This document shows positions 1 through 64,000 of a stretch of DNA of 64,000 nucleotides, in pieces; position 1 is the stretch's first letter; each line of letters opens with the position of its first letter. The DNA lies in NCBI RefSeq assembly GCF_015687155.1, contig NZ_JADPQF010000004.1, positions 248,001 through 312,000 on the forward strand. The letters run 5' to 3'. The notes under the pieces are model-generated. The model did not search any database, had not been told where the DNA came from, and saw nothing but the letters and a program-made list of their open reading frames with translations. Position numbers and translations under genes: made by a program. The DNA is from Aliikangiella sp. G2MR2-5 (lineage in GTDB: Bacteria > Pseudomonadota > Gammaproteobacteria > Enterobacterales > Kangiellaceae).

Positions 1-3000
1 TGGAGTCGGTTCTATAACTGCAACCGATATCTTCGATTTTAGATTAGACAATTTCCTATATTGAGCAGTTTCCTGGCTGGCAATTGGCAAAGCGACAGTT
101 ACAGTAAAGCAACTACCAATTTTGGGTTTACTTTTTACGGTGATGTCACCTCCCATTTTAACGGCTAACTGTCTGCTAATAGCTAATCCGAGGCCAGTTC
201 CACCAAATTTTCTTGTGGTCGATGTGTCTGCCTGACTAAAACTGGAAAATAGCCTGGGTATGACTTCTTCCGGTATACCTATACCCTGATCGATTACATC
301 TATTTTAAGCAGGCATTCAGTCTGTGACTGACTCAATGGAGTCACGTTTAGCGTAACTTCTCCTTTGGCGGTGAATTTGATCGCATTTGAGCATAAATTC
401 AGTAATATTTGACCAAGCCGTGTTGCGTCACCCACAAGGTCTAGTGGTGTTTCTTGATCAATATGATAAGAAAAGTTAGTGTCTTTATCCTTGGATAAAG
501 TTGTAATAACTGTATCTAGATTTTTGAGCATCAAGCTAAGGCTAAACGGGGCTGATTCTAGCTCCATTTTTCCTGCCTCTATTTTGGAAAAATCCAGGAT
601 ATCGTTAACAATATTAAGTAGTGCCTTGGCTGATATATCAATGTTGTTAACGTAAACCGATTGAGTTTTTGAAAGTTCTGTTTCTTTGAGTAAACGAGCC
701 ATGCCGAGTATACCGTTCATAGGCGTTCTTATTTCATGGCTCATATTAGCCATAAAAACACTTTTTACTTCAGCAGCATGACGTGCTTTTTCGTAGGCGT
801 TGGCATTATCCATTACAATTGCCGTAGTCGAGGCTATTGTTTTAATAATATTCAAATCATATTCGCTATAGGCATTAGCACTGAAACTTTGGACAGTAAT
901 TGTTCCTATAATTTTTCCGCCAACCTCAAGAGGCCAATAGATAATGGATGCCGTTTCATCCCCTGCTTTAGGGGCGACCAGAGGACGATCACCAACATAC
1001 TTAACTCTATCAATTTCTATGTTATTGATAATCACTGGTTTACGATGTGTTACACACCAAACTGCAAATCGCTCTTTCTCTGACATAGATACTGAAAATT
1101 CTGGCAGGTACTCTCCTTTTTCAATTGCCAGTTTAAAAACAATCTTCTGCTCTTCTTCCTCATAAAAACCGATACAAAAAACAGCAGCGTCCATCATTTG
1201 GTTGACTCTTTGATAGATAGTATTAAGAATTATTTTAAGATCCAGAGTCGAACTAATTTCGAGACCTATGTCACTTAAGGTGCGAACATTCAAATTCGAT
1301 TTTTCAAGCTCTTGAGTTCTTTGGTCAACTTTTTGTATGAGTACTTTTTGGTTTTGATGGAGCTGCCTGACTCTCAAATAGTAGACTAAATACAAGATGC
1401 CAAAGGATAGTATAAAAATTACGAATTTGAAGTGGCTGGTTTGATACCAGTCAGGTAACACGCGTATGGGAATTTTAAGTTCCTGGCTACTCCAAACTCC
1501 GTTTCTGTTTGTTGCATTTAGCCGAAACTCATAATTGTCAGGGGGTAAGTTACTATAAAAGGCCGTTCTGTTTTGCGCGTCAGTCGACTGCCAGGCAGTA
1601 TCGTAACCAACAAGTTGATAGCGATACTTCAAAGATTCTGGTGCTGAATAGTCGAGCGCACTAAATTCAAAGCTGAAGCTCTTTTGTTGCGGTTCAAGTG
1701 TAAGACTATCAAATTGACTGCCGGCAATTTTTTGGTTATTTATTTTTAATTGTGAGATCACTACTGGAGGATTGTATTCCCACTCAGCAAACAGTTCTGG
1801 TTTAATCATCAATAGCCCTTTCGAACCAGCATATAACAGGGTATTGGTTGCTGTTTTACTATACCCAGCGTACCAGTTCACTCCAAAGTCGACGCCATCG
1901 GCTTTGGTAAGCTCTCGCCTTTTGTTATTTTTGATGTCTAAAATATTTTTCCCGTCCCAAACTCTTCCTTGTTGGTCAATCAGCATATTTCCCCATAATG
2001 CATCATTTGGATAACCTAGTTTTTTATTGATTGATTCAAAAAAAGCTCCGTGACTGTCCCAACGAATTAACTTGTCTATACCTCTTGCTGTAGCAGCCCA
2101 TAATGATTGATTGTTGTCGACAAAAAGTCCAACCACCATATTGTGTGACAGAGAATTTGATTCTGCAGGATTATGGGTCACTCTTTCCAAAAAGTTTTCT
2201 CCCGGAGAAAGCTTGTAAAGACCTGCAGAAGTTCCGGCGTAAAGCACGCCGCTCTCTAATATCGCTAAAGAGTTTACTCTACTGCCTATGCTCTGTTTGG
2301 CATTGGCTTTGGTGTTATATCCGCGAAAGGTTTCTGTCTCGGGGTCAAATCGATCCAGTCCCCGTGCTGTGGCTATCCATATGTAGCCATTCTGATCTTC
2401 AACCAGATTTTTAATGACATTGTCTGAGAGACCATCATTGGTAGTGTAGCGTTTAAACTTTTTATCAAGTGGTAGGTAGCGGTATAACCCTGTTAAGCGA
2501 GTTCCAACATAAATGGTTCCATCCCGGGTTTCATGCATTGCGGCTATTGTGCCATCTTGCAATGCCCCAGGGTTATTTATATCTGGTGTTATCCTGTCAA
2601 CAACACCTTCACCCGGTCGTAAGATGTCGACCCCTTTTCCCCTGGTTCCAACCCATACGTCGCCATTTTTTAAAGCTTTGACAGAAACTATATCTACATT
2701 GCTCAAGCTTTTAGGATTAGTTGGACTATGTCTCAAAGTTCGGAATGCCGAGTTAAGTGGGTTAAAGATATTTAAGCCATTACCCCAGGTTCCCAGCCAA
2801 ACCAGGTTAGAGTTATCAACTAACATGGCGCCGATACTATCGGAATTAAGGCTACTGGGGACCGATATATCGTGCTGATATCTCTTTTTTAAGCGCAGAG
2901 TTTCCGAGTCAAAAACAAAAATACCTATACTGTAAGTTCCTACCCATATTTCATCGTGTGTCGGCTGAACGATCGAACGAACCATTGCATTGTTGGAATA

Positions 3001-3822
3001 AGGAATACCATTATTGAATAGTCGAATGGTGGTGTTTTTTTGGTCGATTAACCCTATTCCATTCTTGAAAGTTCCGAACCAAATTCGCCCTTTTCTATCC
3101 TGAAAAAGGTTTCTAATGTCAAACCTGGTCTCACTTAGAATTTGATTTGAATCTTGAAACTTTTCGATGCTATTTGTTTTATCATTGAACAGATATAGCC
3201 CATCAGCTGCGGCCAGCCATAGTTGATTGTTTTTATCCAATAGCAGGTTATTGATAGTTAAAATAGAATTTTTTATGTTTATGGCTGAAGAACCCTGAGA
3301 GATACCTGCAGCAAATTGGGTAATTTTATTGCTGCTGAGATCGAGCTTGTTTAATCCTCGGTGTGTTGCAATCCAGACATGCTCTTTGTTACCGGTAACT
3401 GCTGAAATATAGTTATCCGAAAGTCCTGAGTGATTTTCTTTGTGGGTTAATCGTGAAAAACTTTCCGTCTTCGGATCATAAATCGAAACCCCATCATGTC
3501 TTGTACCTATCCAAAGTCGACCATCGGGAGAAGGCCAAAGCGCACTGATAAACTCGCCACCAATGGAATTGAGATTGTCCTTATTATTTTTGAAAAGTCT
3601 AAATCTATATCCGTCATAGCGAACTAATCCTTTTTGACTTCCTATCCATACAAACCCCTGCTTATCCTGGGCAAGTGCGGTTACGATACCCAGAGGAACT
3701 GACTCTTCTGCGCCGACCGTGGCAAAATAGGGGTCTCCAAGTTCAAATATGTCAGCCGCTTTCCCGGCCAGGGGTTCGGTACTTATAGTCAGGGCTAGAA
3801 TAAGTAAAATGCGAACAGGCAT
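1..3822 (-). CDS. Two-component regulator propeller hybrid sensor histidine kinase (3' end outside window)
   Basis: The frame stays open from an ATG at 3822 to the window edge (1274 codons), so the C-terminus is missing. A short hydrophobic signal (residues 1-20) leads into a long periplasmic region of repeated W-I-G-(S/T)-x-x-G-L/V units (about 30-700), typical of the two 7-bladed regulator propellers of this family, then a Y_Y_Y-type domain. One membrane helix lies near 797-816, a GAF-like domain at about 845-1008, then HisKA with the phospho-acceptor His1029 in [10 protein letters not shown], and HATPase with N box (LCSNAIKFT), G1 (DQGIGIPEE), F box and G2 (GGTGLGLAI). The last visible residues (ISVAVIEPT) look like the first strand of a receiver domain, so a hybrid kinase is inferred. 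The ligand is unknown; relatives in Bacteroidetes sense glycans. It stands alone next to an HNH gene. Confidence 0.93.
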
Positions 3823-3918
3823 AGAAAACAGGATAAGAGTAGTTGAGTTATTAAAGGGCTTTAATAAAGTGTAGACCATACATTATAAAATACCTGACTA
3901 TTCAAGGGGTTAATTGAC

Positions 3919-4293
3919 ATGACATGGATTGCGAACAGCCCTTTGAAAAGTAGTAGTTTGAATATTGGTGAGATTATAGGCTATCAAGGGGCAATAAAAA
4001 GAGTGGAAAAACTAAGAGACAAAAATGGAGCCTGTGAGTTATGTGGGCAGTTAAAGCCGTTGACATTTCATCATCTTATACCGCGTAGCTGCCATTCGAA
4101 TAAATGGTTTAACAAGCATTACTCAAAGGAGACGATGCGTCTAACTGGAATCGATGTTTGTCGGCCGTGTCACTCCTTTATTCATCGCCAGTTTTCGGAA
4201 AAGGAGCTGGGACGGAATTTTAATACACTGGAAAAGCTTAAACAGGAACCAGTAATCAGCAAGTATCTATGTTGGGCTAGAAAACGGCACTAG
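3919..4293 (+). CDS. HNH endonuclease family protein
   Basis: A 124-residue protein with a zinc-finger HNH core: Cys39-x2-Cys42, the His51-His52 pair inside TFHHLIPR, then Cys81-x2-Cys84 and His89. This matches the small stand-alone HNH family of gammaproteobacteria whose natural substrate is not established. Cleavage of DNA through a single metal-bound His is the family expectation, not shown here. An AGGGG Shine-Dalgarno sequence about 10 nt upstream supports the ATG at 3919. It lies between two minus-strand genes, transcribed away from the sensor kinase, and ends at a strong hairpin shared with the converging gene. Confidence 0.8.
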   Translation: MTWIANSPLKSSSLNIGEIIGYQGAIKRVEKLRDKNGACELCGQLKPLTFHHLIPRSCHSNKWFNKHYSKETMRLTGIDVCRPCHSFIHRQFSEKELGRNFNTLEKLKQEPVISKYLCWARKRH

Positions 4294-4313
4294 CTATTGA
4301 GATTCAAGGAAGG

Positions 4314-4341
4314 GATACCGGGCTGGAGAGAGCCCGGTATC
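4314..4341. terminator. Bidirectional hairpin between converging genes
   Basis: A perfect 11-bp stem (4314-4324 with 4331-4341) closes a six-base GGAGAG loop. It sits 20 nt after the HNH stop and 22 nt after the stop of the converging propeller protein. Neither side carries a strong T run, so it is a likely but not classical terminator. Confidence 0.6.
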
Positions 4342-4363
4342 AAGTGAATGTCAAGCGAGCTTG

Positions 4364-7300
4364 CTATTGTGTCCGGCGAGTCCTGAAAACAACACCGGTC
4401 AAGAACAATAGAAGATAGCCAAAACTACCACCTCCACCTGAAGGCGCAGCTTTGGTTGTTGAAGTAAAAGTCGCGGAACCATTACCTATGGTTAAACTTG
4501 TTTCAACTGATTGAGAATGGCTCGATGAACTGGTGTGGCGTACACATACACTTTGCTCATTACTAATTGTGCCAGCGCTTGAAGTAAAACTGGTTCCACA
4601 GCCAATACTGTACTCTCCGTTGGTAACACTAATATCAACCAATCCTGATATGCCTGTTATAGTAACGCTGTTAGAAGTAATCTGTTGGCCAAGTTCTACA
4701 TTAGGCACTGAGTTAAAACTGAACACGTCAGGATCTTTATCGTGCAGGGTACGACTAGTAAATTCAAACTCACTTTCACCCAGCGTGATCACGGTTGTCA
4801 CCGTCCCGTATTCATTGGCAGATGAAGTGTGTCTCAAGCAAAGTGTTTGGCTGAGGCTAACCGTTCCGGAAGATTGTGTGAAGCCATTATCATCACACCC
4901 GATTGAGTACTCTCCATTGGAAACACTCACATTGACCTGGTTACTTACACCGCTGATAGTCACTGAGTTTGATGTTTGCAATGAGTCTAAAGCGACGTCG
5001 ACCAAAGGGGTGAATACGACATCATCAGGTACCATGTCCGCAAGCGTTTGTGACTTGAACTCAAATGTACGAGCTCCCAGGGTGACTAGGGTCGTTGTTA
5101 CTGTCAAATATTCGCTGGATGCGGTATGTCTCAGACAAATGGTTTGATCATTGCTTACCGTAGTCGTTTCGCTGGAGAAGGTTCCATCGCAGCCTATTGA
5201 GAATTCTCCATTTGTGATTGAAAGAGAGGTTGGTCCTGTTAAGCCGGTTATGGTCTGAGTATTACTTTGCTGAACGCTTGAAAGCGCCACATTTTCTTTG
5301 GTGGTAAAACTTAATCCGGCGATATTGATTCTAAAGATACCACGCCCATGAGTTGCCGCATATAAAGTATTGGCGTCTCCCCAGACCAGCTCGTCAACGG
5401 AGACATTCGCCGGACCGTCATTTTCCAGACTCCAACTTGTACCGCCATTTTCACTGGCAAATATGCCCACCTCTGTACCGACATAAATCATGCTGGTTTC
5501 GTCGGGCTTAATTGCAATAGTTCTTACCGGTGCTGGAGGAAGGTTGGCTGGATCGGTTCCGGTGGAATCTTCCCAGTTCGCTCCTCCATCAACAGTTTTC
5601 CAAAGGTTACCGCTGTTGTATCCACTGAATGCGACATAAACAATATTGCTATCCACTGGATCGATCGCGATGCGCATAACGGTACGAGATGGTAAGTCTA
5701 TGGTCGCTACACTGTTCCAGATTGGAGAAGGATCAGTACCATTAGTAGTCTTATATAAAGAGCCGTCGTTATGACCGACATAAATTATGTCGCTATTTCC
5801 TTCGGCAACAGCAATCGCACTGATGTTGCTGCCAATTGATGGCTTAACACTACTCCAGCTGGGAGGGTTGGCTTTTGCATTGTTAGATATCCAAAGCTGG
5901 TCTCCACCGCCAAGCAAACGGTTAGCATTATTTGGGTCGAGAATAAAAGGAGCAATAAAGTTTGCAGCATTATCCATTGCATCATCGTAGATATAACTCG
6001 AGCTATAGCCTACGCCGCCATTTGTACTGCGATGGATACGCAGGTAAACATACTCTCCGTAGAGGTAATTTGAATCACCAGGATCTGCCGCAGAATATCC
6101 GCCGTCACCGCCAAAAGTTGTTGTCCAGCCTTCACTATCGCCTTTGTATACTAGCGTTCCATTGTCCTGTGTACCGCCAACTACCGTACCATCAGGAGAT
6201 ACTCCTATACCATAAAACTGGGTAATTGTTAGCTGGTTATTGAGTTCTTGCCAACCGCTACTGCCTGAGGCAACAGTGATATCCGGTGCGGTGTAAACGC
6301 CACCATCGTTAGCAAAGTAAACTTGTTGGTTTGTGCTACCATCATAACCTGGATGCTCAAGGATAAAGTGGTGGTCCGCATGTGCTGAGTCCGGAGCTTG
6401 CCACCAGGTACTAATTTTGGTGAGAGTCGTTCCGCCATCAACGCTTCGCCATAAGTCGATACCACCAACAATAAGATGGTTACTATCTGTCGGGTCAACC
6501 CATAGAGCGTTGTCATACCATCCCTGTCCGCCCAGATAGGCTTCTCCACTGTTGACAAGTGAAAAGGACTGACCGCCATCGGTACTCTTCCAGATTTCTC
6601 CGGAATTGCGGTTTACAGAAGCATAAACGGTTTGTGCATCGCCTCTGGCATAAGCGATTTCCACTCGTGCTGAACCAATGCTGCCATACCCACTTGCCGA
6701 CTGCCAGGTTTCTCCACCATCGGTTGAATACAGCGAGCCGCCAGCGACTCCCGCAACCAACAATGCAGAATCTGCTGGGTGAGCATCTACATCAAAAGAG
6801 CGGCCGCTATGTTTCAGAGTCCAGTTATTGCCGGCATCCGTTGATACCCAGATACCGGTATGGGTTGCTGCAACCAGTTTGCTAGAGTCCGGAAGAATGG
6901 TTAGTCGATTAACCCAGTAAAAATCAGAATTATCATTGGTGAAACTGAGTTGACTCCAGTTGTTTCCTTTATCTGTTGATTTGAAAACACCAAGGCCTCT
7001 TACTTGATCGGCGTTGAAAGTACCTTCTCCGGTTCCGGCATAAACGATGTTGCTATCGTTTGGATCGACAACCAAAGTGCTCACCGAAAGATTCGCCATA
7101 AAGTCATCGGTTGGTTGCCAGGATGCACCGCCATTTTCTGTCAGCCAAACTCCCCCGGCTACTGCTCCTGCATAGATTCTCTGGCTATTATCTGGATCAA
7201 ATGCCAGGGAGCGAATTCTTCCGCCGATATTGCCAGGACCTATCGACTCCCAATTTGCGGAGTTAATGCCTGCATCTCTCTTCTGGTTTAGCAGCTGGGA

Positions 7301-7657
7301 TTTAACCTGTTCCCGCGCGAGGTTCCAGTTTTTTACATTGAGTCGACCATTTTCACTGACTTGTTGCTGATAACGAAATTTTTGCGCTTCACCAGGCATA
7401 TCTGGCTTAGGCTGGCTGAGTCGGTTTATTGCATGAGAGAGTTTGTCACCTGGTATCTGACATAGCTCTTTGGCGAGTAGACTTCTTTCTTGACGCAATC
7501 TCTGTTGAGTAGGGAGGTCAATTTGTTGTAGTAATGCTCTTTTTTCTGAGTCAAAGACAAGCCCACACTGTTGCGTGTTTAGCTGATTGTAGCTTATCAG
7601 GCCGACCGGTATTGTCGCTACCAGACTAGAAAGTAATATTTTGGCGGATTTTTTCAT
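4364..7657 (-). CDS. Exported BNR/sortilin-like beta-propeller protein with GlyGly-CTERM sorting tail
   Basis: A 1097-residue secreted protein. An N-terminal signal (about 1-25) is followed by a propeller region (about 140-780) carrying many Asp-box motifs of the form S-T-D-x-G-x-x-W, as in sortilin/xyloglucanase-type BNR proteins. Three homologous modules of about 95 residues follow (roughly 786-882, 883-979, 980-1071). Each contains the signature NGE(F/Y)SIGC and a second Cys in (L/V)RHT, probably one disulfide per module. The end is PSGGGG, a hydrophobic helix and a basic tail (RTRR), which is the GlyGly-CTERM signal cut by rhombosortase before surface delivery, often by type II secretion. 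No catalytic residues are recognised; binding of protein or polysaccharide is possible. The lipoprotein upstream on the same strand (59-nt gap) may be co-transcribed. Confidence 0.88.
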   Translation of the reverse strand: MKKSAKILLSSLVATIPVGLISYNQLNTQQCGLVFDSEKRALLQQIDLPTQQRLRQERSLLAKELCQIPGDKLSHAINRLSQPKPDMPGEAQKFRYQQQVSENGRLNVKNWNLAREQVKSQLLNQKRDAGINSANWESIGPGNIGGRIRSLAFDPDNSQRIYAGAVAGGVWLTENGGASWQPTDDFMANLSVSTLVVDPNDSNIVYAGTGEGTFNADQVRGLGVFKSTDKGNNWSQLSFTNDNSDFYWVNRLTILPDSSKLVAATHTGIWVSTDAGNNWTLKHSGRSFDVDAHPADSALLVAGVAGGSLYSTDGGETWQSASGYGSIGSARVEIAYARGDAQTVYASVNRNSGEIWKSTDGGQSFSLVNSGEAYLGGQGWYDNALWVDPTDSNHLIVGGIDLWRSVDGGTTLTKISTWWQAPDSAHADHHFILEHPGYDGSTNQQVYFANDGGVYTAPDITVASGSSGWQELNNQLTITQFYGIGVSPDGTVVGGTQDNGTLVYKGDSEGWTTTFGGDGGYSAADPGDSNYLYGEYVYLRIHRSTNGGVGYSSSYIYDDAMDNAANFIAPFILDPNNANRLLGGGDQLWISNNAKANPPSWSSVKPSIGSNISAIAVAEGNSDIIYVGHNDGSLYKTTNGTDPSPIWNSVATIDLPSRTVMRIAIDPVDSNIVYVAFSGYNSGNLWKTVDGGANWEDSTGTDPANLPPAPVRTIAIKPDETSMIYVGTEVGIFASENGGTSWSLENDGPANVSVDELVWGDANTLYAATHGRGIFRINIAGLSFTTKENVALSSVQQSNTQTITGLTGPTSLSITNGEFSIGCDGTFSSETTTVSNDQTICLRHTASSEYLTVTTTLVTLGARTFEFKSQTLADMVPDDVVFTPLVDVALDSLQTSNSVTISGVSNQVNVSVSNGEYSIGCDDNGFTQSSGTVSLSQTLCLRHTSSANEYGTVTTVITLGESEFEFTSRTLHDKDPDVFSFNSVPNVELGQQITSNSVTITGISGLVDISVTNGEYSIGCGTSFTSSAGTISNEQSVCVRHTSSSSHSQSVETSLTIGNGSATFTSTTKAAPSGGGGSFGYLLLFLTGVVFRTRRTQ

Positions 7658-7716
7658 TGATTAACCTATCTTAATAGTCCTACCGTGAGAGCAGGAAATA
7701 AATAAACATCATTCGC

Positions 7717-8127
7717 CTAATCGCGAACTTGCAGTTTAAGTGGGTACCTAATTAAGTTTGGGGCCATCGTCATTTCGACATTTGGCAGGCTTTCCACGAG
7801 TATCTCGTAGTAGCCGATTCTGTTAAAAGTCAAAGTCAGTTGAGTTCCGTTTTCAGTGCTATGAATTACGGTCGAATTTTTATCTTTTCGGCCAACTATA
7901 ACTTTCCACTTGGGGCTACTCTTCAAGTTGATCTGGATGGTTTGACTAAGCGAAATTGACTTTTCTGTAATGCCCTGTCCGATCAAAGTATCAATAGATA
8001 TCGAACTGGTTTCGACTGAGCTATTCTTTTTTTCCAGAGGACCTGTAGAAGATATTTGCGTCGAGCAAGCGGCTAAAACACAGCCTGATATCAGACAAGT
8101 CATATTAAAAAAGAAGGTAGCTCGCAA
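7717..8127 (-). CDS. Small lipoprotein of unknown function
   Basis: A 136-residue protein with a hydrophobic leader and a lipobox ending at Cys21 (V-L-A-A-C), so lipid anchoring by LspA/Lnt is predicted. The residue after the Cys is Ser, compatible with outer-membrane sorting. The mature part is short and beta-rich; no family was recognised. It lies 59 nt upstream of the GlyGly-CTERM propeller gene on the same strand, so the two may share a transcript. Confidence 0.7.
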   Translation of the reverse strand: MRATFFFNMTCLISGCVLAACSTQISSTGPLEKKNSSVETSSISIDTLIGQGITEKSISLSQTIQINLKSSPKWKVIVGRKDKNSTVIHSTENGTQLTLTFNRIGYYEILVESLPNVEMTMAPNLIRYPLKLQVRD

Positions 8128-8227
8128 TTTATAGCTCCAGTATCACGGGTAGAGATATTTCTGCCATCCGGCCTTAAAGTATAGACCTTGAAGCACTATA
8201 GAAAATTTTTTATTGTGTATTCAATGT

Positions 8228-8269
8228 AAAAAATTCACGGTTTGAACGGGCACTGGCTCAAACCGTGAA
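8228..8269 (-). terminator. Rho-independent terminator of the fhs operon
   Basis: A perfect 12-bp inverted repeat (8234-8245 with 8258-8269, loop 12 nt) followed on the minus strand by a run of six T. It lies 60 nt after the fhs stop codon and is the clear end of the rhlB-to-fhs transcript. The rest of the gap 8128-8329 shows no gene. Confidence 0.85.
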
Positions 8270-8329
8270 CTTTGTCATATTTTTAAAAGGTATTGAAGAG
8301 AGATTACTAACCGAGGTTTGTAATCATTT

Positions 8330-9994
8330 CTAGCTGACGCCGACAATTTCGCCGTTTTTAAGAAGCTCTACCTTCATTGCTGCAGGTTCTTTGGGCAGCC
8401 CAGGCATGCGCATAATATTTCCTGTTAGTACCACCAGAAAGCCTGCACCAGCGTTAACCTGAATATTGCGTACGGTTACCTGGAAGTCTCGAGGGCGTCC
8501 GTGAAGTAGCGGATCATCAGACAACGAGCTCGGGGCTTTGGCAATACAAACGGGCAAATGTGTTAGTTTAAGATGTTCAACGTGACGCAAATCCTTTTCG
8601 GCTTCTTTGGTAAAGGCGACATCCTTAGCACCATACATCGCTTTACTTACCTTACGGATTTTTTCGACTACGTCATCACGGAGGTCGTACAAAGGATCAA
8701 AGGGCTTTGCATCTTTGCTGGCTGCAATCACTTTTTCTGCCAAATCAATTGCCCCTTCACCGCCCTTACTGAAGTGATTGCTTTCGGCAAAAGCAATTCC
8801 CTTGGCCTCTACATGGGCTTTTATTATTGCTACTTCTTCGTCTGAGTCGTCGGCAAAGCGATTAAGTGCGACGACGGGCACCTTATTGAATAACTGTACA
8901 CTTTCAATATGTTTGTCCAGATTTTCCAGGCCTGAATTTACAAAGTCAGTGTTAACTTTGGTTAGCTGAGATTTATCCATACCGCCGTGCATTTTGAGTG
9001 CGCGTACGGTAGTGACCAGTACAACGGCTACGGGATCCAGCTCAGCCATTCGACACTTGATGTCAAAAAACTTCTCCGCTCCCAGGTCAAAACCAAAGCC
9101 GGCTTCAGTAATAGCCCAGTCTGCATGATGCATCGCCATTTGAGTCGCTAAAACACTATTGCAACCATGGGCGATATTGGCGAAAGGGCCACCGTGTATA
9201 AAGGTCGGTGTGCCTTCAAGAGACTGTACCAGGTTCGGATGTAGAGCGTCTCTCAATAGCGCAAGTAGTGCACCAGTGATACCAAGTGAGCGTACAAATA
9301 TAGGCTCATCGGAGTAACTGTAGCCCACCAGCGTATTATTCAGTCGGCGCTCCAGATCGTCAAAATCTTTGGCCAGGCAGAGAATAGCCATAACTTCGGA
9401 GGCAGCGGTAATATCGAAGCCGCCTTCCCGTGGTATCCCCTGCATTTTTCCTCCGAGTCCCAGAACTATTTTCCGCAAGCTACGATCATTCATATCCATC
9501 ACGCGGCGCCAAACGATTTGACGAGGATCGATATTGAGGGCATTACCATGATAGATGTGATTATCAACCGCGGCTGAAATCAGATTATTAGCGGAGGTAA
9601 TCGCATGGAAGTCTCCGGTAAAGTGGAGGTTGATTCTGTCTACCGGCAATACCTGCGAATAACCGCCGCCAGTCGCACCACCTTTCATACCAAGACAAGG
9701 ACCCAGTGAAGGTTCCCTCAAAGCCAGACAGACTGATTTATTTAAACGTGTAAATGCTTGCCCCAAGCCGATAGTCGTCGTCGTTTTACCTTCTCCTGCC
9801 GGCGTTGGCGTGGTGGCAGAAACCAGAATCAAATTACCCTTTTTCTTTGTAGGAGTCTTGAGTGCTTCTATATTCACCTTGGTTATTTCTCGACCATAAG
9901 GCATTAGTAAGGACTCATTTATGCCAAGGCCGGCAGCAATTTCGGTAATGGGCTTTGGCTCAAATTGCTTCACAATTTCTGCGTCACTTTGCAT
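8330..9994 (-). CDS. fhs: Formate--tetrahydrofolate ligase
   Basis: This enzyme makes 10-formyl-tetrahydrofolate from formate, ATP and tetrahydrofolate, feeding one-carbon units to purine and initiator-tRNA formylation. The 554-residue protein has the family's usual length. It shows the nucleotide-binding loop TPAGEGKT at residues 64-71, the LREPSLGPC and KGGATGGGYSQV segments, and the following DRINLHFTGDFHAI block, all characteristic. It is the last gene of the minus-strand run, 18 nt after a small membrane-protein gene, and precedes a strong terminator. Having fhs behind tusA and rhlB is not the arrangement of model enterics. Confidence 0.97.
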   Translation of the reverse strand: MQSDAEIVKQFEPKPITEIAAGLGINESLLMPYGREITKVNIEALKTPTKKKGNLILVSATTPTPAGEGKTTTTIGLGQAFTRLNKSVCLALREPSLGPCLGMKGGATGGGYSQVLPVDRINLHFTGDFHAITSANNLISAAVDNHIYHGNALNIDPRQIVWRRVMDMNDRSLRKIVLGLGGKMQGIPREGGFDITAASEVMAILCLAKDFDDLERRLNNTLVGYSYSDEPIFVRSLGITGALLALLRDALHPNLVQSLEGTPTFIHGGPFANIAHGCNSVLATQMAMHHADWAITEAGFGFDLGAEKFFDIKCRMAELDPVAVVLVTTVRALKMHGGMDKSQLTKVNTDFVNSGLENLDKHIESVQLFNKVPVVALNRFADDSDEEVAIIKAHVEAKGIAFAESNHFSKGGEGAIDLAEKVIAASKDAKPFDPLYDLRDDVVEKIRKVSKAMYGAKDVAFTKEAEKDLRHVEHLKLTHLPVCIAKAPSSLSDDPLLHGRPRDFQVTVRNIQVNAGAGFLVVLTGNIMRMPGLPKEPAAMKVELLKNGEIVGVS

Positions 9995-10012
9995 AGCGAT
10001 TCCTTATAAATT

Positions 10013-10255
10013 CTAATCGGAAGGCTGGCCTTTCTGCCCAGATTTGGACTGACCAGGCTTAAATTGATAAAAACTGTTAATCACCGATCCGACAGCGACA
10101 ATTATGGCGCCACCGATAAAGGCTTGTTGTATTCTTTGAACAGGAAGCCACTCGGGAAAATAATGATAGATTAGTAAGGTAACGCCAATCACAGCTAATC
10201 CCACAAGGTAAAAAACAACCGCTAATCTAGGGACCCGCTTAAACTGGATATGCAT
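10013..10255 (-). CDS. Small two-helix membrane protein
   Basis: About 80 residues with two predicted transmembrane helices (roughly 10-29 and 44-61 from the chosen start) and a polar, Gly/Lys/Gln-rich tail. No family recognised. An earlier ATG at 10279 in the same frame would overlap the upstream DUF1285 gene by 16 nt. The ATG at 10255 lies 8 nt beyond that gene's stop with an AGGA sequence somewhat far upstream, so the start is uncertain. It sits 18 nt before fhs inside an apparent operon. Confidence 0.6.
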   Translation of the reverse strand: MHIQFKRVPRLAVVFYLVGLAVIGVTLLIYHYFPEWLPVQRIQQAFIGGAIIVAVGSVINSFYQFKPGQSKSGQKGQPSD

Positions 10256-10263
10256 AGCTTTGA

Positions 10264-10827
10264 CTAATCCTGCTGGCATGTGCCAAGGTTAAAATCTATT
10301 CCATTTGACCGGATATAAACTTGATGCGTGTCATCATCCTGTCGAATTGAGGCTTGTTCAAGCAAACGATAGTAGCAACTGCGGTTGAATCCTGCATACA
10401 GGTTTCGTCGAACTAAGACTGCAGGTAGTTGTTGGCCCAGAAAGCTTGAGAGTATCAACCGCTCAGGAGAGGCTATCTGAATTTTATTTTTACAGTTATC
10501 GAGACATTCTAACTGGAGCCCCTTATGACCTTCACACCAGTCAAAATCCACAATGGTGAAAGGTTGCCACTCAACTTCAATCCCCAGCTTTTCAACTGGT
10601 GTTACCAGGTAATATTTTTCGCCTTCTCTTTTGATAACTCGAGAGAAAAGTTGTTTCATTTTTGCATGAGTAAAGGGGGTGCCCTGATATATCCATTGGC
10701 CGTCCGCTTTTATTGTGAGTCCCATTTCTCCGCAATAATCAGGATTCCACTTTTCCACGGGGGGCATAGGTGAGTCGCCAATGGCTTTTATCAAGGATTC
10801 TGGAGGAGAATTTGATGCGGATTTCAA
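10264..10827 (-). CDS. DUF1285 family protein
   Basis: A soluble protein of about 187 residues. The segment PPVEKWNPDYCGEMGL, the IKADGQWIYQGTPF stretch and LVTPVEKLGIEVEWQPF are the conserved core of DUF1285, a proteobacterial family of unknown function. The start is set at a TTG (10827) because a strong GAGGAG sequence lies 7 nt upstream, directly after the tusA stop. The longer frame from a TTG at 10857 would overlap tusA and has no ribosome site. It is translated tightly with tusA and the small membrane protein; nothing in the sequence reveals its role. Confidence 0.85.
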   Translation of the reverse strand: MKSASNSPPESLIKAIGDSPMPPVEKWNPDYCGEMGLTIKADGQWIYQGTPFTHAKMKQLFSRVIKREGEKYYLVTPVEKLGIEVEWQPFTIVDFDWCEGHKGLQLECLDNCKNKIQIASPERLILSSFLGQQLPAVLVRRNLYAGFNRSCYYRLLEQASIRQDDDTHQVYIRSNGIDFNLGTCQQD

Positions 10828-10840
10828 CCTTATCTCCTCT

Positions 10841-11083
10841 TTAGGCGCCTTTCTCAATCCAGTAACGAAAAGGTGTTTGACTGGTATCTTTTAAAAGTAG
10901 TCGATGATCCATAAATTCACAGAAATTAGGGACGTCTCGTTTGGTTGCAGGATCATCTGCGATGATCAGAAGTACCTGTCCCTTTGAGAGTGTGCGCATG
11001 GATTTACGGATCATCATCACCGGCTCCGGACAGCGCAGCCCTTCAGCTTCTAACGTGAGGTCGACTGCAATTTTTTCGCTCAT
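10841..11083 (-). CDS. tusA: TusA-family sulfurtransferase
   Basis: An 80-residue SirA/TusA fold protein with the diagnostic (R)CPEP motif; Cys18 is the expected persulfide-carrying residue. The family passes sulfur from cysteine desulfurase to tRNA thiolation or other sulfur acceptors. It overlaps the rhlB stop by 4 nt and is followed immediately by DUF1285. Other TusA-like paralogues (YeeD, YedF type) share this motif, so the exact sulfur acceptor is not certain. Confidence 0.85.
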
Positions 11084-12444
11084 TCGCGAGAATCCGTCGT
11101 GCTTGTCTGAGTTGAGGTAGAGGAGTCTGTACTCGAGTTTGTCGCTTTCTCTTTTGGATTGCGCTCTGTTACATTATCATCCCGGTTTTTAGTTCTTTGA
11201 TTTCCTGATGAACGTTGAGACTGGTTTCTGTTACCTGCTCTTCTCCGTTTATCAGCCGTTGCTGGCGGTTTGATATCTGCTAACAGATTTGGAGTGACTT
11301 CCGCTGTGGGCAGGCTAAAACCTATATATTTTTCAATAGCTGGTAAATTAAATGCGTTGTCTTCCCCTGCAAATGAAATTGCATCGCCTTCTGCTCCTGC
11401 GCGCGCGGTTCTGCCTATTCGGTGGACATAATCTTCAGCATCGTCTGGCAGGTCAAAATTAAAAACGTGACTTACTCCGGTAATATGCAATCCGCGAGCG
11501 GCGACATCAGTAGCGATTAAAACGTCGATAGTGCCTTTTTTAAGTTCTTCAAGTAGACGAATTCTCTTTTTCTGCGGTACATCACCTGTAAGTAGTCCGG
11601 ATTTAATTCCGTTACCTTTCAGTGTTAACCAGACCTTCTCCGCCTGTCGCCTGGTATTTGTGAATATCATCGACTTCTCTGGCTGGAGTTTATTCATGAG
11701 GCCAATAAGTAGCGGGAGCTTCTCTCGGTTGGCGGGGTAATAGAGTTCTTGCTTGACGCGATCAGCAGTAACCTGCTCTGCCTCTACATGGATGTGTTGC
11801 GGGTTATTCATATGCTCGTATGCTAGTTCCTTAACCCTATGGGATAAGGTGGCGGAAAATAACATGCTAAGCCTTTCTTTCGCTGGTGGCATTTTTCGGA
11901 ACAGGTAGCGAATATCACTGATAAAGCCAAGATCAAACATGCGATCAGCTTCATCTAGAACCACACAATCTAGAGCATAGAAGTTATAAACGCCTTGCTT
12001 AAAGTAATCAATCAAACGACCGACAGTTCCAATCAAAATATCGCAGCCACTTTCGATATCATTGCGCTGCTTTTCATAATCAGCGCCGCCGAAGACTACG
12101 CAAGGCTTCAGCTTGGTGTATTTTGCCAGTTTTTTGGCGTCTTCATAGATCTGGATAACCAGTTCTCGAGTAGGGGCTATAATGAGTGCTCGCGGTTCAT
12201 TTGCGCTACGCTCTTTGGTTTCCGGCAAGGTTAAAAGCTCATCAAGAATAGCTAACAGGAATGCATTGGTTTTACCGGTACCTGTTTGTGCTTGTCCGGC
12301 TACATCGTTTGATTCTAGCAGTAAAGGAATTGTTTGAGCCTGAATCGGAGTTGCATATTCATATCCCAAATCATCCAGCGCCCTTTCAAGCGAAGGATGT
12401 AAGCCCATGTTTTTAAATGCAGTTGTTGATAAATGGGTAACCAT
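11080..12444 (-). CDS. rhlB: ATP-dependent RNA helicase RhlB
   Basis: A 454-residue DEAD-box RNA helicase with Q motif (TPIQAQTIP), Walker A (AQTGTGKT), DEAD ([11 protein letters not shown]), SAT, and motif VI ([10 protein letters not shown]). The [15 protein letters not shown] stretch and its place divergent from trxA-rho fit RhlB, the degradosome helicase. The C-terminal tail (after about residue 395) is Arg/Asn then Ser/Thr-rich low complexity, as in RhlB where it contacts partners or RNA. It heads the run rhlB-tusA-DUF1285-membrane protein-fhs. Confidence 0.93.
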
Positions 12445-12635
12445 TGTAAATTTTTTCCTGATTTGGGTGTCTGTCGTTCAAAGTCTTATCATTGCTTCTT
12501 TCGTCAGGAAGGGAGCAATTACCGAAGTTGTCAATTGAATAATTCTATGGAGAATTTTCGATCTTCAGTTGCAACTTCCCCCTTGTGATAGCAGAATAGA
12601 ACCCAATAATGATAAGTGAATGAAAAACGCATCAT

Positions 12636-12664
12636 AGCATTTCGCTTTGAATCGAGCGAATGCT
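12636..12664 (+). other. Hairpin in the trxA leader
   Basis: An imperfect inverted repeat (AGCATTTCGCT with AGCGAATGCT, one bulged base) about 40 nt before the trxA start codon, inside the 258-nt divergent region between rhlB and trxA. It may shape the leader mRNA. No convincing promoter hexamers could be fixed by eye in this region. Confidence 0.35.
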
Positions 12665-12702
12665 GTTTGCACCAGTGTTGCTATTTTAGGAGAAGAAAAT
12701 AC

Positions 12703-13029
12703 ATGAGCGACAAGATTGTTCAATTGACCGATGATACTTTTGAAGCCGAGGTGCTTAAGTCAGACCTGCCAGTTCTAGTCGACTTTTGGGCAGAGTGGTG
12801 TGGTCCGTGCAAAATGATTGCTCCAATTCTTGATGAATTGGCGGAAGAGTATGATGGTAAAGTTAAGATCGGTAAGTTGAATATCGATGAAAATCAGGCG
12901 ACAGCCCCTCAGTATGGTGTTCGCGGTATCCCGACATTAATTTTGGTCAAGAATGGTGCCGTTGAAGCACAACAGGTCGGTGCTGTAAGCAAGTCTCAGC
13001 TTGCTGCGTTTCTTGATAGCAATATCTAG
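12703..13029 (+). CDS. trxA: Thioredoxin 1
   Basis: A 108-residue thioredoxin with the active site Trp32-Cys33-Gly-Pro-Cys36 and the cis-proline segment GIPTLIL. It reduces protein disulfides using electrons from thioredoxin reductase and is the expected source of reducing power for the DsbD encoded later in this window. The start at 12703 is chosen over the in-frame ATG at 12616 because it has an AGGAGA ribosome site and gives the normal family length. The rhlB<>trxA-rho layout is the classical gammaproteobacterial one. Confidence 0.97.
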
Positions 13030-13035
13030 CACGTC

Positions 13036-13068
13036 AGCTTTTTAAGACCCTGTTCTTAAAGCTTTTTA
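13036..13068 (+). terminator. trxA terminator
   Basis: A stem AGCTTT(TT)AAGA / TCTTAAAGCT with a short loop, ending in a T run, seven nt after the trxA stop. A second inverted repeat without T run (13076-13083 with 13091-13098) follows directly. Confidence 0.65.
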
Positions 13069-13446
13069 TCTCGCTATGGGCAGATTTTTGCTGCCCATTG
13101 GCAAAAAGTTGGACAATCTGTTCAATAAGTGCTACTTTTCAAATATCAGCACATTGGGGACCTTTCAGGTAATTTTGTGTTGTTTCAAGAATAAACTTCA
13201 AATTGTCATTTTCCTCTGTTAGCTAAACCTAAAGATCACTACATTTGTGTCTGGGTATTTAAGTTTGCACTGGGGAAATCGTCTACAACGTTAAATTGTT
13301 TTTCATTGACAGGAACATCAATTACGAGAAACGAATATTCGATTGTTGTTTAAGCCGCATCCGTCCGGCCTTTTGCTCGGTCACTGTACTTACCCACAAT
13401 CAATTACACAAAGCCACATCTACTCGCAAAGTATAAAAGTAATCCT
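13069..13446 (+). other. Long untranslated region before rho
   Basis: About 380 nt without a plausible gene. In enterics rho has a long leader where Rho terminates its own transcript; this region is in the equivalent place and contains several C-rich, G-poor stretches near its end (about 13350-13430). That role is inferred from position only. No leader peptide homologue was recognised. Confidence 0.4.
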
Positions 13447-14706
13447 ATGAATCTAACCGAAATCAAACAGTTATCAGCAGCAAAGCTGAGTGAAATGGCC
13501 AAAGACGCCGGACTTGATGATGTCGCTCGAATGCGAAAGCAGGACATTATCTTCGCCATCCTTAAAAATCACGCCAAAAGCGGTGAAGATATTTTTGGGG
13601 ATGGTGTATTGGAAATACTACCTGACGGATTTGGTTTCTTACGAAATGCTGGCTCATCCTACTTGGCTGGGCCCGACGACATATATGTCTCGCCGAGTCA
13701 AATTCGTCGTTTTAGCTTAAGAACCGGGGATACAATTTCGGGCAAGATTAGGCCTCCAAAGCATGGTGAACGTTATTTCGCTTTGTTGAAAATAAAAGAA
13801 ATCAATTTTGATAGCCCTGAGAATGCGAAAAACAAGATTCTTTTTGAAAACTTGACCCCTCTTCACCCTGATGAACGTATGGTGATGGAGCGTGGAAATG
13901 GATCGAGTGAAGACATTACCGCTAGGGTCATAGACCTGGCTTCTCCTATTGGTAAAGGACAGAGAGCGTTGGTGGTATCGCCTCCTAAAGCTGGTAAGAC
14001 GATGATGATGCAAAATATAGCGCAATCGATTACCGCAAATAATCCTGATTGTGTCTTGATAGTTCTGCTTATTGATGAACGCCCAGAAGAAGTTACGGAA
14101 ATGGAGCGATCTGTACGCGGTGAAGTCGTTGCTTCTACATTTGATGAACCCGCGAGTCGACATGTTCAGGTTGCTGAAATGGTTATAGAAAAAGCCAAAC
14201 GACTGGTTGAGCATAAAAAAGATGTGGTAATTTTGCTCGACTCGATCACTCGTCTGGCGCGAGCTTACAATACTGTGGTTCCTTCTTCTGGCAAAGTGCT
14301 GACAGGTGGTGTTGATGCCAATGCTCTGCAAAGACCAAAGCGATTTTTCGGAGCTGCAAGAAATATTGAAGAAGGCGGGAGTTTGACCATTATCGCAACC
14401 GCTCTGGTAGATACCGGCTCTAAAATGGATGAAGTAATTTACGAAGAGTTTAAAGGAACCGGTAATATGGAGCTTCATCTGGATCGTAAGATTGCAGAAA
14501 AACGTGTATTCCCCGCGATTAACTTTAATCGTTCAGGTACTCGTAAAGAAGACTTGTTGACTACCCCGGAAGAGCTGCAAAAAATGTGGATTTTACGCAA
14601 AATCATCCACCCGATGCAGGAAATCGAAGCCATGGAGTTTTTGGTTGATAAATTAGCCTTAACCAAAACCAATGAAGAGTTTTTTAATTCGATGAAAAGA
14701 AAGTAG
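13447..14706 (+). CDS. rho: Transcription termination factor Rho
   Basis: A 419-residue hexameric RNA helicase that ends transcription at C-rich rut sites. Visible parts are the N-terminal Rho_N helical region ([14 protein letters not shown]), the cold-shock-like RNA-binding fold containing the GFGFLR segment, the Walker A loop starting at residue 179 (PPKAGKT), Walker B ([16 protein letters not shown]) and the Q/R-loop region ([11 protein letters not shown]). Length and motifs are standard. It is followed after 23 nt by ubiD on the same strand. Confidence 0.98.
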
Positions 14707-14729
14707 CCTGTGTCAGGTGAAATAACAGG

Positions 14730-16208
14730 ATGCTTTCACAATCAGTCAAATACCGGGATTTAAGAGATTTTATCGCTCATCTGGAAAAGTTGGGCGACTT
14801 GAAAAGAATTTCTCACCCAGTCGATCCCAACCTTGAAATGACCGAGATCGCCGACCGCGTGTTACGCGCGGACGGTCCTGCGTTGTTGTTTGAAAATCCC
14901 GTGGGCTCAGAAATACCGGTATTGGCCAACCTTTTTGGCTCCACCAGAAGAGTGGCTGCAGCTATGGGGTGCGATGATGTATCGCAATTAAGAGACGTCG
15001 GAAAGTTATTAGCATTTTTAAAAGAGCCTGAACCCCCTGCAGGCCTTAAAGATGCCTGGGAAAAAGCCCCTATTTTCAAACAGGTGCTTAATATGAATCC
15101 CAAACTGGTCAAAAGTCCTGATTGCCAGACTGAAGTTGTTGAAGGCGATGCGGTTGACCTGTCACAAATCCCTATTCAGACTTGCTGGCCAGGCGATGCA
15201 GCGCCCTTGATTACCTGGGGACTTGTTGTCACTAAAGGTCCTGACCAGGTGAGGCAAAATCTGGGAATTTATCGTCAACAAGTAATAGCCAAGAATAAGG
15301 TGATCATGCGCTGGTTATCTCATCGTGGTGGAGCTCTGGATTTCAAGGCTTGGCAAAAAGCACATCCCGGAGAACCATTTCCTGTGAGTGTTGCTCTAGG
15401 TGCAGATCCGGCAACTATCTTGGGAGCCGTAACACCGGTACCAGACAGTTTGTCTGAATACGCTTTTGCAGGGTTACTCCGTGGCGAGAAAACTCGAGTC
15501 GCGAAATGTTTGAGTAATGAGCTGCAAGTTCCTGCGAGTGCTGAATTTGTGCTTGAAGGATTTATTTTTCCTGATGAAACCGCTCCGGAAGGACCCTATG
15601 GTGACCATACCGGTTACTATAATGAAGTTGAAGAGTTTCCAGTATTTACAATTGAGCGTATTACCAGCAGAAAAAATCCTATTTATCATTCTACCTATAC
15701 CGGTAGGCCGCCTGATGAACCCGCTATTCTCGGTGTTGCACTGAATGAAGTTTTCGTACCGTTATTACAAAAGCAGTTTCCAGAAATAGTCGACTTTTAT
15801 CTGCCTCCAGAAGGCTGTTCATATCGTATGGCTGTGGTAACCATGAAAAAGCAGTATCCAGGGCATGCCAAACGGGTAATGTTGGGAGTATGGAGTTTTC
15901 TACGCCAGTTTATGTATACAAAATTTGTAATAGTGACCGATGATGACGTTAATGCGAGGGACTGGAACGATGTTATCTGGGCATTGACGACCAGAGTTGA
16001 TCCAAGTCGTGACACTACAATGATTGATAATACACCAATCGATTATCTGGACTTTGCTTCACCAGTTTCCGGTCTAGGATCTAAAATGGGTATAGATGCT
16101 ACTAACAAGTGGCCTGGTGAAACAGAGCGAGAATGGGGTGAGCCCATAGTTATGGACCCGGCAGTTAAGCAGCGAGTAGATGAGATGTGGGAGAAATTAG
16201 GTTTATGA
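14730..16208 (+). CDS. ubiD: 4-hydroxy-3-polyprenylbenzoate decarboxylase
   Basis: UbiD removes the carboxyl group of the prenylated 4-hydroxybenzoate in ubiquinone synthesis using prenylated FMN made by UbiX. The 492-residue length is usual. The N-terminal [17 protein letters not shown] segment, the [12 protein letters not shown] loop and the [11 protein letters not shown] block are family hallmarks. The stop overlaps the start of fre by ATGA, so the two are translationally coupled, as in enteric bacteria. Confidence 0.97.
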
Positions 16209-16930
16209 ATGAGATTAAAGGTAAGACTCTCGACATCAAGCAATTGACCGAAGAAATTTACAGAATCAGAATAGCGCCTGAAGGCAGTAGTGTTTTTCCT
16301 TTTAAAGGCGGGCAATACTTGTATCTTCAGATGTGTGATGGAAAACGTATTCCTTTATCAATCGCAAGCCCGCCGGAAGAAAAAAAGTTCATAGAGTTAC
16401 ATATTCGCAAGATTCCAGGGCATCCACTGGCAGAAGAAATGCTCAAACTTTTTGAATCTAACAAGCGAATTCACCTTGATGGTCCATACGGCGAGTGCGT
16501 TCTCCAAGCTGGCAGCAATCCGGTAATTATTATTGCTGGTGGTACGGGCTTTTCTCCGATGAAAGCTTTGCTTGAAAGTGCATTTGCACAAAAAATAGCA
16601 CGCCGTTTTGAACTATATTTAGGTGCGCAAAATGAAACCCAACTCTATCAGAAAAAAATAGTCGAGAGCTGGAAAGTTGATAGCGGCGAGTTTAAGTTTA
16701 TACCGGTTGTTGCAGAGCCTGGCGATGCATGGCAGGGTGAGAGCGGATTTCCGCATGAAATCGCCATTTCAAAATGGCGGCAAAAGTTGTCTGAGTGCGA
16801 GGTTTTTATCTCGGGCTCGGAAATGATGGTTATGAATGTTTTTCAAGCTCTAAAAACACAAGGCGTACCAGTTAACCAGATCCACTCTGATATTCTGGAT
16901 ATTAAAAGAGATATGGGAGAAGAGCTCTAG
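16205..16930 (+). CDS. fre: NAD(P)H-flavin reductase
   Basis: A 241-residue ferredoxin-reductase-type enzyme that reduces free flavins with NAD(P)H. The flavin-binding segment RIPLSIAS and the nucleotide-binding loop [16 protein letters not shown] are clear. The start is the ATG of the ATGA overlap with ubiD rather than an in-frame codon 18 nt earlier. Reduced FMN could support prenyl-FMN formation for UbiD, an inference from the pairing that is conserved in gammaproteobacteria. Confidence 0.92.
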
Positions 16931-16941
16931 TGATAGCAATG

Positions 16942-16974
16942 AGCCCAAAAATCTAGTCAAAGCACTTTTGGGCT
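16942..16974. terminator. Hairpin between fre and the converging gene
   Basis: A perfect 9-bp stem (AGCCCAAAA with TTTTGGGCT, loop 15 nt) in the 60-nt gap between converging genes. Position suggests a shared terminator; no clean T run follows on either strand. Confidence 0.5.
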
Positions 16975-16990
16975 GTTCACCAGTCGTATT

Positions 16991-17836
16991 TTAATGGTGA
17001 CTATATTTGTCCAGAATTTTCTTGTAGGCGCCACTTTCTTTTAAACGTTTAAGAGCATCATTAAATGCCGCAACTGTTTCTTCGTTTACGCTATTTTTAC
17101 TAAACATTATTGATACATCACCACTATGAATTTCAAGTGGATGGGCGATTATTTGTTCCTGCAAACCTTTTCGTCTAATCGTATATGCTGCAACAAAAGG
17201 ATCTTCGAGAAAGCCGTCGATATTGTTTTGTATCAAGTTATAATAGTTCACTTCTGTCGTTGGCACGCTGGTAAATTTGCTGGCAAGTTCCGGTATATCT
17301 TGTAGCTGAGTAACCTGGTCGCCATAGATATAATCCTGAGTAACGCCGAGCCTGAACCCTTCTTCCAGCAGTTGTTTGAGCGATTTGTTCTTATATTTTT
17401 CTGACTCGCCACTTCTGACATATAGAATAAAAGATTCGTGACGATAGTAATCTGAGAAGCGCGCAAACTGCTCTCTGGCAACCGTTTTTGTTGCACCGCC
17501 GAGCAGGTCAATACTACCATTACGTATCCCGTTAAGTAGGTTCATCCAGCTCTTTTGAACAAACTTAAGTTCGCAGCCTGCTTCTTGAGCTATCGCTCCT
17601 ACCAATTCAATTTCCAAACCTCTGACCTTATTATCTGGAGACAAGTATTGGTAGGGCTCCCAAGGATCCCATCCCATGTTGAGCTGGCATTTAGATAAGA
17701 CTGACTCTACTTTGGGAGGCGCTGTTTCTTGCTTGGCAACTGCTTTTTCTTTTTTTTCGGGTTTAGGTGCTTCACCACAACTGATGACTAGCATGGACAG
17801 TATGGTGACCAGGCAGTAGGTTAACTTTCTTATCAT
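16991..17836 (-). CDS. Extracellular solute-binding lipoprotein, family 3 (amino-acid type)
   Basis: About 281 residues: a signal with lipobox ending at Cys20 (V-I-S-C), a Lys/Glu/Pro-rich linker, then a periplasmic binding protein of SBP family 3 (GWDPWEPYQYLSPDN, RGLEIELVGAIAQEAG, LGVTQDYIYGDQV). The ATG at 17836 has GGAG six nt upstream and is preferred over an in-frame TTG. No ABC permease or ATPase gene is next to it, so it may serve a remote transporter or act as a sensor. It lies alone between fre and rpoH. Confidence 0.82.
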   Translation of the reverse strand: MIRKLTYCLVTILSMLVISCGEAPKPEKKEKAVAKQETAPPKVESVLSKCQLNMGWDPWEPYQYLSPDNKVRGLEIELVGAIAQEAGCELKFVQKSWMNLLNGIRNGSIDLLGGATKTVAREQFARFSDYYRHESFILYVRSGESEKYKNKSLKQLLEEGFRLGVTQDYIYGDQVTQLQDIPELASKFTSVPTTEVNYYNLIQNNIDGFLEDPFVAAYTIRRKGLQEQIIAHPLEIHSGDVSIMFSKNSVNEETVAAFNDALKRLKESGAYKKILDKYSHH

Positions 17837-17998
17837 CCTGCACTCCAACTTGTAGACTGATCTTGTTTGGTCATTTTCGTTATCTCTCTATTTCAAGTGT
17901 AGTTCACAGTTAATTAATTAACAGGCGAATTTGCATAAAAAGAAAGATTTTTAAATGCGAGAAGATTATCCAGTTTAAGAGAATTTTCTTGTAGACAT

Positions 17999-18022
17999 TA
18001 AAAAAGGCGCCAATTGGCGCCT
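17999..18022 (-). terminator. rpoH terminator
   Basis: A 7-bp GC-rich stem (AGGCGCC, loop AATT, GGCGCCT at 18005-18022) followed on the minus strand by six T. It lies about 40 nt after the rpoH stop. Confidence 0.85.
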
Positions 18023-18061
18023 CTTCGTAATTTACTGCTAGTAACCACTTACTTTAGCTGC

Positions 18062-18910
18062 TTAACTCATTGCAGATTTTAGTTTATTCATCGCATTCTT
18101 CTCTAACTGTCGAATACGCTCTGCAGAAACCTGATATTTTTCAGCAAGCTCCTGTAATGTTGCTTTATCTTCACTTAACCAGCGAGCCGCTAATATTTGT
18201 TGGCTTCGCTCATCGAGTGTTTTCATTGCACTCATTAATCGTTGCTGATTAAAGTTTTCCCAGTTTTCCTGTTCGAGCTTTTGCGCAGGATCTGTTTCTG
18301 GAGATTCCAGATAGGCTGCTGGTGCAAAACTACTTTCTTCATCTGCATCATTTGGTAAATCGAAAGCTGTGTCGCGTGAATTTAACCTGCTTTCCATACG
18401 ACGAACTTCAATTTCTGATACGCCTAAATCTTCTGCAACCGCCTTAACTTCTTCATTATTTAGCCAGTTCAGCGATTTCTTTGCACCTCTCAAGTTGAAG
18501 AATAACTTTCTTTGCGCCTTGGTGGTTGCGACTTTTACAATGCGCCAGTTCTTCAATACAAACTCATGAATCTCAGCTTTTATCCAGTGAACCGCGAAAG
18601 AAATCAAGCGTACACCAACTTCAGGATCAAAGCGCTTAACAGCTTTCATTAAGCCAACGTTACCTTCTTGAATGAGGTCTGCTTGAGGTAGGCCATATCC
18701 ACTATAGCTGCGAGCAATATGAACTACAAAGCGTAGGTGAGACAAGATAAGTTCACGAGCGGCGTTTAAATCACCCTCTTGTTGGTATCTTGTTGCCAGC
18801 TCTTTTTCATCTTCTGAGGAGAGCACTGGCACTGAGTGCACCACAGTAACATATGACTCAATATTACCTTGTGGTACAGACATAGCGATTGTTGCTAATG
18901 CTTTACTCAT
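18062..18910 (-). CDS. rpoH: RNA polymerase heat-shock sigma factor (sigma-32)
   Basis: A 282-residue sigma-70 family protein directing RNA polymerase to heat-shock promoters. Region 2 contains [19 protein letters not shown] and [21 protein letters not shown], and the RpoH box QRKLFFNLR, the marker that separates RpoH from other group-3 sigmas, is present. Region 4 has the helix-turn-helix [23 protein letters not shown]. An AGAGGA ribosome site precedes the ATG. It follows ftsX on the same strand after 254 nt, the gammaproteobacterial ftsYEX-rpoH order. Its upstream region carries two CIRCE operators and a sigma-E-like promoter, suggesting control by HrcA as well as envelope stress. Confidence 0.98.
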
Positions 18911-19002
18911 AATTTAAATCCTCTTGCGTTAATCAAGCAAGTTATTTGCCTTTATGCGCGACTTAATAAATCCGCCACAGGCAATTCTAATTGCTTGCTA
19001 GT

Positions 19003-19029
19003 TTAGCACTCTAAATTCAAGAGTGCTAA
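19003..19029 (-). promoter_or_regulatory. CIRCE operator 1 upstream of rpoH
   Basis: A perfect match to the HrcA operator consensus: TTAGCACTC, nine-nt spacer (19012-19020), GAGTGCTAA. It lies about 93 nt upstream of the rpoH start codon. HrcA repression of groE and dnaK through this element is well established; its use at rpoH is inferred here. Confidence 0.92.
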
Positions 19030-19033
19030 TTTT

Positions 19034-19060
19034 TTAGCACTTATCCTATCAGAGTGCTAA
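19034..19060 (-). promoter_or_regulatory. CIRCE operator 2 upstream of rpoH
   Basis: A second operator only 4 nt from the first: TTAGCACTT, nine-nt spacer, GAGTGCTAA, with one mismatch to consensus in one arm. Centre-to-centre distance is 31 bp, about three helical turns, so two HrcA dimers could sit on the same face. Confidence 0.88.
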
Positions 19061-19076
19061 AAATCCAAAAAGTTTC
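19049..19076 (-). promoter_or_regulatory. Possible sigma-E-type promoter of rpoH
   Basis: On the minus strand GAAACTT (19076-19070) is separated by 16 nt from TCTGA (19053-19049). This is close to the sigma-E pattern GGAACTT-N16-TCTGA used at the enteric rpoH P3 promoter. The -10 element lies inside CIRCE operator 2, so HrcA binding would block it. One mismatch in the -35 box; assignment is by eye. Confidence 0.5.
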
Positions 19077-19164
19077 GTTATGAAACAAATTGTTACCCCC
19101 CTATTTAATGAAAAAAGTGAGGTCATTAAGGGGATTGGCGATTGTCCAAATAGAGTGACCTGGT

Positions 19165-20139
19165 CTATCTGGGCTCAATCTGACGAATATGGCGGCCTAC
19201 ACTTAACCAGGAGCCAAGTAAGCCGAGAAAGCAGCTGATCGCGATTAGTTGAGTGCTCTGGCCAAAATTGAGGCCTGCTAGTTTAAATTGACTCTGGTAG
19301 AGCCCCGCCAGTCTGGCGACCGGAGCCTCCAGCCAGATTAGTGAAACAAGTAAGATTAGCCAGCAGGCAATGCCTGCCAGTAGACCGTACCAAAAGCCAG
19401 TATAGAGAAAAGGACGACGAATGAAGGCATCCGTTGCGCCGACCAATTTAACAACTTCTATTTCCTCTCTTCTATTTTGAACCGATAGTCGAATAGTATT
19501 TCCGACTATCAGCAAAACGGCAAGAGCTAGCACCACACCTAACGCTGCAGATGCTTTTTCTGCAAGTTGAAGCATAGCGTAAAGTCGCTTTACCCAGTCC
19601 AGGTCCAATTTAGCCAGTTCTACCTCTGCAAAAGTTTTGAACTCGGCTAATAGGAGTTCTGAAGTCTCGGGTGTCGAGAATTCGAAAGTGGGTTGAACAA
19701 CCAGTACGGGAGGCAATGGATTGGAGTCTAGTTGGTTGATAGCATCTGCAAAGCCTGATGCTTTCTTAAAGTCCTCCATGGCTTGCTCAGGCGAAATTAC
19801 TTCTACTGTCGAAACTCCCTTAGTTTGTCTAATGCGGCTGGCTAATGTATTTAATCGTTGTTGTGACACATCAAGCTTTAAATACAGAGATATTCTGCTC
19901 ACTCCATCCCAACTGTTTGACAATGTCTTTCCGTTATCCAGCAAGATCTGAAGCCCCGCGGGTAACGCTAAAGCGATCGCTATAACCATTACGGTCATTA
20001 AGTTAGAAAACGGATTGGAAAAAATTTCGATTATTCCGCGCTTGGCTTCTATTTTGTGTAGCCTTGCCAGCATTCTCAGCCTGGCGCCAAGGCTAGCACC
20101 TTGAGATAGACTCGCTCCGGTCAGATTCTCATTACTCAT
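19165..20139 (-). CDS. ftsX: Cell division ABC transporter permease-like protein FtsX
   Basis: A 324-residue inner-membrane protein with four predicted helices (one near 45-65, three in the C-terminal third) and a large periplasmic loop. With FtsE it activates septal murein hydrolases through EnvC-type partners. The NPFSNLMTVMVIAIALALP and VGATDAFIRRPFLYTG segments are family-typical. It overlaps the end of ftsE by 8 nt, so translation is coupled. No envC gene is seen in this window. Confidence 0.95.
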   Translation of the reverse strand: MSNENLTGASLSQGASLGARLRMLARLHKIEAKRGIIEIFSNPFSNLMTVMVIAIALALPAGLQILLDNGKTLSNSWDGVSRISLYLKLDVSQQRLNTLASRIRQTKGVSTVEVISPEQAMEDFKKASGFADAINQLDSNPLPPVLVVQPTFEFSTPETSELLLAEFKTFAEVELAKLDLDWVKRLYAMLQLAEKASAALGVVLALAVLLIVGNTIRLSVQNRREEIEVVKLVGATDAFIRRPFLYTGFWYGLLAGIACWLILLVSLIWLEAPVARLAGLYQSQFKLAGLNFGQSTQLIAISCFLGLLGSWLSVGRHIRQIEPR

Positions 20140-20827
20140 GAGCAGCCGCCTCCGAGTTTACTTCGTCTATCTGATCCTGAACCAGACGTCCTTCTTTCAT
20201 TACGAGGGTTCGATAGTGCATCTGAGCGATAAGGCTTAGGTCATGCGATGCGATTAGCAGGCTCACTCCTACCTGATTAAACTGTTCGAACAAGTGCATA
20301 ATCTCAGAAGAAAGTTCAGGATCGAGGTTTCCTGTTGGCTCATCTGCGAGTAACAACGGGGGTTTATTGACTACGGCTCTGGCTATCCCTACTCTCTGCT
20401 GCTCACCGCCTGAAAGCATAATTGGAAGATGCTTCTCTTTGGATAGCAGCCCAACTTTATCCAGTGCAGCTCTGACTCTTCGGCCTATTTCTCTGTGTGG
20501 ATATCCCGCGATCATTAATGGTAAAGCGACATTGTCAAAAACATTCCGGTCAAATAACAGTCGGTGATCCTGAAAAATCATGCCAATATCACGTCTGACC
20601 TGAGGTATTTTTCTCCTGCTGGTGCGATTGAGGTTCTTGTTGTTAACTATTACCTGACCGGAAGTCGCTCGTTCCATCAAGCAAATAAGTTTAAGCAAAG
20701 TACTTTTACCTGCACCGGAATGGCCGGTTAGAAAAGCCATTTCACCATCTTCGAGAGTGAAATTAACTTTTTTCAGGGCTTCCTGGCCATTGGGATAGCG
20801 TTTGGATACTTCCGCGAATTCGATCAT
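20132..20827 (-). CDS. ftsE: Cell division ATP-binding protein FtsE
   Basis: A 231-residue ABC ATPase driving FtsX. Walker A is GHSGAGKST at residues 35-43, the signature is LSGGEQQRVGIARA and Walker B is LLLADEPTGNLD. MIFQDHRLLFDRNVFDNVALPL is typical FtsE. It lies between ftsY (114 nt upstream) and ftsX on one strand. Confidence 0.96.
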   Translation of the reverse strand: MIEFAEVSKRYPNGQEALKKVNFTLEDGEMAFLTGHSGAGKSTLLKLICLMERATSGQVIVNNKNLNRTSRRKIPQVRRDIGMIFQDHRLLFDRNVFDNVALPLMIAGYPHREIGRRVRAALDKVGLLSKEKHLPIMLSGGEQQRVGIARAVVNKPPLLLADEPTGNLDPELSSEIMHLFEQFNQVGVSLLIASHDLSLIAQMHYRTLVMKEGRLVQDQIDEVNSEAAAHE

Positions 20828-20941
20828 TAGTTAACCTGAATATTGCTATTTTTTTCTAATGTGCAGGTGACTTCCTGCACTTCAAAAGAAGAGCTTTGGG
20901 CCATATTTATCACCAAAGACAATATAGTTCCGGTAAAACTA

Positions 20942-22093
20942 TCAGGAGAACAATGCGTCGATATAGTCTTTTGCGTTAAACGGTCTCAAGTCTTCTTTAC
21001 TTTCCCCTACCCCAATATAGCGGATTGGTAGCTTCATATTATCAGCAAGAGCGAATACAACGCCACCCTTGGCTGTGCCATCCAGCTTGGTAATCGTAAC
21101 GCTGTTTAGTGCTACGGCTTTATTAAATTCTTGCGCCTGTACCAATGCATTCTGTCCGGTGCCCGCATCGACAACCAACATTACTTCATGCGGAGCTGTT
21201 GCATCGACTTTAGCCATAACACGCTTAACTTTGGAAAGCTCTTCCATCAAGTTGCTTTTATTGTGTAAGCGACCTGCAGTATCGGCAATGACTATATCTA
21301 CCTGCCTTGCTTTGGCAGCTTCAACAGCGTCATAAATGACTGAGGCACTATCTGCTCCGGTATGTTGCGCAATAACCGGGACCTGGTTGCGCTCACCCCA
21401 GGTTTTTAATTGTTCGACGGCCGCTGCTCTAAAAGTATCGCCTGCGGCTAGCATTACCGACTTACCCTGAGATTGAAACTGGTGTGCCAGCTTACCTATG
21501 GTTGTCGTCTTACCAACGCCGTTAACGCCGACCATCAAAATAACGAAGGGTGTTTCTTGTTGTGGAATTTCGAGTGGTTGCTGTACCGGGTCAACAATAT
21601 CAAGTAACAGAGCCTTTAACCGATCCATAAGGGCCTGAGTATCTTTAAGTTCTTTCCGATTGGACTTTTCAGTTAAATCATCAATGATTCGACTGGTAGT
21701 CTCTACCCCGACATCAGCCATCAACAGCAAGGTCTCGACTTCTTCCAGTATTTCTTCGTCGATCTCTTTCTGACCTAATACTAAATTTGCCAGACCCTCA
21801 CTAAATTGAGAACGCGTTTTTAACAGTCCGTTTTTAAGTCTTTGAAAAAAAGACTGTTTTTCACTCTCTTCCTGCTTCGTATCCTCATTTCGCAGGTATT
21901 TGGACTCCTCTGCCAGGTTTCCTGTTGTACTGTGAGTGGATATTTGCTCCCCATCAGTATCACTGGCTGGCAAATTTACTAGCTGGCTCTGCTCATTAGG
22001 GGGTTGTTCGACACCATTTTTTTCTTCTGGCTGAGTTTTTTTACCTTTGAAAAGGCCAAAAAAGCCTCTTTTTTCCTTTGATTTTTCCGACAT
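20942..22093 (-). CDS. ftsY: Signal recognition particle receptor FtsY
   Basis: The membrane-associated SRP receptor GTPase that docks ribosomes making membrane proteins. An acidic, Lys/Glu-rich A domain (about 1-85) precedes the NG domain with GVNGVGKTTT (G1), DTFRAAAVEQL, DTAGRL and TKLDGTAKGG. An ATG at 22093 is chosen; a GTG nine nt earlier is possible and neither has a strong ribosome site. It begins the ftsY-ftsE-ftsX cluster. Confidence 0.96.
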   Translation of the reverse strand: MSEKSKEKRGFFGLFKGKKTQPEEKNGVEQPPNEQSQLVNLPASDTDGEQISTHSTTGNLAEESKYLRNEDTKQEESEKQSFFQRLKNGLLKTRSQFSEGLANLVLGQKEIDEEILEEVETLLLMADVGVETTSRIIDDLTEKSNRKELKDTQALMDRLKALLLDIVDPVQQPLEIPQQETPFVILMVGVNGVGKTTTIGKLAHQFQSQGKSVMLAAGDTFRAAAVEQLKTWGERNQVPVIAQHTGADSASVIYDAVEAAKARQVDIVIADTAGRLHNKSNLMEELSKVKRVMAKVDATAPHEVMLVVDAGTGQNALVQAQEFNKAVALNSVTITKLDGTAKGGVVFALADNMKLPIRYIGVGESKEDLRPFNAKDYIDALFS

Positions 22094-22246
22094 GGAATTC
22101 ACTTATATACAACTGACTGAAAAAACAGATGTAATGCTATCACTTTCTTGACTGACCGACTATGTTTATCCCCGATAGCAGAAAGCCGGGCAAGCCCCCG
22201 ACAGGAAATCTGTGGTAACTGACTAGGGAACCATAACTGACGAGGG

Positions 22247-22621
22247 CTAACTAGCTGGTGGTTGCCACAGCTCAACTTTATTGCCCTCGGGGTCGAGTAT
22301 CCAGCCAAAGTGCCCAAACTCGCTTGATTCTGTTTCCGCCAGCACTTCACATCCTTTTTCTTCCAGTTCTGCACGAATTTCTTCCAGATTATCGACCATC
22401 AGGTTAAACATAAAAGGCTTATTGCTAGGTAAAAAGTATTCAGTGTCGGCTTTGAAACTTCCCCACACCTGATATCCCCGCTGAGGGAGATCTTCCAAAT
22501 TAAAACTAACTCCGGTTGGAAAAGAGAGGTCGAAACCCAGATAGTCACGATACCACTCAGCGAGCTTTTCCGGATTATTCGCCTTAAAAAAAATGCCGCC
22601 TAGTCCAAGTACTTTAGCCAT
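22247..22621 (-). CDS. VOC (glyoxalase/bleomycin-resistance) family protein
   Basis: About 124 residues with the paired beta-alpha-beta-beta-beta fold of the vicinal oxygen chelate family: GIFFKANNPEKLAEWYRDYLGF at the N-terminus and HFGWILDPEGNKVELWQP at the C-terminus. The final Glu and one His may bind metal. Substrate unknown. The ATG at 22621 has an AAGGA site and replaces an upstream in-frame start. It precedes ftsY on the same strand with a 153-nt gap. Confidence 0.82.
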   Translation of the reverse strand: MAKVLGLGGIFFKANNPEKLAEWYRDYLGFDLSFPTGVSFNLEDLPQRGYQVWGSFKADTEYFLPSNKPFMFNLMVDNLEEIRAELEEKGCEVLAETESSEFGHFGWILDPEGNKVELWQPPAS

Positions 22622-22805
22622 TCGATTAATTCCTTTAAAAAGTAGAACAGCCAATATCATAGCCCAGATTCAGTGCAAAAAGCTTTCCCAGTAACTCAAT
22701 CAAATATCTAGATATAATTAGTAAAAAGAATATCCTTTTTTTTGTTTGTTTTAGCACGTAGACTAACCAATCTTTTAAGTCCTTAATTAAATTAGGGGTA
22801 TTTAT

Positions 22806-23966
22806 ATGCCTTTTTATATCAAACAGGGAAAAATTCCGGCGAAGCGCCACGTTACTTTCTATCGAGATGACGGCGAGCTATACCGTGAAGAGCTTTTCTC
22901 GACACACGGCTTTGCCAATATCTACTCAAATAAATACCACTACAATATGCCCACCAAAGTACTCAAGGTTGAGCCTTATGAAGTAAACCATGGGGTTGAG
23001 TGGAAAGATGCAATGCTGCAAAACTACAAGATCCATACTTATCGTGGGGAATCGAGTGGAAACTTCTTTAGCGCGCGTCGACAACAGGTATTTAATAATG
23101 ATGTCGCTCTGTACACTGCCAGGGTGACTGAAGATACGAATGATTTTTACCGGAATGCCTATGCTGATGAAGTGATTTTTGTACACGAAGGTACCGGTAC
23201 ACTGACCAGTGAGTATGGAAATCTGGAAATTCAGAAATGGGACTACCTTGTTATTCCGAAAGGGACGACATACCAGCTAAAGTTTGACAGCTATGATGAA
23301 GTCAGACTGTTTGTAATCGAGTCGCCAACGATGGTGACTATTCCTAAACATTTCAGAACCCCTACAGGCCAGTTACTGGAAAATGCGCCCTACTGTGAGC
23401 GCGATATTCGAACGCCTGAGCTGCAGGAAGCGATTGTTGAAAAAGGTGAGTTTCCCCTTGTTATTAAATATGGTGAGAAATATCAGAAAAGCATTCTGGA
23501 ATGGCATCCTTACGATCTGGTTGGTTGGGACGGAGCCTGTTACCCATGGGCATTCAATATTCAGGATTATGCTCCGAAGGTGGGCAAAATTCATTTGCCT
23601 CCAAGTGATCACTTGATCTTTACCGCAAACAATTACGTAGTTTGCAACTTTGTGCCACGTTTATACGATTTTCATCCGGAAGCTATTCCAGCGCCTTACT
23701 ATCACACCAATATAGATAGTGATGAAATTCTTTATTACGTCGACGGTGACTTTATGAGTAGAACCGGAATTGAAGCCGGCTCTATTACGCTACACAAGAA
23801 AGGCGTACCTCACGGCCCACAGCCAGGAAAAACAGAAGCCTCTGTGGGTAAAAAAGAAACATACGAATACGCAGTCATGGTGGACACTTTTAATCCACTA
23901 AAAACTACAAATCATTTTAAAGACTGTATGGAACAGGATTACAACCAGAGCTGGTTAGAAGATTAA
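22806..23966 (+). CDS. hmgA: Homogentisate 1,2-dioxygenase
   Basis: A 386-residue cupin-type iron dioxygenase that opens the homogentisate ring to maleylacetoacetate in tyrosine breakdown. Diagnostic segments are HTYRGESSGNFFSARRQQ, the metal-binding YYHTNIDSDEILYYVDGDF and GVPHGPQPG. It is the shorter bacterial form (human and Pseudomonas enzymes are about 430-445). AGGGG lies nine nt before the ATG. It is 16 nt upstream of the hydroxyphenylpyruvate dioxygenase gene, which makes its substrate. Confidence 0.93.
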   Translation: MPFYIKQGKIPAKRHVTFYRDDGELYREELFSTHGFANIYSNKYHYNMPTKVLKVEPYEVNHGVEWKDAMLQNYKIHTYRGESSGNFFSARRQQVFNNDVALYTARVTEDTNDFYRNAYADEVIFVHEGTGTLTSEYGNLEIQKWDYLVIPKGTTYQLKFDSYDEVRLFVIESPTMVTIPKHFRTPTGQLLENAPYCERDIRTPELQEAIVEKGEFPLVIKYGEKYQKSILEWHPYDLVGWDGACYPWAFNIQDYAPKVGKIHLPPSDHLIFTANNYVVCNFVPRLYDFHPEAIPAPYYHTNIDSDEILYYVDGDFMSRTGIEAGSITLHKKGVPHGPQPGKTEASVGKKETYEYAVMVDTFNPLKTTNHFKDCMEQDYNQSWLED

Positions 23967-23982
23967 ACTTACGGAGAAAAAA

Positions 23983-25026
23983 ATGTCAGCGCAACCAATG
24001 AATAACCCTCTAAATTTACGTGGTATATTGTTCACTGAATTTTGTTCAGCCGATACCAAATTTATGCACGATGTTTTTATGGATTTTGGATTTTCAATGT
24101 TGAAAAAATTCAAAGGTAAAGACATTACTTACTATCAGCAAAATAACATTCATTTTTTGCTCAACGGTGAAAAGAATGGTTTCTCGGCTGAGTTTACTAA
24201 AGCACACGGGCCTGCAATTTCATCAATGGGTTGGAAAGTTGACGATGCGGAGTTTGCATTAGCTGAAGCACTCAAGCGCGGCGCGAAGGAAGCAGAAACT
24301 AAAGACTTTCCTTATCCAGCAATCTACGGTATCGGTGATAGCTTGATCTATTTCGTTGACAAGTATGAAGGTGACGACAATATTTTTGCGACAGATTTTG
24401 AGGATTTGTCAGAACCAGTGGTAAATGAAAGCAAAGGTTTTATCGAGATCGATCACCTGACCAACAATGTTTACAAAGGAACGATGGAAAAGTGGGCTAA
24501 CTTCTACAAAGATGTGTTTGGCTTTGAAGAAGTCAGGTATTTCGATATTAAAGGCGTTAAAACTGCACTTTTATCTTATGCTCTTGCTAGCCCATGCGGA
24601 ACTTTCTGTATTCCAATTAATGAAGGTAAAGACGATAACAACAATCAGATCGATGAGTATCTCGACATTTACGATGGACCAGGTGTGCAGCATCTAGCTT
24701 TTAGAACTGAAGATCTTGTTGCTTCATGTGATGCACTCAAGGGTTCTTATATTGAAACATTGGATATTATTCCCGAATATTATGACACTATCTGGGAACG
24801 TGTGCCCTGGGTTAAAGAGGATAAAGAGCGTATCAAGCATCACCAGATCTTAGTGGATAGTCAAGCTGACAATACTTACCTGTTACAGATCTTTACTAAG
24901 AATTTATTCGGCCCTATTTTCATCGAAATGATCCAGCGTGAAGGCGACCGTGGTTTTGGAGAAGGTAACTTCCAGGCCCTGTTCGAGTCAATCGAGCGGG
25001 ATCAAGAGCGTCGTGGTGTTATTTAA
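23983..25026 (+). CDS. hppD: 4-hydroxyphenylpyruvate dioxygenase
   Basis: Converts 4-hydroxyphenylpyruvate to homogentisate with oxygen, the step before HmgA. The iron ligands of the two-domain VOC fold are visible: His158 (EIDHL), His237 (VQHLAF) and Glu315 (FIEMIQR). Length (347) is usual. A GGAG site lies 7 nt upstream. With hmgA it forms a two-gene operon ending in a strong terminator. Homogentisate oxidation gives brown pyomelanin if HmgA is lost; here both are intact. Confidence 0.96.
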   Translation: MSAQPMNNPLNLRGILFTEFCSADTKFMHDVFMDFGFSMLKKFKGKDITYYQQNNIHFLLNGEKNGFSAEFTKAHGPAISSMGWKVDDAEFALAEALKRGAKEAETKDFPYPAIYGIGDSLIYFVDKYEGDDNIFATDFEDLSEPVVNESKGFIEIDHLTNNVYKGTMEKWANFYKDVFGFEEVRYFDIKGVKTALLSYALASPCGTFCIPINEGKDDNNNQIDEYLDIYDGPGVQHLAFRTEDLVASCDALKGSYIETLDIIPEYYDTIWERVPWVKEDKERIKHHQILVDSQADNTYLLQIFTKNLFGPIFIEMIQREGDRGFGEGNFQALFESIERDQERRGVI

Positions 25027-25044
25027 TTTAAGTATGCATCTGTG

Positions 25045-25070
25045 AAAGGGAGCCACTGGCTCCCTTTTTT
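25045..25070 (+). terminator. hmgA-hppD terminator
   Basis: A 10-bp stem (AAAGGGAGCC with GGCTCCCTTT) with a three-base loop and a continuing T run, 18 nt after the hppD stop. Confidence 0.88.
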
Positions 25071-25168
25071 ATTGGTGTTTAATTTATTCCAATCTAGTGC
25101 TTTTTTTGATTGCTCACTTGCCTTATGCTTTGCCGAATGTAGAAAATGATCAGGCTGTTAATCCAGGA

Positions 25169-26335
25169 ATGTCGATACTTATTCAATATCTTTTTGCAAT
25201 TGGCGTTTTTCAGGGGACGTTATTGGCGATACTACTGAATATAACCCCCAAAGTTTCAGTAGCCGGTCGAATTCTTGGGGTCTGGTGCTTTTTGCTAGCG
25301 TTGAGTTTTTTGGGAGCTCTGACTATTGCCAATAAAGCCTATACTTATCTGGGATTTTTAGTGGGATGGGTGTATTTTTTACCGGCCAGCTTTGGCGCCA
25401 TGTTTTATCTGTATTGTCAGTTCGCAACCATCGAGCGTGCTTTTCATCGCAAAGATCTATTGCATTTTTTGCCATTCATTTTCTGCTATCTATTAAATTT
25501 TGACGCATTAACTGCGCCGCTTGAAGTGAGATTGAGGGGGGCACCGGATACTATCAGTTTTTATGTGAGTAATGCTATTTTCTACACCCAGGCATTTGTG
25601 TATCTGGGATTGAGTATCAGGCTCATACATAGCAGAGAACAGAGTGCAGCAAAAAACCTGGCAAATTATAATCCGCAAGTGTTTGCATGGTTGTGGAAGA
25701 TCTCCTGGCTCAATGTCATCATCTGGACTTTTAAGCTGGTTGCAGATTTCGTTCAGCCCATGATGGTATTTTCGCGTATTGCTGACGCACTTATTGTGAT
25801 TTTTATTTACAGTATCGCGCTGGCACAGTGGCGCCATCCACACTTATTTAAAATTGCTCAGCTCAAGCAAGTTCTAACTCGTCGGGAGTCAGCTTCGTCA
25901 TTTGAAGCCAAGCAGCAGGTGACAAGGCCTGATGCAGGACAATCTGGAGAAGATGAGGCCGGCAAGAGTGGTGCTCTGGATGCTGAAACCCGGAAGAACA
26001 TTCTTGCAGCGGTGGAGTGTCATATGCATGAACACAAGCCCTATTTACAAAATCAGTTGACCTTACAAGAACTGGCAGAAGCTGTTGGCGTCAGTGGACA
26101 CCATCTCTCGGAGACTCTCAATCAACAAGCCGGTAAAAACTTCTATTTATATATCAATCAATACCGAATAGATGAAGTATGCCGTCAGTTGCAAAGTGAT
26201 CAGAGCAAGAAATTTATCGATCTGGCTCTGGCTGCGGGCTTTTCCTCAAAAAGTACCTTTAACGCTGCTTTTAAACAACTCACTGGTAAAACTCCAAGCC
26301 AATATCGCGCTGAAATTCGTAAATTTGATGAGTAA
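25169..26335 (+). CDS. AraC-family regulator with membrane-embedded N-terminal domain
   Basis: About 388 residues: several hydrophobic helices (roughly 1-220), a polar linker, and a C-terminal AraC helix-turn-helix (LTLQELAEAVGVSGHHLSETLNQ and ALAAGFSSKSTFNAAFKQLTGKTPSQYR). It belongs to the membrane-bound AraC type whose signals are mostly unknown. The ATG at 25169 makes the first helix begin naturally (MSILIQYLFAIG); a GTG at 25097 is also open. It might control the adjacent aromatic catabolism genes or the DUF2306 gene after it, but nothing shows this. Confidence 0.8.
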   Translation: MSILIQYLFAIGVFQGTLLAILLNITPKVSVAGRILGVWCFLLALSFLGALTIANKAYTYLGFLVGWVYFLPASFGAMFYLYCQFATIERAFHRKDLLHFLPFIFCYLLNFDALTAPLEVRLRGAPDTISFYVSNAIFYTQAFVYLGLSIRLIHSREQSAAKNLANYNPQVFAWLWKISWLNVIIWTFKLVADFVQPMMVFSRIADALIVIFIYSIALAQWRHPHLFKIAQLKQVLTRRESASSFEAKQQVTRPDAGQSGEDEAGKSGALDAETRKNILAAVECHMHEHKPYLQNQLTLQELAEAVGVSGHHLSETLNQQAGKNFYLYINQYRIDEVCRQLQSDQSKKFIDLALAAGFSSKSTFNAAFKQLTGKTPSQYRAEIRKFDE

Positions 26336-26437
26336 AGGTCCGGCTCGGTCTTGTTGGACGCCCAATTCGACCGAAGCAGACGCCAATGAGTTAGCTATTG
26401 GATGTAATGACCTCAAAGTTCAATTTGAGGAAATTAT

Positions 26438-27133
26438 ATGGAAGTCACTCCTTCATCAGACTTGCTCGCAAATAGCCTATATGACCAGAAGCGAGTTAGA
26501 CTCTTTAAGCGCGCTGCTAAAATAATAAAAGTTCTACTATTCTGTGTCAGTGTGTTACTCAGCATTATTGTTGCAGCTTATGCGATTGCTCTTCCATTTC
26601 AAGAGCCTGTGGGTTCTCTACAAAGTCGGTTGGCCGCATTACCGCCTGTCTTTTTTTGGTCTCACGTGTTTGCCGGGGCTATCGCTTCCCTGCTAGTACC
26701 GTTTCAAATTTTAACGATCAATAAACGCATTGGCTGGCACCGGCTTGCGGGTAAACTCTATGTTTGTTCTGTCATGCTTTCCGCAATGGGAGGTTACTAC
26801 ATGGCCTGGAATGCTTATGGAGGACTGAGTAGCACCATTGCTTTGACACTGCTGGCAACATTGTGGTGGCTGAGTACTCTGATAGCAGTAATGGCGATTT
26901 TCCAGGGTAATGTCGCTAAACATAAGATCTGGATGATCCGAAGTATGGCGTTAACCACGGCCGCTATCACACTAAGGCTCTTGTCACCTATCTTCTCTTT
27001 TTGGCTTGAACCGGAAACAGCCCAGATCAGCCTTTACTGGAGTTGCTGGATTATTAATGGGTTGGCGGTGGAAATCTGGTTCTACATTCGCAGAAATCAC
27101 CGAGCAAGCAACAGAGTCTTAGCTAGTGGATAA
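26438..27133 (+). CDS. DUF2306 family membrane protein
   Basis: A 231-residue membrane protein with about six to seven helices. WSHVFAGAIASLLVPFQ, IGWHRLAGKLYV and HKIWMIRSMALT are the conserved DUF2306 blocks with histidines in or near helices. Function unknown. GAGGA lies 8 nt before the ATG. It follows the AraC gene by about 100 nt. Confidence 0.8.
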   Translation: MEVTPSSDLLANSLYDQKRVRLFKRAAKIIKVLLFCVSVLLSIIVAAYAIALPFQEPVGSLQSRLAALPPVFFWSHVFAGAIASLLVPFQILTINKRIGWHRLAGKLYVCSVMLSAMGGYYMAWNAYGGLSSTIALTLLATLWWLSTLIAVMAIFQGNVAKHKIWMIRSMALTTAAITLRLLSPIFSFWLEPETAQISLYWSCWIINGLAVEIWFYIRRNHRASNRVLASG

Positions 27134-27154
27134 AGCACCTTAAGCGCGACCAAA

Positions 27155-28033
27155 TTAGAGGCCGCGCTGCCACTCCTGCCGAAGAGGCATTAACTCAGGG
27201 TCTTGCATTGCTAGTTTTATCTGGTTGAGTAGCTTATCTTTATCCTGTCCAAGAGTACCCTTGAGAACTAGATAGTTGGAGGCGTGGTCTGAACGAAAAA
27301 TAGTTTTTTCCAGCTCTAATTCAGATAATAGCCATTCCATTTCCTGGAAAAGTCCTTGCTGTCCGAGAGCTTCATAATCAGTGAAATTGGAACGAAACCT
27401 TTGTTCTCCCATGGGAAAGCTCACAACCAAGGTTGACAGGTATTCTGGTTGAGCTTCATTCATCAGTCGAGCAGAATTGATTGCGTGTTGTTTTGATAAT
27501 TTCTTGCCGCCTAGTCCGTTCAAAATCATCACCGATGATTTAATTCCTGCGGCTTTCAACTTTTGCAGTGCGTTTAAAGAAGTTTCGTAGCTCTCTCCCT
27601 TTTTAACATGTTCAAGTACTTCATCATCGCCTGACTCACAGCCGACATAGACCATTTTTAGGCCATTTTTCCTAAGAGTTTTCAGTTCTGCTACTGTCTT
27701 ACTTTTAAGATTTCTTGGCAGGCAATAACTTGTTACTCGGTTGACATTGGGTAGATGGGTTCTAACTGCCTTCAATATTTGAAGCAGTCTCCTGGTTGAT
27801 AGAGTCATGGCGTCGCCATCGGCCAGAAAGACTCTGGAGACTCTTTGCGGATGACTCGCGACTAGCTTTAGCTCATCTGCTATCTGCGAAATTTCCTTGA
27901 AGTGAAATTTTTTTTGCGGTGCTGTATACATTTCACAAAAAGTACACTGATTCCAGGAACATCCATTAGTGACTTGCAAAATGTAGGACTTCCATTCACT
28001 CGGCGGTCTAAAAACCGGTTCGATATAGTTCAT
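27155..28033 (-). CDS. Radical SAM protein of unknown function
   Basis: A 292-residue radical SAM protein. The cluster motif is Cys25-x4-Cys30-x2-Cys33 (CSWNQCTFC), one residue wider than the common Cx3Cx2C; a CSxNxCTFC(x)MY form recurs in this subfamily from memory. Further blocks are VFLADGDAMTL and MVYVGCESGDDEVLEHVKKG, typical of Elp3/HemN-like radical SAM enzymes. Substrate not known. It lies downstream of a membrane-protein gene on the same strand (15-nt gap), so they may be co-transcribed. Confidence 0.85.
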   Translation of the reverse strand: MNYIEPVFRPPSEWKSYILQVTNGCSWNQCTFCEMYTAPQKKFHFKEISQIADELKLVASHPQRVSRVFLADGDAMTLSTRRLLQILKAVRTHLPNVNRVTSYCLPRNLKSKTVAELKTLRKNGLKMVYVGCESGDDEVLEHVKKGESYETSLNALQKLKAAGIKSSVMILNGLGGKKLSKQHAINSARLMNEAQPEYLSTLVVSFPMGEQRFRSNFTDYEALGQQGLFQEMEWLLSELELEKTIFRSDHASNYLVLKGTLGQDKDKLLNQIKLAMQDPELMPLRQEWQRGL

Positions 28034-28048
28034 GCAAATTCTTCTTTT

Positions 28049-28591
28049 TTAGAGCAGATGAGGTAACCCAAAAAATAGGGTTACCGCGAGAGAAATAATG
28101 ACACTTTGGCCAAAGAAGCCGATGAAGCCTATAATCACAGCACGGCCCAGTGTGTGAAGTCTTTCTTCATCGTCGTCAAGTTCATCTAGCCAGTGTCTTT
28201 GTGAAAAAAATGCAATAGGCAAGAGCATTATCGCAACGATAAAGTTGACCACAATATAACTTAAATAAGAGTTGGGAAATAACACCAGGCTGAAAAAAAT
28301 GATTATTACCGAGAGCAAAATGGTGGCTATTACCACAGCGAGAGCTTTGCCTTTCTCTCCAACGCTATCAAAATTAGCATAGAGTAAAAAACCTCCCGCG
28401 AGCGATGAACCGAGTAATGTTGCGATAGCTATAGAAAGTGGAGGATATAGCTTATAGTCTGGCTCTGGTGCTGCTTCATCGGGTTGATGAGATAATCCTT
28501 TGGCGGACGGACTCTGGTACGGGTTGAGCACTTTTGACGCTGTTCGAGCGTTATCGGAATGGTTTATACTAGTTTCACTTTCGATTGTCAT
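28049..28591 (-). CDS. Four-helix membrane protein, unknown
   Basis: A 180-residue protein with a polar Ser/Pro/Asp-rich N-terminus (1-48), then about four hydrophobic helices with an acidic loop (DELDDDEERLH) between the third and fourth. No family recognised. Divergent from the GST-like gene and 15 nt upstream of the radical SAM gene. Confidence 0.65.
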   Translation of the reverse strand: MTIESETSINHSDNARTASKVLNPYQSPSAKGLSHQPDEAAPEPDYKLYPPLSIAIATLLGSSLAGGFLLYANFDSVGEKGKALAVVIATILLSVIIIFFSLVLFPNSYLSYIVVNFIVAIMLLPIAFFSQRHWLDELDDDEERLHTLGRAVIIGFIGFFGQSVIISLAVTLFFGLPHLL

Positions 28592-28617
28592 CTTCTTCGC
28601 CTGAATAAGGACAGCTC

Positions 28618-29217
28618 ATGCAATTTTACTATACCCTTTCTTCGCCCTATGCCAAAAATGTTAGAACGATTATCGCCCTGCTGGGCATCAGTGATCAAGT
28701 GCAATTTATCGAGTCTCACCCGTTTAAAGATGAGGAAGCTTTTCTCACAGCGAGCCCGTTAGGTAAGGTTCCTTGCCTGGTAGATAATGGCGAAACTATC
28801 GTCGATAGCGAAGTTATTTGCGATTATCTCGATGCGAATTATACTGGTGGAGAACTATTCAACCCTATTTATGCAGACTGGCGACTGAAGTCTTTGCTTT
28901 CTGTTTGTTCCGGTCTGATCGATAGCCTCGTTTCCCGGCGAATTGAAGAAACTCGAAAAAACGAAGATTCTTTTAGCAAGTTTTGGTGGGAGAGACAAAA
29001 TAAAGCGATTACGCGTACGCTTGGATATATCGAATCAAAATTATCGCTCTTGCCGGAAACTCTAACAATTTTACAAATTTGCTTGATGAGCGCACTTGAG
29101 TATCTGGATTTTCGTCACCGTGATATAGAATGGCGAAAAAACTATCCCGAACTGGAAAAGTTTTATCAGATTTGGAGTGGCGTTGAATGTTTTCAAACTA
29201 CGCTACTGAAGGACTAG
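28618..29217 (+). CDS. Glutathione S-transferase family protein
   Basis: A 199-residue two-domain GST. The thioredoxin-like N-terminal part has the Ser-rich start (YTLSSPYAKNVRTI), the cis-proline segment GKVPCLVDNG and the glutathione-binding DSEVICDYLD. The C-terminal helical domain is shorter and less conserved. Substrate unknown. Ends at a strong hairpin. Confidence 0.88.
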   Translation: MQFYYTLSSPYAKNVRTIIALLGISDQVQFIESHPFKDEEAFLTASPLGKVPCLVDNGETIVDSEVICDYLDANYTGGELFNPIYADWRLKSLLSVCSGLIDSLVSRRIEETRKNEDSFSKFWWERQNKAITRTLGYIESKLSLLPETLTILQICLMSALEYLDFRHRDIEWRKNYPELEKFYQIWSGVECFQTTLLKD

Positions 29218-29238
29218 GTTTCACTGATTTCTCTAAAA

Positions 29239-29262
29239 AGAGCGCTCTAGCGCTCTCTTTTT
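29239..29262. terminator. Bidirectional terminator between GST and ydbL
   Basis: A 7-bp stem AGAGCGC/GCGCTCT with loop TCTA, flanked by A and T runs so that both strands end in U after the stem. Lies between converging genes. Confidence 0.82.
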
Positions 29263-29274
29263 AAGTTGATCCTG

Positions 29275-29601
29275 TTATTTCTTCACCCAGCCTTTTCCCT
29301 GTAAAAAGATATAGTGACCTTTCTGAGTTTTCTTAATCGTTGTTTGACCTGCCACCATCTGAACTTGAGATAGGGACTGTTTTCTCTTTTTGGCTATTTC
29401 CATGTAATGCGCTTTACGTTTGGTGTTGACGCTTTTTACCAGCTCTTGAATTTCTGGAGATGCATCTTTAACAATACCCAAATATCCGTCAAAGCGTTCA
29501 CCTATAATTCCTTTCTCTTTGGGGTCGCTAAGTGGCGATGCTGACAATTGGGCGCTAAAGATAAGCAAGAAAATAAGTATTAGGTAATTGATGGCTTTCA
29601 T
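29275..29601 (-). CDS. ydbL: YdbL family (DUF1318) periplasmic protein
   Basis: A 108-residue exported protein: signal peptide ending near ALA-like QLSAS (about 21), then the DUF1318 core with GIIGERFDGYLG and a Lys-rich C-terminus (GHYIFLQGKGWVKK). In E. coli YdbL is linked to assembly of the YdbH-YnbE bridge. Last gene of the ydbH-ynbE-ydbL cluster. Confidence 0.85.
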   Translation of the reverse strand: MKAINYLILIFLLIFSAQLSASPLSDPKEKGIIGERFDGYLGIVKDASPEIQELVKSVNTKRKAHYMEIAKKRKQSLSQVQMVAGQTTIKKTQKGHYIFLQGKGWVKK

Positions 29602-29647
29602 AAGTTAATCCTGCATTCGGTGAAGTTTGTCGAGTAATATTGAATAA

Positions 29648-29818
29648 TTAAAAGAGGTCTTCCTCAGATAGCACTTCTTCTACATCTTTTTCAACCTTGA
29701 TTTTAATCTCATGGCTGATAGTAATATTGGCCTCTATTTTAATGGGTTCAACCCTAACAGTAGGGTTGCAGGCGCTTAGAATTGGGATTGCTATCAGTAT
29801 AATAATGGCATTTCGCAT
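29648..29818 (-). CDS. ynbE: YnbE family lipoprotein
   Basis: About 56 residues. Lipobox ends at Cys17 (I-L-S-A-C) and the mature segment CNPTVRVEPIKIEANITI is the YnbE hallmark. In E. coli YnbE multimerises at the outer membrane to complete the YdbH lipid bridge. The ATG at 29818 has an AAGGAC site and gives a normal lipoprotein signal, unlike the longer frame. Sits between ydbH and ydbL. Confidence 0.85.
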   Translation of the reverse strand: MRNAIIILIAIPILSACNPTVRVEPIKIEANITISHEIKIKVEKDVEEVLSEEDLF

Positions 29819-29909
29819 CTTGATGTCCTTTAATCGGTTATAACTCAACCGTTTTGAATTTCTATTCGCTAACACAATAAAACAGTTTAGATGAATAGCG
29901 GATGAACAA

Positions 29910-32474
29910 CTAGTTGTTTTTTTGTGTGTCGAGCGTTCCTTCTTTAGTCAAAGATTCCAGTAGACTCTTCTCAAAGTTGCCTGATAGGAATAACGAGCGA
30001 AATAGTCCTGGCAGTTTACCCTGTATATTGAAGGTAAAGTCGACAGCTCTACCATCATATAAATCCGGGTTGGAACCCAATAGATGAATTTTTATCAGGT
30101 AGCCCGTCTCATTGTTATAGTTCAGCGTCCCGTCCAGCTCATTATAATGAAAATTTTGCAACGCTTTAAAAGCAATATTTTGACTTCCAGAAAGATCCTG
30201 ACCCGTATCATATTTAATAATTCCGTCTCCTTTGCTTTTAAAAAGACCATTTTCAATAACGATTGCATCGCCCTTTTGTTTTAATGGAAGCTCAAAATCA
30301 AGCTCTCCTTCTCCATAAAGTGTTTCTAAACCGAGAAAAAAGATGAGTTCGGTGAGAGAGAGTTTATTCAACAGTATCTGACTGGAATCAAATCCATCAC
30401 TATCGAGGCTTATCTGATTTGCAATAAGCTCTCCACCCATAACTTTTGTTTTAATATCTGTTAGTACTATAGCAAAGTCAGAATCCTCTCTAGTTGTCAT
30501 CGATTGTGTGGTTGACGTTTGAAAGTATTCTATTTTTGATGAGAAATCTGATAACTCAAGACCACTGGCGAGTACAATTTTTTTTGCATTAAAATCGGTG
30601 TCAACCTTGATTGATTCCTTAAAGTCTAGCTCACTGCGCATATATAATTGCTGAATGCTATTGTCATTGACAGAAACTTCTCCGTTATCCATCTTAAACA
30701 AAGATTTTATATGTAGATCCTTATCCAGATATATGTTTGACTGCTGAGTTAAATCTCCGCTAAACAAAGCGAAATTTTCAACTTTCTCTCCCAGTTTGTT
30801 TTGAATCAATTGATCAATAAGACTGAGTTCCAAAGGTGACTTCTTTAGTCCAATGGTTCCTCTTTTTCTCTCTCTATTCCAATCTATTTCAATTGGGATT
30901 GGAGAACCTGAATCAACTACTATTTGACCCATTCCTATCATTTGACTGTTTGAAAGTGTAAAGCTTAGAGGAATGTCCAGAGAAGTGTAATAAAGTCCGT
31001 CGAGACTACCATTAAAATCTTTTAACATAAATTCAATAGTGCCACTGGATAATGAAGGGGAAAGTTCTTTTAAATTAATATTTGCCGTAGCAGAAGTAGA
31101 AGGAGTCCAACGGTTGTTTTTCATGTGGCTTAAGTTTATATTTCCCTCGATACTCATTGTCTCCAATAGTTTTTCAAGTGACAAGCTTTCAATAGCTTTA
31201 ATATTAATAGTTAACTGTGAATCTATATTGGATGCGAATTTTTCCCCCTTCTTATTTTTTTCCAAAAATTGAAGGTTATTAACTTTAAGTGCCAGCTTGA
31301 ACATCAGATTTTTAGCATTTTCGAATAGTATTAACGCAAGCGAATCTGTCGTGATGTTCAAGGTCCCTTGATCTGTTTTAAATTCTCCTTCACCAAATAT
31401 ACTATTAGACGACTCCAGGGTCATATCGACAGAAGTATTTGTTAGTCGCATCGAATCGGTATCTAGCAAACCGCTAATGTGTAGCCTAGGTTTGCTTAAC
31501 TCATATTCTTGAAATACAACTAAGCCTTCGTTTGAAAGCAAGCTATTAATTTTGAACTGGTGTGGAGATGTTGTCGGTTTTACGAATATTTCCAGATTCA
31601 AGGGAGAGTTTGATAATTCTGCAACACTTAAACTGGTTTTTACCCCGATTTCGTTAACCGGGTAATCCGTCAACTCGGTTAAGTGTTCAGTTTGTGTGGT
31701 ATTCACAATGAGCTCTAATGGAGAGAGAAAATTTGCGCTCCTTAATTTACCTGAAAAAGGTGTGAAATTATTGTCCGCCAATACCTTTAGTAGCGCGTTG
31801 ATTATTTCCGGGTAAATAGTGACGACAACTTGAGGGGGAAGCTCCGTGTTTAGATAGTTCAGTTGAGCTATCCGAGTATTTTCCTTGTATAGCGGAATTT
31901 TAAAGCCCTGGGCGTCAGTTTCTATGCGAGCGACTAATGGCATTAACTGGCTCAGGGTAGCGGGTAATGGACTAGATTTATCATTTGTTTTCAGCCGTGT
32001 TTCGGAAATCGAGTCTATTGATAACTCGAATTGTCGTTGAGCGTTTCTGCTAAAACTGATATGACCAACACTGAGAGTGATATGTGGAAGTACTATGATC
32101 GAATCTTCAATTGTGAGTTGATTGAATGGCAAATCATCTAGCGGCAATGGTTGAGGTAGTCGGGGCAATTGCAAAGGGCCGGATGGAGAGGTGCTAGTCA
32201 TCACTTTAGCGGTCAAGTTAGACAGCCTGATTGCCTCAGCACCAAATTCTAGCATTAGCTCATCAACAAAAAGTTGATACCCCTGATGTTCCAGTCGGAC
32301 TGAATTAAACTTCCAGGCATTAAGATTGGGATAGCCAAGATCTATGTTTGTTAGCACCCACTTTTCTGGTAGAAAGCTTTTTGCAGCGATCGGTGCCCAT
32401 AAAGGGAGGCTTAGATAAAGAGTTATCGGTACTAATAGTAAAGCGACTCCAAACTTAAGTAGTTTCTTTTTCAA
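29910..32474 (-). CDS. ydbH: YdbH family AsmA-like intermembrane lipid transport protein
   Basis: An 854-residue protein with an N-terminal membrane anchor (about 7-27) and a long beta-rich AsmA/TamB-like periplasmic part. TamB, YhdP and YdbH are the redundant phospholipid bridges to the outer membrane in E. coli; YdbH works with YnbE. The C-terminal half has the family segment ELDFELPLKQKGDAIVIENG. The start is a TTG at 32474 with AAGG close upstream; no Met codon would keep the anchor. Length is near the E. coli protein (about 880). Confidence 0.88.
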   Translation of the reverse strand: MKKKLLKFGVALLLVPITLYLSLPLWAPIAAKSFLPEKWVLTNIDLGYPNLNAWKFNSVRLEHQGYQLFVDELMLEFGAEAIRLSNLTAKVMTSTSPSGPLQLPRLPQPLPLDDLPFNQLTIEDSIIVLPHITLSVGHISFSRNAQRQFELSIDSISETRLKTNDKSSPLPATLSQLMPLVARIETDAQGFKIPLYKENTRIAQLNYLNTELPPQVVVTIYPEIINALLKVLADNNFTPFSGKLRSANFLSPLELIVNTTQTEHLTELTDYPVNEIGVKTSLSVAELSNSPLNLEIFVKPTTSPHQFKINSLLSNEGLVVFQEYELSKPRLHISGLLDTDSMRLTNTSVDMTLESSNSIFGEGEFKTDQGTLNITTDSLALILFENAKNLMFKLALKVNNLQFLEKNKKGEKFASNIDSQLTINIKAIESLSLEKLLETMSIEGNINLSHMKNNRWTPSTSATANINLKELSPSLSSGTIEFMLKDFNGSLDGLYYTSLDIPLSFTLSNSQMIGMGQIVVDSGSPIPIEIDWNRERKRGTIGLKKSPLELSLIDQLIQNKLGEKVENFALFSGDLTQQSNIYLDKDLHIKSLFKMDNGEVSVNDNSIQQLYMRSELDFKESIKVDTDFNAKKIVLASGLELSDFSSKIEYFQTSTTQSMTTREDSDFAIVLTDIKTKVMGGELIANQISLDSDGFDSSQILLNKLSLTELIFFLGLETLYGEGELDFELPLKQKGDAIVIENGLFKSKGDGIIKYDTGQDLSGSQNIAFKALQNFHYNELDGTLNYNNETGYLIKIHLLGSNPDLYDGRAVDFTFNIQGKLPGLFRSLFLSGNFEKSLLESLTKEGTLDTQKNN

Positions 32475-32642
32475 AATACCTTATCCATAATTTGCTTTAG
32501 ATGAGCCGATTTAAGGCTAAAATACTTGAATTGGTTCAACAAACCAACTATTTGATAGCCTCATTCGGGACTATGCAGTGTAGAATAAGTATTAGTATGG
32601 GGTAGAGTCTAATTCTCTATACCTGTTAATTGAGAGTTCATC

Positions 32643-33848
32643 ATGTACAAGAAATCAACTAAATTACGCTTTTTTTGGACTGTCATTGGTGGTGCCGCAG
32701 CTTTCAGCCTATGGGCGAAAACCCCTACAGAACCCTTGGCGCTTGAGGAGCTTCAGGCATTTAGCGAAGCTTATTACCAAATTAAAACTTCTTATGTCAA
32801 AGAAGTGGATGACGTAACGCTTTTAAGAGCCGCCATTAACGGAATGGTTGCTCATCTTGACCGACACTCACGATATCTCTCTCCGGATGATTTTGCCAGG
32901 TTTAATAGCGATAATGAAGGGGAATATGCTGGGATTGGTTTGAGTTTTAACGACCATAAATTTGGGTTGGAAATTGCAGAAGTGCTTAAAAATAGTCCGG
33001 CTGAAAGAGCAGGACTGGAAGTAGGGATGATTGTTACTGAAGTTGGAGGAGAATCTATCAAGTTTAAGCCCGCAGAAGAAATCTATCAATTACTTAAAGG
33101 TCAAGCAGGTACTAGTATTTCCCTCACTGTGGCGTCAACAAAGTTTCCTCAACCTAAAGTTATTGAACTTACCCGTGAAATCATTTTGATTGAAAGTGTC
33201 ACCAGTAAGCTATTAGATTCTGGTGTAGGTTATATCGCTATTAATCAGTTTACCCTACATAGTGTTGAAGAGTTTAAACGTGCGGTTGAGTATTTATCTC
33301 GATCCAAGCCGCTAAATAAATTAATTATTGATTTAAGGGATAATCCTGGCGGCGTGATGGAGGTCGCGCTTGAACTAGCCGATCTATTTATTGCCCGAGG
33401 CAAGCTTTTGATATCAGCTGGCAGAGCAGAAGGAGCAAGTGAAACCTACTACGCGCATTCAGAAACTCCGTTTCGTTCTATGGAAATTCTGGTAATGATT
33501 AACGAGGGTTCTGCTTCTGCTAGTGAAATTATGGCTGCAGCATTAAAAGATCATCGCCGGGCAACAATTTTTGGAAGTGACTCTTATGGAAAAGGCTCTA
33601 TTCAGTCGATATTTGCATTAAATGATAAGGCAGGGATGAAGCTTACTACTGCCGAGTATTATTCTCCCTCTGGTAAGAAAATTCAGGATGTCGGCGTTAA
33701 ACCAAACGTATACTACAAACCCGAATCAGCAAATTTAGCTTCCGATTCAAAGTCTAGGGCTAGCCAAAGCAACATCAGTACACTGGATGCAAGTTCATAT
33801 TCTGATTTGGAACTCGAGCAGGCACATCAACTCCTAATAAATTTATAA
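32643..33848 (+). CDS. ctpA: S41 family C-terminal processing peptidase
   Basis: A 401-residue exported serine protease: signal anchor (about 8-25), PDZ domain (about 85-165, with EYAGIGLSF and GMIVTEVGGESI), then the catalytic core with LRDNPGG, the nucleophile region GSASASEI (290-296) and general-base Lys317 in YGKGSIQS. The family trims the C-termini of periplasmic proteins and murein hydrolases. It precedes the YibQ-like gene by 6 nt; in many gammaproteobacteria envC stands before this pair but is absent here. Confidence 0.92.
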   Translation: MYKKSTKLRFFWTVIGGAAAFSLWAKTPTEPLALEELQAFSEAYYQIKTSYVKEVDDVTLLRAAINGMVAHLDRHSRYLSPDDFARFNSDNEGEYAGIGLSFNDHKFGLEIAEVLKNSPAERAGLEVGMIVTEVGGESIKFKPAEEIYQLLKGQAGTSISLTVASTKFPQPKVIELTREIILIESVTSKLLDSGVGYIAINQFTLHSVEEFKRAVEYLSRSKPLNKLIIDLRDNPGGVMEVALELADLFIARGKLLISAGRAEGASETYYAHSETPFRSMEILVMINEGSASASEIMAAALKDHRRATIFGSDSYGKGSIQSIFALNDKAGMKLTTAEYYSPSGKKIQDVGVKPNVYYKPESANLASDSKSRASQSNISTLDASSYSDLELEQAHQLLINL

Positions 33849-33884
33849 GTCAAATTGATAGTTCACGGGATTCCAGATATCAAA

Positions 33885-34760
33885 ATGAAAGTCATTGGTT
33901 ACAAGTTGTTGTTAATACCTCTAATCATTAATCTAATGTTTGCTTCGGTGAGCGCAGCTGAGCTCGAAGATAAAATAGAGGCGAATAAGCCTTTGATTTC
34001 AATAGTTGTTGATGACCTGGGTGATAACTCAATAATTGCTCGTCAACTGGCTCAACTACCTGTTCCTTTGACTATGGCAATACTGCCAAAAACTCCACAT
34101 GCCTACACAATCGCCAATTTGGCTAATGAAAATGGACATGAAGTTATTATGCATCAACCGATGGAAGCTTTCTCTCGTCCTGATTTGCTTGGTCCGGGCG
34201 CGATTTTTTCTGACATGGAAGAGCAGGAAGTGTTAGATACAATTATTGAAAATGCAGAAACGATCCCACACCTGGTTGGCTTGAATAATCATATGGGGAG
34301 TTTGTTGACTCAAGATATCAAGAAAATGAATCAGGTCATGCAAACGGTAAAAGCACGAAACTGGTATTTTCTGGACTCAAAAACTAATAAAGAATCGCAG
34401 GCAGAAAGTATTGCCTCCAAGTGGGGAGTTCCCGCCGTCGGTCGAGATATTTTTCTAGATCATCATACTCAAAGTGAAAAAATAGAGTTGGAGAAAATTC
34501 TGCTCCGACGTTTAGAGCAGGCAAAAAATATTGCTCATCAATACGGTAAAGTCGTGGTAATTTGTCACCCTTACCCAGAAACCTTTTCATTTCTGGCAAA
34601 GAAGCTGCCCGAACTGAAGAGCAATTTTAATTTCGTAAAAATCAGCGAGTTAATAGACAATAAAAAAGTATCGTTTAAGAATATTGCAAAAATTACGAAA
34701 GAAAAGGTGAATAATTCACCGACAATTCAGCAAAACTCGACTAGTATTTTATCTCAATAA
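33885..34760 (+). CDS. Divergent polysaccharide deacetylase family protein (YibQ-like)
   Basis: About 291 residues: signal peptide (MKVIGYKLLLIPLIIN, cut after SAA) and a NodB-like barrel of the divergent DUF610 type. ISIVVDDLGDN, HEVIMHQPMEA, GLNNHMGSLLT and FLDSKT are conserved blocks carrying the metal-site Asp and His residues. Role in cell-wall or polysaccharide editing is inferred. An earlier TTG at 33855 is open, but the ATG starts the signal peptide. Paired with ctpA as in relatives. Confidence 0.87.
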   Translation: MKVIGYKLLLIPLIINLMFASVSAAELEDKIEANKPLISIVVDDLGDNSIIARQLAQLPVPLTMAILPKTPHAYTIANLANENGHEVIMHQPMEAFSRPDLLGPGAIFSDMEEQEVLDTIIENAETIPHLVGLNNHMGSLLTQDIKKMNQVMQTVKARNWYFLDSKTNKESQAESIASKWGVPAVGRDIFLDHHTQSEKIELEKILLRRLEQAKNIAHQYGKVVVICHPYPETFSFLAKKLPELKSNFNFVKISELIDNKKVSFKNIAKITKEKVNNSPTIQQNSTSILSQ

Positions 34761-34791
34761 ATATATTTTTCATGCTCGAACAGGAGTAATT

Positions 34792-36447
34792 ATGAATTTG
34801 TTGAAAGCTTTGCTTCCTGCAGTTTTCTTATCGGCCGTTATTGCGTGCGGTGGTGGTGGCTCCAGCTCCAATGATAGTGGCGGTGGTAGTGGTGGTGATG
34901 GCGGTGGTCTATCTGGTCCGGGAACTATTTCTGGCGTTATCACTTTCGATCTGGTTCCTCACACAAGCAATAATGCTCTGGATTACAACAATATCAGTCA
35001 GGCACCTGTTCGAGGCGCCACAGTAGAGTTATTGCAGGCCTCTGATGCAAGCGTATTGCAGACTATTGTCAGCGATGAATCTGGGAATTACAACTTCGAT
35101 GTCGCTGACGGCGGAAACGTAATCGTGAGAGTTAAGGCGGAACTCAAGCAGACTGGAACAGCGTCATGGGACTTTACGGTTGTTGATAACACCAGCAATG
35201 ATGCAATCTATGTTATGGATTCATCGACACAGGATGTTTCAGGAAGGGATGTCTCCCTAAATCTGAATGCGTCTTCAGGCTGGAGTGGCTCAAGTTATGG
35301 CGGAACCAGAGTTGCAGCACCTTTCGCTATTCTAGATGATGTATATCAATCGATTCAAAAAGTGCTCTCAGTTGACAGTAGCGCACAATTTCCTGCTCTA
35401 AGGCTTCACTGGAGTGCGAATAATGTAAATACTTCAGGCAGCAATGGAGACCAATGTGTCAATTTTGATAGTGGTCAAATTGGAACGTCTTTTTATTTGA
35501 GTAGCGGCGCCTGTCCTGGAATTTATATCCTTGGGGGAGCCAATAGCGATACGGATGAATATGATGATCATGTAATTATCCACGAGTGGGGACATTATTT
35601 TGAAGATCAGTTTTCTCGTACCGATTCTCTTGGTGGACAACATGGTGGCGCAGACAAGCTAGATATGCGTGTTGCTCTTGGTGAAGGTTACGGAAACGCA
35701 TTGTCAGGCATTGTGACCGACGACCCTGTTTACAGAGACTCCTTTGGCGCTGCTCAGGGACAAGGCTTTTCCATAAATGTTGAGTCTAATCCCTCAACAA
35801 ACCAGGGCTGGTTTTCAGAGTCGAGTGTGCAATCACTACTCTATGACTTTTATGATTCAAATAACGATGGTTCGGATAACTTAACCCTGGGCTTTGCACC
35901 TATTTATCAGGCGTTAGTCAATGGTGAAAAAACAACCAATGCCTTTACCTCCATTTTTTCTCTGGCCAACCAGATCAAAACGGAATCGCCGAGTAATAGT
36001 GCTGCGATAGATAGTTTGCTCGCATCACAGAATATTACCGTAGCTGATGATTATGGCTCCACTGAAACGAATGATGGTGGAAATGCAGATTCAATACCTG
36101 TGTATAAGACTGCCACAGTGGGCGGAGGCAGTGTTGAAGTTTGTTTCAATAATACTAACGGCGAATATAACAAGTTGGGAAATCGTCAGTATATTCGTTT
36201 TGATATTGCAACCAATGGGAGTTATGGCTTCACTGCCAATGGTCAAAATAGTGGAGATGATCCTGATATAGTTGTTTACCAACAAGGAGCCGTGAGCTTT
36301 TTCAGTGAAACGAATGGTAATGAGACGACATCACAGAATTTGAATGCCGGTAGTTATGTTATGGATGTTTATGAATATGCGAATGTCGATGGTGACACCA
36401 ATACCAGTAAAACGACCTGTGTCGATGTAACAATTGTGGCTAACTAG
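34792..36447 (+). CDS. Lipoprotein with HExxH metalloprotease-like domain
   Basis: A 551-residue lipoprotein: lipobox Cys19 (V-I-A-C) followed by a Gly/Ser-rich tether, a carboxypeptidase-regulatory/SdrB-like beta domain (about 45-160), then a domain with His264-Glu-x-x-His268 (IIHEWGHYFEDQF) and a downstream Glu298 in GEGYGN that could be the third zinc ligand, as in gluzincins. The C-terminal part is beta-rich with two Cys, possibly a PPC-like domain (SYVMDVYEY). Exact family not recognised; protease activity is inferred. A small exported protein follows after 15 nt, probably in one operon. Confidence 0.78.
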   Translation: MNLLKALLPAVFLSAVIACGGGGSSSNDSGGGSGGDGGGLSGPGTISGVITFDLVPHTSNNALDYNNISQAPVRGATVELLQASDASVLQTIVSDESGNYNFDVADGGNVIVRVKAELKQTGTASWDFTVVDNTSNDAIYVMDSSTQDVSGRDVSLNLNASSGWSGSSYGGTRVAAPFAILDDVYQSIQKVLSVDSSAQFPALRLHWSANNVNTSGSNGDQCVNFDSGQIGTSFYLSSGACPGIYILGGANSDTDEYDDHVIIHEWGHYFEDQFSRTDSLGGQHGGADKLDMRVALGEGYGNALSGIVTDDPVYRDSFGAAQGQGFSINVESNPSTNQGWFSESSVQSLLYDFYDSNNDGSDNLTLGFAPIYQALVNGEKTTNAFTSIFSLANQIKTESPSNSAAIDSLLASQNITVADDYGSTETNDGGNADSIPVYKTATVGGGSVEVCFNNTNGEYNKLGNRQYIRFDIATNGSYGFTANGQNSGDDPDIVVYQQGAVSFFSETNGNETTSQNLNAGSYVMDVYEYANVDGDTNTSKTTCVDVTIVAN

Positions 36448-36462
36448 AAAAGGATAATCCTT

Positions 36463-36990
36463 ATGAAGTATTTTAAATTAACTTTAGTTATGATGTTATC
36501 CACCATGATGACAAGCGTATTGGCTGGAAATCATCACAATGAAAAGCAGAGCAATAGCGTCAAACAGTCGGTTGGCAAACCATCTGCACCAATCTATATG
36601 AATTATAAGCTATTAACGAAAAACCCAAGTGCCGGTGAGCAGATCGAAATTTCACTCTCATTTAGTTCTCGCGTTAAATCTGGTATTCGTGCAAATATCA
36701 CTCCTTCTGATAAATTAACCTGGGTTAGTCAGCAGCTTGATTTGCATAGTGAACTACGAAAGTCAGGTGAAAGAAGCGCGTTGCCGACACTTAAGGTCGT
36801 GGCTCCTAAAGATGGTATTTTTTACATTCATCTGGTGGCATCGGTTGAAGAAAATGGCCAGATTTTAAGTAAGCCGTTTACTATACCTGTTGTTGTGGGC
36901 AAAGGTGATACCCAGCTTGAGGTTGGGCAATACGAAATTGATTCTAAAGGACAAAAAGTAAAGGTGATGAAAGCTGAATCCAGTCAATAA
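36463..36990 (+). CDS. Exported protein of unknown function
   Basis: A 175-residue secreted protein: signal peptide cut after VLA (about 21), a polar His/Asn/Lys stretch, then one probable immunoglobulin-like beta domain (about 48-150). No cysteine after the signal, no known motif. It lies 15 nt after the HExxH lipoprotein gene, suggesting a partner, chaperone or substrate of that protein. Confidence 0.65.
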   Translation: MKYFKLTLVMMLSTMMTSVLAGNHHNEKQSNSVKQSVGKPSAPIYMNYKLLTKNPSAGEQIEISLSFSSRVKSGIRANITPSDKLTWVSQQLDLHSELRKSGERSALPTLKVVAPKDGIFYIHLVASVEENGQILSKPFTIPVVVGKGDTQLEVGQYEIDSKGQKVKVMKAESSQ

Positions 36991-37001
36991 ATGATAGTCA
37001 T

Positions 37002-37035
37002 GCTAAAGGCCGTACTTTCCTATATGGCCTTTAGC
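37002..37035. terminator. Hairpin between converging genes
   Basis: A perfect 10-bp inverted repeat GCTAAAGGCC / GGCCTTTAGC with a 14-nt loop in the 50-nt gap before the DUF938 gene's end. No T run; terminator inferred from position. Confidence 0.55.
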
Positions 37036-37040
37036 CGGTA

Positions 37041-37637
37041 TCACTGTTTCTTGACCCAAACTAAAATACGATTGTTTGCCGGCATGGCAATGTCTTTTTC
37101 AAACTGAAAGCCATTTTTTTCACCCAACAGACACATAGCTTCAAAATCTCGAATACCTTGATGTGCATGTTGCTGTTTCAGCCAACGATCAAATTGACAG
37201 TTGCTTTCGCTGGTGAATTTTCCTTTGTAGTTAAATGGGCCATATATCAGAAGCGGTGCTTCTGGTTTTAGTACTCGACTAAGTCCGTAAAATGCGGCTT
37301 CAACGGCTTCCCATGGCATAATATGCGCAGTATTTGCCGAAAAAGAAGCTTCATACAGGGTTTTGGGCCATTCGTCATTGAGTACATCAAGCGGTATTGG
37401 TGGGAGTATATTGCCAATATCCGACTCTTTGATCCACTGATTGATTCCATGATGGTTACTTCTCAGATCACTGGTTTGCCAGCTCAAATGCTTTAGTCTT
37501 CGACCAAAATAAATTGCATGTTGCCCGGTACCACTACCTAACTCGAGTAACGAGCGACAGCTTACTAAATAGGGCTCTATCACATCGAATATCGGCTTTT
37601 GATTTCTCTCACAAGCTTCTGAATATGGTTTGCTCAT
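37041..37637 (-). CDS. DUF938 family SAM-dependent methyltransferase-like protein
   Basis: About 198 residues. MSKPYSEACERNQKPI is the conserved DUF938 start and SLLELGSGTGQHAIYFGRRL is a class I SAM-binding loop; NTAHIMPWEAVEAAF is another family block. Substrate unknown. A GTG at 37709 would add 24 residues, but the family start matches the ATG at 37637. Confidence 0.85.
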   Translation of the reverse strand: MSKPYSEACERNQKPIFDVIEPYLVSCRSLLELGSGTGQHAIYFGRRLKHLSWQTSDLRSNHHGINQWIKESDIGNILPPIPLDVLNDEWPKTLYEASFSANTAHIMPWEAVEAAFYGLSRVLKPEAPLLIYGPFNYKGKFTSESNCQFDRWLKQQHAHQGIRDFEAMCLLGEKNGFQFEKDIAMPANNRILVWVKKQ

Positions 37638-37795
37638 ACAGTTAAAATCCGCAACCTCATGTTGAAAATTGAGTTTACTATATTTCACGGATTTCACCTT
37701 GTTAAACACTTAAATTGATTCCAGAGTTTGATTTTGTTTAAATGAGCCACAATTCTAATCAGGTAAAACGCCTCAATATACCAATTTGGTCAGCA

Positions 37796-39619
37796 ATGAG
37801 ACTCATACAAAAAATCACATTTCTTTCGCTCTTAACTACTTTTTGTTATTCACTGAGCGCCAAAGTGTCTTATTTAATAAGCATTGAACAACCAGAGCAT
37901 CATCTTGCACAGGTTGAAATGAGAATTCCTGCTGGAATGAAGTCTGTCGTTGTCAAGATGCCGGCATGGCGTACTGGGAATTATAAAATACTCAATCAGG
38001 CGAATGGTGTCCGTGATTTCATCGCTAAGGGAAAAAACGGGCGAGAACTCGTTTGGAAGAGAATAGATAAGTCGAGTTGGCAGATCGAAAATCCTTCTGA
38101 AAGAGAATTGACGGTTAGTTACTTGCTCTATGCCAATGAACTGAGTTCAAGAACTCGTCATATCGATTATTCTCATGCATATCTCGATGCTACAGCAGTG
38201 TTTATGTATGTGCCCGAATTGATGGAACAAGTGCATCGTGTCGAGCTGAATGTTCCTGTCGGCTGGAAGAGCTTTTCCGGTATGGTTCAGGCTCAGCCAC
38301 ATGAGTTCCTGGCACAGGATTATCACCAGCTGGCAGATTCTCCAATTGAAACTGGAGTGAATGATGTCTACGAATTTAGCGAGGATGAGCGTGACTATCA
38401 AGTTGTTATCTGGGGAAAACCTGCAAAAAAAAGTCAAACGATAGTTGAAGACTTACAGAAAATGGTAAGCGCCTCGCAAACTATCTGGAAGGGTTATCCT
38501 TATCAAAAGTATGTGTTTATTATCCATGCTACAGCTGAAGCAACAGGTGCTACCGAGCATATAAACTCTACCGTAATTCAACGTCCTTCTGAGCTATTTG
38601 CTAAAAGGAAGGACTATTTAGACAGATTTCTAAGAACTGCAGCACATGAGCTGGTGCACACCTGGAACGTAAAAGCTTATCGACCCAAAGGACTGGTTCC
38701 TTACGAATACCAGCATGAAAACTACTCCGATTTGTTATGGCTAGCTGAAGGGACTACAAGTTACTTACAAGACCACATTTTGCTAAATTCAGATCTGCAG
38801 ACCATGGATGAATTTTTGGATAAGCTAGCTGAGCGAATCGATGAATTTCAACAAAAGCCAGGTAGAAATATCCAGTCGATCTCTGCTGCGAGTATGGAAA
38901 AATGGATAGCTCAAGGTGGTGATTTTGCTAACAATTTCAGCGTAAATATATACACGGAAGGCTTTATGGCTTCATGGCTACTCGATTTTGAAATGCTTGA
39001 AGATAGCAATATGAGTGCGGGAATTAAAGAGCTGCATGATTCTCTTTATCAAAAGCAAAATGACAAACGTGACGGAAGACAGTTTGTCGTAACTGACTTT
39101 GACACAGCAGAAGTGGTTGCGACTATTGAGAAGCTCACAAATAAGCTTTATAAAAACTGGTGGCGAGAAAATATAGAATCTCCAAAGGATATTGATTTCA
39201 ATAATCTTCTCAACAAAGTTGGACTTGAGTTTGCTCCTGTTAAAAACAGCGATAATAAAGTCTGGATGGGGTTTGAAAGCAAAGAACAAGGTAGTTTAAT
39301 TCAATTGACTTCGGTTGAGAGAGAAGGCCCAGCCTGGGAAGCCGGATTAACAAGTGGAGACATTCTGCTGGCAATTGATAAGCGACAGGTCGATTCAAAA
39401 AGTTTGGAAAAATGGCTGATACAATATAATGAAGGGGATGAAGTTGAACTGACTCTGTTTCGAGACCGGCAGCTAATCAAGAGACATTTAAAGCTTACTA
39501 AGAGATTGAGTAAAAAAAGAAAAATAAGGTTTTTAGAATCACCTAGTGAAACTCAGAAAGCTTTTTTCAAAGCATGGCTAGGTATGGAATTTCCTGTTAA
39601 TAGAGCAGAAGCGAATTAA
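37796..39619 (+). CDS. M61 family glycyl aminopeptidase-like metallopeptidase with PDZ domain
   Basis: About 607 residues. A signal peptide (MRLIQKITFLSLLTTFCYSLSA) is followed by the N-terminal beta domain, then the gluzincin core with His284-Glu-Leu-Val-His288 (AAHELVHTWNVKAYRP) and the downstream Glu in LWLAEGTTSYLQD, and a C-terminal PDZ domain (SGDILLAIDKRQV). The family removes N-terminal Gly/Ala from peptides. An ATG at 37742 is open and would add 18 residues before the signal; neither start has a clear ribosome site. Followed by a DUF4124 gene. Confidence 0.87.
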   Translation: MRLIQKITFLSLLTTFCYSLSAKVSYLISIEQPEHHLAQVEMRIPAGMKSVVVKMPAWRTGNYKILNQANGVRDFIAKGKNGRELVWKRIDKSSWQIENPSERELTVSYLLYANELSSRTRHIDYSHAYLDATAVFMYVPELMEQVHRVELNVPVGWKSFSGMVQAQPHEFLAQDYHQLADSPIETGVNDVYEFSEDERDYQVVIWGKPAKKSQTIVEDLQKMVSASQTIWKGYPYQKYVFIIHATAEATGATEHINSTVIQRPSELFAKRKDYLDRFLRTAAHELVHTWNVKAYRPKGLVPYEYQHENYSDLLWLAEGTTSYLQDHILLNSDLQTMDEFLDKLAERIDEFQQKPGRNIQSISAASMEKWIAQGGDFANNFSVNIYTEGFMASWLLDFEMLEDSNMSAGIKELHDSLYQKQNDKRDGRQFVVTDFDTAEVVATIEKLTNKLYKNWWRENIESPKDIDFNNLLNKVGLEFAPVKNSDNKVWMGFESKEQGSLIQLTSVEREGPAWEAGLTSGDILLAIDKRQVDSKSLEKWLIQYNEGDEVELTLFRDRQLIKRHLKLTKRLSKKRKIRFLESPSETQKAFFKAWLGMEFPVNRAEAN

Positions 39620-39672
39620 GGTTTATCGCAAATAGGGAAAAATAGAGTGGTTACGATGCGAGGCAATATCCA

Positions 39673-40158
39673 ATGATTAAGCGACTATTATTGATATTAG
39701 TATTGATGGCATTAATACTATTAGGACTTCAACTATTTGGTGGCAGAGACTTTACGCAGATTGGTTATGCTCTGGAGAAGTATCAAGCGAAAGAAAATTT
39801 TTCCGTTTTAATGGATGATATCGGTGATATTTTTATGGGTAGACAAGTCTCACAAGCTGAATTCTATACTGGAAAGCATGCTCAGCAAAAAGTTTATCAA
39901 TGGGTTGATGAAAACGGAGAAGTACACTATTCAGAGCGACCTCCTGAAGCAGGGCAATATATTACTCTGGAAATGAATGACTTGATTGTTCAAGTACAAA
40001 AAACTTTGACACGGGATGATATTAAAGAAGTCATTAATATTGAAGGTTTCGATAGTATGTCTTCAACAGAACAGCGATACGCGATTGAAAGAGCCGTCAG
40101 AAATTTATCTCCAGCGCAAGCAAGGGCATTGCAGGAAAAACTGGAGCAAAAGAAGTAG
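39673..40158 (+). CDS. DUF4124 domain membrane-anchored protein
   Basis: A 161-residue protein with one N-terminal membrane helix (4-22), then the DUF4124 motif VYQWVDENGEVHYSERPP at about 74-91, and a helical C-terminus. The domain is common in envelope proteins of gammaproteobacteria; function unknown. Lies 53 nt after the M61 peptidase gene. Confidence 0.82.
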   Translation: MIKRLLLILVLMALILLGLQLFGGRDFTQIGYALEKYQAKENFSVLMDDIGDIFMGRQVSQAEFYTGKHAQQKVYQWVDENGEVHYSERPPEAGQYITLEMNDLIVQVQKTLTRDDIKEVINIEGFDSMSSTEQRYAIERAVRNLSPAQARALQEKLEQKK

Positions 40159-40229
40159 ATAAAGCTCAATTAAAAATAAACTATTAGGTTGTTACAGCGA
40201 CATCAATAATTCATTGATATCGCATTGAA

Positions 40230-40265
40230 ATAAAAAAAAGGCGCTCGATTGAGCGCCTTTAATTT
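40230..40265. terminator. groEL terminator, probably bidirectional
   Basis: A 10-bp stem (AAAGGCGCTC with GAGCGCCTTT, loop GATT, 40237-40260) with a run of eight T on the minus strand beyond it, placed 25 nt after the groEL stop. The plus side also ends in a weaker T-rich stretch serving the DUF4124 gene. Confidence 0.88.
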
Positions 40266-40284
40266 TCTAGCGGAAGAGAATGAA

Positions 40285-41934
<1,650 letters not shown>

Positions 41935-41984
41935 CTAAATTCTTTAAATCTTGATAATTTTTAATGGAATCAGCAAGTTATTAC

Positions 41985-42272
41985 TTACTCGATAATTCCC
42001 ATGATGTCGTCTTCACGCATAATTAGTAGCTCTTCACCGTCTACTTTTACTTCGTTGCCAGCGTATTTACCGAACAATACTTTGTCGCCAACTTTAACGT
42101 CTAATGAACGTACATCACCATTGTCCAAATGTTTTCCATTGCCAACGGCCAATACTTCGCCACGGCTCGGCTTTTCTTTTGCGTTGTCTGGAATTACGAT
42201 GCCACCAGCAGTAGTGGTTTCATCTTCCATACGTCTGACTAGTACGCGGTCATGTAAAGGACGAATGCTCAT
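41985..42272 (-). CDS. groES: Co-chaperonin GroES
   Basis: The 95-residue lid of Gro[16 protein letters not shown], the mobile loop [20 protein letters not shown] and [14 protein letters not shown] are standard. AGGAG lies upstream of the ATG. First gene of groESL, about 100 nt after its promoter. Confidence 0.99.
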
Positions 42273-42373
42273 TTAGTATCTCCTAATCAAATTGTCTTTA
42301 ATTTGAGTGGTTTAGAATAAAATTTCTTTGGATGAATCCAAAAAATACAGGTTAAAAATTAAACTCCGCGATA

Positions 42374-42401
42374 ATATGGGGGCAAATTTTTAGCACTCAA
42401 C
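42374..42401 (-). promoter_or_regulatory. Sigma-32-type promoter of groESL
   Basis: On the minus strand GTTGAGT (42401-42395) and CCCCATAT (42381-42374) are 13 nt apart. The -10 element is a full match to the heat-shock pattern CCCCATNT and the -35 is close to CTTGAAA. The -35 lies inside the CIRCE operator. A housekeeping reading (TTGAGT-N17-ATATTA) is possible from the same bases. Confidence 0.75.
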
Positions 42402-42416
42402 CCCCTTGAGTGCTAA
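42390..42416 (-). promoter_or_regulatory. CIRCE operator of groESL
   Basis: TTAGCACTC, spacer of nine nt (42399-42407), GAGTGCTAA: a perfect HrcA operator. It overlaps the -35 region of the groESL promoter, so HrcA would block polymerase. The rest of the 373-nt gap to the SNF2 gene shows no gene. Confidence 0.95.
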
Positions 42417-42645
42417 TTTTTTTTAAAAAATCGAAAAATAATGAAAAAAATCATATAAATCAATTGGTTATTTGGTATTTGAAGGAGTTGCTGTACGCCA
42501 GTCTTTGGCATGTGTAATAAAAAAGGCAGCTAAGCCTTTAATACAGAGATAGCTACAGAATTTATAAGCTGTCTATTCCTACTGCACTCTTTCCTTGATA
42601 TAGTTTCTCGTTTGTATTTAAAACTAAACGATTACGGAATTCGAC

Positions 42646-45600
42646 TTGCTAACCAAGCCGCTTGCCTACAAAGGCCCAAACGATCACCTGTCTCAGCTAT
42701 TTTCCCTCGATCTTCTCTTCGCCGGAATAAAGCTATTATTTGATGATATGTTGATGGACTGGCGCTGCATCAAAGCTGAAGATAAAGTGCAAGGAGTCTT
42801 TCTTTATGAAGAAAAGCTGGTCAAGGCTCAGCTTTCCTGGCCTCTTGCAAAAGGACACGCGGAAAACTTTTGTAACTGCAATACATTTGAGAAGTCCTCT
42901 GTTTTGGAGGCTAATATTCAAGACTGTGTCCATTTGGCTGCTTTAGCGATAGAAAGTAAAGTTCAGATTGACAGGCTGCCGTTTTCATTAAAGCAGCAGG
43001 AAAGTTATATTAATGAGAGGGACTACTTCAACCGATGGCGAAGCAACCAGCACTATGATCCTTTCCCCAATATGGCCAGGCATAGAGTCGTGTATGTCTT
43101 AAAAAAAGAAAACGAAAACACCACATTGTCGGTTCACAAAGCCTATTTAACTCAGCAGCATGAATATCAAATCAAAAGCCCGTTAGATTTAAGTCTTAAT
43201 GTCTCCGATAAACTTCCGAAGTTTGTTAGTTTGACAGACCAGGAAATTTTGTTAGAACTTAAAAAAGTCTGGCAACAAAAAACTGACATATTGCTGTCTG
43301 AAAATAATCTTCTGCTTGATGATCGGGTTAAACATTCGATACTTCCGAAAATCGCAAAAACGGGCCGTCTTTTCTGGAAAGCTTGCCACAGAAAGCCGCT
43401 TGATAGTCGGCTATGTGTATCAGCTTCTGATAACTGGGTAAATATCGGTACAAAGCTTTGGATCAGCCCATCCGAAAGCTATTTATATGTTGAACAGGCT
43501 TATACAAGAAAACAGCTAGAACTATTGAAAAGACTTAGTGTGTCTTCTGGTTCGAAAGATTTGGTTATCCCTAAGATTGAGGTTACAAGCCATCAGTTTT
43601 TTCCTGCATGGCGCAAAGGTGCCATTTTTGACTTTGATATTGCCAGAGTAAAATTTGCTGTTGGTGAAGACGATTTTTCTCTGGAAGAAATTGAGCATTT
43701 GCTTGGTACAAGAGATGATCATGCGAGTGAAAATCTGTACAGCGATGTAGCCGCCTATCTTTACCAGCTGTACTATCTTGAATCGGTTCAAGCCTGTTTT
43801 GAACCTCCGGTTGTCGCTGAATTAAGTGTAGCTGACCGTTATCTCAAGGGAGACTTTAGCCACTGGTTACCACTTCTAAGAGGTTTGAAACAGGAAGGTT
43901 GGGAGATTACTTTTGCCGCTGGATTCCGCTTCAATCAAAAGAAGGCTGATGATTGGTATGCAAAAGTTGCGATGGAGCAGCCGAATATTTCAGGTGAGAG
44001 TAAAAGTCAGGATTGGTTTGAGTTTGAAGTTGGTGTAAAGATCGATGGGACACCCATTAATATTTTACCGATGATCGTAGAAATGTTACACAGCGGTCAA
44101 TTAGACCTGTCTGGTTCAGAGGAATCGGTATTGCTCAAATTACCAAATGACTCTATCGTTTCTATTGCTAGGGAAAGAATTGAATCCATAGTCTCGACAT
44201 TACTCGAACTAAGAGAAGTCCGCACATTAAAAAAAGAGAAGCTTCGCTTGTCGACTTCCAAGCTCAACTTGATACAACAGATAGAATCTCTTATTGGAGC
44301 AAGAACCAATTGGAGTGATGCCCAACACTTACAGGACAAGGCAAAGGCATTAAGTCATTCAGAAGGGCTCACTAAGCCAAAAATTCCTCAGAGCGTTCGC
44401 GCGCAACTTAGAGAGTATCAAAAATATGGCGTATCCTGGTTACAGTTCCTGACTAAAAACAATATCGGCGGAGTTCTCGCAGATGATATGGGGTTAGGAA
44501 AAACTCTTCAAACCCTGGTTCATGTTCAAATTGAAAAAGCTTCAGGAAGAATGACAACGCCAGCTATGGTTGTAGCACCCACCAGTCTTATCGGAAACTG
44601 GATCACTGAAGCTGCCAAATTTACTCCGGAATTAAATTGTATGCGTTGGTCAGGAAGTCAGCGCCACCAAAACCTGGAACGGTTAAAAGATAGTGATCTG
44701 ATAGTGACCAGTTATGGCATCCTACTCAGGGATGCAGCGTTATTGAATCAGTTATCATTATATATGTTGATATTGGATGAAGCGCAGGCGATAAAAAACT
44801 CTAGCTCAAAAATTAGTAAAATCGCATTTTCCATGAGCTCAAAACATCGGTTGTGTATAACTGGTACTCCAATGGAAAATCATCTTGGAGAGCTTTGGTC
44901 GTTGTTTCATTTTCTTATGCCTGGGCTGCTTGGAGAAAAAGCAATATTTAAGCGTCTTTTCCAAAATCCTGTAGAAAAAGAGAATGATCGACAAGTACAG
45001 AAGCAACTTTCACTCCGCGTTAGTCCATTTATGTTACGTCGAACCAAGGATAAAGTAGCAGCTGATCTTCCCTCTAAAACCGAGATAGCTGAATTTATAG
45101 AACTTACAGAGTCGCAAGCAGACCTGTATGAGTCCGTTCGGATTAGTATGCTTGAAGAAGTTCAGAAGGCTATTAACGAGCATGCAGGTAAAGGGAATCA
45201 ACTCGTTATTGGCAATGCACTGCTGAGGTTAAGGCAAATTTGCTGCCATCCAAAATTGGTTAAGTTTGCGAAAGATAAAGAATATGAATCGTCAAAATTA
45301 ACATGGCTGCGAACTGTACTGCCTGAACTTGTTGATACAGGCAGTCGAGTTCTTATTTTTTCTTCGTTTACGTCTATGCTTGATATTATTGAAAAAGAAT
45401 TAACAGAAATGGATTTGGCTTTTCTAAAATTAACCGGAAAATCTAAGGAAAGAAGTCGTTTGATTGAGCAATTTCAGAGCGGCACCATACCGGTATTTCT
45501 TATCAGTTTAAAAGCAGGTGGTGCCGGATTAAATTTAACTGCCGCAGATACGGTAATTCATTTTGATCCCTGGTGGAATCCTGCTGCAGAATCTCAGGCT

Positions 45601-45804
45601 AGCGATCGCGCTCACCGCATTGGCCAAACCAAGCCGGTATTTGTTTATCGCTTAATTGCCAAAGGTACTGTTGAAGAAAAAATCCACCAGTTGCAGCAGC
45701 ACAAAACAGAGTTGGCCAGGGAGCTTTATCAAACAAATGATTTGATTCAATCCATCGATAAAGCAGATTGGGAAACGCTATTATCACCGTTAGTTATTGA
45801 TTAA
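42646..45804 (+). CDS. SNF2-family DEAD/DEAH-box helicase
   Basis: A 1052-residue Swi2/Snf2 ATPase. The N-terminal 590 residues are of the poorly characterised bacterial SNF2 type. The motor has Walker A in ADDMGLGKTLQT (about 611-622), DEAQ near 710 (LILDEAQAIKN), TGTPMEN, and the C-terminal lobe with GGAGLNLTAADTVIHFDPWWNPAAE and DRAHRIGQ. Such proteins move along double-stranded nucleic acid. The frame has no ATG before residue 35, so the TTG at 42646 with GGA upstream is taken as start. Distinct from RapA by its N-terminus. No nuclease or methylase lies next to it, so a defence role is not supported. Confidence 0.9.
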   Translation: MLTKPLAYKGPNDHLSQLFSLDLLFAGIKLLFDDMLMDWRCIKAEDKVQGVFLYEEKLVKAQLSWPLAKGHAENFCNCNTFEKSSVLEANIQDCVHLAALAIESKVQIDRLPFSLKQQESYINERDYFNRWRSNQHYDPFPNMARHRVVYVLKKENENTTLSVHKAYLTQQHEYQIKSPLDLSLNVSDKLPKFVSLTDQEILLELKKVWQQKTDILLSENNLLLDDRVKHSILPKIAKTGRLFWKACHRKPLDSRLCVSASDNWVNIGTKLWISPSESYLYVEQAYTRKQLELLKRLSVSSGSKDLVIPKIEVTSHQFFPAWRKGAIFDFDIARVKFAVGEDDFSLEEIEHLLGTRDDHASENLYSDVAAYLYQLYYLESVQACFEPPVVAELSVADRYLKGDFSHWLPLLRGLKQEGWEITFAAGFRFNQKKADDWYAKVAMEQPNISGESKSQDWFEFEVGVKIDGTPINILPMIVEMLHSGQLDLSGSEESVLLKLPNDSIVSIARERIESIVSTLLELREVRTLKKEKLRLSTSKLNLIQQIESLIGARTNWSDAQHLQDKAKALSHSEGLTKPKIPQSVRAQLREYQKYGVSWLQFLTKNNIGGVLADDMGLGKTLQTLVHVQIEKASGRMTTPAMVVAPTSLIGNWITEAAKFTPELNCMRWSGSQRHQNLERLKDSDLIVTSYGILLRDAALLNQLSLYMLILDEAQAIKNSSSKISKIAFSMSSKHRLCITGTPMENHLGELWSLFHFLMPGLLGEKAIFKRLFQNPVEKENDRQVQKQLSLRVSPFMLRRTKDKVAADLPSKTEIAEFIELTESQADLYESVRISMLEEVQKAINEHAGKGNQLVIGNALLRLRQICCHPKLVKFAKDKEYESSKLTWLRTVLPELVDTGSRVLIFSSFTSMLDIIEKELTEMDLAFLKLTGKSKERSRLIEQFQSGTIPVFLISLKAGGAGLNLTAADTVIHFDPWWNPAAESQASDRAHRIGQTKPVFVYRLIAKGTVEEKIHQLQQHKTELARELYQTNDLIQSIDKADWETLLSPLVID

Positions 45805-46039
45805 TTTTTTAGACAAAATTAATTCTTGTGTTAAAAAAAATATGACTTTTATCATAACCAATAGAGAAAATATTATCTGGCCACGAGATAATGGCGGCTG
45901 TTAAAGCAAGCAGCCCCGGTAAATGTGAATTAAGTCTCGTTTCGATGGAGAAATTATCTCTACTTACTTTAAATCAATGGACTATGATTCAGACACTGAA
46001 TTGCAAGTGGAATAATCAACGTTTATTGAAAGGTGTAGT

Positions 46040-46225
46040 ATGTCTATTTCTAATCATCAGTGGCAATATTTTTACAAAGGTAAGATGAAAGTAAAAGCGT
46101 GCATTAATTGTGGAAACATTAATTTTGCTGCCGCTCAAAATACAGACTGTGAAAAGAAAGATTTGTCAGAGAGCTTATTGGTTAAAGCCGGGTATCAAAC
46201 GGAACCTCTTTCGAAAGCGTCTTAA
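46040..46225 (+). CDS. Possible small Cys-containing protein
   Basis: A 61-codon frame with a weak GGTG sequence before its ATG, encoding a Lys-rich peptide with CINCGN and a later Cys. This could be half of a zinc site, but the evidence is thin and no homologue is recognised. It is the only candidate in the 456-nt gap between the helicase and the antiporter gene; the rest (45805-46039) shows A/T-rich sequence and no clear gene. Confidence 0.3.
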   Translation: MSISNHQWQYFYKGKMKVKACINCGNINFAAAQNTDCEKKDLSESLLVKAGYQTEPLSKAS

Positions 46226-46260
46226 GTCTATCAAAAGTAGGGCGTTTGTAATCCCGACCG

Positions 46261-47844
46261 CTAGTCGACATAGTCTGCAGATGATTCGACTAGTTCCAGG
46301 CTTTCTTCAGCAAATCCGGTACCGGCTTCTGTGAAGAAGTTAAATACCTTGTCGATACCTGCGTGTAGCAAATAGCGCTTTTCGTCTTCATAACGAGCAA
46401 TAGCGGCGATTTTACCATGGTAATTAGCTGCTCTTAAGCGTTCGGTAATATTATGACTATCACGGATTGATGGTAGTGCGAGAAGCACAAGCTTTACCTG
46501 GTCAAGTTTCAGATTGTCCCAGAGATCGGGATCTTCCGCATCTCCAGGAAATACTCGGGTTCCGTCTCGCTTTTGCTTTTTAACTCTATCACGATTAGCA
46601 TCGACCCCCCAGACTCTTTCTCCAGCAAGCAGATTTAACGCTTTGTAGGCGCCCCGCCCTACTCGGCCCATTCCTACCACGAGTATCTCCGCGCTATCGG
46701 GCAATATATAAATATCCTCTCTCAATCTCAGCTTTGTTTCATAACGTTTGATTTTATGCTTGAATCGAGCATAAATTTTATGCGCGAGTCGGTAAGTAAT
46801 ACTGGTAAAAATAAAAGATATAGAAACTGCCAGCGCCAGAATGACAAGCCAGTTTTTGCCAATTAACCCCATCTCACTGCTGAGTGATAAAACGATTAAT
46901 CCAAATTCACTAAAGTTTGACATCAAAAGAGCTGTTAAAAAGGCGGTTCTCCCTCTTAACCGAATCGCGCAACAAATAAAAAAGAACAGGGCAAATTTAA
47001 GTGATAATAGCGTCGCCAAAATTAGCGCCGACAGAAGCATTGACCAATCCGGCAAAGCGGTAAAGCCAATAGAAACAAAAAAGCCAATCAGAAAAATATC
47101 TTTAAAACTGAGTAAAGCTTTTGCCAGCTCTGCTGATTTTAAAGAGCCGCTGAGTAGTAGGCCTGCGATAAGCGCTCCCAGATCGCCTTTAATACCGACA
47201 AATTCAAATATTTGATATGAGCCTAGGGCCAGAAATATACCTGCCAAAGGTAGTAGTTCACTGTGTCCGGCTTTTTCTACTAGCTTAATGAAGAATGGCC
47301 GTAACCACCATGCTGGAATCAGACACAGGGCCCAAAGAGAAGGAACCTGTTTGGTTGCTATGACCAGATAAATGACCGCAGCAATATCTTGTAAAACCAG
47401 GATACCGATGGCAACTCTTCCATGCCTGGTTGTGAGTTCTCCGCTATCTTGCAACAGTTTAACGACACAGACTGTACTACTGAAGCTAAGAGCAAATGCT
47501 AGAATAGCTGCACTCGAGTCATCAAGATTAAGATAAGATGAAAAACCGAAGGCGGAGAGAATCAAGAGCAAAGCGAAAGCAACAGCAGACCAGAGAAGCA
47601 TATGGCCTATGCCAGTACCCCAAACTTCTCTTTTCAATAAATCATTGGTATTTAACTTAAGACCAATTGTAAATAGCATTAAAGTGATGCCCATATCCGC
47701 GATGAGGTCGATACTGGCATCTGGTTGATATCCAAGAACATGTAGAATAAAGCCCGCAAACAGATAGCCTATCAGCGGAGGTAGCTTTGCCAGCCAGAAT
47801 AGCATGCCGCAGGCAAAGGCGAAAAAAATCCAGATGAAATCCAT
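46261..47844 (-). CDS. CPA2 family cation:proton antiporter with TrkA-N domain
   Basis: A 527-residue inner-membrane transporter. About 12 helices (1-355) of the Kef type, with GYLFAGFILH, SSTVCVVKLLQDSGELTTRHGR and VLQDIAAVIY, then a cytoplasmic RCK/TrkA-N domain starting VVGMGRVGRGAYKAL with the Rossmann loop and VWGVDANRDRV. It probably moves K+ or Na+ against protons under nucleotide control. Closest in layout to YbaL/KefB-like proteins; glutathione gating residues were not verified. Confidence 0.88.
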   Translation of the reverse strand: MDFIWIFFAFACGMLFWLAKLPPLIGYLFAGFILHVLGYQPDASIDLIADMGITLMLFTIGLKLNTNDLLKREVWGTGIGHMLLWSAVAFALLLILSAFGFSSYLNLDDSSAAILAFALSFSSTVCVVKLLQDSGELTTRHGRVAIGILVLQDIAAVIYLVIATKQVPSLWALCLIPAWWLRPFFIKLVEKAGHSELLPLAGIFLALGSYQIFEFVGIKGDLGALIAGLLLSGSLKSAELAKALLSFKDIFLIGFFVSIGFTALPDWSMLLSALILATLLSLKFALFFFICCAIRLRGRTAFLTALLMSNFSEFGLIVLSLSSEMGLIGKNWLVILALAVSISFIFTSITYRLAHKIYARFKHKIKRYETKLRLREDIYILPDSAEILVVGMGRVGRGAYKALNLLAGERVWGVDANRDRVKKQKRDGTRVFPGDAEDPDLWDNLKLDQVKLVLLALPSIRDSHNITERLRAANYHGKIAAIARYEDEKRYLLHAGIDKVFNFFTEAGTGFAEESLELVESSADYVD

Positions 47845-47887
47845 AATTAATTCTTATTAATGTTGTATCGCTACGCTTAGTGTTATG

Positions 47888-50800
47888 CTAAATAATTTCG
47901 AAGGTCTTGTTAAGAAGCTTTTCAACTTCCTCAATCGGCATTGGTTTGGCAAACAGGAATCCTTGAGCGTGCTCAACCCCTGCATTGTGCATGAATTTGA
48001 GTTGTTCCTGAGTTTCTATTCCCTCCGCGACAGTTTTCAGGTTCAACGACTTCGCCAGAGAAACAATGGTATTTATTATCGCATTGTTTTCTTGACTCAA
48101 GCCAACTTTTTGTACGAAGCTGCGATCAATTTTTAGTTTTTTAATTGGAAGCTGGTTAAGGTATTTGAGCGAAGAGTAACCTGTTCCAAAGTCATCCAGA
48201 GCAAGATCGATCCCCTTTTCGGATAACTTTCCAAAAATTCGGTTAGCCTTTTCCATATCTTTCATTAGGATACTTTCTGTTAGTTCAAATTCAATGAGCT
48301 CGGTTTTTACAGAATGCTTTTTTATCAAAAGCTCAATAAAACTATTGAAATCGTAATGGTGTAAATGTCTGGCAGAAAGATTAAATGCCATACCTATTTT
48401 TAAACCTTTTTGATGCCACTTGGCGAGGTCAGTAAATGCTTTGTCAAGAAGATATTCCGTTATCGGAATAATCAAGCCTATTTCTTCTGCAATCGGAATA
48501 AATTCTGATGGCGCAATATATTGACCCTCAGAGTTTTTCCAGCGAGCCAGCGCTTCCATTCCAATAATCTTCCTGGTTTTAAGACAAATTTGTGGCTGAT
48601 AGACCAGGTAAAATTCATGGTTAGATACGCCCGTTCGAATTTGATTCTCCAAGCTTAATCTTTCCTTTGCAGCATGGTTCATAGAGTTTTCGAAATACTG
48701 AAAATTATTTCGGCCAGCATTTTTAGCGTGGTACATTGCAATGTCTGCATTTTTCAATAATTGCTGAGCATCATCACCATCGGTCGGGTAAGTAGAAATT
48801 CCTATGCTCGGGGATACAGAAATTTGGTTTTCTCGCAATAACATAGGCTCTTGCATTTTTTCAATGATGTTTTGTGCAATACGATTAATAGAGTCTATAT
48901 GGTCAATATCTTCAAGCATTACTACAAATTCATCGCCTCCTAAACGCGCTACAGTGTCGTCTTGACGTATTGCTTTACGCAATATTTGGGCAACATTAAT
49001 TAACAATAAATCTCCCACATCGTGTCCTAGTGTATCGTTGATTTGCTTAAATCGATCAAGATCGATAAAGAAAAGTGCTAGTTTTTGAGAACGGCGTCGA
49101 CAGTGTTCGATGGCATGAGTAATTCGATCCAAAAGCAAGGCTCTGTTTGGTAGACCTGTAAGCGCATCATAGTTAGCTAGTTTTCGTAGTTCATTTTCAG
49201 CCTGTTTTTGCTTGCTGATATCAGTCAGAGCAAATACGAAATGTTCTTTGCCTTCATTGTCTTTGAAACTGGTAGCGTTGATAAGTACTGGTAATGGACG
49301 TTTGAAATTTCGGGTAAGCAGGCCTTCTCCTTCCCAATGACTTTGCAAATAGATTTGCTTAAATAGTGATGCTATGATTTTTCTATTCCCCTGCTCATCG
49401 GTGAGGAATTTCATCGGTTTTCCTATGACGAGACTATTTTCGTATTCTGTTCGCTTGTAGAAAGAACTATTGGCAGCAATAACATTCTTTTCATGATTGA
49501 GTACAAATACGATATCGCGGGTATTTTCAAAGGCATTCGAGAAAAGTCTCATTTTATCTCGCGCTTCTTTGCGCTCGGTAAAGTCTGTGTAAGTACCGGT
49601 TACACGAATGGGGCGTCTCTGCTCATCAATTTCAGTTACCGTTGCCATATCTCGATACCAGGCCCACTCGCCTTTCTTATTTTTAAGACGATAAGTGATA
49701 TCGAACTGGGATTTATCCTGAAGCAAAAAAGTCGCCCAAGCGGTTAAGAATTTCTCGCGATCATCTTCATGTATTGCCTGAATTCTTTCTTCAAAAGATA
49801 TTTCCTCTTCTTCCTCATCTCCATCATTTTGCAGCCGAGGTTCATAGATAACATTGCTGATTGCATGCCAGTCCCAAAGACCACTATTACTTCCCTGTAA
49901 CGCAAGACTTAAACGCTCTTCGCTTTGCATAATTTTTTGGTGAGCTGCAGCCTTTGCCTCTGCTCGCTTCTTGTATCGATGATAATTAAACCAGAATATT
50001 AGAATTGACAGTAGTATATAACTGGCAAAAGCCTGTCTGGAAAGCCAGGGAGCAGGTTTACTATGAATTTTTAGCACTGCGGGCTTAGATTCAGCACCTG
50101 TTTCGTAGTCTATTGCGGTAACATACAGAATGCTTTCACCAGTAGCGATTGACGGAAAAAATAATTCACTTTCTTTAGTCAATATCGGCTTAATGTTTGC
50201 CGCACCTTCAATCCAATAGCGATATTTTATCTGCTCTGGTTTATCAAGTAATAGTGCTGATAGCTCAATTTTTACTCCAAAATCATTGTACTCAAGTGTC
50301 AGTTCTGTATTGTTAAAGTCGCCATATCTAGAGCCCATTTTTTTGGAAAGAACAGATAAATTGGTTATTTTATTGGTGACCTCTCTTTGCACCCTGCTAG
50401 TCATCAGATTTGGAGAAAATATGGAAAGTCCTTTCAGGCTACCCAGGGCAATGTCCCCATTGGAAAGCCTGGTACTAGCACCTCCCATAAACTCGCTTGT
50501 AGCAAATCCGTCATTCTTATCAACCACTTTCGCGTTGTAATTCAGTTTATTAATCCTGAGCAGACCTGTATTGGTTGTAATCCAGAGGTTGCCGTGATTA
50601 TCTGGAAAGATATCCATAATCGTGTTTACACCAAGCTCTTCTTCCTTAAAAAACTTGAGTTCTTCGCCGTTATTTGCATCGAGTATGAATAATCCAAGGC
50701 CTGTGTATGTTACCCAGAGTTTATCTCCTTCACGATAAACGTCGGCAGGAGATGAAATATACGATTCACTTGGCGGTAATTCGTGAAAGCTGGAGATTTG

Positions 50801-52396
50801 TCCAGAATCATGATCATATTTGACCAGACGATTATATCCTGAAGCGAAGTAGGTGCTTCTTTCTCCGGTTGCGGTATCAAAAAGTAGACCTAGTGTCTTG
50901 GTTCTATCTCCATTGGTCTTGCTAGATTCAACCATGGATACCTGGTTTGTTTCCGTATTTAACAGGTAGGTACCATCGAGATTAGAAAATAATAATGTTT
51001 TTTCATCGACAAAACGTAGCCCTCCGAATGGCTTTTTCAATATTTCCTGTGTTTTTTCATCAAAAATTTTATTGGAGAGACTTTTAGTCTCTCTGTTAAC
51101 AACTTTCAATCCTTTTCCGGTATTCAACCAAATTTCATTTTCGGACAGCGCAATTTCATAAATTGTACTTGAGCTGACTACCTGTTTTTCATCGGGATTT
51201 ATCAGAAATGATTCGACGTTCCGGGATTCGAGGTCGACCAGGTTCAATCCATTTTGAGTACCTACCAGAAGTTCTCCGTTCTCGGTTTCTTTGACGGTTA
51301 GAACCTGGTCATGGCTCAATGATTTTGAAGCTGGGCCATCTTTGGAATAATATTGCTTTATCGCCGGATTGGGCTTCCATTTAAAAACACCTTCTCCACG
51401 AGTTCCCATCCACAAGACACCTTCTTTATCTTCAACCATGACATTAATGTCATCATCGCTGATAGCAAAAGGTGTTTTAGATAATTGCAACAGGTGCTTT
51501 AGTTCGCCGGTCTTGTTGAGCTTAAATAGTCCTAAGTCGGTAGCGAGCCAGTAAAATTGCGGCTTTTCTATAACCTGCCAGATATTTCTTTCTTTGACTA
51601 TTGATTTGCCTAAAGGACCTTTTTTAGGTTCTGACGACTGAAGATCGGTAAGTTGTATAGCATAAAGACCTTCTACTGTTCCGACTAGAACCCGACCGAG
51701 ACGATCTAAAGTTAAAACTTTGACATCATTTTGGTCTCTGACATCAGACTCGTCTGGAGTGTGAATAATCTTTCTAACTTTTTTGCTGGAAAGATCCAGA
51801 CTGTACAGACCGACGGTAGTCCCCACTAATAGTTGATCTTCGAGAAGAAGTAACGCTCTGATGATAAATTGCTTGTCCGGATTATCGAACCAGTTGTTGA
51901 TGGTATCAATATACTCAAACTTATTGCTGTTGCGATGGTAATAAAAAACTTCGTAGTAAGTAGTCAACCATAAGTTAGTATGTCTATCTTCAACCAGCTC
52001 GGTTAGTATTGGAAATTCTAGCTTAAAATCCGGAGGATCCGGAAAGCTAAATGGGTTGAGGCTATTTTGTTTCTTGTCGAGAATAAAATTCTCGTGAGGC
52101 GCGGCCCCAACCCAGATTTTACCGGTTGAGTCCTGATGTGGTGATTCAGTAAAGTTATTGAGTAAAACGTCGCCGGGACTGCTTATTTTTCGAATGCGGT
52201 ACCCATCATAGCGATTGAGTCCCTGAAGTGAGGAAATCCACAAATAGCCTTCATCATCAACCAAAAGACCGGAAATATTACTTTGGTTGAGACCATCTTC
52301 AGTACTCAACTGTTTAAGTTTTACCATTGCCTGTGCGTAGGTAACAAATAAACTGATGCATAGAGTCAAGAGAAGTGGCTTTTTGAAAAATGGCAT
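47888..52396 (-). CDS. Regulator-propeller PAS-GGDEF-EAL protein
   Basis: A 1502-residue membrane sensor for cyclic-di-GMP turnover. Signal peptide (1-23), two-component-regulator propellers (about 30-690) with D-x-x-G-x-L-W-I repeats, a Y_Y_Y domain, one membrane helix near 795, two PAS domains with PAC (about 830-1070), a GGDEF domain with intact Gly1153-Gly-Asp-Glu-Phe1157 and the product-inhibition I-site Arg1144-x-x-Asp1147 exactly five residues before it, and an EAL domain (Glu1281-Ala-Leu, later DDFGTGYSSL). Both catalytic signatures look active. It shares its propeller input type with the kinase at the window start; the signal is unknown. Lies 43 nt upstream of the antiporter on the same strand. 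Confidence 0.95.
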   Translation of the reverse strand: MPFFKKPLLLTLCISLFVTYAQAMVKLKQLSTEDGLNQSNISGLLVDDEGYLWISSLQGLNRYDGYRIRKISSPGDVLLNNFTESPHQDSTGKIWVGAAPHENFILDKKQNSLNPFSFPDPPDFKLEFPILTELVEDRHTNLWLTTYYEVFYYHRNSNKFEYIDTINNWFDNPDKQFIIRALLLLEDQLLVGTTVGLYSLDLSSKKVRKIIHTPDESDVRDQNDVKVLTLDRLGRVLVGTVEGLYAIQLTDLQSSEPKKGPLGKSIVKERNIWQVIEKPQFYWLATDLGLFKLNKTGELKHLLQLSKTPFAISDDDINVMVEDKEGVLWMGTRGEGVFKWKPNPAIKQYYSKDGPASKSLSHDQVLTVKETENGELLVGTQNGLNLVDLESRNVESFLINPDEKQVVSSSTIYEIALSENEIWLNTGKGLKVVNRETKSLSNKIFDEKTQEILKKPFGGLRFVDEKTLLFSNLDGTYLLNTETNQVSMVESSKTNGDRTKTLGLLFDTATGERSTYFASGYNRLVKYDHDSGQISSFHELPPSESYISSPADVYREGDKLWVTYTGLGLFILDANNGEELKFFKEEELGVNTIMDIFPDNHGNLWITTNTGLLRINKLNYNAKVVDKNDGFATSEFMGGASTRLSNGDIALGSLKGLSIFSPNLMTSRVQREVTNKITNLSVLSKKMGSRYGDFNNTELTLEYNDFGVKIELSALLLDKPEQIKYRYWIEGAANIKPILTKESELFFPSIATGESILYVTAIDYETGAESKPAVLKIHSKPAPWLSRQAFASYILLSILIFWFNYHRYKKRAEAKAAAHQKIMQSEERLSLALQGSNSGLWDWHAISNVIYEPRLQNDGDEEEEEISFEERIQAIHEDDREKFLTAWATFLLQDKSQFDITYRLKNKKGEWAWYRDMATVTEIDEQRRPIRVTGTYTDFTERKEARDKMRLFSNAFENTRDIVFVLNHEKNVIAANSSFYKRTEYENSLVIGKPMKFLTDEQGNRKIIASLFKQIYLQSHWEGEGLLTRNFKRPLPVLINATSFKDNEGKEHFVFALTDISKQKQAENELRKLANYDALTGLPNRALLLDRITHAIEHCRRRSQKLALFFIDLDRFKQINDTLGHDVGDLLLINVAQILRKAIRQDDTVARLGGDEFVVMLEDIDHIDSINRIAQNIIEKMQEPMLLRENQISVSPSIGISTYPTDGDDAQQLLKNADIAMYHAKNAGRNNFQYFENSMNHAAKERLSLENQIRTGVSNHEFYLVYQPQICLKTRKIIGMEALARWKNSEGQYIAPSEFIPIAEEIGLIIPITEYLLDKAFTDLAKWHQKGLKIGMAFNLSARHLHHYDFNSFIELLIKKHSVKTELIEFELTESILMKDMEKANRIFGKLSEKGIDLALDDFGTGYSSLKYLNQLPIKKLKIDRSFVQKVGLSQENNAIINTIVSLAKSLNLKTVAEGIETQEQLKFMHNAGVEHAQGFLFAKPMPIEEVEKLLNKTFEII

Positions 52397-52533
52397 GCTT
52401 TGAGTGTTATTTGACTTATTTATGTGTTTCTCAAAGTATAGCAGCGATTTTCTAAAAAACTATTTAATCAAAATAATGTTATTGACCACAACTCATTGAT
52501 ATATAACTAATTATGCCATCAAGCCAGCCAGCC

Positions 52534-53031
52534 CTAGTGAGGAGATTGATCTTCATAATCGCCCTCAACCGTTCTGCCGGAATGATGTGAGTGGTACTTA
52601 CTACTTTGTTGCTGACTTTTCTGAGTGTGATAAGAATAATTGGCCGTATGCGAGTAGGTTGCCTGGAAATTACTCGCTTTTGAAGTCCAGCGCTTAAGCA
52701 TTTGTGCTGCAACCAGATAGCGAACGGCCGGGATTAACAATAAAAAACCAATAGTATCGGTAACGAATCCTGGGGTTAGCAGCAAGCCGCCGGCAAATAG
52801 TAACTGTGCGGCAGAGGCCATTGCCATTGCAGGGACCTGTCCCTGTGCTAGCTGAGTCTGAATTTGTTGCCAGGTGTGCAATCCTTGCTTTTTTAACAGA
52901 TGAACTCCCAATATTGCAGTTGCCAGCACCATTAACAAAGTTGGTCCTAATCCCATCAGATCTCCGACTTGAATAAAAACGGCGATCTCAATAATCGGGG
53001 TGATGATAAAAAGTAATAGTAAAAGCTGCAA
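52534..53031 (-). CDS. fxsA: FxsA family membrane protein
   Basis: A 165-residue inner-membrane protein: LFIITPIIEIAVFIQVGDLMG, the GLHTWQQIQTQLAQGQVP linker and GGLLLTPGFVTDTIGFLLLIP are the FxsA core with about four helices. The tail is polar, rich in Ser, His and Gln. FxsA in E. coli modifies F-exclusion of phage T7; the ancestral role is unknown. Divergent from the response-regulator gene. Confidence 0.9.
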   Translation of the reverse strand: MQLLLLLFIITPIIEIAVFIQVGDLMGLGPTLLMVLATAILGVHLLKKQGLHTWQQIQTQLAQGQVPAMAMASAAQLLFAGGLLLTPGFVTDTIGFLLLIPAVRYLVAAQMLKRWTSKASNFQATYSHTANYSYHTQKSQQQSSKYHSHHSGRTVEGDYEDQSPH

Positions 53032-53404
53032 AATAACTCTCTGTGGTAGTAAATTTCAGTATATTCAATTGAAAAGAGTAAAAAATGATCTATTCCTACC
53101 CTGCTCACCATTCAATTGTACCGTGATTCTTAACATTATGTGGGGCGGCTCAAATAAAATAACAAACTTAAAGTAGTAACTAATTGTTTCTAAATCAAAT
53201 ATCCGTTAACTTTATATGTTACGAATTTAGCAATATCGGGCTATCAAAGCATGCTATTATTATTTGAAACGAACCATAATTTAGCAGGCGAGCTTACTTC
53301 TCTAATCGACAGGATGTTTCTCATCTGGCAGTCGATTACAGAATTAGTCTTTTTAATGTAGCTCGAATAACCCGAAACCAGATTAACGCTAGTACCCATA
53401 TTTC
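53032..53404. other. 373-nt divergent intergenic region
   Basis: Between fxsA and the response-regulator gene. A/T-rich, no open frame of note and no clear hairpin or operator seen. It must hold the promoters of both genes. Confidence 0.4.
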
Positions 53405-55090
53405 ATGCCAGAAAGTCAGATTAGTAACGAAGTCAATCAGCAGTTCCTCCGTCGAACACCGGTCAAACTCCGCCAGTTTTCACGGTTATTGAATGATATG
53501 GCCTGTCAGGATATTGATCCGCTCAGGGTTAAAGCTCTGTTATCTCAGGTTAATAAAACCAGAGAATCTTGTCTTGCCCAGAACTTTGAGCTTACTGCCA
53601 AGTTGCTCAATAATGTCTATAAACAACTTTCAATGAGTGAAGACGCACTTGCAACACAGAAGCCTTTATTAAAGAGGCTTTCGGTTAAACTGGCGGAGCA
53701 CTCAGAAAAGCTGGAACTCGGCGTCAAGCCGCAAAAAGAGGTTCCTGCTATAGAAACAAAACCAACACCAAAAGTTGAAGAAGCACAGGTCGATGAAGAC
53801 GATAGCGTTGATTCTTCACTTGAAGAGCAGGGAATATATCTGGACAAGGGTGTTGTTATTTTTGCCAGCGAAACTCCGGATAAGTATCAAGGCCTCGGGG
53901 AGCAATTTGTTTCTCTAGGCGTTGAAGTACACTATACAACTAGCCTTTCAGAAGCTAAAGAGCATGCAATAGATAATCCGGGTAGCATTATTGTTGCACC
54001 CCTTTCCCTGGCGGTAAACAATGAGCAGTTGGAAGATAATGAAATAGAAACCAATCGAATTCCGCTCATCTATTTGTCCGAAGAAGACTCTCAGCAAGAC
54101 CGGCTATTATCATTACGCAGTGGTGGCACAGGCTTTTTGGTTGAACCGGTTTCAATCTCGGCTTTATTAGAGGTTATTGAGCGTCAGTATGACTTGCATG
54201 CTGATTCTGCGTATCGTGTTCTAGTAATGGAAGACTCCAAGGCACAGGCTCGCTACTATGACAAAGTTCTCGGCAAGGGGCATTTCGAGACTCGAATTGT
54301 TAACGATCCAAGCGTGTTACTGGAAGCACTTCGAGGATTTGAGCCAGAAATGATCCTCATGGATATGCAAATGCCAGGTTGCTCCGGGATAGAGCTAACC
54401 CGAGTAATCAGGCAGATGCCAAGGTATGCCTATCTGCCAATTATTTTTCTTTCTGCCGAAGAGAGTCTGGAGAAGCAAAACCAGGCGCTTTTGTCGGGAG
54501 GTACCGCTTTTATCGTCAAACCCGTGCAAAAAGAGCAGCTGATGTTTATGGCCAATCTTTATGCGAAGCGGTTCAGAGAGCTCAATCCTCAAATAGGAAT
54601 TAATCCTGACACCGGATTTGCCTATGCCCACCAGTTTAAGCAGCAAATCGCCATAGAATCTGCGCGCATGAGTCGAAATGCGGGCAATGGTGCACTCGCT
54701 GTGATTCAGCTGGACAATACTCAGGAGTTAATCGATGCCGCGAGTTTCTCTCTCATCAATGTGGCAATTTCGCAACTTGCTTTGCTACTTAAAAAGCGAT
54801 TACGCAAAACGGACATCATTGGACACCTTGAAACCGGACAGCTCGGGATTATACTAACGACAGGCACCAAAAAAGACTGGCGACGTATAATGGATGAAAT
54901 TCGTCTCCAATTTGCGGAACTTCCCTTCCATCTACAGCACGAAGATAAGTCAATGACGGTGAGTATCGGCTTGTCGGCCTTGTCGACCAACTCTGATGCG
55001 CACAAATGGTTTGAGCAATCGGTGAACCTTCTCTCGCAAGCGCTAGCGAACGGGGGAGATCAGGTAATCGCCTGTGAATCATTTAGTTAA
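53405..55090 (+). CDS. Response regulator with pseudo-receiver, receiver and degenerate GGDEF domains
   Basis: A 561-residue cytoplasmic protein. N-terminal helical region (1-105) and acidic linker, a receiver-like domain without the phospho-Asp (about 148-265), a canonical receiver (about 270-390) with Asp320 in MILMDMQMPG and Lys in FIVKPV, then a GGDEF-fold domain (about 400-556) whose signature is Glu476-Thr-Gly-Gln-Leu480 in place of GGDEF. Catalytic cyclase activity is therefore unlikely; it may bind nucleotides or partners. Upstream of cutA and dsbD on the same strand. Confidence 0.88.
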   Translation: MPESQISNEVNQQFLRRTPVKLRQFSRLLNDMACQDIDPLRVKALLSQVNKTRESCLAQNFELTAKLLNNVYKQLSMSEDALATQKPLLKRLSVKLAEHSEKLELGVKPQKEVPAIETKPTPKVEEAQVDEDDSVDSSLEEQGIYLDKGVVIFASETPDKYQGLGEQFVSLGVEVHYTTSLSEAKEHAIDNPGSIIVAPLSLAVNNEQLEDNEIETNRIPLIYLSEEDSQQDRLLSLRSGGTGFLVEPVSISALLEVIERQYDLHADSAYRVLVMEDSKAQARYYDKVLGKGHFETRIVNDPSVLLEALRGFEPEMILMDMQMPGCSGIELTRVIRQMPRYAYLPIIFLSAEESLEKQNQALLSGGTAFIVKPVQKEQLMFMANLYAKRFRELNPQIGINPDTGFAYAHQFKQQIAIESARMSRNAGNGALAVIQLDNTQELIDAASFSLINVAISQLALLLKKRLRKTDIIGHLETGQLGIILTTGTKKDWRRIMDEIRLQFAELPFHLQHEDKSMTVSIGLSALSTNSDAHKWFEQSVNLLSQALANGGDQVIACESFS

Positions 55091-55128
55091 AACCATAAAT
55101 TTGAAATTTAGCTGAAGGATTTACCCTG

Positions 55129-55470
55129 GTGACTAGTACTAATAATTATCGCCTTTGCTTAACTACTGTCGATTCTGAGTCGACCGCTCGTCAGATTGCT
55201 GAAAATTTACTGAAACAAAAACTGGTTGCATGTGTCAATATCAGTGCAAAACAGCTATCTCTCTATTATTGGCAGGGCAAAATCTGTGAAGAGGCCGAGT
55301 ATTTACTGATGATGAAGACTGGATCGCAGACAGTGACTCGATTAGAAGATAGCCTGATGAAGATACATCCTTATGATGTCCCCGAGTTTATCGTTCTGGA
55401 TATTATTGACGGCAGTAACGAGTATTTTAAGTGGATTGACTCATCTCTTGAGATAGCTGAAGAGAAATAG
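55129..55470 (+). CDS. cutA: CutA1 divalent-ion tolerance family protein
   Basis: A 113-residue trimeric ferredoxin-like protein. NLLKQKLVACVNI, YYWQGKICEEAEYLLMMKT and HPYDVPEFIVLDI are the CutA1 signature blocks. Linked to copper tolerance historically; exact role unclear. The start is a GTG with AAGGA nine nt upstream. It lies 36 nt before dsbD, the usual gammaproteobacterial pairing. Confidence 0.94.
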   Translation: MTSTNNYRLCLTTVDSESTARQIAENLLKQKLVACVNISAKQLSLYYWQGKICEEAEYLLMMKTGSQTVTRLEDSLMKIHPYDVPEFIVLDIIDGSNEYFKWIDSSLEIAEEK

Positions 55471-55506
55471 GGCAGTCTCCTGACTAGAAGCAAAAAGATT
55501 AGACAA

Positions 55507-57387
55507 ATGAATAACTTAAAGAATATTTTTATCTCGACCCTGGTTTTTCTCATTAGTATTGGAGCAGGGGGGGCTGTGTGGGCTGCTGAAAGCGACGATT
55601 TGGCTGATCTTTTCAAAGCCAGCACAGAATTTCTCAAGGTGGATGAAGCCTTTGTACTTTCGACTGAAATAGTTGATCAGGAAATAATCGTAAAGTTTGA
55701 AATCGCTGATGAGTACTATATGTATCGCAGTCGCTTCTCTTTTGGTGCTGAAGGTGCCTCTCTCGGAGAGGCTTTTATTCCTGATGGGAAGAAAAAAGTC
55801 GATGAATATCTGGGGAATGTGGAGGTCTACTATCACTTTCTTGAATTGAGCGTTCCTTTCAAGGCCCATCAAAAAGAGTTTACCTTTGTTATTGAGTATC
55901 AAGGATGTGCTGAAGCAGGGTTATGTTATCCACCAGAAGAAAAGCGAATTCAGCTTTTTGCTGACAAAATTGAGCCGAGAACGGCGGTTACATCAATTGA
56001 CTCAGGAAGCAACAGCTTGCTTGATGATGGTAATAAGACGTCTGACTCAGTTAAATCAGGTCAGGTTTCAACGTCTTCTGACAGCGCTATGAATGAAGAG
56101 TTTGTACCAGAACAGGAGCAGGTAGTTAACTTTCTGAGTGACAAAAGCCTGATTGAAATCGTGTTTTACTTCGTCCTGTTAGGTATTGGCCTTGCTTTTA
56201 CGCCTTGTGTTTTGCCAATGGTACCCATCTTGTCGAGTATTATTGTTGGCCAGGGCAAGTCGATATCAACTGGAAAAGCATTTGGACTGTCGCTTTCATA
56301 CACTCAGGCAATGGCTATTCCCTATACTATTTTTGGCGTTTTGGCCGGTGCAGCAGGAGAGTCGCTGACAGCAACTTTCCAAGAACCTCTGTTTATCGGT
56401 ATTACTGCGAGTATATTTGTGCTTTTGTCTCTATCCATGTTCGGCTTCTATGAGCTTCAATTACCCAGCGGGTTACAAAGTAGACTCAATAGTATTTCCA
56501 ATAATCAGCAAAGCGGATCCTATATCGGAGCCGGTATTATGGGCGCTATCTCGGCCCTGGTTGTTTCGCCGTGTGTCACAGTGCCGCTGGCAGGGGTGCT
56601 TCTGTACATAGCTCAAACTGGAGACCAGCTAATTGGGGGGATCGCTCTTTATTCGTTAGCTGTCGGAATGGGGATCCCGCTATTGGTTGTTGGCGTCGGA
56701 GGTAACAAAGTATTGCCCAGAGCTGGGGCGTGGATGAATGCAGTTAAAGGCGCTTTTGGTGTCGGTATGCTGGGAATGGCGCTATATATTTCCAAACATC
56801 TGATCCCTGGCCCTCTCTATTTATTTTTATGGGCAGCGCTTTTGATTGGGGCAGCAGTGTACTTAAAATCTTCCACCGCGACTATCAGTGGAAAACTTTG
56901 GGCCAGTGCACGCCTGGTGATGAGTCTGTATGCGCTAGTTCTTATTGTCGGTGGTGTAAATGGAAATGATCGACTCACCGATCCTCTGGCTAGCTTTCGT
57001 GGAGAATCAAGCGCACATGCACAATTTAAACTGGTTAAGAGTATTGCTGATGTAGAGCGAGAAATTTTGGCGGCCAATGCTCAAGGTAAATCAGTGATGT
57101 TCGATTTTTTTGCTGAAAGTTGCACTGCCTGCTATGAGTTTGCCGATTACACTTTCTCCGACCCCAAAGTTTTGGAGGCGCTTGATAATACTGTACTGAT
57201 ACAGGCTGATGTAACAAAAAATGATACTATCGATAAAGCGCTAATGAACAAGTATGGAGTGGTAGGTTTGCCCAGCATCCTGTTCATTGATCGAGAGGGC
57301 AAAGAGGACAAGCGTTACCGCGCTATTGGTTTTGAAGATGCAGAGACTTTTGTTCGACGAATAAAAGCCGCCTTGAAAGAAAGTTAA
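55507..57387 (+). CDS. dsbD: Thiol:disulfide interchange protein DsbD
   Basis: Carries electrons from cytoplasmic thioredoxin to periplasmic DsbC, DsbG and cytochrome c maturation. All three cysteine pairs are present: Cys134/Cys140 in the N-terminal domain (GCAEAGLCYPPE), Cys234 (FTPCVLP) and Cys356 (VSPCVTV) in the membrane part with eight helices, and Cys539-Thr-Ala-Cys542 in the C-terminal thioredoxin domain. Signal peptide ends near VWAA (about 26). Its electron donor TrxA is also encoded in this window. Confidence 0.96.
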   Translation: MNNLKNIFISTLVFLISIGAGGAVWAAESDDLADLFKASTEFLKVDEAFVLSTEIVDQEIIVKFEIADEYYMYRSRFSFGAEGASLGEAFIPDGKKKVDEYLGNVEVYYHFLELSVPFKAHQKEFTFVIEYQGCAEAGLCYPPEEKRIQLFADKIEPRTAVTSIDSGSNSLLDDGNKTSDSVKSGQVSTSSDSAMNEEFVPEQEQVVNFLSDKSLIEIVFYFVLLGIGLAFTPCVLPMVPILSSIIVGQGKSISTGKAFGLSLSYTQAMAIPYTIFGVLAGAAGESLTATFQEPLFIGITASIFVLLSLSMFGFYELQLPSGLQSRLNSISNNQQSGSYIGAGIMGAISALVVSPCVTVPLAGVLLYIAQTGDQLIGGIALYSLAVGMGIPLLVVGVGGNKVLPRAGAWMNAVKGAFGVGMLGMALYISKHLIPGPLYLFLWAALLIGAAVYLKSSTATISGKLWASARLVMSLYALVLIVGGVNGNDRLTDPLASFRGESSAHAQFKLVKSIADVEREILAANAQGKSVMFDFFAESCTACYEFADYTFSDPKVLEALDNTVLIQADVTKNDTIDKALMNKYGVVGLPSILFIDREGKEDKRYRAIGFEDAETFVRRIKAALKES

Positions 57388-57447
57388 CGAAAAGAGCTGT
57401 TAATTTTTCATAGTAATAACCCGGAACATTGATGAGAAATCGGAATA

Positions 57448-57876
57448 ATGAATAGCAAAAAAAAGGTTCATGGAAGCTGCTTGTGTGGAAAAGTGCACTA
57501 TGAGTTTACCGAAAGTCTCGGTATCTTCCAGTACTGTCACTGCGAGCGTTGCCGAAAGTTTACCGGTAGCGCTCATGCGGCAAACATTTTTGTAAGTCCG
57601 GACAATTTCAATTGGGTTAAAGGGGAAAATTTTGTTGGCAAATTCGAACTTCCCGATACTAAATATTTCGCCACCAGTTTTTGTCAAAATTGCGGGTCGT
57701 CTCTTCCATGGATGATACAAACCGGAAAAACTATGGTTGTTCCTGCCGGTACTCTGGATGATGATCCGGGAATCAAACCGACGCAAAATATTTTTTGTGC
57801 TTTTGACGCAAAATGGTATGTGCCAGCCAGTGATTTAAAGTCCTTTGAGGAACTTCCTGTTTCAAGGAATAGCTAG
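57448..57876 (+). CDS. GFA family protein (DUF636 zinc-binding)
   Basis: A 142-residue protein of the glutathione-dependent formaldehyde-activating fold. Cys pairs GSCLCGKVHYE, CHCERCRKFTG and FCQNCGS are the zinc ligands. Most members have no proven formaldehyde activity. It lies 61 nt after dsbD and 88 nt before the lipocalin, which has its own promoter. Confidence 0.88.
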   Translation: MNSKKKVHGSCLCGKVHYEFTESLGIFQYCHCERCRKFTGSAHAANIFVSPDNFNWVKGENFVGKFELPDTKYFATSFCQNCGSSLPWMIQTGKTMVVPAGTLDDDPGIKPTQNIFCAFDAKWYVPASDLKSFEELPVSRNS

Positions 57877-57904
57877 CGGAAGGGAGTCAACTGTCAAAGA
57901 TTGG

Positions 57905-57932
57905 TGATCTGTTTTTAATTAGTATACGTATA
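57905..57932 (+). promoter_or_regulatory. ECF11-type promoter of the lipocalin gene
   Basis: TGATCT (57905-57910), 16 nt, CGTATA (57927-57932), with the ATG 31 nt further on. The layout equals the two promoters between the sigma and desaturase operons. In Rhodobacter the RpoE/ChrR -35 is TGATCC; here one base differs. Confidence 0.68.
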
Positions 57933-57963
57933 TCCAGATATTGCACTAACTGGATTAATTCTA

Positions 57964-58545
57964 ATGAACAAACCTTTAAAGTACTTTGCTGGCATAAGCT
58001 GTTTTTTCCTAAATTTTACCTGTCAGGCCAATGACTGGTCTATTCAACCTGTTTCCAACTTTGATTCCAACCGTTATCTTGGTACCTGGTATGAAATAGC
58101 GCGTATTGATAATAGCTTTGAAAGAGAACTGGACAATGTTACTGCTACTTACTGGTTAAAGAAAAATGGTGACATAGGGGTAAAAAACAAAGGATTCAAC
58201 ACTGAGGACGGTGAGTGGGAAGAAGCTCAGGGTTACGCAGAGTTTGCTATTGAAGAATCTGTCGGACATTTGGAGGTAACCTTTTTCTGGCCATTTTATG
58301 CCGATTATATTGTGTTTGAAATTGATCCTGATTATCAATATGCGTTTATAGCAAGTGATTCTGAAGATTATTTATGGTTATTGGCCAGAGAGCCAGTAGT
58401 TGATGACAGTATAATCGAAAAATTTTTAAAGCTCGCTAAAGAAAAGAAATTTAATACCAAAGAATTGATTTTTGTCTCACAGGATAAATACATTGGTGAA
58501 TTACCGGAGTATTCCGATAATAGTTCAACGCATATAAGCAAATGA
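57964..58545 (+). CDS. blc: Lipocalin family protein (Blc-like)
   Basis: A 193-residue lipocalin: YLGTWYEIARIDNSFERELDNVTATY is the structurally conserved region 1, FFWPFYADYIVFEID and the DYLWLLAREP segment follow. Blc binds lysophospholipids or fatty acids at the outer membrane. The signal peptide (about 1-22) does not contain a good lipobox (Phe-Thr-Cys), unlike E. coli Blc, so a soluble periplasmic form is more likely. It has a candidate ECF promoter matching those of the neighbouring ECF/ChrR system and converges on chrR. Confidence 0.9.
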   Translation: MNKPLKYFAGISCFFLNFTCQANDWSIQPVSNFDSNRYLGTWYEIARIDNSFERELDNVTATYWLKKNGDIGVKNKGFNTEDGEWEEAQGYAEFAIEESVGHLEVTFFWPFYADYIVFEIDPDYQYAFIASDSEDYLWLLAREPVVDDSIIEKFLKLAKEKKFNTKELIFVSQDKYIGELPEYSDNSSTHISK

Positions 58546-58660
58546 TTTGACTATGGCGACAAACTCTAAAACCTACCTTAAATAAGCTTTGTAAATTCTT
58601 AGAAATTGAATGATATGCTTTAGCGTAGCTTGTTTTTTAATTTTTTATCCACGCATATCT

Positions 58661-58692
58661 TCAGGCATTCCCAAGTGAATGCCTGACTTTTT
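58661..58692. terminator. Terminator between lipocalin and chrR
   Basis: A 10-bp stem (TCAGGCATTC with GAATGCCTGA, loop CCAAGT) followed on the plus strand by CTTTTT. Lies between converging genes. Confidence 0.75.
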
Positions 58693-58709
58693 CAAATTGC
58701 TTGTAATAT

Positions 58710-59375
58710 CTATTGACGGATAAACCAGTTTATCAGAGGACCTGCTACGCCGGTAAATTTTAAAGGAGCATTGGTTACCGCGAGACAAATACAACCGTCT
58801 TTTCCTGCGATAGGCTGGTGTTCAGTGGTTTGGTCTTGTACCACAAACTCTCCTTCCCTGTACTCACCCATAGAATCTCTAAAGCTACCGTCAAGAACTA
58901 ACGTAAACTCTTCACCTTGATGGGTGTGTTTAGGAATTTTGGCATTTGGCGCAAATCTTAATAGCTCGATTGTCATTCCTTCATCTTGCAAGTCAATTTC
59001 AGCTTTAAATATTTTTGATGTTAAACGCTTCCAGTCGAAAGTTTGAAATTGTTTATTGTAAATAGTATTTACAATATCAAGATCAATCTGTGCAATAGCA
59101 CATTCATCAAATGCAGATGATTCATTAGAGTCAGAAAGGTACTCAATATCTTGCATGAGTTTGTCAAACTGTTCATCAACTCCCATTGACTCAACTTCAA
59201 TCGACTCAACTTCAATCGACTCGAGAGTGTTACCTCCTATTGATTCCAGTTCACTGATTTTCTTCTGACACTCACGGCAACTATGGTGATGAAGTCCAAT
59301 GATAATAGATAAAGCGGGAGCTACTTTTCCGCTGGTATATTTAAGTAATAATTCAATATCTGGATGGTAGTTCAT
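58710..59375 (-). CDS. chrR: ChrR-type zinc anti-sigma factor with cupin domain
   Basis: A 221-residue anti-sigma factor. The N-terminal zinc domain has His4, His29, Cys33 and Cys36 (HHHSCRECQ), the same spacing as His6/His31/Cys35/Cys38 of Rhodobacter ChrR. A linker with the repeat ESIEVESIEVES (about 52-63) follows, then a cupin domain with PKHTHQGEEFTLVLDG, whose His and Glu bind a second metal needed for singlet-oxygen response in Rhodobacter. It overlaps the sigma gene by 4 nt, as expected for a tightly balanced pair. Confidence 0.9.
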   Translation of the reverse strand: MNYHPDIELLLKYTSGKVAPALSIIIGLHHHSCRECQKKISELESIGGNTLESIEVESIEVESMGVDEQFDKLMQDIEYLSDSNESSAFDECAIAQIDLDIVNTIYNKQFQTFDWKRLTSKIFKAEIDLQDEGMTIELLRFAPNAKIPKHTHQGEEFTLVLDGSFRDSMGEYREGEFVVQDQTTEHQPIAGKDGCICLAVTNAPLKFTGVAGPLINWFIRQ

Positions 59376-59941
59376 ATTTCTTTACCTCCCATTTGGGAGC
59401 GCATTATTTTCAGAGCGCTTCTTACTCTGGATTTAACAGTTCCTAAAGTCATTTCCAGCTCTTTAGCGACATCGCTATGGCTTTTATCCTCGAAATAGAC
59501 TTTCTGAATTACATGTCGCTGTTCATCATCGAGCAAATCTATATTTGATAGTAATGATGAGCGGCTTCTGTCGGCCTGGAGTTCCTCATCTGGTCCAGGC
59601 TCGCTGCTGGTTAAAACAGGTTCTTCTTCGCTGGTTTCCTCTATACGCTTCTTTCTTAAATAGTCAATTCTAAGATTTCTCACTATGGTGAAAATCCAGG
59701 TAGCTACTGCTGCTTTTTCAGGATTATAGGTTTTAGCCTTTTGCCATATTTTCATAAATACTTCATGAGTCATCTCTTCCGACTTGTTGGTCAGCCCATG
59801 ACTGGCGTAAAACGCTTTTATTTTCGGTGCGAAATGCAGGTAAAGTGCGCGAAATGCATCTTTGTCCTGGTTATGGCTTACCGCACAAAGATGCACTTTC
59901 CAGTCATCACTATTGGGCTTTGGTTTTGTCGTAGAAGACAT
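59372..59941 (-). CDS. rpoE: ECF RNA polymerase sigma factor (ECF11/RpoE-ChrR type)
   Basis: About 189 residues with sigma region 2 (AFRALYLHFAPKIKAFY, EEMTHEVFMKIWQKA, WIFTIVRNLRIDYLRKK) and region 4 (DLLDDEQRHVIQKVYFEDKSHSDVAKELEMTLGTVKSRVRSAL). Partner of the ChrR gene after it. In Rhodobacter and Caulobacter such a sigma answers singlet oxygen and peroxides. The start at 59941 gives a normal length; an in-frame ATG at 60025 would add 28 residues, and neither has a good ribosome site. Not the envelope-stress RpoE of enterics; the symbol follows Rhodobacter usage. Confidence 0.9.
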   Translation of the reverse strand: MSSTTKPKPNSDDWKVHLCAVSHNQDKDAFRALYLHFAPKIKAFYASHGLTNKSEEMTHEVFMKIWQKAKTYNPEKAAVATWIFTIVRNLRIDYLRKKRIEETSEEEPVLTSSEPGPDEELQADRSRSSLLSNIDLLDDEQRHVIQKVYFEDKSHSDVAKELEMTLGTVKSRVRSALKIMRSQMGGKEI

Positions 59942-60120
59942 TGGTCGTTGCTTGATACTATTGACTCGTTTAGGCCAATATACAAGATTAGCTGTGATTT
60001 GTCTTTTTTCTAAAGCGTTTTGCATTTTTTATCGAAGTAGTCCTGGTTCTTTCTTTGCGATCGGCTGTGATACTGCTTATGGGCTAGTCTCGATGCTTTC
60101 TCGCACGTTACCTGGTTTTA

Positions 60121-60148
60121 TTTACGTGTAGCTGAATCAAATGGATCA
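60121..60148 (-). promoter_or_regulatory. ECF11-type promoter of the sigma/chrR operon
   Basis: On the minus strand TGATCC (60148-60143), 16 nt, CGTAAA (60126-60121). The -35 is identical to the Rhodobacter RpoE box, implying autoregulation. It is arranged back-to-back with the desaturase-operon promoter, their -35 boxes 18 nt apart. Confidence 0.78.
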
Positions 60149-60166
60149 TAAAAAACTAAAAAGATT

Positions 60167-60194
60167 CGATCCGTTCTTTCAATGCCTCCGTATA
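60167..60194 (+). promoter_or_regulatory. ECF11-type promoter of the DUF3833-desaturase operon
   Basis: CGATCC (60167-60172), 16 nt, CGTATA (60189-60194). Same spacing as the divergent sigma promoter. Transcription would start near 60203, so the DUF3833 start codon must lie at or after that point. Confidence 0.75.
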
Positions 60195-60226
60195 TGTTCA
60201 CAATGGTCACCGATAAATTAATGAAT

Positions 60227-60796
60227 ATGTCTCAAAATTACACCAGATTCACATCGCGAGTTGCTTTGCTTCTATTGCTAACTGGCTGCCAGCTAAAGCC
60301 GGAAGCCTATGAGAAAAACACTCCGAAGTTCGTTTTTGAAGACTTCTTTAGTGGTCCTCTGTGTGCCAAAGGAGTGGTAAAGGAAGGCAACGAAACACTA
60401 ATCAGAAAATTTAAAGCGGCCATCAATGGCTACACAAAAGATGATCTAGTATATCTTGATGAGATTTTTGTTTTTGACGATGGAGAAATTCAAACGCGAT
60501 TGTGGCAATTTAGTAAACAGGAACAAGGCTATGCCGGTAGTGCAGGAGATGTTGTCGGTCGAGCGCATGGTAATACCTTTGGAGATAGTTTTAATCTCAA
60601 GTACCGGTTGGCGATTAACATTGATGGAGAGAGCTGGGTCATTTCTATGGATGACTGGCTACATCTGATTGATGAAAATACATTAATGGGTACTACTAAA
60701 ATGAGTAAATGGGGCTTGGATGTAGGACGGATCGATATCTATATCGAGAGAGTAAAGACGACAGAATCTTGTGGAATTGGAAATGGGCGACGCTAA
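60227..60796 (+). CDS. DUF3833 family lipoprotein
   Basis: About 189 residues with lipobox ending at Cys21 (L-L-T-G-C). FEDFFSGPLCAKGVV, DDGEIQTRLWQF and DDWLHLIDENTLMGTTKMSKWG are DUF3833 blocks, a lipocalin-like calycin fold family often found with ChrR-controlled lipid genes. Several in-frame ATGs precede (60182, 60194, 60203, 60221); those before about 60203 would not be transcribed from the ECF promoter. Its stop overlaps the desaturase start. Confidence 0.86.
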   Translation: MSQNYTRFTSRVALLLLLTGCQLKPEAYEKNTPKFVFEDFFSGPLCAKGVVKEGNETLIRKFKAAINGYTKDDLVYLDEIFVFDDGEIQTRLWQFSKQEQGYAGSAGDVVGRAHGNTFGDSFNLKYRLAINIDGESWVISMDDWLHLIDENTLMGTTKMSKWGLDVGRIDIYIERVKTTESCGIGNGRR

Positions 60797-61788
60797 TGAT
60801 AAATAAATTAATTACCCGCGAGCAAAGAAAGCCTGAATTGCAACTATCGCATGAACAGCAGAATATTAAAGTCGAAAATCATAAAGCCTCATTGCTAGCC
60901 TGGTTTGACTCTAGCGCCAATCTGGGGAGTGACAATTCTCGGTTCAGCTGGTTAAGAATATCTCCATTTATCGCCATACATTTATCCGTTTTACTAGTAT
61001 TCTGGGTTGGCTTTAGTTGGATTGCATTAGCAGCGTGTGCATTATTATACTTTATAAGGATGTTTGCCATTACCGCATTTTATCATCGATACTTTTCTCA
61101 CAAGTCATTCAAGACCAGTCGTTTTTTCCAGTTTGTTTTTGCTTTTATAGGGGCTATGTCAGCGCAAAGAGGCCCGCTATGGTGGGCTTCTCACCACAGA
61201 GTTCATCATGCTTGCTCTGACTCGCCAGAGGATCCACACTCTCCAAAACATAAAGGTTCATTGTGGAGTCATATGCTCTGGTTTCTGACCAATGAGAACT
61301 TCGCGACCAGAGAAGAAAAAATTAGCGATTTTTCTCGTTATCCAGAGTTGAGATGGCTCGATCGATTTGAAATCGTCGCACCTGCATTTCTAATTCTGAT
61401 GTTGTTCCTAACAGGAGAATATCTGGCTAACAGTTATCAGGGCTCCTCCACCAGCGGCTTACAGATGGTTGTATGGGGATTCTGTATCTCGACAGTGATA
61501 TTGTATCATGCTACCTATACGATCAATTCTCTGGCGCATCGCTTTGGAAAGCGTCGCTTTCAAACCAAGGATGATAGTCGAAATAATTTCTGGCTTGCAT
61601 TATTAACACTTGGAGAAGGGTGGCACAACAACCATCACTATTATGCTACTTGCGCTCGACAGGGATTTGCATGGTATGAGATTGACATTAGCTATTACAT
61701 TTTAAAATTGTTGGCTGTTTTTGGAATAGTTACAGATCTAAAACCCGTTCCTGCACGTATAAAGAAACAAATACGTGGAGAATTTTAA
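60796..61788 (+). CDS. Fatty acyl-CoA/lipid desaturase, membrane-bound
   Basis: A 330-residue integral-membrane di-iron desaturase with the three His boxes HRYFSH, HHRVHH and HNNHH and about four helices. Similar to bacterial delta-9 stearoyl desaturases. The ATG at 60796 overlaps the preceding stop (TAATG). Introduces a double bond in acyl chains; substrate is not shown. Its place under the singlet-oxygen sigma suggests membrane change under photo-oxidative stress, perhaps as part of a furan or unsaturated fatty-acid route as in Rhodobacter. That link is inference. Confidence 0.88.
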   Translation: MINKLITREQRKPELQLSHEQQNIKVENHKASLLAWFDSSANLGSDNSRFSWLRISPFIAIHLSVLLVFWVGFSWIALAACALLYFIRMFAITAFYHRYFSHKSFKTSRFFQFVFAFIGAMSAQRGPLWWASHHRVHHACSDSPEDPHSPKHKGSLWSHMLWFLTNENFATREEKISDFSRYPELRWLDRFEIVAPAFLILMLFLTGEYLANSYQGSSTSGLQMVVWGFCISTVILYHATYTINSLAHRFGKRRFQTKDDSRNNFWLALLTLGEGWHNNHHYYATCARQGFAWYEIDISYYILKLLAVFGIVTDLKPVPARIKKQIRGEF

Positions 61789-62205
61789 ATGCTAGTTGAA
61801 AACTTTACTAAAATCTACAAAGAGCTCAATGCAACCAATATTGAGACTATTGATAAAATCTACGATAACGATGTTATATTTATCGACCCATTTCATGAAA
61901 TCAGTGGTTTAAAAAACCTAAAGAACTATTTTTTTCAACTCTACGCCAATGTTGAGGAAATATCTTTTGATTTTGATAGTCCCGTCATAGACAAAAATCA
62001 GATTACCATTCCCTGGAATATGTTACTTAAACATTCCGGTCTTAATAGAGGGAAAGAATTCGGTCTGGATGGTATCACTTATCTACAAGTAAACGATAAA
62101 AATATGATTATTTATCATCGTGACTACTTTGATTGTGGTGCAATGTTATATGAAAGAATTCCATTAGTTAGCGCGCTAATTCGATGGATTAAAAGGAAAG
62201 TGTAA
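61789..62205 (+). CDS. NTF2/SnoaL-like protein
   Basis: A 138-residue cone-fold protein. DVIFIDPFHEISGLKNLKNYFFQLYANV and FGLDGITYLQVNDKNMIIYHRDYFD are the NTF2-like pattern. Such proteins in ChrR operons are of unknown role, possibly a lipid-binding or isomerase step. It starts one base after the desaturase stop and its stop overlaps the SDR start. Confidence 0.82.
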   Translation: MLVENFTKIYKELNATNIETIDKIYDNDVIFIDPFHEISGLKNLKNYFFQLYANVEEISFDFDSPVIDKNQITIPWNMLLKHSGLNRGKEFGLDGITYLQVNDKNMIIYHRDYFDCGAMLYERIPLVSALIRWIKRKV

Positions 62206-62966
62206 TGAGGTACAGTTTCAGACAGAAAGTGGTTTGGATAACCGGCGCTAGTAGCGGCATAGGCTTGTCTCTAGCAAAAAAATTGCAACAAGAAGGTGCT
62301 TATATTGCGGTAACTTCTAGAAGCGAATTAGATCTTCAGGCGCTATATGGGTTGAATGAGAACATATTGGTGGCATCAGGAGATGTAACATCGCGAGAAG
62401 AAAATCAGCGAATAGTAGAAATGATTATTGAAACATTTGGGCAGCTCGATTGCATCATTTTAAATGCGGGGAATGCAGAATACATCAATATACAAGACTT
62501 CAGATCAGGGCCCTTTGAAAGGATGATGGAAGTTAACTTTTTTTCGCAAACCAGAGCTATTGAGGTTGCTCTACCATATTTACGTCAATCATCCTCGCCA
62601 TATCTTGTAGCTATGAGTAGTAGTGTAGCATGGCTTGGATTGCCCAGAGGAGAAGCATACTCGGCAAGCAAAGCGGCAACTCGAAATTTATGCCAAGGTC
62701 TTAGATTGGAACTGGCAAAGGAAAATATTCCGGTGAGCTGGATTTGTCCCGGTTTTGTTAGAACTCCATTAACGGATAAAAATGATTTTCCTATGCCATT
62801 TCGTATAGAGGCGGAAGATGCGGCCGAAAAAATCATTAATGGTTTAGTAAAACAAAAGGCGGAAATTCATTTTCCGAAAGCATTTACCTTGCTCATGAAA
62901 TTGTTAGCAGTTTTGCCGGCAAACCTATCAAAACTAATATTAACCAGAGTGGTAACAAGCAAATGA
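62205..62966 (+). CDS. Short-chain dehydrogenase/reductase
   Basis: A 253-residue classical SDR: TGASSGIGLSLAKKL nucleotide loop, LNAGNAEY, catalytic Ser in AMSSSVAW, and Tyr-x3-Lys in YSASKAATRNL. Probably uses NADP to reduce or oxidise a lipid intermediate; substrate unknown. Overlaps its neighbours by one base upstream and by ATGA downstream, so the operon is strongly coupled. Confidence 0.9.
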   Translation: MRYSFRQKVVWITGASSGIGLSLAKKLQQEGAYIAVTSRSELDLQALYGLNENILVASGDVTSREENQRIVEMIIETFGQLDCIILNAGNAEYINIQDFRSGPFERMMEVNFFSQTRAIEVALPYLRQSSSPYLVAMSSSVAWLGLPRGEAYSASKAATRNLCQGLRLELAKENIPVSWICPGFVRTPLTDKNDFPMPFRIEAEDAAEKIINGLVKQKAEIHFPKAFTLLMKLLAVLPANLSKLILTRVVTSK

Positions 62967-64000
62967 AAATAGCGGTAGTTGGAACTGGTATAGCTGGAAA
63001 CTATGCAGCCTATCGATTAAGTCAGGAACATGATGTTCATGTGTTTGAATCCAATAGCTATATTGGTGGACATACTCATACTCACTCAATTAGCTATCAA
63101 GGAGATGAACAACAAATTGATACCGGGTTTATCGTATTCAATAAAAAGACCTATCCGAATTTTCTCAAACTTCTGGAAGAACTTAATGTCGATTATCAGC
63201 CAAGTGATATGAGCTTTAGCGTTCAAGCATATGCAGATAATCTCGAATATAACGGCACCAATTTGAATAGCCTTTTTGCTCAGCGGCGAAACGTTTTTAG
63301 ACCAAGTTTTTACCGGATGATTCAGGATATTTTGAAGTTTAATCGAGAAAGCCTCGATTTATTACAAGATATCAATAATCAGATTTTGTTAGGTGATTAT
63401 CTTTTAGAAAATAGATATTCGAAGCAATTTATTCACCACTATATTGTGCCGATGGGCGCCGCAATATGGTCGACTGATCATCAAAGTATGATGAATTTCC
63501 CAGCGAGATTTTTTGTTCAGTTTTTTCACAATCACGGAATGTTAAGTGTAAATGAAAGACCTCAGTGGTATGTTATTAAAGGTGGGTCAAAAAACTATAT
63601 AGAGCCATTAATTGCAGGACATAAAGATAAGATCCGCTCTGGGGTTGCGATAAAAAATATTCGCAGAACACCTGATGAAGTCTATCTTCAGTATGAGAAC
63701 AATGAAGAAGTGTTCGACTATGTTTTTATCGCAACACATAGTGATCAAGCGCTAGCTATGTTGGAGAATCCATCGAGTCTGGAAAAGGAAGTTTTGGGAG
63801 CAATACCTTACACATCTAATCAGGCGATACTGCATACAGATATCAGTGTCCTACCTAAAAGAAAGCGAGCCTGGGCTGCATGGAACTATCATTTGTTAGA
63901 AGATCAAAAGGAAAAAGTAGCCTTGACTTACAATATGAATATTTTGCAATCAATAGAAAGTAAAAACACCTATTGTGTATCCCTTAATTATAAAGATTCG
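62963..64000 (+). CDS. NAD(P)/FAD-dependent amine-oxidase-type oxidoreductase (3' end outside window)
   Basis: 346 codons are visible; the frame runs off the edge. It starts with the FAD loop VVGTGIAGNYAAYRLSQ, then VFESNSYIGGHTHT and DTGFIVFNKKTYPNF, typical of the FAD proteins found with ChrR in Rhodobacter, Caulobacter and Vibrio (RSP_1091-like). There it belongs to the singlet-oxygen response and lipid modification. The ATG overlaps the SDR stop (ATGA). Usually DUF1365 and a cyclopropane-fatty-acid-synthase-like methyltransferase follow; they would be beyond 64000. Confidence 0.9.
   Translation, partial: MKIAVVGTGIAGNYAAYRLSQEHDVHVFESNSYIGGHTHTHSISYQGDEQQIDTGFIVFNKKTYPNFLKLLEELNVDYQPSDMSFSVQAYADNLEYNGTNLNSLFAQRRNVFRPSFYRMIQDILKFNRESLDLLQDINNQILLGDYLLENRYSKQFIHHYIVPMGAAIWSTDHQSMMNFPARFFVQFFHNHGMLSVNERPQWYVIKGGSKNYIEPLIAGHKDKIRSGVAIKNIRRTPDEVYLQYENNEEVFDYVFIATHSDQALAMLENPSSLEKEVLGAIPYTSNQAILHTDISVLPKRKRAWAAWNYHLLEDQKEKVALTYNMNILQSIESKNTYCVSLNYKDS

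Follow-up and report, generated by a model that had tools for sequence, protein, structure and literature searches.

HrcA very probably binds two tandem CIRCE elements upstream of rpoH in Aliikangiella sp. G2MR2-5 and shuts the rpoH promoters, with the operator doubling as a promoter for sigma-E and for the housekeeping sigma factor. In the textbook view HrcA/CIRCE repression and sigma-32 activation are alternative or parallel systems, and sigma-32 of E. coli is controlled mainly through translation and stability. The stretch of DNA analysed (the window, 64,000 nt) was searched with the CIRCE pattern TTAGCACTC-N9-GAGTGCTAA, against which mismatches were counted. Three matches with at most three mismatches were found, and a chance origin is ruled out by dinucleotide shuffles of the window, 0/100 of which reached three matches (mean 0.01). 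An earlier note on this DNA had described tandem CIRCEs before rpoH, one perfect and one with a single mismatch, 4 nt apart, and a sigma-E-like promoter, GAAACTT-N16-TCTGA, entering the distal one. The tandem is exact to the base, and the promoter sequence reads as described with its -10 inside the CIRCE. Towards rpoH the order is GAAACTT, N16, TCTGA within the distal CIRCE, AAAA, the proximal CIRCE and ACT. Because the linker is AAAA, the CIRCEs lie 31 bp apart. The -35 agrees with the sigma-E motif at 6/7 positions and the -10 keeps TC and the final A. The inner arms of both CIRCEs and the linker also form a third inverted repeat, AGTGCTAA-AAAA-TTAGCACT, at 19022-19041.

Table. Features of the rpoH and groESL loci in window coordinates
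Feature	Position	Strand	Basis or remark
rpoH, sigma-32, 282 aa	18062..18910	-	TIGR02392 411 bits (cut-off 323); NF005143 439 bits
Proposed extended -10, TGCTAAACT	19000..19008	-	right arm of proximal CIRCE + ACT
Proximal CIRCE, predicted HrcA operator	19003..19029	-	pattern search; 0 mismatches
AAAA linker between both CIRCEs	19030..19033	-	fixes the operator spacing
Distal CIRCE, predicted HrcA operator	19034..19060	-	pattern search; 1 mismatch
Sigma-E-type -10, TCTGA	19049..19053	-	within distal CIRCE
Sigma-E-type -35, GAAACTT	19070..19076	-	differs from GGAACTT at one base; spacer to -10 is 16 nt
groEL	40285-41922		ORF named from sequence
groES, other predicted HrcA target of the genome	41985..42272	-	ORF named from sequence
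groESL sigma-32-like promoter, GTTGAGT-N13-CCCCATAT	42374..42401	-	-35 inside CIRCE
groESL CIRCE	42390..42416	-	pattern search; 0 mismatches

The genes upstream of rpoH are ftsX, ftsE and ftsY. That the inverted repeats are an ftsYEX terminator or another RNA structure, and not operators, is scarcely credible. A hairpin resembling a terminator, T run included, does lie on the plus strand (19003-19029), but ftsX and rpoH are both read from the minus strand; the CIRCE hairpins lack a T run there, and the terminator was rejected on that ground. Furthermore, the arms are the HrcA consensus, recurring at groES and hrcA and tracking hrcA itself.

The earlier note had named a lack of hrcA as grounds against HrcA control. 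A single hrcA gene is present in the genome, 6 kb past the window on the same contig, and scores 308 bits against TIGR00331, above the curated cut-off of 197. A single RpoE exceeds its curated cut-off (TIGR02939, 312 bits, cut-off 236). The genome (5.02 Mb, 36 contigs) holds three CIRCEs with up to one mismatch; none is added at two mismatches and one at three. Because the reversed control pattern itself gives two matches at three mismatches, the fourth was rejected as a chance match. No CIRCE with up to three mismatches lies near hrcA, and an HrcA operator at hrcA-grpE-dnaK of this genome was rejected. The interval between hrcA and the next gene, read by eye as grpE, carries a sigma-32-like CTTGAAT-N13-CCCCATAT. 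The groES CIRCE is also fused to a sigma-32-like promoter (42374-42416, minus strand), a second case of operator bases serving a sigma factor. The sigma-32 consensus used for comparison is the one printed in the available portion of PMC545781.

Kangiellaceae, which NCBI places in Gammaproteobacteria, were examined for conservation of the locus. RpoH was located in 37/40 genomes of the family, and in 37/37 of these loci a CIRCE with up to two mismatches precedes the nominal start by 58 to 193 nt. Non-conservation of the repeats in close relatives, which had been put forward as a reason to abandon the idea, is thus not what was found. Two CIRCEs (up to three mismatches) are present at 29/37 loci, so the distal copy is kept in 29/37; their spacing is 31 bp in 26, 30 bp in two and 33 bp in one. 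An alignment of the 26 tandems with 31-bp spacing revealed nearly invariant operator arms and mostly variable spacer columns, in the proximal copy as elsewhere. The T at +3 past the proximal CIRCE, found in 26/26, is the sole invariant column outside the operators and linker between -22 and +79.

Besides this genome, hrcA was found in 36/39 Kangiellaceae relatives, and 35/37 genomes with a CIRCE at rpoH have it. Among order members outside the family, one (G049) has hrcA. The best rpoH CIRCE in these 35 is perfect in 21, has one mismatch in 13 and two mismatches in one. Two of the three relatives in which hrcA was not found have RpoH (G002, locus L091, and G013, locus L111), and each has a single degraded rpoH CIRCE with two mismatches. 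Completeness ratings of the hrcA-less assemblies are 98 and 100%. G002 and G013 are, to judge from these matches, natural losses of hrcA with a decayed rpoH operator. The inverted repeat at rpoH, hrcA in the same genome and the conservation of both together in relatives are the sequence marks of an HrcA/CIRCE regulon, and all were found. G015 also carries a second, broken rpoH-like copy (contig C30, 5496-6480; 60% identity across 7 stops), and a perfect CIRCE precedes it by about 130 bp.

Co-occurrence with hrcA was then compared across the class in the GTDB sense. GTDB's Gammaproteobacteria includes the betaproteobacteria, and the counts pool beta and gamma members undivided. hrcA was detected in 277 of 370 sampled class genomes. 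The first draw comprised one genome per GTDB family, and its first 64 genomes with hrcA and first 16 without it were taken; six and one, respectively, were dropped for lack of an RpoH match at 1e-50, leaving 58 and 15. The 400 nt before RpoH contain a CIRCE with up to two mismatches in 51/58 genomes with hrcA vs 1/15 without. Three further hrcA-bearing genomes have a CIRCE only at three mismatches, and 4/58 have none before rpoH even at that threshold. The exception without hrcA (G127) keeps its rpoH CIRCE; a relative of the same genus (G260) has hrcA. A predicted CIRCE before rpoH is the usual state among hrcA-bearing members of the class. The CIRCE pair at rpoH noted earlier is real, and the predicted link between HrcA and rpoH is not peculiar to this bacterium; an oddity of one genome was rejected, the rpoH CIRCE being conserved through family and class.

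A set of named genomes gave a similar separation. An rpoH CIRCE was found at 19/80 RpoH loci. Among 50 of the 80 genomes searched for hrcA, chosen to include all 19 with an rpoH CIRCE (the other 30 all lack one there), the CIRCE is present in 18/18 with hrcA vs 1/32 without. The one exception is a 1.7-Mb MAG (L037). Another locus, L023, at which no hrcA was detected in the genome, has GGAACTT 69 nt before rpoH followed by a damaged CIRCE-like repeat, TTGGCACTT...GTGCTA, which may be an operator in decay. One genome (G143) has two rpoH copies, L146 and L175, only one of which is preceded by a CIRCE.

The sigma-E promoter was examined at 54 class, 37 family and 17 named rpoH loci, with 48 CIRCEs at other genes (37 groES and 11 hrcA) as controls. 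The class loci include the hrcA-less genome G127 (as L204) and omit L150, whose perfect CIRCE was counted in the class test but which the script did not orient. An uncultured Kangiellaceae bacterium (L006) and Pleionea sediminis (L007) were counted as family, outside the 17 named loci. GAACTT, with at most one mismatch, starts exactly 15 bases before the CIRCE at 23/54 class and 21/37 family loci; at offsets outside -16 to -14 it never exceeds three in the class or five in the family. At this distance 16 nt separate the -35 from the TC of the CIRCE (positions 8-9), and the A of TCnnA is supplied by the third spacer base. That base is A at 41/54 class rpoH loci vs 9/48 groES and hrcA CIRCEs (Fisher 6e-9). 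The -35 core GAAC lies at -16 to -14 of the CIRCE at 34/54 class rpoH loci vs 2/48 controls (Fisher 8e-11) and, moved by other offsets, at no more than six.

A strict sigma-E-like match was defined as GGAACTT with up to one mismatch, N15-17 and TCnnA. It was found at 31/54 class, 31/37 family and 8/17 named rpoH loci vs 1/48 controls, and in randomised sequences at most twice; it is absent from 23/54 class, 6/37 family and 9/17 named loci. The -10 lies within the CIRCE at 24/54 class and 22/37 family loci, and the promoter is displaced upstream of the CIRCE in nine family loci and some class loci. In one Kangiellaceae genus (g5, L117-L122) a sigma-E-like promoter is shifted about 23 bp upstream, with its -10 before the CIRCE and not inside it. 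Motifs about 16 nt apart, rpoE in the genome and a position kept across species are all features of a sigma-E promoter, and all three were found here. The sigma-E promoter proposed at rpoH is supported by a -35 at fixed distance from the CIRCE in many families, unlike at the groES and hrcA CIRCEs, and it remains a predicted promoter.

The right arm of the CIRCE together with T at +3 reads TGCTAAnnT, an extended -10; at rpoH of this genome TGCTAAACT is of the TGnTAnnnT type. The T follows the gene-proximal rpoH CIRCE at 52/54 class, 17/17 named and 36/37 family loci. Elsewhere it follows 3/37 groES and 6/11 hrcA CIRCEs (class rpoH vs groES, Fisher 4e-19). In the 29 Kangiellaceae tandems it stands after the proximal copy in 29/29 and after the distal copy in 6/29, and the -35 precedes the distal copy. 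This arrangement, with the T at the proximal copy and the -35 at the distal copy, suggests that the two copies share out two promoters. A sigma-70 scan upstream of rpoH, requiring 4/6 in each hexamer and 9/12 in total, found 0 promoters where 0.8 were expected, and under the same rule no -35 hexamer lies 16-18 nt from the extended -10. Extended -10 promoters can function without a -35.

It is possible, if somewhat doubtful, that HrcA represses rpoH with only the sigma-E promoter being real, and that TGCTAAnnT is an extended operator edge or an early-transcript feature. The empty two-hexamer scan and the frequency of the T at hrcA CIRCEs both agree with the lack of a second promoter. However, the T is nearly missing at the groES CIRCEs of the same repressor, favours the proximal copy strongly in the family tandems, and is kept at some loci without a recognisable GGAACTT, e.g. 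in four Pseudoalteromonas. These observations weigh against that alternative.

The content of the HrcA regulon was examined in 38 class genomes, which have one to three CIRCEs each at up to one mismatch among the sites listed. 74/74 CIRCE loci fetched and tested precede rpoH (26), groES (37) or hrcA (11), and none lies elsewhere. In six named genomes, four of Pseudoalteromonas (L012, L015, L025, L028), one of Rheinheimera (L031) and one of Alishewanella (L041), the lone CIRCE at up to one mismatch is that of rpoH. Two of the six have one extra CIRCE each at two mismatches; the 1.5 kb around these contains no match to groES, groEL, hrcA or rpoH. The groES upstream regions have no CIRCE in 6/6, the best window having seven or eight mismatches, and in at least five a sigma-32-like promoter, CTTGG...CCCCAT, was recognised by eye before groES. 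Because a CIRCE is present at rpoH and none at groES, the predicted HrcA target kept in these genomes seems to be rpoH and not groESL. HrcA has diverged in all six, scoring 33-47 bits in the four Pseudoalteromonas and 129-138 in the other two vs about 200. In two of the six (L289 and L290), hrcA adjoins a gene read as grpE; the other neighbour, tested in L289 only, is an NAD kinase gene. Against TIGR00331 (cut-off 197), the L289 protein falls under the cut-off with 118 bits and that of L290 lies over it with 232. Two Halioglobus MAGs also have a single CIRCE, located at rpoH.

The rpoH CIRCEs could in principle be relics, with HrcA irrelevant and the level of rpoH set post-transcriptionally as in E. 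coli. This explanation is improbable. It accords with the loss of hrcA in many class members (93/370 without a match) and with hrcA-less genomes that retain rpoH with a sigma-E-like promoter alone, the strict match occurring at 14/31 named hrcA-less loci and, in nine of these, preceding the start by 69-106 nt. Against it, the operators track hrcA across the class sample and are degraded in the two hrcA-less Kangiellaceae. Nor does the relic explanation fit the six named genomes that retain a CIRCE at rpoH and none at groES.

Direct HrcA control of rpoH, as suggested in the earlier note, is strongly supported at the level of sequence by an intact hrcA, the operators of the family, the co-occurrence in the class and the decay in two hrcA-less relatives. 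Binding, repression, sigma usage, cooperativity and GroEL titration at rpoH are what we infer from it. HrcA would occupy both CIRCEs and block RNA polymerase at rpoH. The distal CIRCE would provide the sigma-E -10, and the proximal CIRCE with ACT the housekeeping extended -10. Because the operator bases are the promoter bases of both promoters, bound HrcA would cover both. The 31-bp operator spacing, about three turns of the helix, suggests that two HrcA dimers probably sit next to each other. Upon heat or protein damage HrcA would lose its GroEL helper by titration and be released. rpoH would then be transcribed, with sigma-E adding more under envelope stress, and sigma-32 would in turn activate grpE-dnaK and groESL. 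Because HrcA would also repress groESL directly, its direct action there and its indirect action through rpoH would form a coherent feed-forward loop with chaperone feedback.

The HrcA system probably sits atop the sigma-32 system here and in most of the sampled relatives that retain hrcA. With slightly less than even confidence, we propose a wider model for hrcA-bearing Gammaproteobacteria in the GTDB sense. The rpoH CIRCE would be a two-sigma promoter gated by one repressor, its left half serving as the sigma-E -10 and its right half as the extended -10. Tandem duplication in Kangiellaceae would have split both jobs between operators in helical phase, Pseudoalteromonas and its neighbours would keep HrcA for rpoH alone, and rpoH control of the E. 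coli type would be derived, arising after loss of hrcA and the operator. Should HrcA gate rpoH in all hrcA-bearing members of the class, both systems would be joined there in a single cascade, and the arrangement of E. coli would be what was left after HrcA loss. The locus would also be a clear case of operator arms used as promoter elements by two different sigma factors.

A paper by Permina and Gelfand (2003) reportedly treats HrcA regulons of beta- and gammaproteobacteria and may already list a CIRCE before rpoH in some species. Because it covers both groups, the class-wide link between HrcA and rpoH is not claimed here as unprinted. What appears to be new is that the feature is nearly general among hrcA-bearing class members, that some regulons are confined to rpoH, and that one operator contains two predicted promoters. 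The earlier note knew of no description of HrcA control for rpoH, but a CIRCE there has been in print since 2004, when Rodionov et al. predicted a perfect one at -51 of rpoH in Geobacter sulfurreducens (PMC545781, where Permina and Gelfand 2003 is the source cited for the profiles). As far as the available text of that paper goes, an HrcA operator at rpoH as such has precedent. The open literature searched yielded no other statement of a CIRCE before rpoH in the portions available, and the accessible part of PMC10696704 does not mention HrcA at rpoH.

G. sulfurreducens, as described in the available part of PMC545781, shares with this genome a CIRCE at rpoH, a CIRCE at groESL and hrcA. It differs in being a deltaproteobacterium with a single rpoH CIRCE, reported as one target in one genome, and in having a CIRCE also at hrcA-grpE-dnaKJ; that portion of the paper discusses no sigma-E promoter or promoter overlap. 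RpoE was located at rpoH of V. alginolyticus by ChIP, with the canonical motifs GGAACTT/TCAAA (PMC4890791), and fam of B. bronchiseptica was transcribed in vitro by SigE (PMC3490749). These two promoters and E. coli rpoHP3 have, as here, GGAACTT/TCAAA-type elements and an RpoE-like sigma factor (PMC4890791, PMC3490749). In the accessible portions of both papers no HrcA operator is mentioned for them, whereas here the predicted -10 lies inside a CIRCE. The GroEL titration model comes from B. subtilis, Chlamydia and H. pylori (PMC6032397). According to the part of that source available, B. subtilis, H. pylori and others share HrcA, CIRCE-type operators over the core promoter and start, and GroE titration, and the targets described are chaperone operons, namely groESL and, in H. 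pylori, also hrcA-grpE-dnaK (PMC6032397). Unlike in B. subtilis and H. pylori as described there, the predicted HrcA target here is a sigma factor, and dnaK would be reached through sigma-32.
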